From positions 1 to 41,482 of the IMG/VR virus record IMGVR_UViG_3300046794_000181: a stretch of 41,482 nucleotides of DNA; one strand, written 5' to 3'. The notes under the pieces are model-generated. The model worked only from the letters and a program-made list of their open reading frames with translations, was not told the DNA's origin and did not search any database. The number at the start of each line of letters is the position of its first letter. Positions within the stretch are counted from its first letter, which is position 1. A program made the position numbers and the translations under genes. The stretch comes from a virus. This document shows, piece by piece, positions 1 through 41,482 of the stretch.

Positions 1-13
1 CCATGTATTCCAT
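1..13 (-). CDS. Start codon and first codons of a small hypothetical gene, cut by the contig edge
   Basis: On the minus strand the edge holds ATG and the next three codons of the gene that is complete at 40843-41034. The same purine-rich ribosome site (GGAGGGTAGGGG) lies just upstream at 14-27. See that entry for the protein. It is listed here because it shows that the window edge cuts an operon and is not a natural gene boundary. Confidence 0.6.
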
Positions 14-16
14 CCC

Positions 17-214
17 CTACCCTCCAAAATGTGATTGCTTCAGTTTCCGATGCAGTACCCGCAGATTCACCAGCTCGCCGTACTCGTAGTCCATCTCGAC
101 ATACTCACAGAGCCTAGCGTGACACTCTCTCTCGCTCATATTCTCTGTTTCCGATGACAAGCTGGGCATGTTGGATGCTAGCCAGTCGCGGATGGTGTCG
201 AGCGAAACGTTCAT
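17..214 (-). CDS. Small hypothetical phage protein, left allele (65 aa)
   Basis: The 65-residue acidic protein begins MNVSLDTIRDWL and has a Cys-x3-Cys pair (CHARLC) near the middle and a basic C-terminal segment. I recognise no family. A second copy at 41038-41235 differs at two residues I can see (Ser4 to Cys, Arg to Lys in the Cys motif), so most DNA differences are silent or conservative and the reading frame is under selection. Its ATG overlaps the stop of the upstream gene as ATGA, which points to coupled translation. It belongs to the leftward operon between NinG and terminase. Confidence 0.7.
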   Translation of the reverse strand: MNVSLDTIRDWLASNMPSLSSETENMSERECHARLCEYVEMDYEYGELVNLRVLHRKLKQSHFGG

Positions 215-375
215 GCTGCCATTGCTTGCTTTGCGGTCTGGCTGGGTATGACTGCGAAGATGGGGCGGGACTTTCCACCCTCAGCAAACCGAACGGCGGC
301 GATTGCTGCCTCATGGTTGCTGGTCTCGACGCTGTAAACACGAAGTTCACCATCAACTTTGCAGTAAACCTTCAC
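211..375 (-). CDS. Small hypothetical protein, left allele of a swapped cassette (54 aa)
   Basis: I start it at the GTG at 375 (MKVYCKVDGEL), which has a GAGG ribosome site a few bases upstream. An ATG-initiated frame from 546 would have to read through the terminator hairpin at 396-411. The protein is short, with an N-terminal beta-like stretch followed by an Ala-rich segment, and has no family I know. It ends in an ATGA overlap with the next gene. In the right-end copy of the region the same position holds an unrelated 46-residue zinc-ribbon-like gene with the same upstream sequence and the same ATGA junction, so this gene is a replaceable cassette. Confidence 0.6.
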   Translation of the reverse strand: MKVYCKVDGELRVYSVETSNHEAAIAAVRFAEGGKSRPIFAVIPSQTAKQAMAA

Positions 376-388
376 ACACACCTCGTAT

Positions 389-411
389 AAAAAGAGCCCG
401 CCGTAACGGGC
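389..411 (-). terminator. Intrinsic terminator or attenuator for leftward transcription
   Basis: On the minus strand GCCCG (411-407), a six-base loop and CGGGC (400-396) are followed by CTCTTTTT. This is a compact GC hairpin with a T tract. It ends only about 15 bases before the GTG of the next gene, so it would stop or attenuate transcription into the small-gene/terminase operon. A 15-bp palindrome (CCAAGAT-G-ATCTTGG) lies just before it at 417-431. The whole block is repeated at 41370-41482. Confidence 0.65.
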
Positions 412-843
412 GAAGTCCAAGATCATCTTGGAGGGGAGACACTTTGTGGTGGCCGGTGCTGATCTCCGGCTTTGCATTAGTTCTAGGACGCTGTTACTCC
501 CGTCTATAGGGCAGCCGCGCGTTTTCATCCATGCCGCGCCACGCATTGCGCATCAGCCTGCGCATTCACCACAGGGAATGGGTCGCTAGGCATATCTACT
601 TCCACCCAAGGGCCGCCGGCCCCACGATCCCATTTCCTGTGGTGCCTGTCTTTCCAGGCTGTCCGGCGCTGTCATCTCATCTGCGCCTAACGTCTGATCA
701 CCCGCACATTTACCCGTGTGCGGCTACCGATGACTGGCAGTTTGGAGCGGGTGGGGAAGCTTGTTTCTTATTTATAAGTATGGGCGAAAACAGTATAGAG
801 TCAAGCTTTTTGTAAACTATTTATACTGTTTTTCGCCTTATTT
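412..843 (-). promoter_or_regulatory. Gene-poor region downstream of NinG with a long inverted repeat
   Basis: I see no convincing gene in these 430 bases; the minus strand holds only very short frames (29 codons or fewer) with overlapping starts. The striking part is an inverted repeat: GGCGAAAACAGTATA at 783-797 and TATACTGTTTTTCGCC at 822-837, arms of 15 and 16 bases differing by one A, 24 bases apart. Between and beside the arms are a minus-strand TTGACT (804-799) and TATACT (797-792) and a TATAAA (776-771), but no pair has ideal spacing. Position between NinG and the late genes is where lambdoid phages keep the late promoter, so I read it as a candidate late control region. Confidence 0.45.
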
Positions 844-1479
844 CTACAGGCCTTTTCGCTTCTTCAGTCGCTTTAAATATTTGCTCGCAATGACGTATGC
901 TCGGTCTAGCCAATCACGCGAATATTCCCTGGATCGCGGATGGTTCTTCAGCCAATCCACGCGCTCATCACCGATCTTTTGGCGCAAGCGAGTTTCATAG
1001 TTAGCGATGTTCCCAGCCTGGAAGTAGTTGCACTGGTCGCACGCCTTATGAATGTTCAGGAGGTTGTATCTGAGCGCCGAATTGCTGCCGACTGATTTGA
1101 AATGGGAGCCATGCCATGCGCCACCAGTCCAGTACTGCGGCTTATCGCAGCTGATGCAGCCGTATTCGTGGTCACGTACGCGGGCGATGGCGTTCACCAC
1201 GTCTTGCAGGCGAGACTCCTTTACGCTGGTCTTTTCCGTCGCTAGCTTCTGTTGTCGAGACTGAACGCGCTTCTCGGCCGCCGCCTTCTTCGCCTGAGCC
1301 GCCTTCATCTTCGCCAGCTTGGCTAACGCAATTACCGTTGCGCAGTCTGGCGAGCACCAGGTAACGAAAGGAGCGTGTGGCACGTACTCCTTCCGGCATC
1401 CTGGCGCCCTACACTTCTTCGGCTTGACTCGGGCGTAGTTAGCGTTAGGCGCTTTCCGCAGGAATGCAGTGCGCTTCAT
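844..1479 (-). CDS. ninG: NinG (Rap-like) recombination protein
   Basis: This 211-residue protein matches the NinG/Rap family, which in lambda helps process branched recombination intermediates. It has an N-terminal zinc cluster (C-x4-C near residues 23-28, then CSPDC near 42-46), a long Lys/Ala/Glu-rich helix, then a second zinc-binding core with CISC and CDQCN separated by the family stretch GGAWHGSHFKSVG. The C-terminus is very basic. I choose ATG 1479, which forms an ATGA overlap with the upstream gene, over a longer frame to 1521. With ERF, SSB and NinB on the other arm it forms the phage recombination set. Confidence 0.9.
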   Translation of the reverse strand: MKRTAFLRKAPNANYARVKPKKCRAPGCRKEYVPHAPFVTWCSPDCATVIALAKLAKMKAAQAKKAAAEKRVQSRQQKLATEKTSVKESRLQDVVNAIARVRDHEYGCISCDKPQYWTGGAWHGSHFKSVGSNSALRYNLLNIHKACDQCNYFQAGNIANYETRLRQKIGDERVDWLKNHPRSREYSRDWLDRAYVIASKYLKRLKKRKGL

Positions 1480-1865
1480 GCCACCGTATGGAAGCGGAAA
1501 CCGTCCGGGCGCTTGGCCCACTCGGGATCGTCACGGCGGAACACTTTGGGCGGCACGTAGGCTGGGCGGTGCAGCAGGTTCACGTTACGCGGAGCTGCGG
1601 GCGTCGGGATAAACTTCTTAGTCGTCTCCTGCACTTCCCCACGCACAGCAACGTGAGCCTTCGCTGTGATATCGACCTTGTCATCATCGACAGTCAGCCA
1701 CCCGTGGAGTACGGCGCGAACTAGCGTCTTCTTGCGGGTGTCCGATCCTGAGCCGAAGTCGACGCGCGAGAACAGCTTTGCGCGTTCCATCGGGCCTTCT
1801 GCGTAGATCAGCATTGCAGCTTTAGCGGCTGCGGTATGGGGAGCAAGGCGGATCATCTCAGTCAT
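1476..1865 (-). CDS. Hypothetical phage protein, possible winged helix (129 aa)
   Basis: The first half (TAAAKAAMLIYAEG through LVRAVLHGWLTVDDDKVDIT) alternates helices and a short beta hairpin as in a winged helix-turn-helix, with a following beta-like segment. The second half is Pro/Arg-rich and probably unstructured. I know no named family. Both ends are ATGA overlaps, with the DUF3310 gene upstream and ninG downstream, so it is translated with the replication/recombination genes. It sits where a late regulator could be, but nothing in the sequence shows that. Confidence 0.7.
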   Translation of the reverse strand: MTEMIRLAPHTAAAKAAMLIYAEGPMERAKLFSRVDFGSGSDTRKKTLVRAVLHGWLTVDDDKVDITAKAHVAVRGEVQETTKKFIPTPAAPRNVNLLHRPAYVPPKVFRRDDPEWAKRPDGFRFHTVA

Positions 1866-2218
1866 TTCGCCACCCCCATTCCTTCAACGATAGCGGCGAC
1901 ATCAATATTGCAGATTGTCCGCGCGCTGGCGGTATAGCACTGATGACGCACCTTTCGAGCAACCTTCAGACCAAACGCCTTCAGGTCAGCGGGGTTGATT
2001 ACTTCGGTCTCTGCGCCGCGCTTCTGCAGTTCACGTTCGATATACCATGCCGCCTTACGAAGGTCCTCGATGGCGTCGTGCTTCAGGTCTGCGCGCCAGA
2101 TGTATTTCATCGCGTTGCCCAGATTGAAACCCATGTGCTCCGTGACCTGGATGCACTCCACGCCCGATGGGTGGGAGACATAATGTTTGGGGTGGTTGAC
2201 TGCGTCGCGGTTATTCAT
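1862..2218 (-). CDS. DUF3310 family protein
   Basis: The N-terminal 65 residues are a clear DUF3310 domain: NHPKHY, then GVECIQVTEHMGFNLGNAMK and YIWRAD-KHDAIEDLRKAAWYIERE. The family is widespread in phages and is also found in T7 gp1.7, a nucleotide kinase, but DUF3310 proteins in general have no assigned reaction. The last 45 residues are basic and lie outside the domain. An AGGGA ribosome site precedes ATG 2218, and the stop overlaps the next start as ATGA. It is part of the leftward early operon. Confidence 0.85.
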   Translation of the reverse strand: MNNRDAVNHPKHYVSHPSGVECIQVTEHMGFNLGNAMKYIWRADLKHDAIEDLRKAAWYIERELQKRGAETEVINPADLKAFGLKVARKVRHQCYTASARTICNIDVAAIVEGMGVAK

Positions 2219-2246
2219 GTTGTTATCCCTAGTCTTGGTAGTGTGG

Positions 2247-2684
2247 TTAGGCCGCGTTGGGCGTGACTTCCATGATTCGTTCTGCGAACTGGCAGGCGTT
2301 GGACAGAACGCCTACCTCTAGCATCGGCAGCGCCTTGAGATACCAGCCGATGGCCTTCTTGATGGTTTCGTACTCGCGCGTAGTCAGATCCAGGAGCTTC
2401 GTCGGGCGCATGCTGGCCTTCATCAGCGCATCGCAGGCGTCTACCGTGATCTGGTAGAAAGCACGGCTCTTGGTGCGAACTGCTACGCATTGAGCGGCTA
2501 GCAACTGCTTGTACAGGTGCTGCTGGCCGACGTTGTTGCACTGGCCTCGCTTGGCGGCGTCAAAGTGGCACAGCAGCGGCAGGGCGATTGCGTCAGCGTC
2601 TTCCTCACCGACACGCTGCTTGCCAGCGACGAGCGCGAGGGGCGTCAGGATGTTGCGGGCTGTGTTGTCTCGCTTGGTGCTCAT
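2247..2684 (-). CDS. Hypothetical phage protein (145 aa)
   Basis: A mostly helical soluble protein starting MSTKRDNTARNIL, with a GAAGGAG ribosome site and an ATGA overlap with the upstream gene. Ala/Leu-rich helices and three Cys are spread along the chain without a metal-site pattern. I recognise no domain. Small helical proteins of this kind occur in the same position, between the replication genes and DUF3310/nin genes, in many proteobacterial temperate phages, but that gives no function. Confidence 0.75.
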   Translation of the reverse strand: MSTKRDNTARNILTPLALVAGKQRVGEEDADAIALPLLCHFDAAKRGQCNNVGQQHLYKQLLAAQCVAVRTKSRAFYQITVDACDALMKASMRPTKLLDLTTREYETIKKAIGWYLKALPMLEVGVLSNACQFAERIMEVTPNAA

Positions 2685-3010
2685 GCCCGCTCCTTCACGT
2701 TGTCGCGCAAGGCCTGCTTAATCGCCTTATCGAGCTTCACATCCATCGGCATCCAGCCGACAGACTCCCAGCTCACTACCTCGTCTATGTCTCGGCGGGG
2801 TGGGCGCTTGGGCCGGATCTGCACCGGGTGCACAAACCACAGGCGCCCTGTCTTGTCCTTTACCTGATAGCCCATGTATTCCTGATGCCTTCCGTAGGCA
2901 GGGTTCAAGCCGAGCCCTCGCGCTATTTCCACCTCCTCGCCATTCATGTAATGAAGTTTTTTCGCGTGCTGAATAATCGCCACATCCCCAACCTTGAATT
3001 GCTTGCTCAT
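2681..3010 (-). CDS. Hypothetical phage protein with SH3-like N-terminus (109 aa)
   Basis: The start is ATG 3010, behind GGAGGAAAAGGG; a longer frame to 3118 only antisenses the preceding gene. The N-terminal 65 residues (FKVGDVAIIQHAKKLHYMNGEEVEIARG, then YQVKDKTGRLWFVHPVQIRP) have the strand pattern and charged loops of small SH3-like phage domains. The C-terminal 40 residues are helical and basic. The coding start overlaps the previous stop as ATGA and the stop overlaps the next start in the same way. No function is known to me. Confidence 0.75.
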   Translation of the reverse strand: MSKQFKVGDVAIIQHAKKLHYMNGEEVEIARGLGLNPAYGRHQEYMGYQVKDKTGRLWFVHPVQIRPKRPPRRDIDEVVSWESVGWMPMDVKLDKAIKQALRDNVKERA

Positions 3011-3186
3011 CCCTTTTCCTCCGTCTTGATGTCCAGTGCTTCGTGTGCAAACCTGATCTGAATCGACAGCAGCGTCTTGTCGCCCTTCTTCTCCCGCCAT
3101 ACGATCCGCTTTGCCCATGCCTTGTGATCCACATGCGTCTCCAGTCGGTACGGGATCGCGTCTATCGCTTGTTGGTGTAGGCTCAT
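3007..3186 (-). CDS. Small hypothetical protein in the replication operon (59 aa)
   Basis: This short gene fills the only gap in the leftward replication operon. It opens at ATG 3186, which overlaps the stop of the helicase-loader gene as ATGA, and closes at 3007 in another ATGA overlap. The product starts MSLHQQAIDAIPYRLETH and is basic in the middle (HKAWAKRIVWREKKGDK). I recognise no family. The two overlapping junctions and lack of any other use for the space support it as real. Confidence 0.7.
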   Translation of the reverse strand: MSLHQQAIDAIPYRLETHVDHKAWAKRIVWREKKGDKTLLSIQIRFAHEALDIKTEEKG

Positions 3187-3854
3187 GCGGCCACCTGTAG
3201 CGTCAGAAGCAGGGACTTGAGCCGCTCCTTGCCTTCAGGAGTCGGGCCAGCAAGCAGTGGATGGCTTTTCACGCCCACCATGCGAACGACCGAAGATGCG
3301 TGCTCTGGCAGTGCCAGCGTTGCGCGGTCCAGCGAGATCTGCTTGGCGTTCACCGCGTTCGCCAGCATCGCGACCTTGCCCGCCTCGTCCGTCCCGAAGG
3401 ATGGGAAGTAGGTAGGGCAGCGTCCTTCCAGCTTGGCGCGTTCAATCAGGCGGTTGTAGGTGTCGCGGAACGCCATGCGGGCAGCTACGCGGTCGTTCAT
3501 CTCCAGCAGCGGTGAAGCAGCAGCCATGGCCTGCGCCATCTCGTCGGTCAGCATCGCGGAATCACTTTCCGACTTCGGCATCAAGGCCCAGGCTTCATCA
3601 GCGCCAAGCCAATTGCCGTCGAGTTGGGAAGCGCAACCAGCGACGATGTCTGCCAATTGCGGCTTGAAGCGATTCGTCGTGATGTAGTTGCGAACCGACT
3701 TCATGACCGCCCCTGGCGGGAAGTGACCAAGACCCTGCATCCACATGTCCACGCGCTCGTCCGAGAACGGCGTGAGGTCGTACTCAGTCGTCACCAAGGC
3801 AATCGCCTGCGCAATCTCTAGGTCGATTCCGAGGCTAGCGTTAGGCTGCTCCAT
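3183..3854 (-). CDS. Probable replicative helicase loader (G39P-like)
   Basis: The 223-residue product from ATG 3854 (AAAGGAA ribosome site) has near residues 26-73 the pattern of the G39P helicase-loader family: a helix ending in DMWMQGLGHFPPGAVMKSV, then a basic turn NRFKPQLADIVAG. Proteins of that family bring the host or phage helicase to the origin. The C-terminal half is helical, with a short segment YFPSFGTDEAG. It lies directly after the initiator gene and overlaps it by 14 bases, the same order as initiator O and loader P in lambda. No helicase or primase is encoded, so it would recruit the host DnaB. The family call is from motif memory only. Confidence 0.6.
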   Translation of the reverse strand: MEQPNASLGIDLEIAQAIALVTTEYDLTPFSDERVDMWMQGLGHFPPGAVMKSVRNYITTNRFKPQLADIVAGCASQLDGNWLGADEAWALMPKSESDSAMLTDEMAQAMAAASPLLEMNDRVAARMAFRDTYNRLIERAKLEGRCPTYFPSFGTDEAGKVAMLANAVNAKQISLDRATLALPEHASSVVRMVGVKSHPLLAGPTPEGKERLKSLLLTLQVAA

Positions 3855-4767
3855 TGGCTTTCCTTTCGAAGTAACGTTGAACGGCTGCCATCGTCTTCTG
3901 CTGGTTCGTCGTGCCGGTCGGGACGATGGACAGTGGCTGCTGCTTGGCGCGCTTGATGAACCCATCGACCTTCGGGCCGTTACGGCAAATCAGCTCGATG
4001 TCGTCATGGATGGCCTTCTGCTCGTTGTCGCCCATGTGGAACGGCGAGAGCTTGCAGCCGTCAACCGCTTGGCAGAGGTCGGCAACGCTGTAGCCGTCGG
4101 AGAGACGAGCGCCGATAGCCTTGGCCCGCTTGTCGTCCAGCTTGGCCTGCTGATGGCCCATGGCGAGCTGCCAGTAGGCGAAAACGTCTTTCACGTCGTC
4201 GCTTGCACGGTGCTCCTTGCGGCGATCAACCTTTGCCGGCTTGGCAGGAATGATCTCGACTGGCTCGGCAACGACGACCTCGGGAGCGGCAGCGACCGGA
4301 GCGCTTTGCGCGTTGAGGGATTCAGGAATCAGGGAAGGGGAATCAGGAATCAGGTTAAGGGAATCAGCCCGAGTGCTTCCGATTTTTTCGGAAGTCGCGC
4401 CGATAGACTCAGATTCACTTGCGGAAGACTCCTGCGCCATTTCCGGCGAAGGCAGTTCCGACACCGCTTCGTTCTTGTGTGGGTTCTGATGCTTGACGAA
4501 GTTGATGATGACGATGCACTTCACATCACCAACAACGTAGCGCTTGATGAAGCCTTGAGCCTGTAGCCAGTCCAGCATGGAATTGACATCCATGCCTTCA
4601 CGGTACGGGAACACTTCGCCTTTGATGCGAAGAGGACGATCCTCAAGACGGCCTTCGCGGTCAGCGAGAACCCAAAGGCCTTCAAACAGGAGCGTGTAGA
4701 GAGGGTCAGCAACTCCGAGAACTTCGTTCTTGAAGATGGATGGTTTGATGTTGCGAGCGCGGGCCAT
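3841..4767 (-). CDS. Replication initiator (O-like winged-helix protein)
   Basis: The 308-residue protein has three parts. Residues 10-100 form a winged-helix domain typical of phage replication organisers (YTLLFEGLWVLADREGRLED, then GFIKRYVVGDVKCIVIINF). Residues 100-190 are a Ser/Pro/Ala-rich linker with a seven-residue repeat (LNLIPDS, PSLIPES) encoded by a DNA repeat array. Residues 195-290 are a helical domain (VFAYWQLAMGHQQAKLD, then CKLSPFHMGDNEQKAIHDD) seen at the C-terminus of many phage replication proteins. ATG 4767 is preferred (AAGGAG upstream) over a TTG at 4773. By analogy with lambda O it binds its own internal repeats and recruits the loader encoded next. Confidence 0.75.
   Translation of the reverse strand: MARARNIKPSIFKNEVLGVADPLYTLLFEGLWVLADREGRLEDRPLRIKGEVFPYREGMDVNSMLDWLQAQGFIKRYVVGDVKCIVIINFVKHQNPHKNEAVSELPSPEMAQESSASESESIGATSEKIGSTRADSLNLIPDSPSLIPESLNAQSAPVAAAPEVVVAEPVEIIPAKPAKVDRRKEHRASDDVKDVFAYWQLAMGHQQAKLDDKRAKAIGARLSDGYSVADLCQAVDGCKLSPFHMGDNEQKAIHDDIELICRNGPKVDGFIKRAKQQPLSIVPTGTTNQQKTMAAVQRYFERKANGAA
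4318..4367. repeat. Seven-base iteron array, probable replication origin
   Basis: On the plus strand a 7-bp unit repeats in register: GGATTCA (4318), GGAATCA (4325), GGGAAGG (4332), GGAATCA (4339), GGAATCA (4346), GGTTAAG (4353), GGAATCA (4360). Four units are identical, one has a single change, and two are spacers, giving a 21-bp higher period. The array lies inside the initiator gene, in the linker, as the lambda origin lies inside O. No strongly AT-rich unwinding stretch is next to it, which is the weak point of the call. Confidence 0.5.
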
Positions 4768-4769
4768 GC

Positions 4770-4973
4770 TCAACGCTCCTTCAGCGGCTCGACCGCTTCA
4801 ACCTTTGCCTGAGCGTGCAGGTAAAGGTCAACGAACTCGTTGAGCTTCTTGCGAGCCACCAGTTCAAGGTGGCCCGCCGCATCCTTTGCCGCCCCGTCAG
4901 GGCAAGCAAGGCGCCGCTTCTGAGCAGTCCTCAGTTCTACGGCGTAAGCGACGATTTTTTCTTCCAGGTTCAT
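4770..4973 (-). CDS. Small hypothetical helical protein (67 aa)
   Basis: The product begins MNLEEKIVAYAVELRTAQK and is almost entirely helical and charged, suggesting a small coiled-coil or dimeric protein. AGGGA lies six bases before the ATG. The stop overlaps the TTG/ATG region of the initiator gene, so the two are probably translated together. No family is recognised. Confidence 0.65.
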   Translation of the reverse strand: MNLEEKIVAYAVELRTAQKRRLACPDGAAKDAAGHLELVARKKLNEFVDLYLHAQAKVEAVEPLKER

Positions 4974-5015
4974 AGATCCCTAGTTGGTATGAGTTTGCGG
5001 AATCCGCCAAAACCC

Positions 5016-5270
5016 TCAAAGACGCATGCGCACATGGGCTCCAGCACGACGCCCCGGAAAACGAGGCTGCGATTTCGGGCCACATTTGGGGCCTTCGATA
5101 CGCTGCGGGATGGGCCTAACATATGCGGTGTTCGATGCCATGAGCAGGAGTTCGCGGGAGAGTGATCCAAACGTTTTCCCCATCGCTGCGCATGCCCTCC
5201 GAACCATTGCATCCTCGTCCTCGTTGAGACGAGTTTTGCGGGTGATGTGGCGGGTTTTGTCTGCTTTCAT
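5016..5270 (-). CDS. Putative ribbon-helix-helix regulator (84 aa)
   Basis: Residues 8-45 fit a ribbon-helix-helix fold: a short basic strand (RHITRKTRLNEDED), then two helices around AMVRRACAAMGKTFGSLSRELLLMA. The remaining 40 residues are basic and without clear structure. A GGAG site precedes ATG 5270. The gene is second in the leftward early operon, after the Cro-like gene, and just upstream lies a 14-bp tandem repeat that could be its own operator. Arc-like or antirepressor-controlling roles are possible. Confidence 0.6.
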   Translation of the reverse strand: MKADKTRHITRKTRLNEDEDAMVRRACAAMGKTFGSLSRELLLMASNTAYVRPIPQRIEGPKCGPKSQPRFPGRRAGAHVRMRL

Positions 5271-5324
5271 TGATGAATCTCCGTGGGTATTTCAGGGGCT
5301 GGGAAACAATGCTTCTTTGGTTCA

Positions 5325-5351
5325 GTTTGGGTACTTCGGTTTGGGTACTTC
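5325..5351. repeat. 14-bp tandem direct repeat upstream of the ribbon-helix-helix gene
   Basis: GTTTGGGTACTTC occurs at 5325-5337 and again at 5339-5351, separated by one G. It lies in the 117-bp gap between the Cro-like gene and the ribbon-helix-helix gene, on the 5' side of the latter. Tandem direct repeats at about one helical turn are the usual target of ribbon-helix-helix dimers, so autoregulation is a reasonable inference. Confidence 0.5.
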
Positions 5352-5387
5352 TCCGGTGCAACTAGGGTCTTGCTGTACTGCTGAGAA

Positions 5388-5639
5388 TCAGGGGATTGGG
5401 TTGGCTGTCTTCTTGCGGCGCTTGGTTAACTCAGGCCAAAGCAGCTGCCAGTCGTCTGGCCTAAGCTCTTGGCGAGTAACCTGCCCGGCCGTTTCTTTCT
5501 CGATGGCTGGGCAGTATTTGGGCGGGATTGGACGGATGCCTGTCTCTACCTGGTAGAGCATCGCGCCCGACATGCCTACTTTTTTGGCAAACGCCGTCTT
5601 ATTGATGCCTGCTAACTGCAGGTAATTTGTGAGGTTCAT
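5388..5639 (-). CDS. Cro-like HTH regulator
   Basis: An 83-residue protein with one helix-turn-helix in the YdaS/Cro manner: NLTNYLQLAGINKTAFAKKVGM, then MLYQVETGIRPIPPKYCPAIEK, where the invariant start of the recognition helix and the GxxPIPP turn are visible. The C-terminal 30 residues are basic and Trp-containing. It is the first gene leftward and diverges from the repressor. The promoter -10 (5651-5646) puts the start of transcription near 5639, at or very close to this ATG, so the message may be leaderless. A GTG at 5645 would start inside the promoter and is unlikely. Confidence 0.8.
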   Translation of the reverse strand: MNLTNYLQLAGINKTAFAKKVGMSGAMLYQVETGIRPIPPKYCPAIEKETAGQVTRQELRPDDWQLLWPELTKRRKKTANPIP

Positions 5640-5645
5640 AGCCAC

Positions 5646-5674
5646 ATAATAGCAAAGCTAGTCGCAAGACGCAA
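5646..5674 (-). promoter_or_regulatory. Leftward early promoter (PR-like) with operator
   Basis: On the minus strand TTGCGT (5674-5669), a 17-base spacer and TATTAT (5651-5646) make a good sigma70 promoter. The palindrome TAGC-AAA-GCTA (5650-5660) covers the upstream part of the -10. The same arrangement is found on the plus strand at 7035-7063, including ACTAGC-NNN-GCTATTATG, so both are almost certainly controlled by the same repressor. Confidence 0.8.
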
Positions 5675-5684
5675 TAGCGTTTAC

Positions 5685-5695
5685 TAGCTTTGCTT
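5685..5695. promoter_or_regulatory. Second repressor operator in the immunity region
   Basis: TAGC-TTT-GCTT matches the operator consensus TAGC-NNN-GCTA with one change. With the copy at 5650-5660 it forms a 12-bp inverted repeat (AGCAAAGCTAGT at 5651-5662, ACTAGCTTTGCT at 5683-5694). A half-site TAGC lies between them at 5675-5678. A further dyad, TTGTTGT (5694-5700) and ACAACAA (5706-5712), stands next to the repressor gene. The site would cover the repressor's own promoter (possible -10 TAGATA at 5701-5706), consistent with autoregulation. Confidence 0.65.
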
Positions 5696-5719
5696 GTTGT
5701 TAGATACAACAAGGTGTCT

Positions 5720-6214
5720 ATGCTTGCGCAAATGAAAAAAGAGGCAACTAGATTAGAGGAGTGGCAAGTGCAAGATGCGCAGCGTCTGCGTCAGCATTTC
5801 AATGCTCGAACAGAGACAGCGGGAGAGGGAAAAGTAATTTCCCAAATGGAGTTTGGCGCTAAGTACAACATCGGCAGCCAGGGCATGGTCTGGCAGTACT
5901 TAAGTGGCCGGCGCCCATTGAACATAAAGGCCGCAGTGGCTTTCGCTCGCGGCCTTGGCATCAAAGTGTCGGATTTTAGCCCAAACCTGGCAGCGCAGAT
6001 TGGGGCAGCATCGGAGGTTGAGTCTGAGCGCACCACCCTTCAGATTGCCAAGAAGGACGAGCAGGCGCAGCTGCAGTGGGTGACAGAGGAAGAAGCCGAG
6101 CTGTTGAGTGGTTTTCGTAACGGCTCACCAGCTCAGCGAGAGCGCGTTTTGATCTTAACCCGCTCCTTTTCGGCGAGTGTCTCGGGTGAGGTTAACCGCG
6201 ACAAGGCTAAGTGA
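5720..6214 (+). CDS. Phage repressor (CI-like) without a peptidase domain
   Basis: The 164-residue protein starts at ATG 5720 behind AAGGTG; an in-frame TTG at 5690 lies inside the operator and is unlikely. Residues 14-90 are an HTH domain (QDAQRLRQHFN, then SQMEFGAKYNIGSQGMVWQYL and GRRPLNIKAAVAFARGLG), the arrangement of many phage repressors. Residues 122-150 are a helical motif (TEEEAELLSGFRNGSPAQRERVL) found at the C-terminus of such regulators. There is no S24/LexA-type self-cleavage domain. The gene diverges from the Cro-like gene over the shared operators, which supports its role as the lysogenic repressor. Confidence 0.8.
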   Translation: MLAQMKKEATRLEEWQVQDAQRLRQHFNARTETAGEGKVISQMEFGAKYNIGSQGMVWQYLSGRRPLNIKAAVAFARGLGIKVSDFSPNLAAQIGAASEVESERTTLQIAKKDEQAQLQWVTEEEAELLSGFRNGSPAQRERVLILTRSFSASVSGEVNRDKAK

Positions 6215-6355
6215 GACAGGGCGCCGCCGAGGGAATGCCTTCGCCCAGGCCTGCATCGTAAACAGCGCCTCCTGCTGGCATTCCTCGCTCATGCCCCGGA
6301 ACGCGTCGATGATGGCCTGCTCTTGGCTGACTAGTTTAAGTATCTGATTTTCCAT
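6155..6355 (-). CDS. Microprotein resembling the repressor C-terminal motif, convergent with the repressor
   Basis: A strong GGAGG site six bases before ATG 6355 marks this as a real gene although it overlaps the repressor's last 60 bases on the other strand. The 66-residue product has the motif QEQAIIDAFRGMSEECQQEALF in residues 11-32, which aligns with TEEEAELLSGFRNGSPAQRERV of the repressor, but it has no DNA-binding part. The C-terminus is basic. It may bind the repressor and poison its multimers, or simply be a remnant of another regulator. Antisense transcription through the repressor 3' end would also be expected. Confidence 0.6.
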   Translation of the reverse strand: MENQILKLVSQEQAIIDAFRGMSEECQQEALFTMQAWAKAFPRRRPVSLSLVAVNLTRDTRRKGAG

Positions 6356-6586
6356 CCATAACCTCCAAGTAGGAGTATTCCTACGGGCGCTCTACCCATT
6401 CTATATATGTTGTTCGCGGTAAACACAGGACAACGTAACGAAATATTTCAACGCGTCCTGATGTGCCACAAAAACTACTGTACATGCATCCAGTATTTTC
6501 GGCAAGTTTAGAATGCTTAACTTTAAAACGTTGCATGAGATACATGAGATTACAGACTAGAAGCATCAACCTGAGAGGAGCAACCG
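6356..6586. promoter_or_regulatory. Divergent intergenic region with a 16-bp palindrome
   Basis: No gene is supported here. GTAGGA-GTAT-TCCTAC at 6369-6384 is a perfect palindrome immediately upstream of the ribosome site of the convergent microprotein gene and looks like an operator or an mRNA hairpin. A-T-rich sequence around 6405-6415 could hold the -10 of that gene. On the other side CATGAGAT is repeated at 6534-6541 and 6543-6550, just before the ribosome site of the plus-strand membrane protein gene. Confidence 0.4.
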
Positions 6587-6901
6587 ATGAACCGGGCATG
6601 GCAATTTGTCACTGAGTTAGCTAGTACTTTCCGGCGTGAAGTAGCCGATAAGGGAATTCCGACACTCGTAAATGCGTGGATTCTGTACGCGCTAAGTACC
6701 GCAGGACCTTGGCTCTTTCTTGTCGGTGGATACGTACTGGCAGAACTATTCGGCACATCCACCAGATCTCGGAATCTCGATTCTCAGCTCCAGATGAAAG
6801 ACGCCGAGCTACAGCGCGCAATATCCAGGATCGAAGTGCTGGAAAACGAAGTGTGGCTTATCCGCGACCGCATCGAGACCCCGGAAGTACTAGTAGACTA
6901 A
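6587..6901 (+). CDS. Single-pass membrane protein with C-terminal coiled coil (104 aa)
   Basis: GAGAGGAGC lies before ATG 6587. An amphipathic N-terminal helix (FVTELASTFRREVADKG) leads into a hydrophobic segment at about residues 29-55 (AWILYALSTAGPWLFLVGGY) and then a heptad-patterned region at 63-95 (LDSQLQMKDAELQRAISRIE). No family is recognised. It stands alone between the immunity genes and a strong terminator, so it may be expressed in the lysogen, in the manner of superinfection-exclusion genes such as rex or sie. That role is inference from position only. Confidence 0.65.
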   Translation: MNRAWQFVTELASTFRREVADKGIPTLVNAWILYALSTAGPWLFLVGGYVLAELFGTSTRSRNLDSQLQMKDAELQRAISRIEVLENEVWLIRDRIETPEVLVD

Positions 6902-6925
6902 GCTTCGCACCACCGCTCCACCATA

Positions 6926-6949
6926 AGCCCGCCACGAGCGGGCTTTTTT
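6926..6949 (+). terminator. Rho-independent terminator
   Basis: AGCCCGC (6926-6932), loop CACGA, GCGGGCT (6938-6944) and six T (6944-6949). It closes the repressor-side transcript after the membrane protein gene and insulates it from the rightward early promoter that follows. Confidence 0.85.
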
Positions 6950-7021
6950 ACGCCCCTACCCGCCTCCTCTTAGCTATTCCTCATAGCGAACCCTACCATT
7001 CGAAAAATAAATAGCGCGCAC

Positions 7022-7063
7022 ACTAGCAGAGCTATTGCACTTCTAAACTAGCGGTGCTATTAT
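7022..7063 (+). promoter_or_regulatory. Rightward early promoter (PL-like) with two operators
   Basis: TTGCAC (7035-7040), a 17-base spacer and TATTAT (7058-7063) form the promoter of the recombination arm. Two operators of the immunity type flank the -35: TAGC-AGA-GCTA at 7024-7034 and TAGC-GGT-GCTA at 7049-7059, inside an imperfect 15-bp direct repeat with a 25-bp period (7022-7036 and 7047-7061). The second overlaps the -10 exactly as in the leftward promoter at 5646-5674. Transcription should start near 7070. Confidence 0.8.
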
Positions 7064-7103
7064 GGACTTCATCGCAGCACAGAACAGCAACCGAGAGGGA
7101 GCG

Positions 7104-7301
7104 ATGGCATGGATTGACACCACCGAGCGCCGGGACCGCGCAGCAGAGCAGGAAACCGAGATGTACCACCAGCTCTACGACGCAGAAGACGACAGCCGGC
7201 GCACTGAATGGCAAGAACAGTTCGACAGCATCCCCTACCGCAGCAACGGGGCCGACATACACAGGATCGTCATGCAGAGGATGGGAGCGATGATCGATTG
7301 A
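7104..7301 (+). CDS. Small acidic hypothetical protein, first gene of the rightward operon (65 aa)
   Basis: ATG 7104 with GAGAGGGAGCG upstream is the start; an in-frame ATG at 7062 lies inside the -10 hexamer and cannot be on the transcript. The product (MAWIDTTERRDRAAEQETEM) is highly charged and helical with many Glu, Asp and Arg. No family is recognised. Its place directly after the early promoter is that of small host-takeover or antitermination proteins in lambdoid phages, but the sequence gives no proof. Confidence 0.6.
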   Translation: MAWIDTTERRDRAAEQETEMYHQLYDAEDDSRRTEWQEQFDSIPYRSNGADIHRIVMQRMGAMID

Positions 7302-7453
7302 CACAAGTTAGCCCGGTGGCCGGGTCAGTTCAATAGGCCAAAGGATCGCCGCGTACCGACATACAACACGCGGATTGCCCTGCTCTCGGGTCAGCGAATG
7401 AGGCAGTGGGATCTGAAATGCCCTGGCAGCCTGGAACAGACAGGCACTACACC
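7302..7453 (+). other. Non-coding stretch before the tRNA-like structure
   Basis: No reading frame with a ribosome site is seen. A hairpin CCCGG-TGG-CCGGG stands at 7313-7325 without a T tract. The stretch with the tRNA-like element forms a 300-base gene-free leader between the first and second genes of the rightward operon, where antitermination sites lie in lambdoid phages. Confidence 0.35.
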
Positions 7454-7576
7454 GAGCCCGTAACTCAGCCCGGTAGAGTCAAGGGCGGCTGTTAAGCCGA
7501 AAGGCATGCCGCAGGATCGAGGGACACGCGCGGCCCTCAATGGTTCTAGTCGCTGGTTCGAATCCAGCCGGGCTCG
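7454..7576 (+). ncRNA. tRNA-like RNA with an enlarged anticodon/variable region
   Basis: The ends pair as a perfect acceptor-like stem (GAGCCCG 7454-7460 with CGGGCTC 7569-7575), which extends outward to 12 bp (7449-7460 with 7569-7580). A T arm is canonical: GCTGG, loop TTCGAAT, CCAGC at 7552-7568, directly abutting the acceptor strand. A D arm is also good: ACTC, loop AGCCCGGTA, GAGT at 7463-7479. Between them, instead of a 17-nt anticodon arm and short variable loop, lie about 70 nt with a hairpin CGGC-TGTTAA-GCCG (7486-7499) and alternative stems (AGGGC 7482-7486 with GCCCT 7533-7537; GAGGG with CCCTC). No standard anticodon loop forms. It may be a tRNA pseudogene, an intron-bearing tRNA or a tRNA mimic. 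No CCA is encoded. Confidence 0.55.
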
Positions 7577-7607
7577 GTGTAGGACAAAGTCCATCACGGA
7601 GGAAGAC

Positions 7608-7796
7608 ATGAAGCGAGCACATCGCAAGGCAATGCGGGAGCAAGCACGCAGACAGTGGGATTACGTGGAAGGCGCACAAGCTGCTGAGGCGCTTGACTGG
7701 CACGACGAATGGCGCGGCAAGGTGTGGACGCCGAGCCCTGAGCTGGTAGCCGAGATGAAGTCTCACCGCGAAGCAAACCCAAGTTTGCCATTTTAA
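7608..7796 (+). CDS. Small basic/acidic hypothetical protein (62 aa)
   Basis: ATG 7608 follows GGAGGAAGAC. The N-terminus is strongly basic (MKRAHRKAMREQARRQW) and the rest acidic with Trp residues (EALDWHDEWRGKVWT). No family is known to me. It lies 10 bases before the ERF gene and is probably co-translated. Confidence 0.65.
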   Translation: MKRAHRKAMREQARRQWDYVEGAQAAEALDWHDEWRGKVWTPSPELVAEMKSHREANPSLPF

Positions 7797-7806
7797 CGAG
7801 GAAGCT

Positions 7807-8427
7807 ATGAGCGATACCAAGAACATCTACGCGGCATTTGTGAAGGCACAGCAGGAGTTCGCTCCAGCGCTGAAGTCTTCCAGCAACCCGCACTTCAAGA
7901 GCAAGTACGCCGACCTGGCTGCGTGCGTCGAGGCAGTGATTGATGCCCTGAACAACCACGGCATTGGCCTCGTACAGCGCCCTATTCCCGATGAGCGAGG
8001 CGTGACCATCGAAACCGTCTTTGTCCACGAGTCCGGCGAAGAAATGAACGGTGGCCGTATGAGCGTCCCGGCCAGCAAGCAAGACCCGCAGGGCTACGGT
8101 TCAGCCGCAACGTATGCCCGTCGCTATGGCCTGATGGCTGCATGCGGCATCGCTCCGGAAGACGACGACGGTAACGCAGCATCGCAGCCGGCCAAACAAC
8201 AGGCGCCGGCCAAGCAAGCCGCGCCGAAGCCGCCTGCTGCTGGACCGGGCCTGAGCGAAGAGTCGATGGAAGCCGTGACCGTCACCATGGTGGAAGCCGA
8301 TGACATCGCCAGCCTGCAGAAGACATTTGGCGATGCCTACAAAAAGGCCAATTCCGCGCAACAGGTCGCTCTCAAGAAGACCTACGACGAAGTCAAAACC
8401 ATTCTTACCACCGGAGCAACCGCATGA
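7807..8427 (+). CDS. erf: ERF-family single-strand annealing protein
   Basis: The first 120 residues show the ERF family: an N-terminal helix (IYAAFVKAQQEFAPALKSSSNPHFKSKYADLAACVEAV, signature around residues 8-45), and the conserved DPQGYGSAATYARRYGLM followed by an acidic turn at 93-120. ERF proteins anneal complementary single strands and circularise phage DNA. A Pro/Ala/Gln linker (125-150) joins a helical C-terminal tail. The last ATGA overlaps the SSB start, so annealing protein and SSB are made together. Confidence 0.9.
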   Translation: MSDTKNIYAAFVKAQQEFAPALKSSSNPHFKSKYADLAACVEAVIDALNNHGIGLVQRPIPDERGVTIETVFVHESGEEMNGGRMSVPASKQDPQGYGSAATYARRYGLMAACGIAPEDDDGNAASQPAKQQAPAKQAAPKPPAAGPGLSEESMEAVTVTMVEADDIASLQKTFGDAYKKANSAQQVALKKTYDEVKTILTTGATA

Positions 8428-8780
8428 ATCGCATCACCTTCACTGGCCGCTTGGCTGCCGAACCTGAAACCCGCGCAGTCTCCAGCGGATCTGTTCTCAA
8501 CTTCCGAGTCGCTTCCGATGTCGGATTCGGAGACAAGAAGTCCACCAACTGGTTCTCCTGCGCCGTCTTCGGCAAACGCGCGGAGAGTCTTGCTGCGTAC
8601 CTTAAAAAAGGCCAGGAAGTGACGATCTTCGGCCAGCTCACGCTTCGCGAGTACACGAACCGTGATGGCGTGAAGCAGATCAGCCCGGATGTGTTCGTGG
8701 ACGACATCCAGATGCATGGCGGTAAAGGCCAGCAAGCCGCGCCGGCAGCATCTGAACCGGATAGTGATATCCCTTACTGA
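8424..8780 (+). CDS. ssb: Single-stranded DNA-binding protein
   Basis: The 118-residue protein has the SSB OB-fold: MNRITFTGRLAAEPETR at the start, then VLNFRVASD, TNWFSCAVFGKRAESLAAYLKKG and VTIFGQLTLREY. It ends in an acidic tail, DSDIPY, equivalent to the DDDIPF tip that binds partner proteins. It is shorter than host SSB because the linker is short. It protects ssDNA during phage replication and recombination and is coupled to ERF. Confidence 0.92.
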   Translation: MNRITFTGRLAAEPETRAVSSGSVLNFRVASDVGFGDKKSTNWFSCAVFGKRAESLAAYLKKGQEVTIFGQLTLREYTNRDGVKQISPDVFVDDIQMHGGKGQQAAPAASEPDSDIPY

Positions 8781-8791
8781 CCATAGCGGAG

Positions 8792-8810
8792 GCGCGGCCT
8801 TAGGCCGCGC
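8792..8810 (+). other. Perfect hairpin between ssb and the next gene
   Basis: GCGCGGCC, loop TTA, GGCCGCGC: an 8-bp all-GC stem with no T tract after it. It ends seven bases before the ATG at 8818 and takes the place of a ribosome site, so it could limit or time translation of the next gene, or mark an RNA processing point. Confidence 0.5.
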
Positions 8811-8817
8811 ACACAGA

Positions 8818-9123
8818 ATGATCGACCTCACCACCATCGACCAAGACACCATCATCGCTAGGGGCCAGTATGCCACGGTGCGTAGCGCTCACGAGGACGA
8901 GAAGAAGAAGCTCGTCATCAACTGCGGCCAGTTCAGCTCCATCGCAGCACAGATCACGCGCCTGATGCAACCAGATGGCGATACCCCGCCGGATATGGGC
9001 GCAGTGAACGACCTGCTCTCTTTTGGCCGCAACCTGCTCAACAAGATCGATGAGGGGGCGGTAGAAATCGAAGCGCTGGCCCTGCAGCGCGCAGCACTGA
9101 AGCAAGCAGCCTGGGGCCGTTGA
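8818..9123 (+). CDS. Hypothetical phage protein (101 aa)
   Basis: Starts MIDLTTIDQDTIIARGQYA and is helical and mildly acidic, with one Cys (INCGQFSSIAAQI). A frame from 8689 exists but only overlaps ssb. There is no clear ribosome site; the hairpin at 8792-8810 lies there instead. No family is recognised. It sits in the recombination block between ssb and ninB. Confidence 0.6.
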   Translation: MIDLTTIDQDTIIARGQYATVRSAHEDEKKKLVINCGQFSSIAAQITRLMQPDGDTPPDMGAVNDLLSFGRNLLNKIDEGAVEIEALALQRAALKQAAWGR

Positions 9124-9125
9124 CG

Positions 9126-9554
9126 ATGCGGATCTGCTCTCACGAAGGCTGCGGCAAACCAGTCCACGCAAGACAGATGTGCCACCGGCATTACGGCAAG
9201 TGGTCGCGTAATACCAGTGTGAAGAAGACGCACAACGACGGTTTGGCAGATGAAGTACTAAAAGCGCTGCCAGGAACGGTTCCAGAACTTGCTGCAAAGG
9301 TTGGATGCTCCAAGCCTACTGCGCATCGATGGGTGACCAAGCTGCACGGAACCAAGACGTACATCTGCGATTGGCGACCGGCACACGGGCCTTCAGTGCC
9401 GGTATGGGGCAAGGGTAAGAAAGAAGACGTACCGTGCACCATTCAAAAGATACCGCGCAAGGAAATAGTAAGGGCATCGAGGCAGCGAGTAGCGGCAAGG
9501 CGAGCGCAGGCACCAAAGGCCAGTACATGGTTTAGCGCGCTGGGGGCGGTATGA
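9126..9554 (+). CDS. Zinc-finger and HTH hypothetical protein (142 aa)
   Basis: The N-terminal 25 residues are a small Cys/His cluster (MRICSHEGCGKPVHARQMC then HRHY) of a kind frequent in phage DNA-binding proteins. Residues about 42-70 (LADEVLKALPGTVPELAAK, then GCSKPTAHRWVTKL) are a helix-turn-helix. The C-terminal 60 residues are very basic. It is probably a DNA-binding protein, though its role in the recombination operon is unknown. The stop overlaps ninB. Confidence 0.65.
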   Translation: MRICSHEGCGKPVHARQMCHRHYGKWSRNTSVKKTHNDGLADEVLKALPGTVPELAAKVGCSKPTAHRWVTKLHGTKTYICDWRPAHGPSVPVWGKGKKEDVPCTIQKIPRKEIVRASRQRVAARRAQAPKASTWFSALGAV

Positions 9555-9928
9555 GCGACAAGCAAGTCTACCGGATCACAGCGACAAATCGGCGGCACGT
9601 AGCAGAACGAGTAGCAAACCTGCCAGAGGGATACGTCATCAAGGCGGGACCGGCGACCAGGACGCTTGAAGCGAATGCAGCGATGTGGGCAATGCTTACC
9701 GACATATCGAAACAGGTTGTTTGGCATGGCAGGAAGTTGGACGCGGAGAGCTGGAAACACATCTTCAGTTCCTCTCTCCGAAAGCAGGACGTAGTACCGA
9801 ATCTAGACGGGACGGGCTTTGTAGTGATGGGTGTGTCCACCAGCAGCATGACGAAAGCAGAGATGTCGGAGTTGCTGGAGCTGATAGCGGCCTTCGGTAC
9901 GCAACATAGTGTGCGGTTTAGCGAATAA
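9551..9928 (+). CDS. ninB: NinB recombination protein
   Basis: The 125-residue product is typical of NinB (lambda Orf): RTLEANAAMWAMLTDISKQV, then WHGRKLDAESWKHIFSSSL and DGTGFVVMGVSTSSMTKAEM are the family blocks in the right order. NinB binds ssDNA and helps load annealing proteins in place of RecFOR. It overlaps the previous gene by four bases and lies downstream of erf and ssb, which are its functional partners. Confidence 0.92.
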   Translation: MSDKQVYRITATNRRHVAERVANLPEGYVIKAGPATRTLEANAAMWAMLTDISKQVVWHGRKLDAESWKHIFSSSLRKQDVVPNLDGTGFVVMGVSTSSMTKAEMSELLELIAAFGTQHSVRFSE

Positions 9929-9942
9929 CGAAAGGGGATGGG

Positions 9943-10179
9943 ATGAGCGAGAACAAATTAAGTAAGACGCAGCAAGAACTGCTCGATGCGATTACGGGCG
10001 GCACGCGCGTTCATTACATGCCATACATGGGAAATTTCAACGAGAAGGCCTACTACTTCCGTTGCGACACGCTGAAGCGCCGTACCGCTGCTGCACGTGC
10101 ACTACTCGAGAAAGGCCTTGTAGAGAAGTGCAATACAGACTTCCGTGGGCACGGCCTTAAAGCCAAGGCGGCAGCATGA
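9943..10179 (+). CDS. Hypothetical winged-helix-like protein (78 aa)
   Basis: AAAGGGGATGGG precedes ATG 9943. LSKTQQELLDAITGG and RRTAAARALLEKGLVEKC frame a short beta hairpin, the order of a small winged helix with wing Y-F-R. No named family. The stop overlaps the next start as ATGA. Confidence 0.6.
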   Translation: MSENKLSKTQQELLDAITGGTRVHYMPYMGNFNEKAYYFRCDTLKRRTAAARALLEKGLVEKCNTDFRGHGLKAKAAA

Positions 10180-10379
10180 CCGGCCACCAATTGATCCGCA
10201 CCCAATCCGCCCCCCTCACCCGCCTGGCTCGCTGGATGGAAGAAGCAGAAGAAAAGTTCATGAGCGACGAGCACGGAGAGCTGAAGGTATTCACCTGCTT
10301 CGCTGCACTGCTGTTTGCGACAAAGACGCTTGGTGACTTGATTGTTGATGTTGCATACAAATTTGGCCTGCTTGGCTAA
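10176..10379 (+). CDS. Small membrane-associated hypothetical protein (67 aa)
   Basis: A helical N-terminus with acidic residues (RWMEEAEEKFMSDEHGE) is followed by a hydrophobic stretch at about residues 38-66 (VFTCFAALLFATKTLGDLI) that could cross the membrane once. No family is recognised. Confidence 0.55.
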   Translation: MTGHQLIRTQSAPLTRLARWMEEAEEKFMSDEHGELKVFTCFAALLFATKTLGDLIVDVAYKFGLLG

Positions 10380-10398
10380 CTGACTAGGGGAAAGAGAC

Positions 10399-11433
10399 AT
10401 GGAAAAGAATACGAATGCAGCATCCATCCCGCCACTCACCGCGCCAGCACCGCACCTGCGCAAAGCGACGACCGAGCTGAGCCTGCCAGAGTTGGCCGAA
10501 GAGTTCCGCGCTGTCGCCGCGCTGGGCTGCGATTACACGATCTCGGCCGGCGTGTGCGCAAAGCTGTACGAAGCGATGACCACGCCCCCGGCCGCGCCAG
10601 CACCTCAGGAAAGCGAGGGACTGAGCGACGAGCGTATCCGGGGAATCCATCGGGAGCATTGGACGTACGACGAAGGGACTCATTTTATGTCCTTTGCCCG
10701 CGCCATCGAACGCGAAGTAGCCAAGGCTGCGCCAGCCGCCCCGGTGCAGACCGAGCTTCATCCTGGTCGCTATTGGGCGATCCATGAGGGCGATTTGCTG
10801 GGCCTGATGAGTGTAGATATCGGTGCCGCCTACGTCGACCCTATCGCCGCAGCTAAACGCTGTCGCGTCACCATTCACTCGCTGCCTAACTTTGTGGCCG
10901 CCCCGGCGCAAGCAGAGCAGGCACAGGCAGAGCCGGTGGCGCGGCTGCATGAAGAAATCAGCGACCGGCCTTACAGCGAGGGCAAGCCGTATTTCGAAAT
11001 CACGATTCTTGACCGCAAACGCTGCTTCGATGGCATGAACCTTTATGCCGCTCCCGCACTCCCCGCCCAGGCAGAGCAGGTAGCAGCAGTGCGAGCGGCA
11101 GAGTGGATCAGCGTCGAGGATCGGCTGCCGGAAAAGTACTGCCTCGCCGCGTATCTGACAAACCGTGGCAAGTTCCGCATCATCCGCGCCATGTACGTCA
11201 AGCAGTACGAGATCGAGGCGACTGGCGACGACTGCTATAGCGAATACCGCGAAGAGGATGACACCGAGTACCTGAAACCCGGCTGGTATGAGCTGATCGA
11301 CAACTGGGGTGAATACTCCAGCTGCTTCGTCAACGAGGGCGAAGTCAAGTTTTGGATGCCTCTCCCCGCAGCTCCGAGCACCGCAACCAGCAATGACACT
11401 AGCGCCCTTGGCGATACCGGAGGCGCGAAATGA
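10399..11433 (+). CDS. Mosaic protein with C-terminal DUF551 domain (344 aa)
   Basis: Several short folded pieces are joined by Ala/Pro/Gln linkers. Residues 25-60 are a helical piece (LSLPELAEEFRAVAALGCDYTI); a central piece includes RYWAIHEGDLLGLM; and from about residue 230 a DUF551 domain begins with AEWISVEDRLPE and ends with EVKFWMPLPAAP. DUF551 is common in phage accessory regions and has no known activity. GGGGAAAGAGAC precedes the ATG. Linkers such as APAQAEQAQAEP recur inside the chain, showing assembly from reused modules. Confidence 0.75.
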   Translation: MEKNTNAASIPPLTAPAPHLRKATTELSLPELAEEFRAVAALGCDYTISAGVCAKLYEAMTTPPAAPAPQESEGLSDERIRGIHREHWTYDEGTHFMSFARAIEREVAKAAPAAPVQTELHPGRYWAIHEGDLLGLMSVDIGAAYVDPIAAAKRCRVTIHSLPNFVAAPAQAEQAQAEPVARLHEEISDRPYSEGKPYFEITILDRKRCFDGMNLYAAPALPAQAEQVAAVRAAEWISVEDRLPEKYCLAAYLTNRGKFRIIRAMYVKQYEIEATGDDCYSEYREEDDTEYLKPGWYELIDNWGEYSSCFVNEGEVKFWMPLPAAPSTATSNDTSALGDTGGAK

Positions 11434-11843
11434 GCGAGAGAATCCATCACATGGACGTGGTAGCGACCAGCAAGGCCGGCATCGAGGGCTGGGAGCCTTT
11501 CAAGTGGGAATGGGTTGGTGGTGACATGCTCATCACTGGTGGCATCCCACGGCTGCTCAAGAGCGGGCCGCGAAAGGGGCGCAAGAAGTGGGACGGCAAA
11601 GGCACTTCGGTTGTCGTGACCCGTGCCGAGGTGGAAGTGCAAGCCGCTCGCTACGTGGCCGAAACGGGCAACTGCCCCGAGTGCTACGGCAGCGGCGAGG
11701 TTTTCCACTCATGGAATCACATCACCGGCACCAAGCATCGCCCCTGCGGCAAGTGCAAAGGCAGCGGCAAGGCCGAGGTCAACGGCAATCAGTCCGGTGA
11801 TGGCGCCCTTGGCGGGAAAGAAGGTAGCGGCAATGGCGCTTGA
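11430..11843 (+). CDS. Hypothetical protein with DnaJ-type zinc motif (137 aa)
   Basis: A basic N-terminal part (EGWEPFKWEWVGGDMLITGG, then SGPRKGRKKWDGKG) is followed at about residues 80-115 by one pair of DnaJ-like knuckles, CPECYGSG and CGKCKGSG, enough for a single zinc site. The tail is Gly/Asn-rich. DnaJ itself has two such sites, so this is a minimal version as found in several phage proteins of unknown function. ATGA overlap with the previous gene. Confidence 0.7.
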   Translation: MSERIHHMDVVATSKAGIEGWEPFKWEWVGGDMLITGGIPRLLKSGPRKGRKKWDGKGTSVVVTRAEVEVQAARYVAETGNCPECYGSGEVFHSWNHITGTKHRPCGKCKGSGKAEVNGNQSGDGALGGKEGSGNGA

Positions 11844-12282
11844 AGTGGTGCCAATCAGCCTGGAAGAAGCCAACGCGTTTGTGTCGGCTCACCACCGCCA
11901 CCACCGGCCTGTGGTCGGCCATAAATTCAGCATCGCCGTAGCCGAGGGTGAAACGGTTCGTGGCGTGGCGATCATCGGGCGCCCGGTAGCGCGCGGCAAC
12001 GACGACAGTTGGACGCTGGAGGTAAATCGTTGCTGCACGGACGGCGCGAAAAATGCGTGCTCGATGCTGTACGGCGCCGCTTGGCGCGCGACGTCTGCAC
12101 TCGGCTACCGGCGACTCATCACCTACACCATGCCGCAGGAAGGTGGCGCAAGCCTTCGCGCAGCTGGCTGGCGGCTGTTGGGTCAGCGCGGCGGCGGCAA
12201 CTGGAACACGCCGGCGCGACCCCGCATTGATACCGACGCAATACTTCGCGGACAAAAACTACTATGGGAGCAGACAGCATGA
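11833..12282 (+). CDS. XF1762-like (GNAT-fold) protein
   Basis: From ATG 11833 (GAAGG upstream) the product is 149 residues and matches the XF1762 family that I know from Xylella and Burkholderiales phages: LEEANAFVSAHHRHHRPVVGHKF at the start, then GVAIIGRPVARG, ACSMLYGAAWRATSALGYRRL and ASLRAAGWRLLG. The strand/helix order is that of GNAT acyltransferases. The substrate is unknown. A frame opening at 11623 only runs antiphase through the preceding gene. Confidence 0.75.
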   Translation: MALEVVPISLEEANAFVSAHHRHHRPVVGHKFSIAVAEGETVRGVAIIGRPVARGNDDSWTLEVNRCCTDGAKNACSMLYGAAWRATSALGYRRLITYTMPQEGGASLRAAGWRLLGQRGGGNWNTPARPRIDTDAILRGQKLLWEQTA

Positions 12283-13001
12283 CCGACAACGCCAACACCA
12301 CCGCAGCACAGCCGCTCGACCTGGACAAGCAGCGCGCCGACTTTGAAGCCGAGGCAGCCAAACGCGGCATGAACATCGAGCGCGCAAAGAAGTTCCCCGA
12401 ACTCTACAAGTACGAGCACGCCGCGCAAATGTGGGACTTCTGGCAGATCGCTCAGGCACGCGCCGCCCAGCCAGCAGGAAAATCGGCAATTGATCGAGTA
12501 AGTGAAATTCTCAGCTCGCTCCCCGCTGATCTGCTGGATCGTCCTGCTGACCTGGACAAAGAGCGGGAGCTATTCGATTCTTTGTACGATGCTGATGAGT
12601 TCAGAAGTGAGTACGACAAGTACGGGCCAGCCGAGGCGGCATTCACGGTGTTTCAGTATGCCCGCGCTGCTCGCCGAGCTGCACCGGCTACCACGGACAT
12701 GCCGGTACAGGCTGGAGAAGCGGTAGAACTTCCGCCGCTGCCGGATGGCGACGAGTATTCGGCAACGCGCATGCTTGCCAACGGCGAGTTGGCGCCCCGC
12801 TTCACCGCCGCCACTCTTCGCGAGTTCGGCCACGCGTGCTACGCCGTGGGCCGCGCCAGTCTTGCCCCGGTATCCGTCCAGCAGGGTGAGGATTGGGAAT
12901 CGCTCTACAAGCGCGAGCGCGCCATCATCCATGAAACCCTCATGCCCCGGCTGCGTGCTGCGGAAGCCGCTCTTGCAGCCACCCAGCAGGAGGGCGAGTA
13001 A
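12279..13001 (+). CDS. Mosaic hypothetical protein (240 aa)
   Basis: ATG 12279 overlaps the previous stop as ATGA. The N-terminal 65 residues (RADFEAEAAKRGMNIERAK, then YEHAAQMWDFWQIAQARAA) are a small helical module common in phage accessory proteins. The middle repeats a similar pattern (KERELFDSLYDADEF, then EAAFTVFQYARAARRAA). Then comes GEAVELPPLPDGDEYSATRM with a following helix, a module also used in the protein at 13222-14166, and a C-terminal coiled coil. No function is known. Confidence 0.7.
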   Translation: MTDNANTTAAQPLDLDKQRADFEAEAAKRGMNIERAKKFPELYKYEHAAQMWDFWQIAQARAAQPAGKSAIDRVSEILSSLPADLLDRPADLDKERELFDSLYDADEFRSEYDKYGPAEAAFTVFQYARAARRAAPATTDMPVQAGEAVELPPLPDGDEYSATRMLANGELAPRFTAATLREFGHACYAVGRASLAPVSVQQGEDWESLYKRERAIIHETLMPRLRAAEAALAATQQEGE

Positions 13002-13229
13002 ATGAGCTTCATTATCGACAACTACGACGAACACTGCCCGCAGCTTCGCATCAAGTTCGGCGACCGCGAAATGAGCTTCACCGTCAAAGACGTAGCACCC
13101 GAGGCGCGCGAATGGCTTGGCGGCGTTATTGAACGCCAAGTAAGCGAGCTGATTGCCCTGCGCGTGAACCAAGCTCTCGACAAACACCGCGCTGACCTGC
13201 GCAAACTATTGGGAGCCGCCCATGGCTGA
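13002..13229 (+). CDS. Small hypothetical protein (75 aa)
   Basis: A beta-rich start (MSFIIDNYDEHCPQLRIKFG) is followed by helices to the end. The ATG directly abuts the previous stop (TAAATG). No family is recognised. It overlaps the Lar-fusion gene by eight bases. Confidence 0.6.
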   Translation: MSFIIDNYDEHCPQLRIKFGDREMSFTVKDVAPEAREWLGGVIERQVSELIALRVNQALDKHRADLRKLLGAAHG

Positions 13230-14166
13230 CCTGAACCAAGGCGCGAGCATTGAAGCCGAGCGCGCAGCGCCTTGCCCGTTTTGCGGCAGCGAGAACGTAA
13301 AGGCGCACGTATATTCCGCCATTCTCGCGATTGATGAGCCGGACGCATACTGCCAGTGCGGCGACTGCAGTACGACCGGCCCGAACGGCAAGGACGAGGC
13401 TTCAGCCATCGCATCATGGAACCGCCGCACCCCTGCTGACGCTGTAGGTGCGGGAGAGCTGCCGCCGCTGCCGAAGCATGAGGGGCCGATCGACACGTAC
13501 CACGACAACGGCACCATCACCAGCCAGGACGGCTACACCGCCGAGCAGATGCAGCAGTTCGGGCGCGAAGCCATCGCCCACTACCTGCGCAAGCAAGCCG
13601 GCCAGGTTGGCGTGAAGCCCTGGCGTGAGCGTCTTGAGGGATCAATCGGAGTGCAGCCGGCGATGCATTACGCAGACGCCGAGATTGCCGACCTGCGCGC
13701 CCAGCTCGCGGCCAAGGGTCAGGGCAACGTGAAGTTCGACTTGACGGACTACAGCCAGGCCGTCAATTACGCGAACGGCACCAGCACAGTCGTCATCGCG
13801 CCAGCCAGCGCACAGCCCGCCGATCCGCGATTGCAAGCGATTGCCGATGCCGAGCAAGTCTTGGCTGATGTTGCTCAACGCAGGGTCGAACGTGCGGCTC
13901 GGATTGGCGCACAGCCCGACCAGCGGGAGAGCGCAGCCGGCAAATGCATGGACTGGTCCGCGCTTGGATACAAGGTCGGTGCGACGGTCGAGCAAGACGG
14001 CGGCAAGTCGTGGGCATCAAGGGCTGTCATCACCTGCGTGCATCCGAACGGTGCGCTGGATGTGGTTGCAGACGGAAAGACCTATGGCTGGTCAGCACGA
14101 TTCTGCAAGGTCGTTGCGGCCCCGGCAGCACAGCCAAAGAAAGATGAGCAGAAAGGAGATGCGTAA
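13222..14166 (+). CDS. Lar-type zinc ribbon fused to mosaic modules (314 aa)
   Basis: Residues 17-70 are a Lar (restriction alleviation) domain: CPFCGS at 18-23, then CQCGDC at 44-49 and the family ending AIASWNRR. Lar of the Rac prophage weakens EcoKI restriction. Next comes the GELPPLP module with GYTAEQMQQFGREAIAHYL, a coiled segment, and a C-terminal beta domain around MDWSALGYKVGATVEQDGG. Fusion to so many modules is unusual, so protection against restriction is possible but not assured. Confidence 0.65.
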   Translation: MADLNQGASIEAERAAPCPFCGSENVKAHVYSAILAIDEPDAYCQCGDCSTTGPNGKDEASAIASWNRRTPADAVGAGELPPLPKHEGPIDTYHDNGTITSQDGYTAEQMQQFGREAIAHYLRKQAGQVGVKPWRERLEGSIGVQPAMHYADAEIADLRAQLAAKGQGNVKFDLTDYSQAVNYANGTSTVVIAPASAQPADPRLQAIADAEQVLADVAQRRVERAARIGAQPDQRESAAGKCMDWSALGYKVGATVEQDGGKSWASRAVITCVHPNGALDVVADGKTYGWSARFCKVVAAPAAQPKKDEQKGDA

Positions 14167-14468
14167 TGGGACAGGCAAAGCAGCGTGGCACATTCGAGGA
14201 ACGTCAGGCAGAAGCCATCAAGCGCGAAGCCGAGCGCATGGCGCAGCGTCAGAAAGAGCGGGAAGAACGGCAGGAGGCAGAGGGCCGCGCCCTTGCAGCA
14301 CGCCGTGCGCCCAGCCCCACAGAGCGCCGTCGTGGTGGCATGTCGCGAATGATGCTGGCGACCGCCGCGATGGCAGCGGTTTCGATGGGAGCAATGTCGA
14401 GTCGCAATCTAGGCAACCAGGGCCAGGACAGCGCCAATAACAGCGCAGAAGGAGAGAAGAATGGCTGA
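14166..14468 (+). CDS. Charged coiled-coil hypothetical protein (100 aa)
   Basis: MGQAKQRGTFEERQAEAIKR opens a long run of Arg, Glu and Gln helix to about residue 55, followed by a modest hydrophobic stretch (MMLATAAMAAVSMGAM) and a polar tail. The opening is seen in many short phage proteins of unknown role. Start and stop of neighbours overlap (TAATG). Confidence 0.6.
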   Translation: MGQAKQRGTFEERQAEAIKREAERMAQRQKEREERQEAEGRALAARRAPSPTERRRGGMSRMMLATAAMAAVSMGAMSSRNLGNQGQDSANNSAEGEKNG

Positions 14469-14751
14469 ACCGATCCGAATTCCTTTCAGCCGTATCCGTG
14501 CAGCGTGGCTGCGTCGGTCGGTGATGCTCATGGCGTTCCTGCCAATGGTGGTGTGCAACTGGCTGCTGATCCTGTGGGCGGCGGCGAAGCTGTTACTGAT
14601 CTTGCCGCTGTCTGTGCTTGTCAAAGTGCTTGCTGCACCCTTCCAACTACTGAACGAAGGATTTGCCGAAGCGTGGCATGGGCGCGGCCCTGGAGCCCAG
14701 GTATCTCCGCCAGCTCTTAATACCGATGGAGGAAGCAATGGAGTTTCGTAA
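14461..14751 (+). CDS. Hypothetical membrane protein (96 aa)
   Basis: After a basic N-terminus (SRIRAAWLRRS) there are two hydrophobic segments at about residues 20-37 and 38-57 (VMLMAFLPMVVCNWLLILWA and AAKLLLILPLSVLVKVLA), so a helical hairpin in the inner membrane is likely. The C-terminus is polar and ends inside the next gene. No family is known. Confidence 0.6.
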   Translation: MAEPIRIPFSRIRAAWLRRSVMLMAFLPMVVCNWLLILWAAAKLLLILPLSVLVKVLAAPFQLLNEGFAEAWHGRGPGAQVSPPALNTDGGSNGVS

Positions 14752-15418
14752 AAAGCCTGTCGTGATCGAAGCAATCCAATGGCCCGGCACGAAGTTCGAA
14801 ACGTCGCCGCCTGAGTGGTTCACGAAGGCGATGTACATCGAACCAGGCGCGCCCGGCTTCATCATGCGCTGGGGCGACGAGATCGTCATCGAGACACTGG
14901 AAGGCCAAATGCGCGCGCAGCCCGGCGACTGGATCATTCGCGGCATCAAGGGCGAGATCTATCCTTGCAAGCCCGACATCTTTGCCGCGACGTATGAGGA
15001 CGCCACCCCTTCCCCCGCCAGTACAGCAGGGGGAGAGCGACAGAGCATTGCCGACGATCCGGAATTCCGTAGGTTACTAGGTTATGTACAGGGATGGGTA
15101 AATGGCCACCCCTTGATGAACAAGGATGCCGAAAACCTCATCGCCCACATCGACAGCTGGCCCGCTCGCAGCGCTGATGATGCATTGCCGGCAGCGTGGT
15201 CATATGAATGCCTTCAGCCCGGCGGTAACGGCATCTGGTGCGAGTTCTTCAGCCGCGAGAAGCCCAGCGCCGACACGCACATCAGGAACATATTCCCCCT
15301 CTACGGCGCCGCTCCTGCTCCTGGCAATACCGCACAGCCGACAGCATACGACACGATGGACCACGACCAGCTTGGCAAACTTGGACAGCAGCAGAAAGGA
15401 GAACACGATGGGCGTTAA
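14738..15418 (+). CDS. Mosaic hypothetical protein (226 aa)
   Basis: ATG 14738 has GGAGGAAGCA before it. The first 90 residues (MEFRKKPVVIEAIQWPG, then GDEIVIETLEGQMRAQPGDWIIRG and PCKPDIFAATYE) are a beta-rich domain that is very common in phages, annotated as phage hypothetical protein, with the invariant GDWI turn. After a Ser/Thr/Ala linker comes a second module with Trp-rich WSYECLQPGG. No function is known. Confidence 0.7.
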   Translation: MEFRKKPVVIEAIQWPGTKFETSPPEWFTKAMYIEPGAPGFIMRWGDEIVIETLEGQMRAQPGDWIIRGIKGEIYPCKPDIFAATYEDATPSPASTAGGERQSIADDPEFRRLLGYVQGWVNGHPLMNKDAENLIAHIDSWPARSADDALPAAWSYECLQPGGNGIWCEFFSREKPSADTHIRNIFPLYGAAPAPGNTAQPTAYDTMDHDQLGKLGQQQKGEHDGR

Positions 15419-15557
15419 AGGAAGCTGGCAACGACCAGGCGAGGGATACGAAGACGGGCATTCCCGCATATGGGGAGATAAGCCGAAGAAAGAGCAATAC
15501 GTGCCGCCACCACTGCCGGGGCAGCAACCCAAGGACGATGCGAAGAAGGAGGATTGA
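15408..15557 (+). CDS. Small Pro-rich hypothetical protein (49 aa)
   Basis: AAAGGAGAACACG precedes ATG 15408, inside the end of the previous gene. The product (MGVKGSWQRPGEGYEDGHSR) is polar, Pro- and Lys-rich and probably unstructured. The strong ribosome site is the main support. Confidence 0.5.
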   Translation: MGVKGSWQRPGEGYEDGHSRIWGDKPKKEQYVPPPLPGQQPKDDAKKED

Positions 15558-15560
15558 CCG

Positions 15561-15812
15561 ATGAGCGAAAAAGAAATCTTGAGCGCAATTCTGCAAAAGC
15601 TCAGCGAAAAAACTATCCCAATCGAGTATGACCTGTGGGATACCTCCCATATTGCGGCGTACTTGAAACGCTCTTACAGCACCGTGCGCGACAAGATACT
15701 GCCGCTGCCAAGCTTCCCAAGGCCGATCCGCATTCAGACAGCGAATGGGACCGGCCTCCCTCTCTATAAGGCCCGTGAAGTGGTGCGCTGGGCCGAGAGT
15801 CTACAGCACTGA
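15561..15812 (+). CDS. AlpA/excisionase-like DNA-binding protein (83 aa)
   Basis: GAAGGAGGATTGACCG precedes ATG 15561. Residues 22-80 form a winged helix of the MerR/AlpA/Xis type: YDLWDTSHIAAYLKRSYSTV (helix-turn-helix), a wing with FPRPIRIQ, and LYKAREVVRWAES at the end. It is the last gene of the rightward operon before the integrase, where an excisionase would be expected. A transcriptional regulator is the alternative. Confidence 0.65.
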   Translation: MSEKEILSAILQKLSEKTIPIEYDLWDTSHIAAYLKRSYSTVRDKILPLPSFPRPIRIQTANGTGLPLYKAREVVRWAESLQH

Positions 15813-15814
15813 CG

Positions 15815-16309
15815 CTAGGCAGCTCGGTCAAGGCCGAGCTTTTCAACAATATTGGAGTATAGGCTTAGGCTGGGAGATGTCGCATTTAGCGCTGGCCTGA
15901 GTCTTCGGATGTAATACGCCTCAACTGCTGGGGCATGGATCTTTGGAACCTCCATGTACACGTGTGAAGTCCACCTCATCCGATTCCGTCTGTGTTGCTC
16001 GAATCGGTCCCAAAAGTTATGGGTCTGCCCAACATAGATGCACGCGTCTCCATCAAATAGGAAATACACTCCCTCTGCACATGGAATGCTTCCCGTGGTG
16101 CGCGCCGCCCATATCTCTGCGTCACTGAAGTGAAAGCATGAGGCATAATGCTTCAGCCAGTCACGCGGGGTCTTGTATTGGCTATCTGCTCCTTGCCACG
16201 TAAAATGCCTGTGAACGTCTTGGCATAGCTTTCGAACAGGCTGGCGGCATCGTTCGTACTCGTAGATGGCATCCCAATCTTCGTTTCCGCATTCAATTTT
16301 TTCTGCCAT
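15815..16309 (-). CDS. GIY-YIG nuclease-family protein
   Basis: The GIY-YIG domain is at residues 78-145: GVY (80-82), IYVG (91-94), conserved Arg102 in NFWDRFEQH, and Glu130 in APAVEAYYIRRLRPALN, the metal-binding glutamate. The 75-residue N-terminus (YERCRQPVRKLCQDVHRHF) has no family I know. The gene is inverted relative to its neighbours, has its own promoter, and looks like an inserted cargo gene. It could be a homing or defence nuclease. Catalytic residues appear intact. Confidence 0.8.
   Translation of the reverse strand: MAEKIECGNEDWDAIYEYERCRQPVRKLCQDVHRHFTWQGADSQYKTPRDWLKHYASCFHFSDAEIWAARTTGSIPCAEGVYFLFDGDACIYVGQTHNFWDRFEQHRRNRMRWTSHVYMEVPKIHAPAVEAYYIRRLRPALNATSPSLSLYSNIVEKLGLDRAA
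15821..15843 (+). terminator. Rho-independent terminator closing the rightward operon
   Basis: AGCTCGG (15821-15827), loop TCAAGG, CCGAGCT (15834-15840) with four T at 15840-15843. It follows the excisionase-like gene by a few bases and at the same time encodes the last codons of the opposing GIY-YIG gene. Confidence 0.7.
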
Positions 16310-16523
16310 TTTTTTGCCAACGCCTTCCCTAACGTCTTGAAATATTAGGGTTAACGTTACCGGTCACCGGCACCATTGTCAAGTCCTTAACTTCTCTTTC
16401 CCCCACTTAGTATTTGATTTCTAAGGCAAAGCGACACCGCTGGCTTGATGCCTTTCGCTTTCTCATGCTTTGTTTCTGATACCATTTGCCAAAAATTACC
16501 AAAAGGATTGGCAAAAATGGCAG
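16303..16523. repeat. Inverted repeat spanning both start codons flanking the int/GIY-YIG gap
   Basis: The integrase start region reads TTGGCAAAAATGGCAG (16508-16523, plus), and the GIY-YIG start region on the minus strand reads TTGGCAAAAAAATGGCAG (16320-16303). The two differ only in the length of the A run. A third, inverted piece TTTGCCAA occurs at 16485-16492 ahead of the integrase. It may be a common operator that blocks ribosomes or polymerase on both divergent genes, or a trace of how the GIY-YIG gene came in. Confidence 0.5.
16354..16382 (-). promoter_or_regulatory. Promoter of the GIY-YIG gene
   Basis: Minus-strand TTGACA (16382-16377), 17 bases, TAACGT (16359-16354). The -35 is perfect and the -10 weak. 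Between it and the gene an inverted repeat CCCTAA (16327-16332) / TTAGGG (16345-16350) lies in the expected leader, and GGTTAACGTTACC (16350-16362) over the -10 is nearly palindromic. Confidence 0.6.
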
Positions 16524-17482
16524 CGCCTAAGAAGGAAGGCAGCGTATGGCGACATCGCATTATGGTCAAGGGCAAGCGAGTCTCTGGAACTTTCACCACG
16601 AAGGCCTCCGCCCTGGCTTGGGAAGCTGAGCAACGGATACAGATCGTAGAGGGAGATAGCAGTGGGAACGGCAAAACGCTGCGGGACGCGTTGGAAAAGT
16701 ACGAGCTAGAGGTGTCAAAGAAGAAGCGCAGCTATGCAAACGAAGCGAAGCGCATCGCCTTCTTCTGCGCAACTGATCTGGCCGACAAGAAGGTTGCGGA
16801 GGTCAAGCCAGCCGACGTAGCAGCCTGGCGTGATAGCCGGTTGCGTAAGGTCAAAAGCTCATCGGTGAACCGGGATATGAACCTGCTTTCGCATGTCTTC
16901 ACAGTGGCAAAGCGCGAGTGGGGATGGATCAAGGATGTGCCGACAAAGGATGTTGAGCGTCCTAAAGATCCACCGCATCGTGATCGTCGCATCAGCGAGG
17001 AAGAGATTGACCTCATCTGTCTTCAGCTTGGGTGGGACCGCAAAATTCCCGGCGAGCCCGTGACGAAGCAACACCGTGTCGCCCTTGCCTTCCTTTTTGC
17101 CATCGAAACAGCAATGCGGGCTGGCGAAATTTGCTCACTTAAGAAGGGCGATGTACAGGGCCGAGTAGCTCGCCTGCATATGACGAAGAATGGCCGCCCG
17201 CGTGATGTCCCACTGTCGCCACAGGCCTTAGCCATATGGAAGCTGGTCCCTGGAGGGTTTGACTTGTCATCTGCCATCCTCGATGCTCTATTCCGTAAAG
17301 CCAGGAAGAACGCGGGCATTGAAGGACTTACCTTCCACGATACGCGCCATGAAGCTATCACGCGCCTCGCTCAGAAGTTGGACGTGCTTGACTTGGCTCG
17401 AATGGTCGGACATACGAATATCAACCAGCTCCGCACGTATTACAATGCGACAGCTGAAGATATCGCGGCGCGGCTGAGCTGA
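16517..17482 (+). CDS. int: Tyrosine integrase
   Basis: ATG 16517 follows AAAAGGATTGGC; an in-frame upstream start at 16445 has no ribosome site. The 321 residues comprise a short N-terminal arm-type domain, a core-binding domain (about 53-140) and the catalytic domain with Arg201 (AMRAGEI), Lys224 (MTKNGRP), HDTR at 274-277, GHT at 298-300 and the nucleophile Tyr308 or Tyr309 (RTYYNAT). All catalytic residues are present. It integrates and, with Xis, excises the prophage. Lack of an overlapping tRNA end leaves the attachment site unknown. It ends one base from the opposing HNH gene. Confidence 0.93.
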   Translation: MAAPKKEGSVWRHRIMVKGKRVSGTFTTKASALAWEAEQRIQIVEGDSSGNGKTLRDALEKYELEVSKKKRSYANEAKRIAFFCATDLADKKVAEVKPADVAAWRDSRLRKVKSSSVNRDMNLLSHVFTVAKREWGWIKDVPTKDVERPKDPPHRDRRISEEEIDLICLQLGWDRKIPGEPVTKQHRVALAFLFAIETAMRAGEICSLKKGDVQGRVARLHMTKNGRPRDVPLSPQALAIWKLVPGGFDLSSAILDALFRKARKNAGIEGLTFHDTRHEAITRLAQKLDVLDLARMVGHTNINQLRTYYNATAEDIAARLS

Positions 17483-17483
17483 G

Positions 17484-17762
17484 CTACTTTTGCCGCTTCC
17501 GGCACTGCTCGCGCTCGGCCCGGTCCTTGATCTTGGCGTCCTCAACCGATTGCCATTGCATGTTCCCGGCATCATCAGCACCACCGGCACACAGGGGCAC
17601 AATATGGTCGACCACGTAGCCAGGACAGCGCCTCTCTGGCTTCTCGGTCGCGGGGCATGGCACGGCAGCGCGAAAGATGCGAACAGCCTTCGGATCGCGC
17701 TTGATGCGCTCGCCAGCGCGAGCAGGAAGTGCGAGGATGAGGAAGCAGATGAGTAATCTCAT
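17484..17762 (-). CDS. Secreted small HNH-like protein (92 aa)
   Basis: I start it at ATG 17762, giving a clear signal peptide (MRLLICFLILALPARAG), rather than the longer frame to 17843. The mature part is a compact HNH nuclease-like domain: CPATEKPERRCPGYVVDHIV, PLCAGGADDAGNMQWQSVEDAK, in which DH, the Asn and the later Lys/Asp fit the fold. Proteins like this, annotated as HNH endonuclease, occur near the lysis genes of many proteobacterial phages, probably acting in the periplasm. It is the last gene of the leftward operon. Confidence 0.7.
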   Translation of the reverse strand: MRLLICFLILALPARAGERIKRDPKAVRIFRAAVPCPATEKPERRCPGYVVDHIVPLCAGGADDAGNMQWQSVEDAKIKDRAEREQCRKRQK

Positions 17763-17778
17763 CCGCCAAGTGTACAAC

Positions 17779-18555
17779 TCACGCGGCAGCTTTTTCAGAG
17801 TATTTCTCGTTGATCCAGCTGAGCGGCACCGCCATTTCGTCAAACTGCCCGTCCTCGACGTTGTGCAGCATGAGGACGCCGTGCCAGTGTTTATTACCCT
17901 GAGGGTTCAGGTAGTCCTCGTGATGCTCGTAGCAGGAGCCGGCGATGATGGAAGTAATGCGCTTGCCGTCGGCCCTGTATGCCGAGACGATCTGGCGTCC
18001 CTGCTGATGCCCCGCCACGCAGCTCATCATTTTCTTACTCAGTTGGGCCTGAGCCGTTGAGGCTGGCCTGCCCATGGCTCCGGTGCAAAAAAAGTGACTA
18101 AACGCAACGCCACCAATTACCACTACCTCTAGGAATGGATACACCTCCCATCCGTATTCGGCATACTTCAGGTCGTCAGTGCTGATCGTGCCGTCTAGGA
18201 TCGGATCATTACTGATGGCTCGGTTAATGCGGTCCTCGTGATTGCCGAGGGTGAGCACCATGCGCGGGCGGTACAGGGCTTTCTTGTTCCGTAAGCGCAT
18301 CTCGTTGTACTCGCGCATTGGGCCGAGTAGGGCTTTCATGGCATCGTGCGCGGCTTTCACGTCCAGGCGGTAGCGGCGCCCTTCGAACGACTTCTTACCC
18401 TTGTCGTACATGCTGAGGCTGCACATGTCTGCGAAGTCCCCGGCGTGGACGATGACATCGGGCTTTTTGTCCACGATGTAGTGACCGATGCGGCGCAGGA
18501 AAGAGAAATCGTCGCCAGGACGGGCTTGGGTGTCAGGCAGGAATAAAATTTTCAA
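17779..18555 (-). CDS. Metallophosphoesterase
   Basis: The calcineurin-type motifs are present: D-T-Q at residues 8-10 (in place of the usual D-x-H), GDFAD at 39-43, GNHED at 104-108, FSH at 152-154 and AGHQQG at 181-186, then GSCYEHH. The Gln in the first motif is an accepted variant. The 258-residue protein is cytoplasmic with no signal peptide. It follows the holin/lysozyme genes; its substrate, perhaps a nucleotide, DNA end or phosphoester, is not given by the sequence. Confidence 0.8.
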   Translation of the reverse strand: MKILFLPDTQARPGDDFSFLRRIGHYIVDKKPDVIVHAGDFADMCSLSMYDKGKKSFEGRRYRLDVKAAHDAMKALLGPMREYNEMRLRNKKALYRPRMVLTLGNHEDRINRAISNDPILDGTISTDDLKYAEYGWEVYPFLEVVVIGGVAFSHFFCTGAMGRPASTAQAQLSKKMMSCVAGHQQGRQIVSAYRADGKRITSIIAGSCYEHHEDYLNPQGNKHWHGVLMLHNVEDGQFDEMAVPLSWINEKYSEKAAA

Positions 18556-18564
18556 GCGCTCTCC

Positions 18565-18981
18565 TTAGGCTACGTTCTTGACCTTTTCGACAGTCCGAAG
18601 GGTGCCGAGGCCCAGCATCCCCAGCAGGATTGTGCTCATCTCCGTGAAGTCGAACACTGGCAGCGTGATCGGATGCCCTGCCCATTGCGACAGGACGAAG
18701 GCAGCAGGGCCGCCGATGAACTTGAAGGCGAACGCTGCGCCGCAGATCCAGCCAATCGCAGGACGCCAGCCTGAGACGAACAGGGACGAACTGGCCGCTT
18801 CTACCTTGTTAATATCCATTTGGCCGGTAGCCATCTGCAGATCGGCATTCAGTTGGGCCAGTTCGCCAGCCTGGGCCAGCCTCATTACTTCAAGTTTTGC
18901 ATCGGCTGCGGCTTTCGGGTCGGGGAAGATCCGGTCAAACAGGTTGCCGAGAAGGGGGATAAGTTGCGGCCACATAGTCAT
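18565..18981 (-). CDS. 3TM holin (GTA-type)
   Basis: The 138-residue product fits the 3TM holin family first defined in gene transfer agents: a helical amphipathic N-terminus (IFPDPKAAADAKLEVMRLAQ), then MDINKVEAASSSLFVSGWRPAIGWICG, a hydrophobic segment (AAFAFKFIGGPAAFVL) and a last one (EMSTILLGMLGLGTL). Holins of this family make the membrane pore that lets endolysin out. It overlaps the lysozyme gene as ATGA. Confidence 0.85.
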   Translation of the reverse strand: MTMWPQLIPLLGNLFDRIFPDPKAAADAKLEVMRLAQAGELAQLNADLQMATGQMDINKVEAASSSLFVSGWRPAIGWICGAAFAFKFIGGPAAFVLSQWAGHPITLPVFDFTEMSTILLGMLGLGTLRTVEKVKNVA

Positions 18982-19421
18982 CCTTTCCTGATAGCGTCAG
19001 CGATACGCTTGGCACGGTCGCCGACTTGGTTTGCCCACTTGCTATCCAAAAACTCAGCAGCAGCAGCATCCCAACGGCCAGCCTCCAGCAGAGCCAGCGC
19101 GTTCTTGAAGCCAAGCAGACGCGGGACACCCAAATTGAAAGCCGCGTTAAGGAGAGCGTCTTGGCGGTTATCGCTCATCTTCGACCACCACGGGAGCGCG
19201 CGGTCTAGCTCTCGGATCGTGCCGCGTACGTCGTTATTGCAGAGCATGTACGCTTCTGCTCCAGAGATACCGTTATCAGTAAGGTTCCGCCCAATGCCGA
19301 TGGTCAGCTTTCCAATCAGCCGATCACCGGGGCGCAGCTCCTTGCCGGTAGCGTCATCGTAGGGTTTGAGGCGCAGGGCTTCGTCTGCCTGAAGCTGGCC
19401 CGTCACGTGCTCCATGTTCAT
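18978..19421 (-). CDS. GH24 endolysin (T4-type lysozyme)
   Basis: I choose ATG 19421 behind GGGAGGG (longer frame to 19529 only overlaps the upstream gene). The 147 residues have catalytic Glu14 (ADEALRLKPYDD), Thr40 in GKLTIGIGRNL and the family segments FNLGVPRLLGFKNALALLEAGR and WANQVGDRAKRIADAI. No signal peptide or SAR helix is seen, so release should need the holin. It cleaves the peptidoglycan glycan strand. Confidence 0.92.
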   Translation of the reverse strand: MNMEHVTGQLQADEALRLKPYDDATGKELRPGDRLIGKLTIGIGRNLTDNGISGAEAYMLCNNDVRGTIRELDRALPWWSKMSDNRQDALLNAAFNLGVPRLLGFKNALALLEAGRWDAAAAEFLDSKWANQVGDRAKRIADAIRKG

Positions 19422-19591
19422 TCGCGTCCCTCCCGCTTCTTGCGGAAGTACTCCCGCATCTGAAGGCACAGCCAGAGAATCGACAACATCGAGGCGACGA
19501 AGGCCACGATAGGCTGGAGCAGGCCGCAAATCGATGCTGCCGCAGCGGTATAGGCAGCAGCATCGGTTACGGTCTTAACATGGTCTACCAT
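19418..19591 (-). CDS. Small membrane protein, probable class II-type holin (57 aa)
   Basis: ATG 19591 behind GAGAGG gives a 57-residue product with a hydrophobic stretch at about residues 18-43 (SICGLLQPIVAFVASMLSIL) and a basic tail (REYFRKKREG), typical of HP1-type small holins. Since a 3TM holin lies downstream, this may be the true holin, an antiholin or a pinholin. The stop overlaps the lysozyme start as ATGA. Confidence 0.7.
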   Translation of the reverse strand: MVDHVKTVTDAAAYTAAAASICGLLQPIVAFVASMLSILWLCLQMREYFRKKREGRE

Positions 19592-19722
19592 CGTAGGCCT
19601 CTCGGTTAGTGGTTTCATATGAGGAAACCCATGGGTTGCTAATAAATCAGTGCTACACTGGCAAGATGAACGATAACGTCGTCCGCGCAGCCGCCTCCGC
19701 CTTGGGGGTTGGCTTATACGGC

Positions 19723-21438
19723 TTACTGATTGAGTACACCAAGGCCAAATTGCGCACCCGCCGGGACAAGGTAGGGTGCGGTCTTCCTGAGGAGTTCGGC
19801 AGATGGCTGGGCAAGAGCTGGGCGCGAACTCGCCGCGCCTACCAGCGCACGTTGCAGCGGTGATGTGTAGAGTGCTGCGCCGCCGAGTAATGCAGCCGGA
19901 ATCGCCGGGTTGACCATGCCAGTACCAAGGGCGCCCGCACCGTACATCAAGCGCTGAGCCGTGCCGCTATCGGGAACCTTGTTGCCAAGGACGGATTGGC
20001 CGGCATTACCGAGATCCTGCAGGAGAGCTGTACCGCGCGAGACAGCACGTTTGCGCACGCTTCGGTCCGCAGCCTGGACAGCCATATTGAGTTGGCCTGG
20101 CGTGAATACGCCTTCAGCATTCTTAGCGGACTTTGCCGCGCCCTCGACGCGTGCCAGATTAGCCCAAGCTGCATCTGCTGCCTGCAGCTTGCCTGCGACA
20201 TCAGGATTCGTTCGTAACATCTGCTGTTTAAGCAGCGCCTGAAGCTGAGTCACGGCATCGCCTAGTTCTTGTTCGCTTGCTACGGATGATTTGCCATAAC
20301 GCGAAGCCAAGTTACCAAGTTCGCTGTCGATGGCCTTGTAGTCTTCAGGAAGGATCGACTTGTTAGGCGAAACCTTGCGCATCAGGGTTTCATTGACGGC
20401 ATTGTTGAATTTCGCCTTCATCGTGCTCGTCAGACCCTGCGCCATTCCACGTAGCTGCAACAGGTCTCGATTAAACTGGCCGTCCAGTTTGACACCTGAA
20501 ATTTGGCTAAGAGCGTCGTCGTATGCCTGGGAGATCGTGTCACCAGCTTCGCGCACGCCGGTCTGACCGATGCTATCGACCTCAGTACCAACTTTGCCGG
20601 TGGCTCGATTGATCGCCGCACGGTTGAATTGCTCCATTGAGCGCTTCCGTGCGTTTACAATGGCGTCACCGACCAGGGGCACACTCTGCAGCTTTTCTTC
20701 AAGCGCATTCCAGCGACCGCCCAAAGCCTGACCGATGGTGGGCTGCACGCCCTCGTCCTTCAGGAGCTGTAAGCTGGCGTTTGTCGATGCCCTAGGGCTG
20801 GCGATGCGAGCCACGCCACCTATGACCGCAGGAAGTGCGCCACCAACTGCGGCGCCAGTTGCAACCTGCTTACCCTTCTCGGACCAGAAATCACCCGACG
20901 CAACAGGGTTAAGCAAGCTCGACACCGCGCCACTTCCAGCGCCCGCTGCTACCCTCTCCGCTAGCGTCACAGCTGCAGGGGCGCGTGCCGCCAGTGCCAG
21001 GTTTGCAGGGGACGCCACATTACCAAGCACTCGATAGCCGTCGAAGCCGCTTTCACCAGACGCTGCCCGGCGTGCTTGATATGCCGCTTCGTCTTGGCGC
21101 ACTTGCTGGTCCACCCCGCCCTCGGGGAGGCGCGCGACCAAGCCGGTTTTATCGGCAAGCCAGTTGTTCAGCTTGTTGCCAGCGTTGACCATGCCGGTTG
21201 GTAGCGCTTTAGTCAGCAGTTGCGCGCCGCCGTTGATCGGGTCCATCAGGCCATGTCCGAATTTCTCCATCTGGCTAACTGGAGCGGCCTTGCCGGTGAT
21301 GAGCGAAGCAAGGTTGCGCTCTCCGCCGGAAGACACGGGTTGCGCCGCAAGGCCCAACTCCGCAGATAGATCGCGCCCGCCAGCCTTCGCTGGCTGAGCA
21401 TCCCCGAACAGTTCGGCGCTAAGGTCGCGTCCTGGCAT
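19723..21438 (-). CDS. Internal virion (DNA ejection) protein C (571 aa)
   Basis: The chain is Ala/Gly-rich and mostly helical, with no known enzyme motif. It begins with a repeated short motif (GRDLSAELFGDAQ, GRDLSAELGLAAQ) and contains a hydrophobic region around residue 150-210 (VTLAERVAAGAGSGAVSSLL, then VATGAAVGGALPAVIGG). Such features, and its place as the last of three consecutive large genes between nozzle and lysis genes, fit the podovirus ejection proteins (P22 gp16/gp20/gp7 type). It abuts the previous gene by one overlapping base. Confidence 0.7.
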   Translation of the reverse strand: MPGRDLSAELFGDAQPAKAGGRDLSAELGLAAQPVSSGGERNLASLITGKAAPVSQMEKFGHGLMDPINGGAQLLTKALPTGMVNAGNKLNNWLADKTGLVARLPEGGVDQQVRQDEAAYQARRAASGESGFDGYRVLGNVASPANLALAARAPAAVTLAERVAAGAGSGAVSSLLNPVASGDFWSEKGKQVATGAAVGGALPAVIGGVARIASPRASTNASLQLLKDEGVQPTIGQALGGRWNALEEKLQSVPLVGDAIVNARKRSMEQFNRAAINRATGKVGTEVDSIGQTGVREAGDTISQAYDDALSQISGVKLDGQFNRDLLQLRGMAQGLTSTMKAKFNNAVNETLMRKVSPNKSILPEDYKAIDSELGNLASRYGKSSVASEQELGDAVTQLQALLKQQMLRTNPDVAGKLQAADAAWANLARVEGAAKSAKNAEGVFTPGQLNMAVQAADRSVRKRAVSRGTALLQDLGNAGQSVLGNKVPDSGTAQRLMYGAGALGTGMVNPAIPAALLGGAALYTSPLQRALVGAASSRPALAQPSAELLRKTAPYLVPAGAQFGLGVLNQ

Positions 21439-22955
21439 TACTGGCCTCCGATGATGTAGCCCTTGGCACGCAGGGCGGCAGTGACTTCTGCTGTGCTGCG
21501 ACCGCTTGCTTTGGCCGTGGCTGCGATGTCAGAGAGGGTTGCTACCTTGCGCTGCGCCGAGGGCTGCTCTTGTGCTCCGGGCGCTTTAAGCCCGTTCGCG
21601 TTGGCGTACGCGCCGACCAGCTTCTCAAGCGCATCGAGGTTGGCAAGGCGCGCCTGAACAGGAAGCGTGCGATCTCCGATGCGACCGGCCATTTCGGCGT
21701 AGTTCTTCCGGTCGGCGTCAGATTGCGGGCCTTCCATGCGCGGAACGTTCGAAGTTAGCCAGCCCCCAATGGTTGAGAGCTTGTCTGCAGCAATGCCGGA
21801 ATCAGTGGTGCGGCCAAAGAAGCCAAGCGTACTATCGACCAAGGCACCCGCGCCCGAGCCGGTTGGGTCTTGCCTCAGCAGCGAGCGAGCTTGCGGGATC
21901 ACCGCGCCGATCTGGCCGTACAGCTTCTGCGCTGATTGATCGCCAAGGCGCTTGGTCTTGTCGAGATCAGAATTGACCTGCACGCCGCGCATTCGCGCTT
22001 CTTGTTCTACAGGATCTTGCAGGGCCACACCAGGGCCGCCCTGAGGGACACGACCGCCTGCATTGACGATCTCGCGTGCAATGGCGGCCCGATCTTTCGG
22101 GTTGGTAGTGCGTGCGTACTCGTCATTCAAGATGGCGAGTTGATCGGAGTTGCGCTGCGATTTACCCTGGTTATACTGTTTGTTGACATTGCCCCAGCCG
22201 CCGGAGAGGACATCCGGCAACTCCGCATTGGAGACCATACGCGGACCGCCCGGCAGGTTAAGCACTGTAGTGCCGTACTTCGCCTTTGCCTCTTCGGTGG
22301 CGTTTGCCTTAGCTCCCTCCAGTGCCGCTGTACCGTCAACATACCCCGGCAACATGCTAGCAGCACCATTGCTATCAATCGTGAAGCCGTTGTCGAGCTT
22401 TGGCATGTAACGCTGCTTGCCAGTTGCCCGGTCGACGTAAGTCGAGCCAGCCTCAAGTTTTTGCGGCTCATGCTGGTACTTATGGATGTCGAAAAGCTCT
22501 TTTGCGCCAGGAATGCCCGCAATTGCCATTGCGCGCAGCGTGTCCAGGTCCCCTATCTCAGCCCCAGTCGAGGGGGCGGGAGCTTGAGCCATACGCTGAG
22601 CATTGGTAACGGTAGGGCCGATATCGCCCACTGTGGCACCCTGAGCCAGCGCAGCAGATGCGCCAGGAGACACGCCGCCACCTGTGAAACGCGACATGAC
22701 TTGCTTTTGCAGGTCGAGCTTCTGCTGTTCTCGTTGCTCTTGCAGCTCAAGAAGCTTCATCCGTTGACGCAGCATTTCTTGCTCTGCAGCAGACTGCTGG
22801 CCCTGCTGATAGCCACCGATGCCAGCGCCCATCACCTGACCGAGCGAACGCGGCATGAGAGATGGACCAGAAGCATTGAGAATGCCCGCAGCAGCAGCGA
22901 GCAGGCCTTGAGTTTGCGGATTATCACCGCCGAATAGGTCGAGTAGTCCCGGCAT
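21438..22955 (-). CDS. Internal virion (DNA ejection) protein B (505 aa)
   Basis: A glycine-rich, hydrophobic N-terminus (MPGLLDLFGGDNPQ, then LLAAAAGILNASG) is followed by a Gln/Glu/Lys coiled coil at about residues 60-85 (EMLRQRMKLLELQEQREQQK) and a long helical region. Seven-residue C-terminal repeats are absent. I know no catalytic motif. Position between two similar genes supports an ejection role. AAAGGAAAATC precedes ATG 22955. Confidence 0.7.
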   Translation of the reverse strand: MPGLLDLFGGDNPQTQGLLAAAAGILNASGPSLMPRSLGQVMGAGIGGYQQGQQSAAEQEMLRQRMKLLELQEQREQQKLDLQKQVMSRFTGGGVSPGASAALAQGATVGDIGPTVTNAQRMAQAPAPSTGAEIGDLDTLRAMAIAGIPGAKELFDIHKYQHEPQKLEAGSTYVDRATGKQRYMPKLDNGFTIDSNGAASMLPGYVDGTAALEGAKANATEEAKAKYGTTVLNLPGGPRMVSNAELPDVLSGGWGNVNKQYNQGKSQRNSDQLAILNDEYARTTNPKDRAAIAREIVNAGGRVPQGGPGVALQDPVEQEARMRGVQVNSDLDKTKRLGDQSAQKLYGQIGAVIPQARSLLRQDPTGSGAGALVDSTLGFFGRTTDSGIAADKLSTIGGWLTSNVPRMEGPQSDADRKNYAEMAGRIGDRTLPVQARLANLDALEKLVGAYANANGLKAPGAQEQPSAQRKVATLSDIAATAKASGRSTAEVTAALRAKGYIIGGQ

Positions 22956-22964
22956 GATTTTCCT

Positions 22965-24260
22965 TTACAGAGAACTTCCCAGGCCAAAGGATTTAAAGAG
23001 GCTGTCGCCGACTTTCCCGTCGAACAGGCCGGAGATTGCGCTGTTGATGCCACTGCCATTGCTTCCGCCGGTCAGCATGCCGCCCATCAAAGCACCGCCA
23101 AGAGCATTGCCTGCTTGGTTCTGATACAGCGGCTGCGAGTTGGTCGAGGACGAGTTGGCACCGAGGTACGGAGCCAGCAGGCCATTCACCTGCGTTGCGC
23201 GGTTGATGCCGTAGTTGTCCGCGTTCGTTGCCGTGCCATAAGCGAGGCCATTCAGGCCACTCAGCAATCCGGCGCCACCCAGCGCGGCAGAATTATTCAG
23301 CTGGTTCTGCTGCATCTGCAGCCCAGCGTTGAACTGGTTGGCGTTCTGCACCTGGGATGCGGCGAACTGGCTGGCATTGTTGCCCGCCTGCTGGTTGGCG
23401 AACTGCGATGCCTGACCAAGCGCGGCATTCTGGCTTGCCACGCCGTACTGCTGCGCGCCGAGGCCTTGTGTTGCCGCCAGTGCGCGATCCTGGCCCTGCT
23501 GGTACGCCTGCGCCTGCTGAGCGGTCGTGTTCGCGCTGTTCGCCATGCCCAGCGTCGTGTTCGAGTCGGTGAGCTGCTTCGTGAAGTCGCTGATCGCGTT
23601 GCCCTCGGCGACACCTTGGCGCGAGCCACCGTATTGGCCCGCGAGCACGCTGTTGCTGCGGATGCTCGGCATCACGTTGCGCAACAGGTTGTCCGTCATG
23701 TTGGACTGGTTCTTCTGGAACGACTGGTTCGTCAGGTTGACTGCGCTTTGCAGTGACTTGTCGAGCGCTGCCGTGTTGCCGCCACTAAGCAGGTTTTGGT
23801 ACGAGCCGGTCAGGTCGATATTGTTCTGCTTCGGTGCGTCTACTCCCACGTACTTATTCCACAGCACATCGGGGACGCCGACGCCGCCGCCTGCGTTCGG
23901 CGCGGCCTTCCCATCCATCAGGCCAGTAGCAGCATTTCGGATCGCCCCCATATCGGACGAGCCATAATTGCTCAGGTAGTCACCGGCAGTCTTGCCGTAG
24001 CCCTGCAGGGCCTGCGATTGCGGCTGGTCCAGGTAGGACTGGTACTTGCCGATCAGACCCTGCGAGCCATCCTTGCCCCACAACATGGCGTCCATGCGAG
24101 GATCGATCTGCTGCTGGCTCGTGGCGGTGAGTGATTTAGGTTGGCCGCTGCCACCAATAAGGCCACCGACCGCACCGCCAATTGCGCCACCGATACCAGG
24201 GGCGATGATGTTACCGACGATGGGCGCCGCAATTCCTGCGAGGCTACTCAAAAGTCCCAT
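22965..24260 (-). CDS. Internal virion (DNA ejection) protein A (431 aa)
   Basis: The first 40 residues are Gly/Ala/Ile-rich and membrane-active looking (AAPIVGNIIAPGIGGAIGGA), as in P22 gp7-type ejection proteins that enter the host envelope. The rest is rich in Gln, Asn and Ala (SQFANQQAGNNASQFAASQ), helical and repetitive. No Cys is seen. GGAAAGGAACCCAA lies before the ATG. It is the first of the three ejection genes. Confidence 0.72.
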   Translation of the reverse strand: MGLLSSLAGIAAPIVGNIIAPGIGGAIGGAVGGLIGGSGQPKSLTATSQQQIDPRMDAMLWGKDGSQGLIGKYQSYLDQPQSQALQGYGKTAGDYLSNYGSSDMGAIRNAATGLMDGKAAPNAGGGVGVPDVLWNKYVGVDAPKQNNIDLTGSYQNLLSGGNTAALDKSLQSAVNLTNQSFQKNQSNMTDNLLRNVMPSIRSNSVLAGQYGGSRQGVAEGNAISDFTKQLTDSNTTLGMANSANTTAQQAQAYQQGQDRALAATQGLGAQQYGVASQNAALGQASQFANQQAGNNASQFAASQVQNANQFNAGLQMQQNQLNNSAALGGAGLLSGLNGLAYGTATNADNYGINRATQVNGLLAPYLGANSSSTNSQPLYQNQAGNALGGALMGGMLTGGSNGSGINSAISGLFDGKVGDSLFKSFGLGSSL

Positions 24261-24346
24261 TTGGGTTCCTTTCCTGTTAGCTATATTTTATTCGATAACT
24301 CAGCAGCAAGGCCGAATTTGCTGCGGTTAATTTGCATATAGACCGT
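24261..24346 (-). other. Short intergenic stretch before the ejection genes
   Basis: An 86-bp A/T-rich gap holding the ribosome site of the first ejection gene. No terminator-like hairpin is seen. TATATTTTATTCGATA might hide a promoter, but no pair of hexamers is convincing. Confidence 0.3.
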
Positions 24347-24616
24347 CTATCCGAGATATCGCCACGCGGTTCCGTCGTATCTATACAAACCGGCGCCGCT
24401 GCCTGGATTCCATTGGGTTCCGTCCGCGTATCGCCTCATCCCCTGACGAGGCTTTGGCGGAGGCGCGTACACCACAGGATCGAAACCCTCGGCAAGTGCG
24501 TCATAAGCGGCCTTGATTTTGTTTACCTCCTCCTGTAGCCATCGCGGAAGTTGCGCCGGGTCGCTCGGCGGGGCTGAGGGCTGGTAGGCGAATGTGCTGC
24601 TGTTGGTTGGTCGCAT
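24347..24616 (-). CDS. Hypothetical virion-associated protein (89 aa)
   Basis: Pro-rich N-terminus (YQPSAPPSDPAQLPRWLQEE), a short helix, then a beta-like ending rich in Tyr/Trp (MRRYADGTQWNPGSGAGLYR). Such small proteins between the tail nozzle and ejection genes are usual in this type of podovirus, but I have no named family. It ends before the ejection genes. Confidence 0.6.
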   Translation of the reverse strand: MRPTNSSTFAYQPSAPPSDPAQLPRWLQEEVNKIKAAYDALAEGFDPVVYAPPPKPRQGMRRYADGTQWNPGSGAGLYRYDGTAWRYLG

Positions 24617-24618
24617 GC

Positions 24619-26181
24619 TTAGTACTCCCCTGCGTCTTCAACAACCATGTCGAAGCTATCTAGGCGCCACGAGAATGCGGTCCCGGTCTGGAATCGAATG
24701 GCTAGGTAGCGGCCCGATACGAAGCCGTCGCAGCGCAGAGTTGAGCCAATGGTGTAGGTCATTGGGTCCAGCCACACAGGATCGTCGCCGGGATTTTCAG
24801 CCCAACCGAGCCGAACTAGCACTGTGCCGCCCTGATTGCCGGTGATGCGCGGTACCACGCCCGTAATCATCTTGATGCGCTCGGGCGCGTCGAAGTGCAG
24901 CCCAGTGCGCTCAAGGAAGGCGTCCGGCAGCGCGCCGTCGAACGATGCCGAGGCGTCGAGCAGGTAGAGCTTGTTGTCGGCGCTGCCCATCATCACGCGC
25001 GTGCGGTCTGGCGTGAAATCCGGGCCGTTCCACGCGGTCAGGTCGGAATCCCACGGCGCCGAGTCCTGCGACCAGCTGCCGGACAGGCTGTTGTCGACCG
25101 GGCCGAATGCCGCGTGCGTGACGTTCGGCAGGCTGCGGAAGCTCACCGTGCCATCGACGTAGTTATAGACCAGCGCCGTATCGCACCAGGTCGCGCCGAT
25201 GCTCGGGTAGCAAACCATGATCTCGTTCAGGAACGGGTTCTTGACGCAGAACGCCAACCCCTTGTTGGCCGTGTCCAGGTTCTGGAAGAAGTACCGGCGC
25301 GCCTTCTTGTCCAGCACCGATTGCGCACTGAAGCCGTCATGGATCACGATGTCGGAGCCGGTCACCGCCAGATGCGCAGTACCGAAGCCTGCCTCAAACT
25401 CGACAGCGCAATTCATGTTCAGCAGGCCACTCATGCCCGAAACCTTGCGGCTTTTCAGGATGAAAGCGCCGCCGATGTAGTCAAGCGCCCACGTCGAAGA
25501 TTCCTTGTAGACGATGAAGCTGTCCTTCAGGCCCAATCCATCGATGATGGAGTCCTGCCCCTCTGACAGATCGAACTCACCGGCATCCTGCGTTGCGTCG
25601 GCTTCATTCCATGTCGAGGGCAACGCACCGGCTACCGCAAGGCTGGACCATTTGACCATGTACGGCAGGTTGACGCCCGCCTTTGTCAGGTTCAGCGCGA
25701 TCATCATGTTTTTGTACTGGCGCAGCACCTTGCACGAGGTGTTCACCGGCCACGCAGTCAGATCGACAAACTTGTGCGTCAGGTTCTGGTCCCAGTACAT
25801 CGGTGCTTTGCCGTCACCAGCATTCAGCACCGGCACGCCACCGAATACAAAGCCACTCCAGGCGTTGACGGTTCCAGTTCGCGGTGTGACGTGTGTCAGG
25901 TCGGTGTGCACGCTGCTGCCGCTGGCGTTGGTGACGGCAGCCACCTTGCCAGCGGTCGCGTACAGCCAGTAGCGCGAGCCAGACACGTTCACCTGTAGCA
26001 GGTACTGCGGCGCTTCCAGTGGCGCGCCGTAGACCTGGCCCTGACCGAAGAACTGGAGCGCGGCACCATCAAGGAAGCGCACATTCTTCGCACCAGACCA
26101 CGCACCCAGCGGCAGCTCGTATGCGGGCCGGTCCTTGATGACGCCGATAGAGCCAGCGTTCGGAACTGAGACTTTCGGCAT
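24619..26181 (-). CDS. Tail nozzle / tail stabilisation protein (520 aa)
   Basis: ATG 26181 overlaps the upstream stop (TAATG) with GAGGTG upstream; a longer frame to 26214 has no support. The protein is all-beta with repeated aromatic motifs (SGSRYWLYATAGK, GWAENPGDDPVWLDPM) and an opening (PNAGSIGVIKDRPAYELPLG, then WSGAKNVRFLDG) characteristic of podovirus nozzle proteins that plug and stabilise the tail. Its length is typical of the family. Confidence 0.75.
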   Translation of the reverse strand: MPKVSVPNAGSIGVIKDRPAYELPLGAWSGAKNVRFLDGAALQFFGQGQVYGAPLEAPQYLLQVNVSGSRYWLYATAGKVAAVTNASGSSVHTDLTHVTPRTGTVNAWSGFVFGGVPVLNAGDGKAPMYWDQNLTHKFVDLTAWPVNTSCKVLRQYKNMMIALNLTKAGVNLPYMVKWSSLAVAGALPSTWNEADATQDAGEFDLSEGQDSIIDGLGLKDSFIVYKESSTWALDYIGGAFILKSRKVSGMSGLLNMNCAVEFEAGFGTAHLAVTGSDIVIHDGFSAQSVLDKKARRYFFQNLDTANKGLAFCVKNPFLNEIMVCYPSIGATWCDTALVYNYVDGTVSFRSLPNVTHAAFGPVDNSLSGSWSQDSAPWDSDLTAWNGPDFTPDRTRVMMGSADNKLYLLDASASFDGALPDAFLERTGLHFDAPERIKMITGVVPRITGNQGGTVLVRLGWAENPGDDPVWLDPMTYTIGSTLRCDGFVSGRYLAIRFQTGTAFSWRLDSFDMVVEDAGEY

Positions 26182-26768
26182 TAAGGCACCTCGTAGGGCT
26201 CGATGTCGCCCCAAATGATTTCTTCGGCTCGCCCGACGCCTAGAACGCCAATCGCTTCGAGCTGGTGGAGCCCCGCCTGTACGGCAGGGTTGTTCATATC
26301 GGCATACGCGCTTGCGGCCAGATCCTTCTCCAGCACGCGCACGGCGGCAGCAGCCAATCGCACGTCTTGCGTCGCGGTCGGGTCGTCTACCTGCGCCATC
26401 TCGAAGGCGATCTTCTCGGCCTGCGTGAAGCGGTTGCGGAAAGCCAGCTTCGTGATGTGGCGGATCGAGTTGGCCTTGAAGTCGTGGATTTCCTGCGCCG
26501 TCCAGTCACGTACGGCGCGGGTCGAGACGACGACGGTGCGCGCGGCATCGATGGTCAGCACCTCGTCTTCGTAGCTCTGGTACTTGCTCAGCGCCGGCCA
26601 CTGGAATTCGAGAGGCCACCATCCCCAGCCGGCGTATTCAGGCACGCCAATCCAAGTCAGGTCGGCGATTTGGGCGATTGGGATTTGCGAGTTTGTCAGA
26701 AACTCTGGTACTGGCTCGCGCGTGACTACTCCGTCTTTAACCTTCACGCAGTTGCTGTAGTCGATCAT
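26181..26768 (-). CDS. Putative tail fibre assembly / tail-associated protein (195 aa)
   Basis: AAGGAG seven bases before ATG 26768 decides the start. The N-terminal 75 residues are beta-rich with Trp (WIGVPEYAGWGWWPLEFQ) and the remainder is helical (DFKANSIRHITKLAFRNRFT, then RVLEKDLAASAYADMNNPAV). The layout recalls tail fibre assembly proteins, and the gene follows the Gly-rich fibre-like gene. I am not sure of the family. Confidence 0.5.
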   Translation of the reverse strand: MIDYSNCVKVKDGVVTREPVPEFLTNSQIPIAQIADLTWIGVPEYAGWGWWPLEFQWPALSKYQSYEDEVLTIDAARTVVVSTRAVRDWTAQEIHDFKANSIRHITKLAFRNRFTQAEKIAFEMAQVDDPTATQDVRLAAAAVRVLEKDLAASAYADMNNPAVQAGLHQLEAIGVLGVGRAEEIIWGDIEPYEVP

Positions 26769-26779
26769 GACTGCTCCTT

Positions 26780-27547
26780 TCACCAGAATTCGATAAGGGC
26801 GAAGCCAGCGCCGCCCGTTCCACTCGTCGCTGATCCACCTGCACCGCCGCCGCCGCCATCGCCTCCATTGATACCTGAGCCTGCCGCGCCAACTGTAATA
26901 AGCACTGACGCGATAGAAGTTGTTGGCGGATTGGCCCCGATAGCCCCTGCAGTAGTTACGCCACCGCCACCCGCAGCACCTGATAGGTAGCCCAAGCCAG
27001 CGCCGCCTTGACCTCCGGTGGCATTTCCAGCTGACGGAGTCGCCCCAATGCCGCCACGACCGGCAGCCCCGCCACCACTGCCATTTGACGTAGACAGAGC
27101 ATTGCCGCCAGTGCCCCCATTGAAGTTCACATCGCCACCGCTGCCGACTCCAGCCGGGCCATTGACGCCTGCTGACGCATTGCTTCCGTTGCCCCCAAGG
27201 AGTTGGTAGCCGAGGCCCTCCACGACGGTCCCTGTCACATCGAAGCGCACGTTCAGTAGAGTGCCTGGCGTTGCCTTGATGATGTTTGTCCCGGCGAAGC
27301 CGCCGCCGCCGCCGCCTGCACCACCACCGCCAGCTACGACTGCCCCACTACCGCCTTTGCCAGTTGCGCCCATACGTGCATAGGTCGCCCAGTCAGGAAT
27401 GCGAATGACCTGGTCAGTGCGGACGATAATGAACTGTGCCGGGAAGCCAAGCGTGCTGGCGACTGCGGAGGTTATCTGCCGGCGGGGAAGCCCAGGCGCA
27501 CTGAGCCCCAGAGACGGGCCGTTCTGCGTACCGTATGGATAAGGCAT
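26780..27547 (-). CDS. Glycine-rich tail tip / fibre protein (255 aa)
   Basis: Residues about 45-80 are almost pure Gly runs (TGKGGSGAVVAGGGGAGGGG), and the C-terminal 120 residues are again Gly/Ala-rich, ending GGAGFALIEFW. This matches the polyglycine II receptor-binding or tail-tip proteins of several phages, where Gly sandwiches form a rigid tip. The N-terminus (YPYGTQNGPSLGLSAPGLPR) is a typical virion-anchor. It probably contacts the host surface. Confidence 0.65.
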   Translation of the reverse strand: MPYPYGTQNGPSLGLSAPGLPRRQITSAVASTLGFPAQFIIVRTDQVIRIPDWATYARMGATGKGGSGAVVAGGGGAGGGGGGFAGTNIIKATPGTLLNVRFDVTGTVVEGLGYQLLGGNGSNASAGVNGPAGVGSGGDVNFNGGTGGNALSTSNGSGGGAAGRGGIGATPSAGNATGGQGGAGLGYLSGAAGGGGVTTAGAIGANPPTTSIASVLITVGAAGSGINGGDGGGGGAGGSATSGTGGAGFALIEFW

Positions 27548-27549
27548 GG

Positions 27550-27975
27550 TCAGAAGTCCGTGTATTCGGCCTTGGCGACGATGCCGCCAGCCAGCGCGAC
27601 CTGGGTGCCGAAGTACAGGCGGTCGCCAGACTCCAGGCGCAGCGGCGTCGTTTCGCTGTAGTCGCCGAAGTAGGTCTTCGTGATGCCTGCGGCGGTGCCA
27701 AGCGTCTGGGACGGCATAGTGACCGAGTCAATCAGGCGCATGGTCGCGTAGGCGTCAGCAGTCTTGGCTAGGAACAGCACAAGGCTTGTCGCGCCGGTCA
27801 GCGTTGCACGCGGCTCAGCGGTCAGGCGAGTGACAATTGCACCATCCGTGCCGGCCTGCATGAGCTGAACTAAGTTGGTCGGCGTGTCCGTGCTGATGTT
27901 AGCTACCGCTGCGCTAGCGATGGCGGTAGCGGTTTTCGGGGTCTGTGCGAATGCTGCAATGTTGGTCTTTGCCAT
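27550..27975 (-). CDS. Putative virion structural protein (141 aa)
   Basis: A compact beta protein starting MAKTNIAAFAQTPKTATAIA with the segment LRLESGDRLYFGTQVALAGG at the end. Similar proteins form small outer or baseplate-associated virion components next to fibre genes. No certain family. AAGGAGCCGAC precedes the ATG. Confidence 0.6.
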   Translation of the reverse strand: MAKTNIAAFAQTPKTATAIASAAVANISTDTPTNLVQLMQAGTDGAIVTRLTAEPRATLTGATSLVLFLAKTADAYATMRLIDSVTMPSQTLGTAAGITKTYFGDYSETTPLRLESGDRLYFGTQVALAGGIVAKAEYTDF

Positions 27976-27984
27976 GTCGGCTCC

Positions 27985-28326
27985 TTAAAAAGAAAGTGAG
28001 ATTGCCTGGGCTTGGGCTAGGCGTTCGGTGTCGCTGTAGATGTCGCTGCGCTTCCAGGAAGCGGCACCGTTGACCGTCGTCATCGCGTAGGACAGTGGCC
28101 CGCCCGGCTGCGCCGGCAGAGCCGTGCTGAATGCCGTCTGGTGGACGTAGTCCTTCGATGCGACCTGGTCGTGCGCGATGGGCATCGGGCCGGTGAAGGC
28201 CGGGAAGGTGATCTTGAGGATCGACTTAATCAGCCGCAGGTGGTCGTCCCCTTCCGATTTGGGATCGGTTGGGCCGGGCTTCTGCGGATCGAGGTCGCCA
28301 ATGGAGGTTCCGGTTTCAACGGTCAT
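27985..28326 (-). CDS. Tail fibre N-terminal (adaptor-binding) protein (113 aa)
   Basis: The product is the short N-terminal piece seen at the start of many phage tail fibres: TSIGDLDPQKPGPTDPKSEG, then DDHLRLIKSILKITFPAFTG, which attaches the fibre to the tail. Here it is a stand-alone gene, with the fibre body perhaps supplied by the neighbouring genes. AAGGACACATC precedes ATG 28326. Confidence 0.65.
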   Translation of the reverse strand: MTVETGTSIGDLDPQKPGPTDPKSEGDDHLRLIKSILKITFPAFTGPMPIAHDQVASKDYVHQTAFSTALPAQPGGPLSYAMTTVNGAASWKRSDIYSDTERLAQAQAISLSF

Positions 28327-28335
28327 GATGTGTCC

Positions 28336-28947
28336 TTATGGGGTCGTGGTATCGGGACGAATGGCGAGCGAGCTAGCCACGTTGCTATCGGTGCCGTTGA
28401 CTAGCGAGAGCGCGTTTTGATACTTCTGCTCCCACACTTGCAGCGCTGCGGTGTCCTTGGTGTACATGCAGACTTCGCACATGGTCGCGGCGAGGTACAG
28501 GCTCGGATGCGCTGCAATCAGCCAGTTCTGGCCGGTCGGCGCGTCAGTGAGGGTGGGAAGCGTGGAGCGCAGTACTACCTTCAGGTCGTATGCCGCATCG
28601 GGCGTCGGGCCTAGGTAGATGTCATCGCCAATCACGGTGTAGTGGCGCGGCGTGCCGGTATCGGTGTCGTATCGGGCATTGAACGTACCAACGCCCATGT
28701 AATCGACGCTGCCCTGCCCTGGGATCGAGATGGATTGGACATCGGTCGCGCCATCAGGCAGAGCGACGGTAGGGAAGCCAGCCACGGTGGACAGCGTCAC
28801 AAGCGACTCTTGCAGCCGGTTGTCAACGTCCATGTTCAGGCGGTCTTCAGCAAGCGTCACGAAGTCGCCCACCTTCGCCGCAATGTCCGTGCGGTGGACG
28901 AAGCTGGCGACTGCGCCTTGCAGCCATGTGTAGTCTTTTGTTGCCAT
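28336..28947 (-). CDS. Head-tail adaptor protein (SU10-type)
   Basis: The 203-residue protein matches the phage adaptor of SU10/Bcep22-like podoviruses: WLQGAVASFVHRTDIAAKVG, then FVTLAEDRLNMDVDNRLQES at the start, beta strands in the middle (VALPDGATDVQSISI) and helices LYLAATMCEVCMYTKDTAAL. It sits between portal and nozzle in the virion. GGAG and a repeated intergenic hairpin precede ATG 28947. Confidence 0.75.
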   Translation of the reverse strand: MATKDYTWLQGAVASFVHRTDIAAKVGDFVTLAEDRLNMDVDNRLQESLVTLSTVAGFPTVALPDGATDVQSISIPGQGSVDYMGVGTFNARYDTDTGTPRHYTVIGDDIYLGPTPDAAYDLKVVLRSTLPTLTDAPTGQNWLIAAHPSLYLAATMCEVCMYTKDTAALQVWEQKYQNALSLVNGTDSNVASSLAIRPDTTTP

Positions 28948-28956
28948 TTTTTCTCC

Positions 28957-28973
28957 AGCGCCGTCACGGCGTT
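28957..28973 (-). repeat. Intergenic hairpin element, copy 1 (before adaptor gene)
   Basis: AGCGCCGTCACGGCGTT on the plus strand, with stem CGCCG/CGGCG and loop TCA, directly upstream of the GGAG ribosome site of the adaptor gene. Three relatives stand before the major capsid, portal and TerS genes (consensus AGCGCYKTCRCRGCGTW, plus strand). Each has a TCRC-type loop; the stem pairs change together (CGCC/GGCG or CGCT/AGCG), so the hairpin rather than the sequence is conserved. Confidence 0.6.
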
Positions 28974-28989
28974 AAGAGGTTGATGTTCT

Positions 28990-29277
28990 TTACAGTCTGC
29001 CCTTCCAGATGCGGAAAACCGAGTTATCGGGATTCTCGACCACGGCCTTAATGTGCTTGTCGTCACCCATGAACTGCTCGAAGGTGATACCGCGCTCGTT
29101 ACAGTACTTCTCAACGATCACGAGCGGGATCTTGGCCGCGTGCTTCATTTCACTGGAGCCGTGGTAACCTTCGTTGTGCAGTGCCTTGGCGTATTCGGCG
29201 ATGGCGGTACAGTCCTGCGAGCGCCCGACATACAGGCGGTCGTCTTGAGTCTTGAAGCTGGTTGCGAGTTGCGTCAT
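28990..29277 (-). CDS. Hypothetical virion-associated protein (95 aa)
   Basis: MTQLATSFKTQDDRLYVGRS opens a mixed alpha/beta protein with AEYAKALHNEGYHGSSEMKH and IVEKYCNERGITFEQFMGDD; the end FRIWKGRL is highly typical. I have seen close relatives in podoviruses with the same gene order but know no function. AGGAG precedes ATG 29277. It lies between adaptor and fibre genes. Confidence 0.65.
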   Translation of the reverse strand: MTQLATSFKTQDDRLYVGRSQDCTAIAEYAKALHNEGYHGSSEMKHAAKIPLVIVEKYCNERGITFEQFMGDDKHIKAVVENPDNSVFRIWKGRL

Positions 29278-29288
29278 TAGTTCTCCTG

Positions 29289-29450
29289 TTAGCGGCGTTT
29301 GTGACCGCGTGCACGGCCTTTCCTTGTTGACGAAAATGCAGGTGGCGCAGTATGCGGCTCAGACGGTGGGGCTGGAGTCTGAGTAGAACCCTGCGCACCC
29401 ATGTTCCAATAGCCGTTTGGTGCGCCACCGTTTGGATAGAAACCGGACAT
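29289..29450 (-). CDS. Small Pro/Gly-rich hypothetical protein (53 aa)
   Basis: ATAGGAGACGT before ATG 29450. The product begins MSGFYPNGGAPNGYWNMG and ends in a very basic tail (STRKGRARGHKRR). It is a low-complexity, probably flexible protein; the strong ribosome site and tight spacing are the support. No family. Confidence 0.5.
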   Translation of the reverse strand: MSGFYPNGGAPNGYWNMGAQGSTQTPAPPSEPHTAPPAFSSTRKGRARGHKRR

Positions 29451-29457
29451 ACGTCTC

Positions 29458-30156
29458 CTATCGAGCCACCAAGTGCCGTAGCACCGGCTCGCAGTATTGA
29501 GCGACCAGGCCATACCCGGCGTCGTTCAGGTGGACCAGATCGGTGTTATACGGGCGCCACGCCTGCGGCTGGTTATTGGTGCCGGACTCTTTGAATACGC
29601 CGGATGCACGCACATCGACAATTCCCGCCGCGCCCATGTCACGCCAGTGCGCCTTGAGAAAATTGTCGTACGCGATCAGCTTGTTGTTCGGCGTGATCAG
29701 GTCGCTACCGTACTGCGCGTTTTGTCCGGCGTAGCGCGGAAGGGTGGTCAATAGCACGATCTTCACGCCGGGCATTGCGGCCCGACGCGCAGCCACGTAA
29801 TCCCAGCACTGCTGGCCGGCGTCAGCGCCGCTGTATGCGGCGTTATTCCAGATCGTGTTGGTGCCTTCCCATATCAGCAGGACGTGCGACTTACCGGCCT
29901 CATACAGCGCATCGACCGCGCCAGCGCGGGCCGTCATGCTGTTCAAGTCCTTGAACGTGCTGCCGCCCACGCCCAAATTCGTGACCGTGATCCCGGCCGC
30001 CGACAGTAAGGGTAAGCGCTGGAGTTGCTTGGGAAAACTCATGGTGGCCTGGTTGGTCGCGCCATACCCGAACACCAGTGAGTTTCCTTCGCAGATTACT
30101 TTGACCTTGCTGGCGTCGTACCGCAGTTTTGCAGCGTGGTCGCGGAACGGGCCCAT
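29458..30156 (-). CDS. SGNH/GDSL esterase in the tail module
   Basis: All four blocks of SGNH hydrolases are visible: nucleophile Ser26 in EGNSLVFG, Gly in NLGVGGST near 60-66, Asn100 in WEGTNTI, and Asp206/His209 in TDLVHLNDAGYG. Such enzymes remove acyl groups from surface polysaccharides, and tail-borne versions help phages pass capsule or O-antigen. The 232-residue protein has no signal peptide, consistent with a virion part. It overlaps the Ig-like protein gene by one base. Confidence 0.85.
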   Translation of the reverse strand: MGPFRDHAAKLRYDASKVKVICEGNSLVFGYGATNQATMSFPKQLQRLPLLSAAGITVTNLGVGGSTFKDLNSMTARAGAVDALYEAGKSHVLLIWEGTNTIWNNAAYSGADAGQQCWDYVAARRAAMPGVKIVLLTTLPRYAGQNAQYGSDLITPNNKLIAYDNFLKAHWRDMGAAGIVDVRASGVFKESGTNNQPQAWRPYNTDLVHLNDAGYGLVAQYCEPVLRHLVAR

Positions 30157-32189
30157 CAGATGAGCCCCACGGTGTTAGTCAGCGTAAACGCTTGGCCAGT
30201 CTGCGCGACCAGGCTAAACCACTTGTTGACCGCGTTGACGGTCGGCCAGTGCGCGATTTCAACGAAGTTTGTCGGGGTGGCCGCGCGTGCGACTTCCGCA
30301 TAGACCGCCGTGCCGGTGCGACGCATGCGCAAGATATCGCCCTCTGCAGGGGCCATGTTGGCATTAGCGTTGATCGGGCTGGCCGTCGTGTTCGTAGCGT
30401 AGATGCCGCCGGTGACGGTCATGTAGATGGCAAAGCTGCCGACCCCGATAGGACCCGACCCGGTGGACTGCAGGCCAAAATACGGGACGCCTAAGCCGAT
30501 GCCCTCGTACTTAAGTGACATCGAACCATCGACGCCCGCCGCACCGAGCGTTTTGTCTGCGGTGGCCTGCGCGCCAGATGCGGTTGCCGTGTATTTGTAG
30601 GGCCCGGTCCCCGATTCGGTGAAGTTGGTCGCGGCCGAGAACCGCGCATACGCCCCTGCGGTCGGCGTAACGCTGTTGGACGCCGCCGACGCGGCGGAGG
30701 AACCGACGCTGTTGCGATCCTTGACGGTCGCCGTTACGGCCGTGCCGTTCGGCGCCGTGACGCGGATCGGGCTGGACGCGCCGGTAGCCGTCTGTCCGGT
30801 CGAAAGTGTTGCGGTCGAGTCGAGCACCGTCGCCCCGCCGTTGCTGTTGCGCGTGAAGTACACGTCAACATAGCCATCGCCAGCAACAGCCGTGCCGATG
30901 GTCGGCGCAGCCGGTACAGTCGCTGCTGCGGCCGCCGTGTAGGTGATGTTCGTCGGGTTCGACAGCGAACCGTTGTTCGACACGCTGATCGTCTTCGCGC
31001 CGGTCGATGCTGGCGTGTAGGTGAACGTGCCGCTCGGGCTGGCCGAAGTCAGGGAAACTGAGGTCGGGCTGAACGTGCCGCCCGCGCCGCCGTCGGACGG
31101 CGTCACCACGACGGTGCCGGTAATCGTTCCGCCAACCGGCGTCACGCCAACCGTAAAATCAGTCGACGCCGTCGACACGGTGCCACTGGTCGGGCCCGCG
31201 AGCGTCACGCCGCTTGCAGGCGATCCAGCGGGCGCGGAAACGCTGTTGGTGATCGCCTGCGTGAAGCCGAGCATCTTGTTGCCGGCCGGGTCGCGCACGT
31301 CGCTCACGCCGCCGGTTGGCGTATAGACCACGCTGCGCGCTGCTTCCCCGCCGACGAAGGCGGCCGAGGTGGTGAGGCGGATCTTCGTTTGGTCGCCGAA
31401 GTAGACGTCTGCCGCCGTGATCGGGTGGCCCGAAACGACGAAATTCGCAGGCGCCAGCGCGTTCGCCATGTCGAGAACTTCTGAGGTCTGGATATAGATA
31501 GTGCTGGGCGCTGCATCGGTCACGCTCGCGCTCTGCGCAGTCGGTGCAATGCTGTCAACCACGGTGGCGCCGGCCGCCTGCCCGATGTAATACCAGACGT
31601 CATAGCCGTCGTAGTAGAACTCGACGACGTTGACGATGCCGGCGCGGCTGTCAAAACCGGACGACCCGCCAAATTCCTTCATGCCGGTGAACGTCGGGGT
31701 GTTCGTGCCGTCCGCGACTAAGCGCACCTCGACACGCGCGCCACGCACCTTGGTGGCGGCAGGACTGAACGTCATGCCTGCGGCGATGGCGGTCTGCGGC
31801 ATGTAGGCGCGGCCGGCCGAGTTCAGCGGGACGGCGGTTGCGAATGCGATGTCCGAACCGGACGTCAGCGCGTTCAACAGCGACGCGGACGCCGCGCTGT
31901 AGACTTCGCACGAGGCGCCGCCGAACGCTACCGCCGCGTTGTTGTTCGAACTGGTGAGCACGCGCTCACGGGTCAGCTGCGTGGCGCTCGTGATCGTGTA
32001 TTCGCCGGACTCAAACGCCCCGGTCGCCGGGTCGCGCACGAAAAAGGCGATGCCGGTCGCACCGACGGCGATGTCGCCGGCAGCGATAGCTTGCGCGACG
32101 GTGCGAAAACCAGTCGACGCCGACCCGAGCGCGATTGTGGCGGCGCTAGTAACAGTGGCGATCTGCTTTTGCAGGTCGATCAGGATCAT
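30156..32189 (-). CDS. Large Ig-like/fibronectin-domain tail or head fibre protein (677 aa)
   Basis: After a virion-anchor N-terminus of about 200 residues, repeated beta-sandwich domains follow: one around DSIAPTAQSASVTDAAPSTI (SwmB-like, starting with the TVVDSIAPT motif), one around SGVTLAGPTSGTVSTASTDF (with SATFTYTP-like strand), and an FN3-like one (VPAAPTIGTAVAGDGYVDVY). The C-terminal 120 residues form a lectin-like or beta-jellyroll end. It is a probable host-surface-binding fibre. Base use is more GC-rich than the neighbours. It is translated with the SGNH gene. Confidence 0.7.
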   Translation of the reverse strand: MILIDLQKQIATVTSAATIALGSASTGFRTVAQAIAAGDIAVGATGIAFFVRDPATGAFESGEYTITSATQLTRERVLTSSNNNAAVAFGGASCEVYSAASASLLNALTSGSDIAFATAVPLNSAGRAYMPQTAIAAGMTFSPAATKVRGARVEVRLVADGTNTPTFTGMKEFGGSSGFDSRAGIVNVVEFYYDGYDVWYYIGQAAGATVVDSIAPTAQSASVTDAAPSTIYIQTSEVLDMANALAPANFVVSGHPITAADVYFGDQTKIRLTTSAAFVGGEAARSVVYTPTGGVSDVRDPAGNKMLGFTQAITNSVSAPAGSPASGVTLAGPTSGTVSTASTDFTVGVTPVGGTITGTVVVTPSDGGAGGTFSPTSVSLTSASPSGTFTYTPASTGAKTISVSNNGSLSNPTNITYTAAAAATVPAAPTIGTAVAGDGYVDVYFTRNSNGGATVLDSTATLSTGQTATGASSPIRVTAPNGTAVTATVKDRNSVGSSAASAASNSVTPTAGAYARFSAATNFTESGTGPYKYTATASGAQATADKTLGAAGVDGSMSLKYEGIGLGVPYFGLQSTGSGPIGVGSFAIYMTVTGGIYATNTTASPINANANMAPAEGDILRMRRTGTAVYAEVARAATPTNFVEIAHWPTVNAVNKWFSLVAQTGQAFTLTNTVGLI

Positions 32190-32485
32190 CAGATGCCCTC
32201 GCCTGGCGTGAAGTACAGTACTGCCGTGTTGCCGGTATCGCAGATCGCCGCGACGTTAGTTGCGCTGCCCTTGGTGAACAACTCAGTCGAGCCGACAGGG
32301 ATCGGCATCTTGGCCGTGGTGGAACTCACCGAGCCATCGCCAAACTGGAGATAGGCGGTGTTCGGGCCTGCGTTCAGAACGCGGACCACGGAGCTGAGCG
32401 AGTCGACGGCCACACGCGAACTAGCAGCGGTTGCGGAAAGCTGTACGGTGTCGGCACCGCTTGGAGCAAAAGTCTTGAGCGTCAT
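32189..32485 (-). CDS. Small beta-rich virion protein (98 aa)
   Basis: The product (MTLKTFAPSGADTVQLSATA) is almost all beta and has the segments VRVLNAGPNTAYLQFGDGSV and VLYFTPGEGI. Similar proteins are small head or fibre decoration components in podoviruses. AAGGAGGTCAC precedes ATG 32485, and a hairpin GGCGGCCC-TTCG-GGGCTGCC lies just upstream at 32494-32513. Confidence 0.6.
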   Translation of the reverse strand: MTLKTFAPSGADTVQLSATAASSRVAVDSLSSVVRVLNAGPNTAYLQFGDGSVSSTTAKMPIPVGSTELFTKGSATNVAAICDTGNTAVLYFTPGEGI

Positions 32486-32536
32486 GTGACCTCCTTAGAG
32501 GCAGCCCCGAAGGGCCGCCGTAGGGTTACTGGCTGA

Positions 32537-33199
32537 CTACTTATAAGTCAGTCCCTTACGTATGTTTGCTATGGCCGTCTTACCGAGGCCATACTTCTTT
32601 GTTAGTCCGCGTGTTCCTGGCGGCGTGCTGCGTATGTGGTCAATGACCTCTTGCGGCAAATTCTTGGCCCTGAACTTCTCTGGCGTTTCGCTTCCAAGCC
32701 CATTCCGCTGCCGGATTTGCTTGACTACGTTGACGCTCACACCAAAACGCTCCGCAAGTTCCTTCGTCTTGCCTTGGGTCGAACAGATCAGATCAATAAC
32801 CGCTTGATCCTTAATGATCGCCCTGCCGTGTTCAACGCCGCTTAATGCCCGCGTAGTCCTCCGGCCCTTCCTATCCATATCCAGAACGTTTTCGCTCTGA
32901 GTGCCCAACCTAAGATGCTGAGGGTTGACGCATCCTGGGTTGTCGCACTTGTGCATCACAATCATTCCGTGCGCCCCGCTACCCTCCGGGATCTCTCCAA
33001 AATGGAGAATCCACGAAACCCTATGTGCCAGCATCATTTGCCCAGCTGGCGCATATCGTTTGCCATCGATCTTCCCGCCAATAACTCCGTATCCTTTGGC
33101 GTTTTTGGCACCAGTCCAATTCCAGCAACCGGTATCAGAATCGATGGCAAACCGTTTGAAGAACCGCTCGCTTACACTTCCTGCTCGACTTTCTCGCAC
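32537..33199 (-). CDS. HNH homing endonuclease with HTH repeats (about 220 aa)
   Basis: The N-terminal half is an HNH_3-type domain (CWNWTGAKNAKGYGVIGGKI, then VMHKCDNPGCVNPQHLRLGT), and the C-terminal part holds two HTH-like units (LAERFGVSVNVVKQIRQRNG and LTKKYGLGKTAIANIRKGL) that should bind DNA. GTG 33199 has GGAGAGG at ideal spacing; an ATG at 33214 overlaps that site and is less likely. It stands between the major capsid and a fibre-related gene with its own promoter, as mobile homing genes do. Confidence 0.75.
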   Translation of the reverse strand: MRESRAGSVSERFFKRFAIDSDTGCWNWTGAKNAKGYGVIGGKIDGKRYAPAGQMMLAHRVSWILHFGEIPEGSGAHGMIVMHKCDNPGCVNPQHLRLGTQSENVLDMDRKGRRTTRALSGVEHGRAIIKDQAVIDLICSTQGKTKELAERFGVSVNVVKQIRQRNGLGSETPEKFRAKNLPQEVIDHIRSTPPGTRGLTKKYGLGKTAIANIRKGLTYK

Positions 33200-33229
33200 A
33201 ATGCACCTCTCCATTAAGGAATACGGTGC

Positions 33230-33258
33230 ATTATACCAGTTTATCTATCAGGAAATAT
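33230..33258 (-). promoter_or_regulatory. Extended -10 promoter of the HNH gene
   Basis: On the minus strand TGGTATAAT (33238-33230) is a textbook extended -10; the region at -35 (TATTTC) is poor, as is usual for this class. It lies just past the capsid stop codon and gives the HNH gene transcription independent of the late operon. Confidence 0.6.
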
Positions 33259-34168
33259 CCGCGATCAGGCCGTGGGCCTTCGGGTTCTTGTTTTCCAGGG
33301 TCAGCTCGATGATGATTTGCTTGCGCTCGCTGTCGCCGGTCTTTGCCAGATCCGACACTTCCCACGGACGCAGCACCGAGGCGGCCAGCTTGTCCGGCTG
33401 GAGCAGGAAGATGTCACGTGCGCGCTGCTGCAGGTTGATCATCGCCTTGTAGGTGCCGAAGTCCGATTTGTACACGTCGATGGACGCGGCCAGTTGATCA
33501 TCAGCGTCCTTGAAGCGGGTCGAGTTGCCGGTGAAGGTCGAGAAGGTCTGCTTCTGGGTGGTGCCCATCATCAGAACAGTCGGACGACCGCCGGCGGCGT
33601 ACACCTTTTGCGCCACGTCCTTCAGCATCGTCTCGGTGAAGGCGCGCTGGGTGCCATCGGTCTGCGCCACGTTGGTGGTGTAGTTCGGGGCGACATAGCC
33701 GGCGCCGCCGTTGACGTTGTCGCCCATCCAGCCCACCAGACCACGCAGCTTGCGCGGCGAAGCGGCAGTCACGTTGTTCTGGGTGAAGGCGTACTCGATG
33801 TCCAGCTTCAGTTCCGCCGACTTCTTCGCCAGTTGGTAGTTCATCTCCGACTTGCGGCCGGCCTTGTCCACGGCTTCCTGAGTACCCGACACCGAAGCGA
33901 CTTCCTTCAGGATCTGAGTGGTGTTCTTCAGGCGCACGGTCGGGGTGACGGCGGTTGCAGTCGAGTCGTCGCCTTCAGCCTGGGCGTTCGAACCAGCAGC
34001 GCGCAGGGCGTCCACTTGCCATTCGTGGGTGATGCCGGTTGCCTTGTTCTTGGCGATCATCGAATACAGCGGGGTATCCGACGGGGTGATGCGGTCGATG
34101 AAATCGGCCAGGTCTTCGCGGTTACCAACGGCAGATGCCGAGGTAAAGGTATTGGTTGGTGCAGCCAT
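33248..34168 (-). CDS. Major capsid protein (SU10 / DUF5309 type)
   Basis: The 306-residue product has the SU10-like capsid start (TFTSASAVGNREDLADFIDR, then ITPSDTPLYSMI) and typical parts (HEWQVDALRAAGSNAQAEGD, then RLKNTTQILKEVASVSGTQE and YALTQNNV-like EYAFTQNNVTAASPRKLRGL). HK97-fold capsid proteins of this kind need no large prodomain. It follows the scaffold gene. GGAG plus a repeated hairpin at 34180-34195 precede ATG 34168. Confidence 0.88.
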   Translation of the reverse strand: MAAPTNTFTSASAVGNREDLADFIDRITPSDTPLYSMIAKNKATGITHEWQVDALRAAGSNAQAEGDDSTATAVTPTVRLKNTTQILKEVASVSGTQEAVDKAGRKSEMNYQLAKKSAELKLDIEYAFTQNNVTAASPRKLRGLVGWMGDNVNGGAGYVAPNYTTNVAQTDGTQRAFTETMLKDVAQKVYAAGGRPTVLMMGTTQKQTFSTFTGNSTRFKDADDQLAASIDVYKSDFGTYKAMINLQQRARDIFLLQPDKLAASVLRPWEVSDLAKTGDSERKQIIIELTLENKNPKAHGLIADIS

Positions 34169-34179
34169 TGTTTTCTCCT

Positions 34180-34195
34180 AGCGCCTCACGGCGTA
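34180..34195 (-). repeat. Intergenic hairpin element, copy 2 (before capsid gene)
   Basis: AGCGCCTCACGGCGTA; stem CGCC/GGCG, loop TCAC. It lies directly ahead of the GGAG site of the capsid gene, and belongs to the four-copy family described at 28957-28973. Confidence 0.6.
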
Positions 34196-34213
34196 TGAAA
34201 AGGTTTAGTTAGG

Positions 34214-35257
34214 TCAGGTATAGATCTGCCCAAAAACCGCTGCGGCATCGGCAATCGAGCCGGTAGCAGCGAGCTTCTTCATGGCAGAGGTGCGCCCATC
34301 TGTCGGCTTCACGCTCTCGGTATTGCCGGGGCGCTCCACCTTGGCGGGTGCTGCGGCTACCTTCTTGGTAGCTTCCTTAGCGCGGGCCATCAAGGCGTCG
34401 TACTCCATCGCCTTTTTAGCCATCAGGACTTGCAGGTGACGCGGCATGTCTGCCGAATCGTCCGCATAGCCTTCCTGCGCCAGGTACTCACCGAGCTTTG
34501 CCAGTCCGTCCTTGAGCTTGGCCGGGTCTTTCCACTCAGGCACCTTGGCGACGAGTTTTTCGTGCTGGTCCTGAATGGAAAGACGGTCGGCCTCAGCCTT
34601 CTCGTACTTGCGCTGCTCGTCAATCTGGCCCAACTCCTGCTGAGCCTGCTGCAACTGCACTTGTCGTTCTTCAACGATGTGCTTGATGCGCCCGTACTCA
34701 ACTGGATCGGAGTCCAGTAATTCAAGGGTGAGATGCGCCCTAAGGTTCGCAATCTCGTAATCAGCTTGGCTCTTGAAGCCTTCCAGCTTGGCGGCGTACT
34801 CGTCACGCTGCGCCCTCGCCTTCTGTACTTCTGCGTCAGCGGCTTTGCGTGTTTCAGCCGCCTCCATCGTTTTCTTCGTGTAATCCTGCTGGCGAAGGCC
34901 GTTCTTGTAGTGCTCCGCCACCTCGTCAGCAGTCAGCTCTACGTCCTTGCCGTCTACCTTGATGGTGAACTTCTGCGGTTCTGCAGCTTGCTCACCTTCG
35001 GGCTTCTCGTCGCCCTTTGCCGCTTCAGCCACAAGGCGCTCGGCTGCTGCCTCTTCGGTTTCGTCAGCGGGCGGATCATTCTTCGCCTCGGCGGCTGCTT
35101 CTAGCTTTGGCTCGTCGCCGCCCAGGATTGCGCCAAATGCCTCTGCGGCGCCATGTGCATCAAGTGCGCCGCCACCAGTCGAGCCAGTGGTGCCGTCCGT
35201 TGCCTCATCGCGGAACACGTAGTTCTGCGCCTTGCGTTTCCAGTATTTCGGGTGCAT
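34214..35257 (-). CDS. Capsid scaffolding protein (347 aa)
   Basis: Highly charged and helical, with an acidic N-terminus (AAEAKNDPPADETEEAAAER), a short folded piece (KFTIKVDGKDVELTADEVAE), long Glu/Lys/Gln coiled coil (residues about 145-255) and a basic C-terminus (KKVAAAPAKVERPGN). This is the usual profile of a phage scaffold. It stands just before the capsid gene in the operon. No protease motif is present. Confidence 0.75.
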   Translation of the reverse strand: MHPKYWKRKAQNYVFRDEATDGTTGSTGGGALDAHGAAEAFGAILGGDEPKLEAAAEAKNDPPADETEEAAAERLVAEAAKGDEKPEGEQAAEPQKFTIKVDGKDVELTADEVAEHYKNGLRQQDYTKKTMEAAETRKAADAEVQKARAQRDEYAAKLEGFKSQADYEIANLRAHLTLELLDSDPVEYGRIKHIVEERQVQLQQAQQELGQIDEQRKYEKAEADRLSIQDQHEKLVAKVPEWKDPAKLKDGLAKLGEYLAQEGYADDSADMPRHLQVLMAKKAMEYDALMARAKEATKKVAAAPAKVERPGNTESVKPTDGRTSAMKKLAATGSIADAAAVFGQIYT

Positions 35258-35270
35258 GGGTTCCTATGGA

Positions 35271-35429
35271 TTATCCAAGTGCGACGATTTCGCCGCTGGT
35301 TAGCTGGTAAGCGGGATCGCCCACCTGAATATCTGCGTTGATGCCGCTGCCGAGGTCGAGAAGATCGCCCTCAGCTTCGGGATGCCACACGCGGACAACG
35401 TGACGCTTCTCGGCACGTGCTGCGGTCAC
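35271..35429 (-). CDS. Small head-region hypothetical protein (52 aa)
   Basis: Start GTG 35429 overlaps the previous stop as GTGA, which supports translation by coupling; an upstream frame to 35624 lies only antiphase to the preceding gene. The product (MTAARAEKRHVVRVWHPEAE) is a short beta-like protein ending QLTSGEIVALG. Probably a minor head component or connector piece. No family. Confidence 0.55.
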   Translation of the reverse strand: MTAARAEKRHVVRVWHPEAEGDLLDLGSGINADIQVGDPAYQLTSGEIVALG

Positions 35430-35734
35430 GACTGCCAGCCATTCACATTGACGCCCTGCGCTCTGTCCCGCGCGTCCTGCGCTGCCTGATGCTCGATCTG
35501 CAGCTTCGCCATCTTCCCGTCCGTCATTGCTGCTTCCAGCGTCGATTGCAGCTTGTCGGACAGCTTCAACATCGTGTGCAGCTTTTCGCGGCCCTCTACG
35601 TCGCGGGCTGGTGAGTCCATCCATGCTTTCGTAATCTCCTGTCGAATGTCGGCAAAGGCTTGTGCGAAGGCTTCGTTCTCCAGCACTTCGCGGGCCTTGA
35701 CGCCGTCATAAACTCGTTGTTCAAGCGTTGCCAT
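35426..35734 (-). CDS. Hypothetical head-region protein (102 aa)
   Basis: A helical acidic protein: MATLEQRVYDGVKAREVLEN, then KAWMDSPARDVEGREKLHTM and AAMTDGKMAKLQIEHQAAQD. Genes of this kind follow the portal in many podoviruses of this group. It overlaps the portal gene by 14 bases. Function unknown, possibly a head-assembly chaperone. Confidence 0.65.
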   Translation of the reverse strand: MATLEQRVYDGVKAREVLENEAFAQAFADIRQEITKAWMDSPARDVEGREKLHTMLKLSDKLQSTLEAAMTDGKMAKLQIEHQAAQDARDRAQGVNVNGWQS

Positions 35735-38000
35735 CGGCGGCTACATCCTCATTGGCTTGTTGTTCGGCGGCCTGCAGTGCGGCGTCTTGCTGCTGCTTCG
35801 CTGCGATCTGCGCGATGACGATCTTTGCGTCGATCTCGCGGTCCAATTTGTACTGCTGGAAGGCGATTTCCTGCTCACGTTCCGCCACGCGGTTCTGCTC
35901 CTTCAGCTGATTGAACTGCGCCTCGTATTGCAGCTTGAGTGCGTGCTTCTCGGCCTCTGCCTGCTGGCGGAACTGGTCGATCTGCATCTGCGCCTGCGCC
36001 TGGATCTGTGCTGCCTCTTGCTTCAGTTGCGCATCCATCTGTGCCTGCTGCTGCTTGAGCTGCATCTCACGCTGGTGCGCCTGATCGTCCAGTTGCGCCT
36101 TGACGATGGCCGGGTCTTGCTGCGGCTGTTTCGGCGGCATGTTCTTCGGGCTCGTGAAGTAGGCGTCACCCGACTTGAAGCCGAGTGCCTCGGTGAACTT
36201 CACTTGAGAGTTGTAGACGTTCTCCGGCGTGGCGGTGCCAATCTGGAGGCCGGCCATCTGCTGCTGGAACAGCATGTTCAGGTGCGCAACCTGCTGGTCT
36301 TTGTTGCCAGTGCCGAGGCCAACGTTGATGGTCAGGTCGAACTGGCTATTCCACTCGCGCGGGTCGATGTTCGCCCAGCCGCCAGACAGCTGCACCTGCT
36401 CGGCTTTATTTTGGTGACGCGTCACGAGACGCAGCATCTTCTTAAACAGCAGCGTGAAGCCAGTTTCCGCCATCGTGCGTGCGATCATCTCGACGCCCTG
36501 ATCTGCGCGATTGGTGACGATGTTTGATTGCGTGGCTGTCTGCGCAAGCTGCATGTTGCCGCCTTGCGTCTGCCGCGAGTATTTTGTGGACTCTTCCGCG
36601 TCGATCTCGGTAGCCTCCAGCAGCGACATGGCGCCCGACATATCGCTCATGCCCTGCTGAAGCGGGCCTACAGCACCGACCTGTTTGACGCGAACTACGC
36701 CACCGGGGCGCGAGTTCAGCAGATCATCAAGGTTGACTTGGCCCTCAACGGCAATTGTGCGGCCATTAACTTGCAAGTACATGTTGTCCAGCATGACGCG
36801 CTTTAGGCTCGTCTTGACCTTCTGTGCCTGCATTGCCAGGTCAGCCGGCGACATGCCGAAATACTGGTGCGGCAGCGGGATCGATGCAAGATCAACGAAC
36901 GGGTTCGCGTCAACCTTCTCGTAATCGAGGATGCGGCCACCAGCACGCACGACCTTGTACAGCGAGCGGCCACGACCCTCAATGTCGGCGTGCATATAGC
37001 ATTCTTCCAGCCACACGCGGCGAGAGTCGGGATCTTGCATCTCGCTAGGCGAAGTCAGTGCGTACGTCGAGCCGAACTGGTCGCGCTCCACCGATTCAGG
37101 CGTAGGCTGCGCGTCGTCAGTCTGGATGCTGTCTACGTTCTTGTAACCGCTAGCCTTGAGCTGGCCGATAGTGCGCATGACTTTGTGCGCCTTGAACGTC
37201 TCATCGTCAATATGCTTGCACGAGCGGGAGACGTACATCTCTTCAGGCGGCACGTTCTCGACGCACAGCTTACCGTTTGCTTTCGTGCGTTTCAGCGTCA
37301 CGTCATACAGCATCGGCACCGGCTGCGAGGCAAACTGTTCTAGCTGTGCCTGAGCCTGTTGCGCCTGCTGGGCTGCGTTCGGGTCTTGCATCGCTGCCTG
37401 AGCCATTTGTGCAAGCTGGGCCTGCATCTGCTCAAGCTGCTTTGCCTTAGCCTTGGCTGCGTCCTCGTCCTCATATGCCTTTTGCGCGACGACTTCGACC
37501 TCATCGTCATCCAACAGCAGAGCAAGCTGCACATCGGTCTGGCCGGTGTACTCTTCCTCGGTCACGATGGGCGTGTCATCCCACCAGACTTTGATGAAGC
37601 CCTTCTTCGACTTCAGCGCGTCAAATATCCAGGTGTAGATGACCTCGTACCCGCTGCACTTCTTGCGCAACAGGTAATTGAGATATTCAGTGGCTTGCTT
37701 GGCCTTCTCTTCGTCGCTCGGCTGAGTCGCAGCGAACTCCACCACGTTCTCAGTGCCGCAGAAGACCTTGACCAGGGGCGCGTGCATACCAAGGACGGTA
37801 TTGCGCACAGTGGTATCGACGACAGAAGACCGCCCTTCGATTTCAGGCGGCGCAAGATCGCCCTTGGGGAGGGCGTGGAAGTAATACTCTGCGCGTTGTC
37901 GCTCAGTTGCAAGCTTGCCGTTGCCGCCGCAGTAGCTTTGCGCATCCTGCATCTCGGCATCGGTCAACGCTAATAGCTCGTCGTCTGTCAGTCGGGCCAT
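35721..38000 (-). CDS. Portal protein (759 aa)
   Basis: The product fits large podovirus portals: it begins with the family opening (AEYYFHALPKGDLAPPEIEG, then VVDTTVRNTVLGMHAPLVKV), continues through GFIKVWWDDTPIV, a Gln/Ala coiled insertion (about residues 180-225), YFGMSPADLAMQAQKVKTSL and the wing region, and ends in a Gln-rich helical barrel (about 620-745) like P22 gp1. It forms the DNA entry ring. It has no clear GGAG site at ATG 38000; a repeated hairpin and promoter-like sequence lie upstream. Confidence 0.9.
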   Translation of the reverse strand: MARLTDDELLALTDAEMQDAQSYCGGNGKLATERQRAEYYFHALPKGDLAPPEIEGRSSVVDTTVRNTVLGMHAPLVKVFCGTENVVEFAATQPSDEEKAKQATEYLNYLLRKKCSGYEVIYTWIFDALKSKKGFIKVWWDDTPIVTEEEYTGQTDVQLALLLDDDEVEVVAQKAYEDEDAAKAKAKQLEQMQAQLAQMAQAAMQDPNAAQQAQQAQAQLEQFASQPVPMLYDVTLKRTKANGKLCVENVPPEEMYVSRSCKHIDDETFKAHKVMRTIGQLKASGYKNVDSIQTDDAQPTPESVERDQFGSTYALTSPSEMQDPDSRRVWLEECYMHADIEGRGRSLYKVVRAGGRILDYEKVDANPFVDLASIPLPHQYFGMSPADLAMQAQKVKTSLKRVMLDNMYLQVNGRTIAVEGQVNLDDLLNSRPGGVVRVKQVGAVGPLQQGMSDMSGAMSLLEATEIDAEESTKYSRQTQGGNMQLAQTATQSNIVTNRADQGVEMIARTMAETGFTLLFKKMLRLVTRHQNKAEQVQLSGGWANIDPREWNSQFDLTINVGLGTGNKDQQVAHLNMLFQQQMAGLQIGTATPENVYNSQVKFTEALGFKSGDAYFTSPKNMPPKQPQQDPAIVKAQLDDQAHQREMQLKQQQAQMDAQLKQEAAQIQAQAQMQIDQFRQQAEAEKHALKLQYEAQFNQLKEQNRVAEREQEIAFQQYKLDREIDAKIVIAQIAAKQQQDAALQAAEQQANEDVAADGNA

Positions 38001-38011
38001 ATTCTAGGGAG

Positions 38012-38026
38012 GCGCTTCACAGCGTT
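38012..38026 (-). repeat. Intergenic hairpin element, copy 3 (before portal gene)
   Basis: GCGCTTCACAGCGTT with stem CGCT/AGCG and loop TCAC, belonging to the four-copy family described at 28957-28973. Unlike the other copies it is not followed by GGAG. Confidence 0.55.
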
Positions 38027-38049
38027 GTCCCAAAAGGTTGTTTGACTAA

Positions 38050-38074
38050 ATTATATACGGAAACTCTACCGTAT
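38050..38074 (-). promoter_or_regulatory. Promoter-like TATAAT with dyad upstream of the portal gene
   Basis: Minus-strand TATAAT (38055-38050) is perfect, but no good -35 lies 16-18 bases away. An inverted repeat ATACGG (38055-38060) / CCGTAT (38069-38074) directly abuts it. The segment 38001-38101 is A/T-rich and otherwise empty. A regulated or activator-dependent promoter for the head genes is possible. Confidence 0.4.
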
Positions 38075-38101
38075 TGCCGATTATTAATAAGCTGTAGCTA
38101 T

Positions 38102-38284
38102 TTAAGCAGTGGCTGTGTTGCTGAGACAGCCGACATAAACCTCTTGCTGCTTTGCCAAAGCGTCCCACGTGTTCTCACCTGGCCTTACAACAGCAATGTA
38201 CTCAGAGATTGCGCCCTTGATGCTCATCCTGTACCAGTCGCCGCGATACTCGCCGCGCTCGATTAGCCTGATGTGTGGCTTCAT
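38102..38284 (-). CDS. Small hypothetical protein (60 aa)
   Basis: Start ATG 38284 overlaps the terminase stop as ATGA. The product (MKPHIRLIERGEYRGDWYRM) is a short beta-rich protein with the segment EYIAVVRPGENTWDALAKQQ. No function is known. Small proteins of this kind follow the terminase in related phages. Confidence 0.65.
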   Translation of the reverse strand: MKPHIRLIERGEYRGDWYRMSIKGAISEYIAVVRPGENTWDALAKQQEVYVGCLSNTATA

Positions 38285-39555
38285 GCATACCCCATCGTCT
38301 TGTAGTTGAGAGAGCCGCCCCACTCATCATTGCTCAGCTGATCGGCCACAAGCGAGAGGTAACGGAAGGCGTCGGCACCGTGCGAATACTGGTCATGCAG
38401 AGGCGTCACGCCCTCGCCAGTCTTCTGGCTGATGTTCCAGCGATAGCGCTTCAAGCACTCGATCAACCTGGCTGCGCGGTCCTTGTGGAAGTACACGCGC
38501 GGGAACACTTCCCGGGCACGGTCGATGCCAGTGTTCACGTGTGCCTGCGGTACGGGCTGCACGTTCCAGCCGAGGCCACGGAGCACTGTGGCGTCATCCT
38601 TGCCGGTCTGGTGGCGCGTGTGGAAGCCATCGTGCGGCAGGTAGACATTCCCCCAATTCATCGGCTGATCGTCAAGCCTCAGGGCGCGCAGCTCGGCACT
38701 GTAGTCAGCCAGGATGCGTTGCGTACCCTCGATGTAGTGGATGATTCGAACCTCAGACGCCACCTTCTGCGCCAGGATCAACGTCATGCTGTCAGCCATG
38801 CCCAAGTCAAAGATAACGTGCGTCTTCAGCGAACCATCGTGCGGCACATCACGGATGCGGCCAGCCTGCACGGTTTGCGACATCGCCTCAAAGTAGATGG
38901 CGCCCTCGACGGCAGGCTTACACATACCTTCCCATACGTGGTTATAGTCCTCGGGGCGCATGGTCGCTTGGGCATGCTGACGCTCTTGGTCGAGCACAGC
39001 GGGGAACCATGGATTGTCTGACCAGTTCATGAGCACCGACACGCAATCAGGCGGCGGATTGGTCACGAAGCGGTCGTGCGTCGGGTCAGTCTCAAGCTCA
39101 GGGTTGTACGTTACCCATATCTCAGAGCCCTCCTTACGGATCGTCGGGATCAGCGTCTTCCAAGACTTGTCGCTGATGGTCTGCGCCTCTTCACACCAGC
39201 AGATGTCGACGCCCTCGAACGACTTCAGGCTAGTAGCCGTCACATCGGACAGGCCTGAGAAGTAGATGCACGAGCCATTAGGCCCGCGTATCTCGGTCTG
39301 CAGGATCTCAAAGTGGGATTGCAGCCCTAGCGCCTCGATCTGATCGCTCAGGAGCTGGTGAACGGACTGCTGGATAGACTTCTGCACCTCACGCGTACAC
39401 AGGACGCGCGTTGTCTTCTGCATGCAGTGGATGAGGATTGCCCGGGCGAATGACCAGGACTTGCCGCTACCTCGACCACCTCGGGCCACCTTGTAGCGGT
39501 GCGGCTCAAAGAGGAAGCCGAGCTTTTCGGGGAACTCTATGTCAAGCTGACTCAT
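38281..39555 (-). CDS. terL: Terminase large subunit (TerL)
   Basis: The ATPase part has Walker A GGRGSGKS at residues 26-33 and Walker B VDICWCEE at 116-123, the terminase_3 arrangement; the nuclease part begins near residue 245 with VIFDLGMADSMTLI, whose Asp binds metal. The length (424) is typical. It packages DNA and cuts concatemers together with the small subunit, whose gene it overlaps by 14 bases. The family would be compatible with headful packaging, in line with the circular permutation that the contig ends suggest. Confidence 0.93.
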   Translation of the reverse strand: MSQLDIEFPEKLGFLFEPHRYKVARGGRGSGKSWSFARAILIHCMQKTTRVLCTREVQKSIQQSVHQLLSDQIEALGLQSHFEILQTEIRGPNGSCIYFSGLSDVTATSLKSFEGVDICWCEEAQTISDKSWKTLIPTIRKEGSEIWVTYNPELETDPTHDRFVTNPPPDCVSVLMNWSDNPWFPAVLDQERQHAQATMRPEDYNHVWEGMCKPAVEGAIYFEAMSQTVQAGRIRDVPHDGSLKTHVIFDLGMADSMTLILAQKVASEVRIIHYIEGTQRILADYSAELRALRLDDQPMNWGNVYLPHDGFHTRHQTGKDDATVLRGLGWNVQPVPQAHVNTGIDRAREVFPRVYFHKDRAARLIECLKRYRWNISQKTGEGVTPLHDQYSHGADAFRYLSLVADQLSNDEWGGSLNYKTMGYA

Positions 39556-39850
39556 TCGGCTTGCGTAGAGTGATCGTGATGCCGCTCACCAGGTGCTCAC
39601 CGTTCTCGCCGGGGCCATTCACCTGGAGGGGCAAGAGCTTGGGATAGATGCTAGTCCAGAAGGCTCGCTCGTTCTGAGGTTCCTCCTGTGCCCATGCGAC
39701 CAATCGGGCGGCGCCGCCTAGCTCGTCGGCAGCTTGGGCGATTGCATCCTTGACGGCCTGCGTTGTCTTGTTCGCAGAACCCTTTGGGCGTCCCTTGCCA
39801 GCGTTCGGCGGGAGTTTTTTAGTATTTCCCTCTACTTTACTGTCGCTCAT
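39542..39850 (-). CDS. terS: Terminase small subunit (TerS)
   Basis: The N-terminus (LPPNAGKGRPKGSANKTTQA) is the Lys/Gly-rich DNA-binding arm found on many phage small terminases, followed by helices (VKDAIAQAADELGGAARLVA) and a beta end (LPLQVNGPGENGEHLVSGIT). It recognises the pac site. GGAAGAG precedes ATG 39850, with hairpin copy 4 just upstream. Length 102 aa is at the short end for the family. Confidence 0.8.
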   Translation of the reverse strand: MSDSKVEGNTKKLPPNAGKGRPKGSANKTTQAVKDAIAQAADELGGAARLVAWAQEEPQNERAFWTSIYPKLLPLQVNGPGENGEHLVSGITITLRKPNESA

Positions 39851-39860
39851 TCTCTTCCGG

Positions 39861-39876
39861 AGCGCTTCGCAGCGTA
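39861..39876 (-). repeat. Intergenic hairpin element, copy 4 (before terS)
   Basis: AGCGCTTCGCAGCGTA with stem CGCT/AGCG and loop TCGC, part of the four-copy family described at 28957-28973. It lies just before the ribosome site of terS. Confidence 0.6.
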
Positions 39877-39894
39877 TCCGGCCTCGTTGTTACA

Positions 39895-40080
39895 TTACCA
39901 ATATGCGGCGCCACACAGCAATAAGCCCTGCAGCAGTATCACGGCTATCACGCCATGGCCGGGGAATGCATCCCACTTCTTCTCGACATAATTACCAATC
40001 GCCATGCCTAGCCACATTGAAATGCACGCATCTACAATGATAAGGCCAGAAATCAGCAACACTGGTTCGCTTGCACTCAT
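39895..40080 (-). CDS. Small membrane protein (61 aa)
   Basis: Two hydrophobic segments (LLISGLIIVDACISMWLGMA, then VIAVILLQGLLLCGAAYW) make a helical hairpin. AGGAGTAGGGG lies before the ATG. No family; it is one of several small membrane proteins in the run before terS. Confidence 0.6.
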   Translation of the reverse strand: MSASEPVLLISGLIIVDACISMWLGMAIGNYVEKKWDAFPGHGVIAVILLQGLLLCGAAYW

Positions 40081-40083
40081 CCC

Positions 40084-40413
40084 CTACTCCTTCATCGTCT
40101 TACCAATCTCTGCGGCTGCTCGGGTAGAAGCCATCATGCGCGCCTTTAGCTTGTCCCCGTCATGGCTGTTGTACCTTTCGACCACATAGACCCTGCGCGC
40201 CGGGTACACGTCCACGCAATCTCTATTTGGCATTACGTTCAGATCAAGCGAAACTTCAAGCTGGAGACAGTCGCCCGGGAACTCCACCGGATTCCATATC
40301 CACACCGCCCCATCCTTATCCGTCACCCTTGGGTGATCGTTCTCTCCATCAGGCCAGGTGAGCGTGATGCCTGCTGCTCGTGCTGCGAGCGTTAAGAGTT
40401 CGTGGTCAACCAT
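40084..40413 (-). CDS. Hypothetical phage protein (109 aa)
   Basis: The product (MVDHELLTLAARAAGITLTW, then AVWIWNPVEFPGDCLQLEVS) has a helical start and beta-rich middle, and resembles a family of short phage proteins with W-NPL-D-G/A-L patterns (DUF2591-like). It is common in phages of Burkholderiales and Enterobacterales and has no known function. It overlaps the preceding small gene. Confidence 0.7.
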   Translation of the reverse strand: MVDHELLTLAARAAGITLTWPDGENDHPRVTDKDGAVWIWNPVEFPGDCLQLEVSLDLNVMPNRDCVDVYPARRVYVVERYNSHDGDKLKARMMASTRAAAEIGKTMKE

Positions 40414-40495
40414 GCTGCGGCTCGTTCACGCGGAAAATAGTCAGGATCGCGCCGACAATCAGCACGTAGACGACAAAGGCGTAGAAGTATTCCAT
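40406..40495 (-). CDS. Very small membrane protein (29 aa)
   Basis: ATG 40495 behind GAGGTGACT gives MEYFYAFVVYVLIVGAILTI and a polar tail: one transmembrane helix. It overlaps the next gene by eight bases. The ribosome site and overlap make it likely real although very short. Confidence 0.5.
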   Translation of the reverse strand: MEYFYAFVVYVLIVGAILTIFRVNEPQHG

Positions 40496-40502
40496 AGTCA
40501 CC

Positions 40503-40691
40503 TCAAGGCAGCGCACTAAATGCAAGCTTGGCAATAGATGCCAGCATCAGGCCAATACCGAGCAGGAAGCCAGGGCCGGCAACGTAGTCGATCGTGCGGG
40601 TGTCACCGTACTTTTGCACGTACGCCGGGCGCGAATCGCTGCGCAGTACGATGAAGCAGATGACGAACAGAACCAATCCGATTGCGAACAT
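40503..40691 (-). CDS. Small membrane protein (62 aa)
   Basis: GGAGGATAGGG marks ATG 40691. Two hydrophobic helices (MFAIGLVLFVICFIVL and GPGFLLGIGLMLASIAKLAF) flank a polar loop (SRPAYVQKYGDTR). A longer frame to 40772 has no ribosome site. No family. Confidence 0.6.
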   Translation of the reverse strand: MFAIGLVLFVICFIVLRSDSRPAYVQKYGDTRTIDYVAGPGFLLGIGLMLASIAKLAFSALP

Positions 40692-40714
40692 CCCTATCCT
40701 CCAAAGTGCGTTGA

Positions 40715-40846
40715 CTATTCGCTGCGAAACAAAGCGATGAGGCCACACAGGGTCATGGCCGCAGCAATCCACATTGCTACGCTCTCACTCACGCGCGGCG
40801 CAACATAGATTGCCGCAATGATGAAAAAGTACTGCCACCACTTCAT
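40715..40846 (-). CDS. Very small membrane protein (43 aa)
   Basis: ATG 40846 overlaps the previous stop as ATGA. The product (MKWWQYFFIIAAIYVAPRVS) has two short hydrophobic helices (second: VAMWIAAAMTLCGLIALF). No family is known. It is found only by overlap and hydrophobic pattern, so moderately supported. Confidence 0.55.
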   Translation of the reverse strand: MKWWQYFFIIAAIYVAPRVSESVAMWIAAAMTLCGLIALFRSE

Positions 40847-41034
40847 TTTGCACTCCTACCACCCCAGAGATGCGACCAACGACGACCAAAGAGGAACACA
40901 TACACGAACAAGCCATTGTGCCAATTAATCGTAAAGTTAAACGGGCGCGCCCCTTCGTTGAAGGTGATGTGACCGCGCTTGATTGCGTAAAAACCACCCC
41001 AGCGCTTCGCCATGTCTCTACCCATGTATTCCAT
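40843..41034 (-). CDS. Small hypothetical protein (63 aa)
   Basis: GGAGGGTAGGGG precedes ATG 41034. The product (MEYMGRDMAKRWGGFYAIKR) is basic, and aromatic toward the end (HNGLFVYVFLFGRRWSHLWG). No family. The start of the second copy is cut by the left edge of the window. A Trp/Phe-rich tail may associate with the membrane. Confidence 0.6.
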   Translation of the reverse strand: MEYMGRDMAKRWGGFYAIKRGHITFNEGARPFNFTINWHNGLFVYVFLFGRRWSHLWGGRSAK

Positions 41035-41037
41035 CCC

Positions 41038-41235
41038 CTACCCTCCAAAATGTGATTGCTTCAGTTTCCGATGCAGTACCCGCAGATTCACCAGCTCGCC
41101 GTACTCGTAGTCCATCTCGACATACTCACAGAGCTTGGCGTGACACTCTCTCTCGCTCATGTTCTCTGTTTCCGATGACAAGCTGGGCATGTTGGATGCT
41201 AGCCAGTCGCGGATAGTGTCGAGACATACGTTCAT
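41038..41235 (-). CDS. Small hypothetical phage protein, right allele (65 aa)
   Basis: Variant of the gene at 17-214, with Cys4 for Ser and Lys for Arg in the Cys-x3-Cys motif. It starts at ATG 41235, which overlaps the upstream stop as ATGA; a longer frame to 41274 has no ribosome site. Confidence 0.7.
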   Translation of the reverse strand: MNVCLDTIRDWLASNMPSLSSETENMSERECHAKLCEYVEMDYEYGELVNLRVLHRKLKQSHFGG

Positions 41236-41372
41236 ACGGTTTCCAGCACCTTCCCGCATTTCTCGCAGGCCCAAGCCTTGCTCATGCCGGTGTCGTAGTA
41301 GAGCGGCTCAGGGTCGCGCACATGCTCGCAGCGCCTCGACGTCCAGAAGAACCACTTCAACCACTCAAGCAC
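41232..41372 (-). CDS. Small zinc-ribbon-like protein, right allele of the swapped cassette (46 aa)
   Basis: From GTG 41372 (GAGG upstream, sequence identical to the left copy) the product has a Trp/Phe-rich start (LEWLKWFFWTSRRCEH) and a C-terminal CEKCGKV, so C-x-H plus C-x-x-C could bind one zinc ion. It replaces the unrelated 54-residue gene of the left copy between the same flanks and keeps the ATGA junction. Function unknown. Confidence 0.55.
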   Translation of the reverse strand: MLEWLKWFFWTSRRCEHVRDPEPLYYDTGMSKAWACEKCGKVLETV

Positions 41373-41385
41373 ACACACCTCGTAT

Positions 41386-41408
41386 AAAAAGAGCCCGCCG
41401 TAACGGGC
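41386..41408 (-). terminator. Terminator/attenuator, right copy
   Basis: Identical to 389-411: GCCCG, six-base loop, CGGGC and CTCTTTTT on the minus strand, just upstream of the cassette gene. Confidence 0.65.
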
Positions 41409-41482
41409 GAAGTCCAAGATCATCTTGGAGGGGAGACACTTTGTGGTGGCCGGTGCTGATCTCCGGCTTTGCATTAGTTCTA

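Follow-up and report, generated by a model that had tools for sequence, protein, structure and literature searches.

In phage lambda, the cI and cro genes diverge from a region that holds the operators of OR, a second set of operators lies at PL beyond cI, the two early promoters point outward, and the repressor binds DNA through the domain typical of CI. The S24 C-terminal domain of lambda CI provides both cooperativity and RecA-dependent (RecA-stimulated) self-cleavage. All of the architectural features, and the lambda-CI-type DNA-binding domain, recur in the 41,482-base stretch of temperate phage DNA analyzed here (the window), which differs from lambda in its operator sequence (TAGCNNNGCTA), a Cro of the YdaS family, a repressor without an S24 domain, a degenerate OR2, and a cro gene that, in addition to cI, looks leaderless.

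Three other known systems are also close in particular respects. The PaaR2/YdaS switch of CP-933P, a cryptic prophage of E. coli O157:H7, has a YdaS-family Cro opposite a short repressor, binding regions that overlap at PR/PRM, repeats of a related kind at PL, and a leaderless regulator mRNA, but its reported inverted-repeat consensus is GTTTAGTAA, with four repeats at OR, and its regulator is followed by a toxin-antitoxin operon (PMC8630535). No such operon was recognised in the window. In the immB regions of N15, PY54, and phiKO2, the N15 operators are common to the cI-cro gap and a distant promoter, and PY54 produces leaderless cI and cro mRNAs and has, in silico, a single OR site (PMC4488713, PMC4997575). 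These phages belong to another group with their own operators and Cro proteins, and the distant N15 operators overlap the repA promoter rather than that of a recombination operon. Acidovorax phage AP1 (OM049504, locus L046) carries the same operator as the window, with exact OR sites at 3878 and 3926 and a one-mismatch site between them at 3901, an exact OL site at 5718 preceded by a one-mismatch site at 5693, and a YdaS-like Cro; unlike the window, it has an S24-bearing repressor and has kept OR2. The part of the AP1 record that was inspected carries no operator annotation.

In the window, the palindrome TAGC-NNN-GCTA is the repeated unit at both outward early promoters. Exact copies of TAGCNNNGCTA occur at three positions and nowhere else: OR1 (5650 to 5660, TAGCTTTGCTA read on the minus strand), which overlaps the PR −10; OL2 (7024 to 7034, plus strand, TAGCAGAGCTA), which abuts the PL −35; and OL1 (7049 to 7059, plus strand, TAGCGGTGCTA), which overlaps the PL −10. 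An OR3-like site with one mismatch (5685 to 5695, plus strand, TAGCTTTGCTT) lies between OR1 and the start of cI. The earlier note had placed these four sites exactly, letters included, but it overlooked a degenerate OR2 at 5675 to 5685 (minus strand, AGTAAACGCTA), where a GCTA half-site alone is kept, adjoining the PR −35. The window OR therefore consists of one exact operator, one site with a mismatch, and one half-operator rather than three operators. Centre to centre, the spacing is 35 bp between OR1 and the OR3-like site and, as previously noted, 25 bp at OL.

The two promoters have the hexamers, spacing, and coordinates attributed to them earlier. PR (5646 to 5674, minus strand) combines a −35 TTGCGT (5674 to 5669) with a −10 TATTAT (5651 to 5646), and PL (7035 to 7063, plus strand) a −35 TTGCAC (7035 to 7040) with a −10 TATTAT (7058 to 7063), each across 17 bp. 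No other sequence in the window, whichever strand is read, fits TTGNNN-17-TATTAT. A generic promoter and terminator scan missed both, along with a terminator-like stem-loop between the cI operon and PL (6925 to 6949, plus strand, AAGCCCGC-CACGA-GCGGGCTT followed by a T run).

The same promoters had been said to fix the true starts of transcription, which puts a prediction too strongly. Transcription usually starts seven bases beyond the −10. By this rule PL would start at about 7070, and because only 6 nt separate the PR −10 from the cro ATG, the predicted PR start is the A of that ATG (5639). The cro mRNA of the window is thus probably leaderless. A gap of 6 or 7 nt between the −10 and the cro start was found in 33 of 39 loci examined (32 ATG and one GTG), and in a 34th (L109) inspection by eye shows an ATG at 7 nt, so that leaderless cro appears to be a general, predicted property of the operator-sharing group. 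Leaderless cI and cro mRNAs have been reported for PY54 (PMC4488713). The first small open reading frame of the PL operon (7104 to 7301, plus strand) is preceded by a Shine-Dalgarno-like GAGGGAG and is not leaderless. For PRM, a weak and uncertain candidate −10 (TG-n-TAGATA) can be placed at 5701 to 5706 on the plus strand. Over this presumed −10, between OR3 and the cI start, lies a perfect 8-bp inverted repeat at 5693 to 5713 (CTTGTTGT-TAGAT-ACAACAAG), whose GTTG..CAAC is kept with different spacing in seven close relatives (L003 to L009).

The genes on either side of OR fit a lambda-like switch. The cI-like repressor (5720 to 6214, plus strand, 164 amino acids) consists of a lambda-CI-type DNA-binding domain and a short helical tail. 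Its family profile matched lambda CI structures (1rio, the best, E = 2.9e-15; 1lmb, E = 9.4e-14), and its AlphaFold model, confident in the DNA-binding part and weaker in the tail, superimposed on the lambda repressor-operator complex 1lmb with a TM-score of 0.91 by target length at 1.6 A. By profile and predicted fold, the DNA-binding domain is a homologue of that of lambda CI. The protein matched no Pfam family, Peptidase_S24 included, and ends after the helical tail; some relatives with the same operator have repressors that do carry S24. Divergently opposite lies cro (5388 to 5639, minus strand), encoding an 83-amino-acid YdaS-family helix-turn-helix (HTH) protein that matched PF15943 (E = 1.2e-14, 54.3 bits against a cut-off of 30), phrog_35, and the solved phage Cro structures 8c7k and 8co2. 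Operators between divergent cI-like and cro-like genes, and the same operator at an outward PL beyond cI, complete the lambdoid arrangement. The gene order is also lambda-like, with a replication initiator on the PR arm and Erf on the PL arm.

Counts within the window barely exceed chance. Three exact copies of TAGCNNNGCTA compare with 0.56 expected (Poisson P of about 0.02), and copies with at most one mismatch are not enriched (10 found versus 13.6 expected). The within-window count by itself is weak evidence for an operator, so the case had to rest on comparison. Scans that started from the repressor added 13 viral and 2 genomic loci to the comparison. In L001 to L009, where repressors are 59 to 100% identical to that of the window, every locus carries an exact operator across the PR −10, together with an operator pair 25 bp apart at PL. 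In alignments of these close relatives, the operators and promoter hexamers stand out against diverged flanks, even where the relative's repressor is only about 60% identical to the window's.

More distant loci clarify the structure of OR. L014 and L015 share the operator and have a more complete OR, made up of three sites at intervals of about 25 bp, and a full three-site OR is also present in L058. The position of the window OR2 is homologous to OR2 in L014, L015, L018, L046, and L058, where a full or one-mismatch site is found; in the clade of the window, this middle site is reduced to a half-site. The third OR site is 45 to 46 bp from OR1 in L003 to L008, about one helical turn further than in the window. 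A link between loss of OR2 and loss of the S24 domain was considered and rejected, as the short repressors of L058, L060, L086, and L116 accompany an intact OR2. In the Candidimonas humi genome, which holds L015, all matches, with two mismatches at most, lie inside 2.2 kb of a single prophage immunity region. PR itself is among these matches, a direct demonstration that it is built to the same design as PL. When the initial 20 kb of the window was compared with named phages by Megablast, only matches of about 50 bp were obtained.

A pattern that used no protein information extended the comparison. It described the PL design (a site abutting the −35 and another overlapping the −10) with 20 fixed bases, for which simple base counting gives a rough expectation of less than one match in the whole collection, and it was found in 71 viral stretches of IMG/VR. 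A control palindrome, TACGNNNCGTA, placed in this frame gave 8 viral stretches versus 71; since some of its matches occur in divergent pairs and may be operators of another phage, it falls short of a clean null. Such pairs, about 785 bp apart, were seen in viral contigs L125, L128, and L129, and are possibly another phage operator family. Among 268 genomes of the Candidimonas family, the paired pattern occurred in 4 and a reversed control in none. Together, the blind pattern (most loci) and the protein search (a few) yielded 66 distinct loci totaling 696 kb.

Exact sites in these loci number 216, of which 136 are at OL and 74 belong to OR clusters; the remaining 6 are no more than background (about 9 expected by chance). 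Most OL sites were selected by the search pattern itself, but the OR sites were not, and an OR cluster is present in 36 of the 46 loci with at least 3 kb of upstream sequence. The last T of the −10, also outside the search pattern, is a T in 64 of the 66 loci. Beside the operators are genes for repressors with an S24 peptidase domain, an XRE HTH, or both, and for small YdaS- or Cro-family proteins. When clustered with a tiny database, the repressors all link into one chain, so no claim is made that unrelated repressors share the operator. The operator is common to dozens of other phages. A weight matrix trained on other phages' loci, with the clade of the window left out, ranked the window's four sites first (20.1, 18.8, 18.3, and 12.1, compared to 8.2 for the fifth-best place). 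The earlier note proposed scanning the genome and its relatives and accepted that a palindrome equally frequent elsewhere would refute it; the scan, in which OR and OL accounted for 210 of the 216 exact copies, did not do so.

Taken together, it is very likely that the palindromes serve as OR and OL operators in a lysogeny switch of the lambda type and are read by the 164-amino-acid repressor. The proposal of one operator common to PR and PL is strongly supported by this sequence comparison. The further claim that the palindrome defines the recognition site of the repressor fits the same comparison, except that the site is not the repressor's alone, as the YdaS-family Cro very probably reads it too. 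A dimer of the cI-like protein would bind TAGCNNNGCTA (more fully, AATAGCNNNGCTATT) with one HTH per TAGC half-site, covering OR1, OL2, and OL1. Where an operator overlaps the −10, it covers the first two bases of that hexamer, and OL2 sits directly against the −35; a bound repressor would therefore keep RNA polymerase off both promoters. Occupancy would silence the leftward replication arm and the rightward Erf recombination/integrase arm at once. Cro, the first product of PR, would bind the same sites, competing with and counteracting cI, probably from the OR3-like site adjoining the cI start as far as its action on cI is concerned. Each of these binding steps is modeled on lambda and CP-933P (PMC8630535). 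Because OR2 is degenerate in the clade of the window, lambda-like autoactivation of cI is doubtful, and lacking both an S24 domain and a complete three-site OR, the locus is best described as a lambda-like working but reduced member of the lambda plan; membership holds for the architecture and the DNA-binding fold.

The earlier note also suggested that the 25-bp pair could allow cooperative binding. The pair might form a unit like lambda OR1-OR2, giving a steep, SOS-responsive switch. The spacing is close to that of lambda, and OR spacings across loci are mostly 23 to 25, 35, and 45 to 46 bp, roughly whole-turn steps. However, at OL the 25 bp follows from promoter geometry, as the hexamers begin 23 bp apart and the operators are positioned by them, OL2 abutting the −35 and OL1 overlapping the −10, and the absence of S24 from the window repressor weakens the idea further. 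Similar spacing is found in L014, L046, and L087, relatives whose repressors carry S24, so the spacing does not follow the presence of that domain. The 25 bp is thus not a sign of cooperativity, and we judge a cooperative unit of this kind unlikely.

A far less probable reading is that the palindromes are mainly sites for the YdaS-type Cro, and that the cI-like protein reads a different sequence, such as the inverted repeat at 5693 to 5713. The YdaS-type Cro is the more uniform partner across operator-bearing loci, and a GTTG..CAAC repeat does precede the cI start in close relatives. But that repeat has no copy at OL, which controls PL, in the lambda plan a task of the lysogenic repressor. Moreover, one set of operators serves both cI and Cro in lambda, and in CP-933P the regions footprinted by the two proteins overlap (PMC8630535). 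That the palindromes are chance matches around AT-rich promoters, binding nothing, would suit the modest counts within the window but is already refuted, to near certainty, by the sequence comparisons: conservation at both promoters in all close relatives, the ranking by the out-of-clade matrix, and the confinement of sites to OR and OL across the 66 loci.

Other elements were observed in and around the immunity region. An open reading frame of 104 amino acids with a hydrophobic stretch (6587 to 6901, plus strand) lies between cI and PL, the position of the lambda rex genes; it had no match in Pfam or PHROG and by position only is a candidate exclusion gene. Within the PL operon, positions 7454 to 7576 (plus strand) match the Rfam tRNA model (38.1 bits against a gathering score of 29) with intact acceptor, D, and T arms and about 67 nt in place of the anticodon arm and variable region. 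ARAGORN found no tRNA in the window, and ten related loci gave no tRNA match; the cI-N interval of Hafnia phage Pocitis76 contains an annotated tRNA-Gly. RT-15 RNA (RF03018) was found on the cI strand downstream of PL in L009 (9983 to 10177, 182.7 bits) and L015 (11569 to 11758, 157.6 bits), with no match in the window. The ends of the window repeat each other (1 to 214 versus 41022 to 41235 at 96.7%, and 373 to 485 versus 41370 to 41482 at 100%, with a differing stretch between), a pattern that resembles either a circular assembly closed by a variant join or a pair of nearly identical copies.

The switch itself is familiar in the style of phage lambda; the operator TAGCNNNGCTA appeared in no phage paper among the matches listed by a limited exact-string search of the open-access literature. 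The analysis supplies, from DNA sequence alone, an operator for a large group of temperate phages and prophages whose annotation is poor; the named ones in this comparison are Acidovorax phage AP1, a prophage of Candidimonas humi, and a prophage of a Burkholderiaceae bacterium. A single pattern locates the immunity regions of these phages, orients them, and predicts both early starts, and it leads to the prediction that cro in this group is commonly translated from a leaderless mRNA, as reported for PY54. Tentatively, TAGCNNNGCTA may mark one very wide immunity group, in which repressors with very different C termini share one operator, one promoter-operator geometry, and leaderless cro, and of which the window's clade would be a stripped-down branch (OR2 lost, non-S24 repressor), possibly not SOS-induced. 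This raises the question of whether phages with the same operator exclude one another in lysogens; if such a group exists, its members could repress each other's early promoters.
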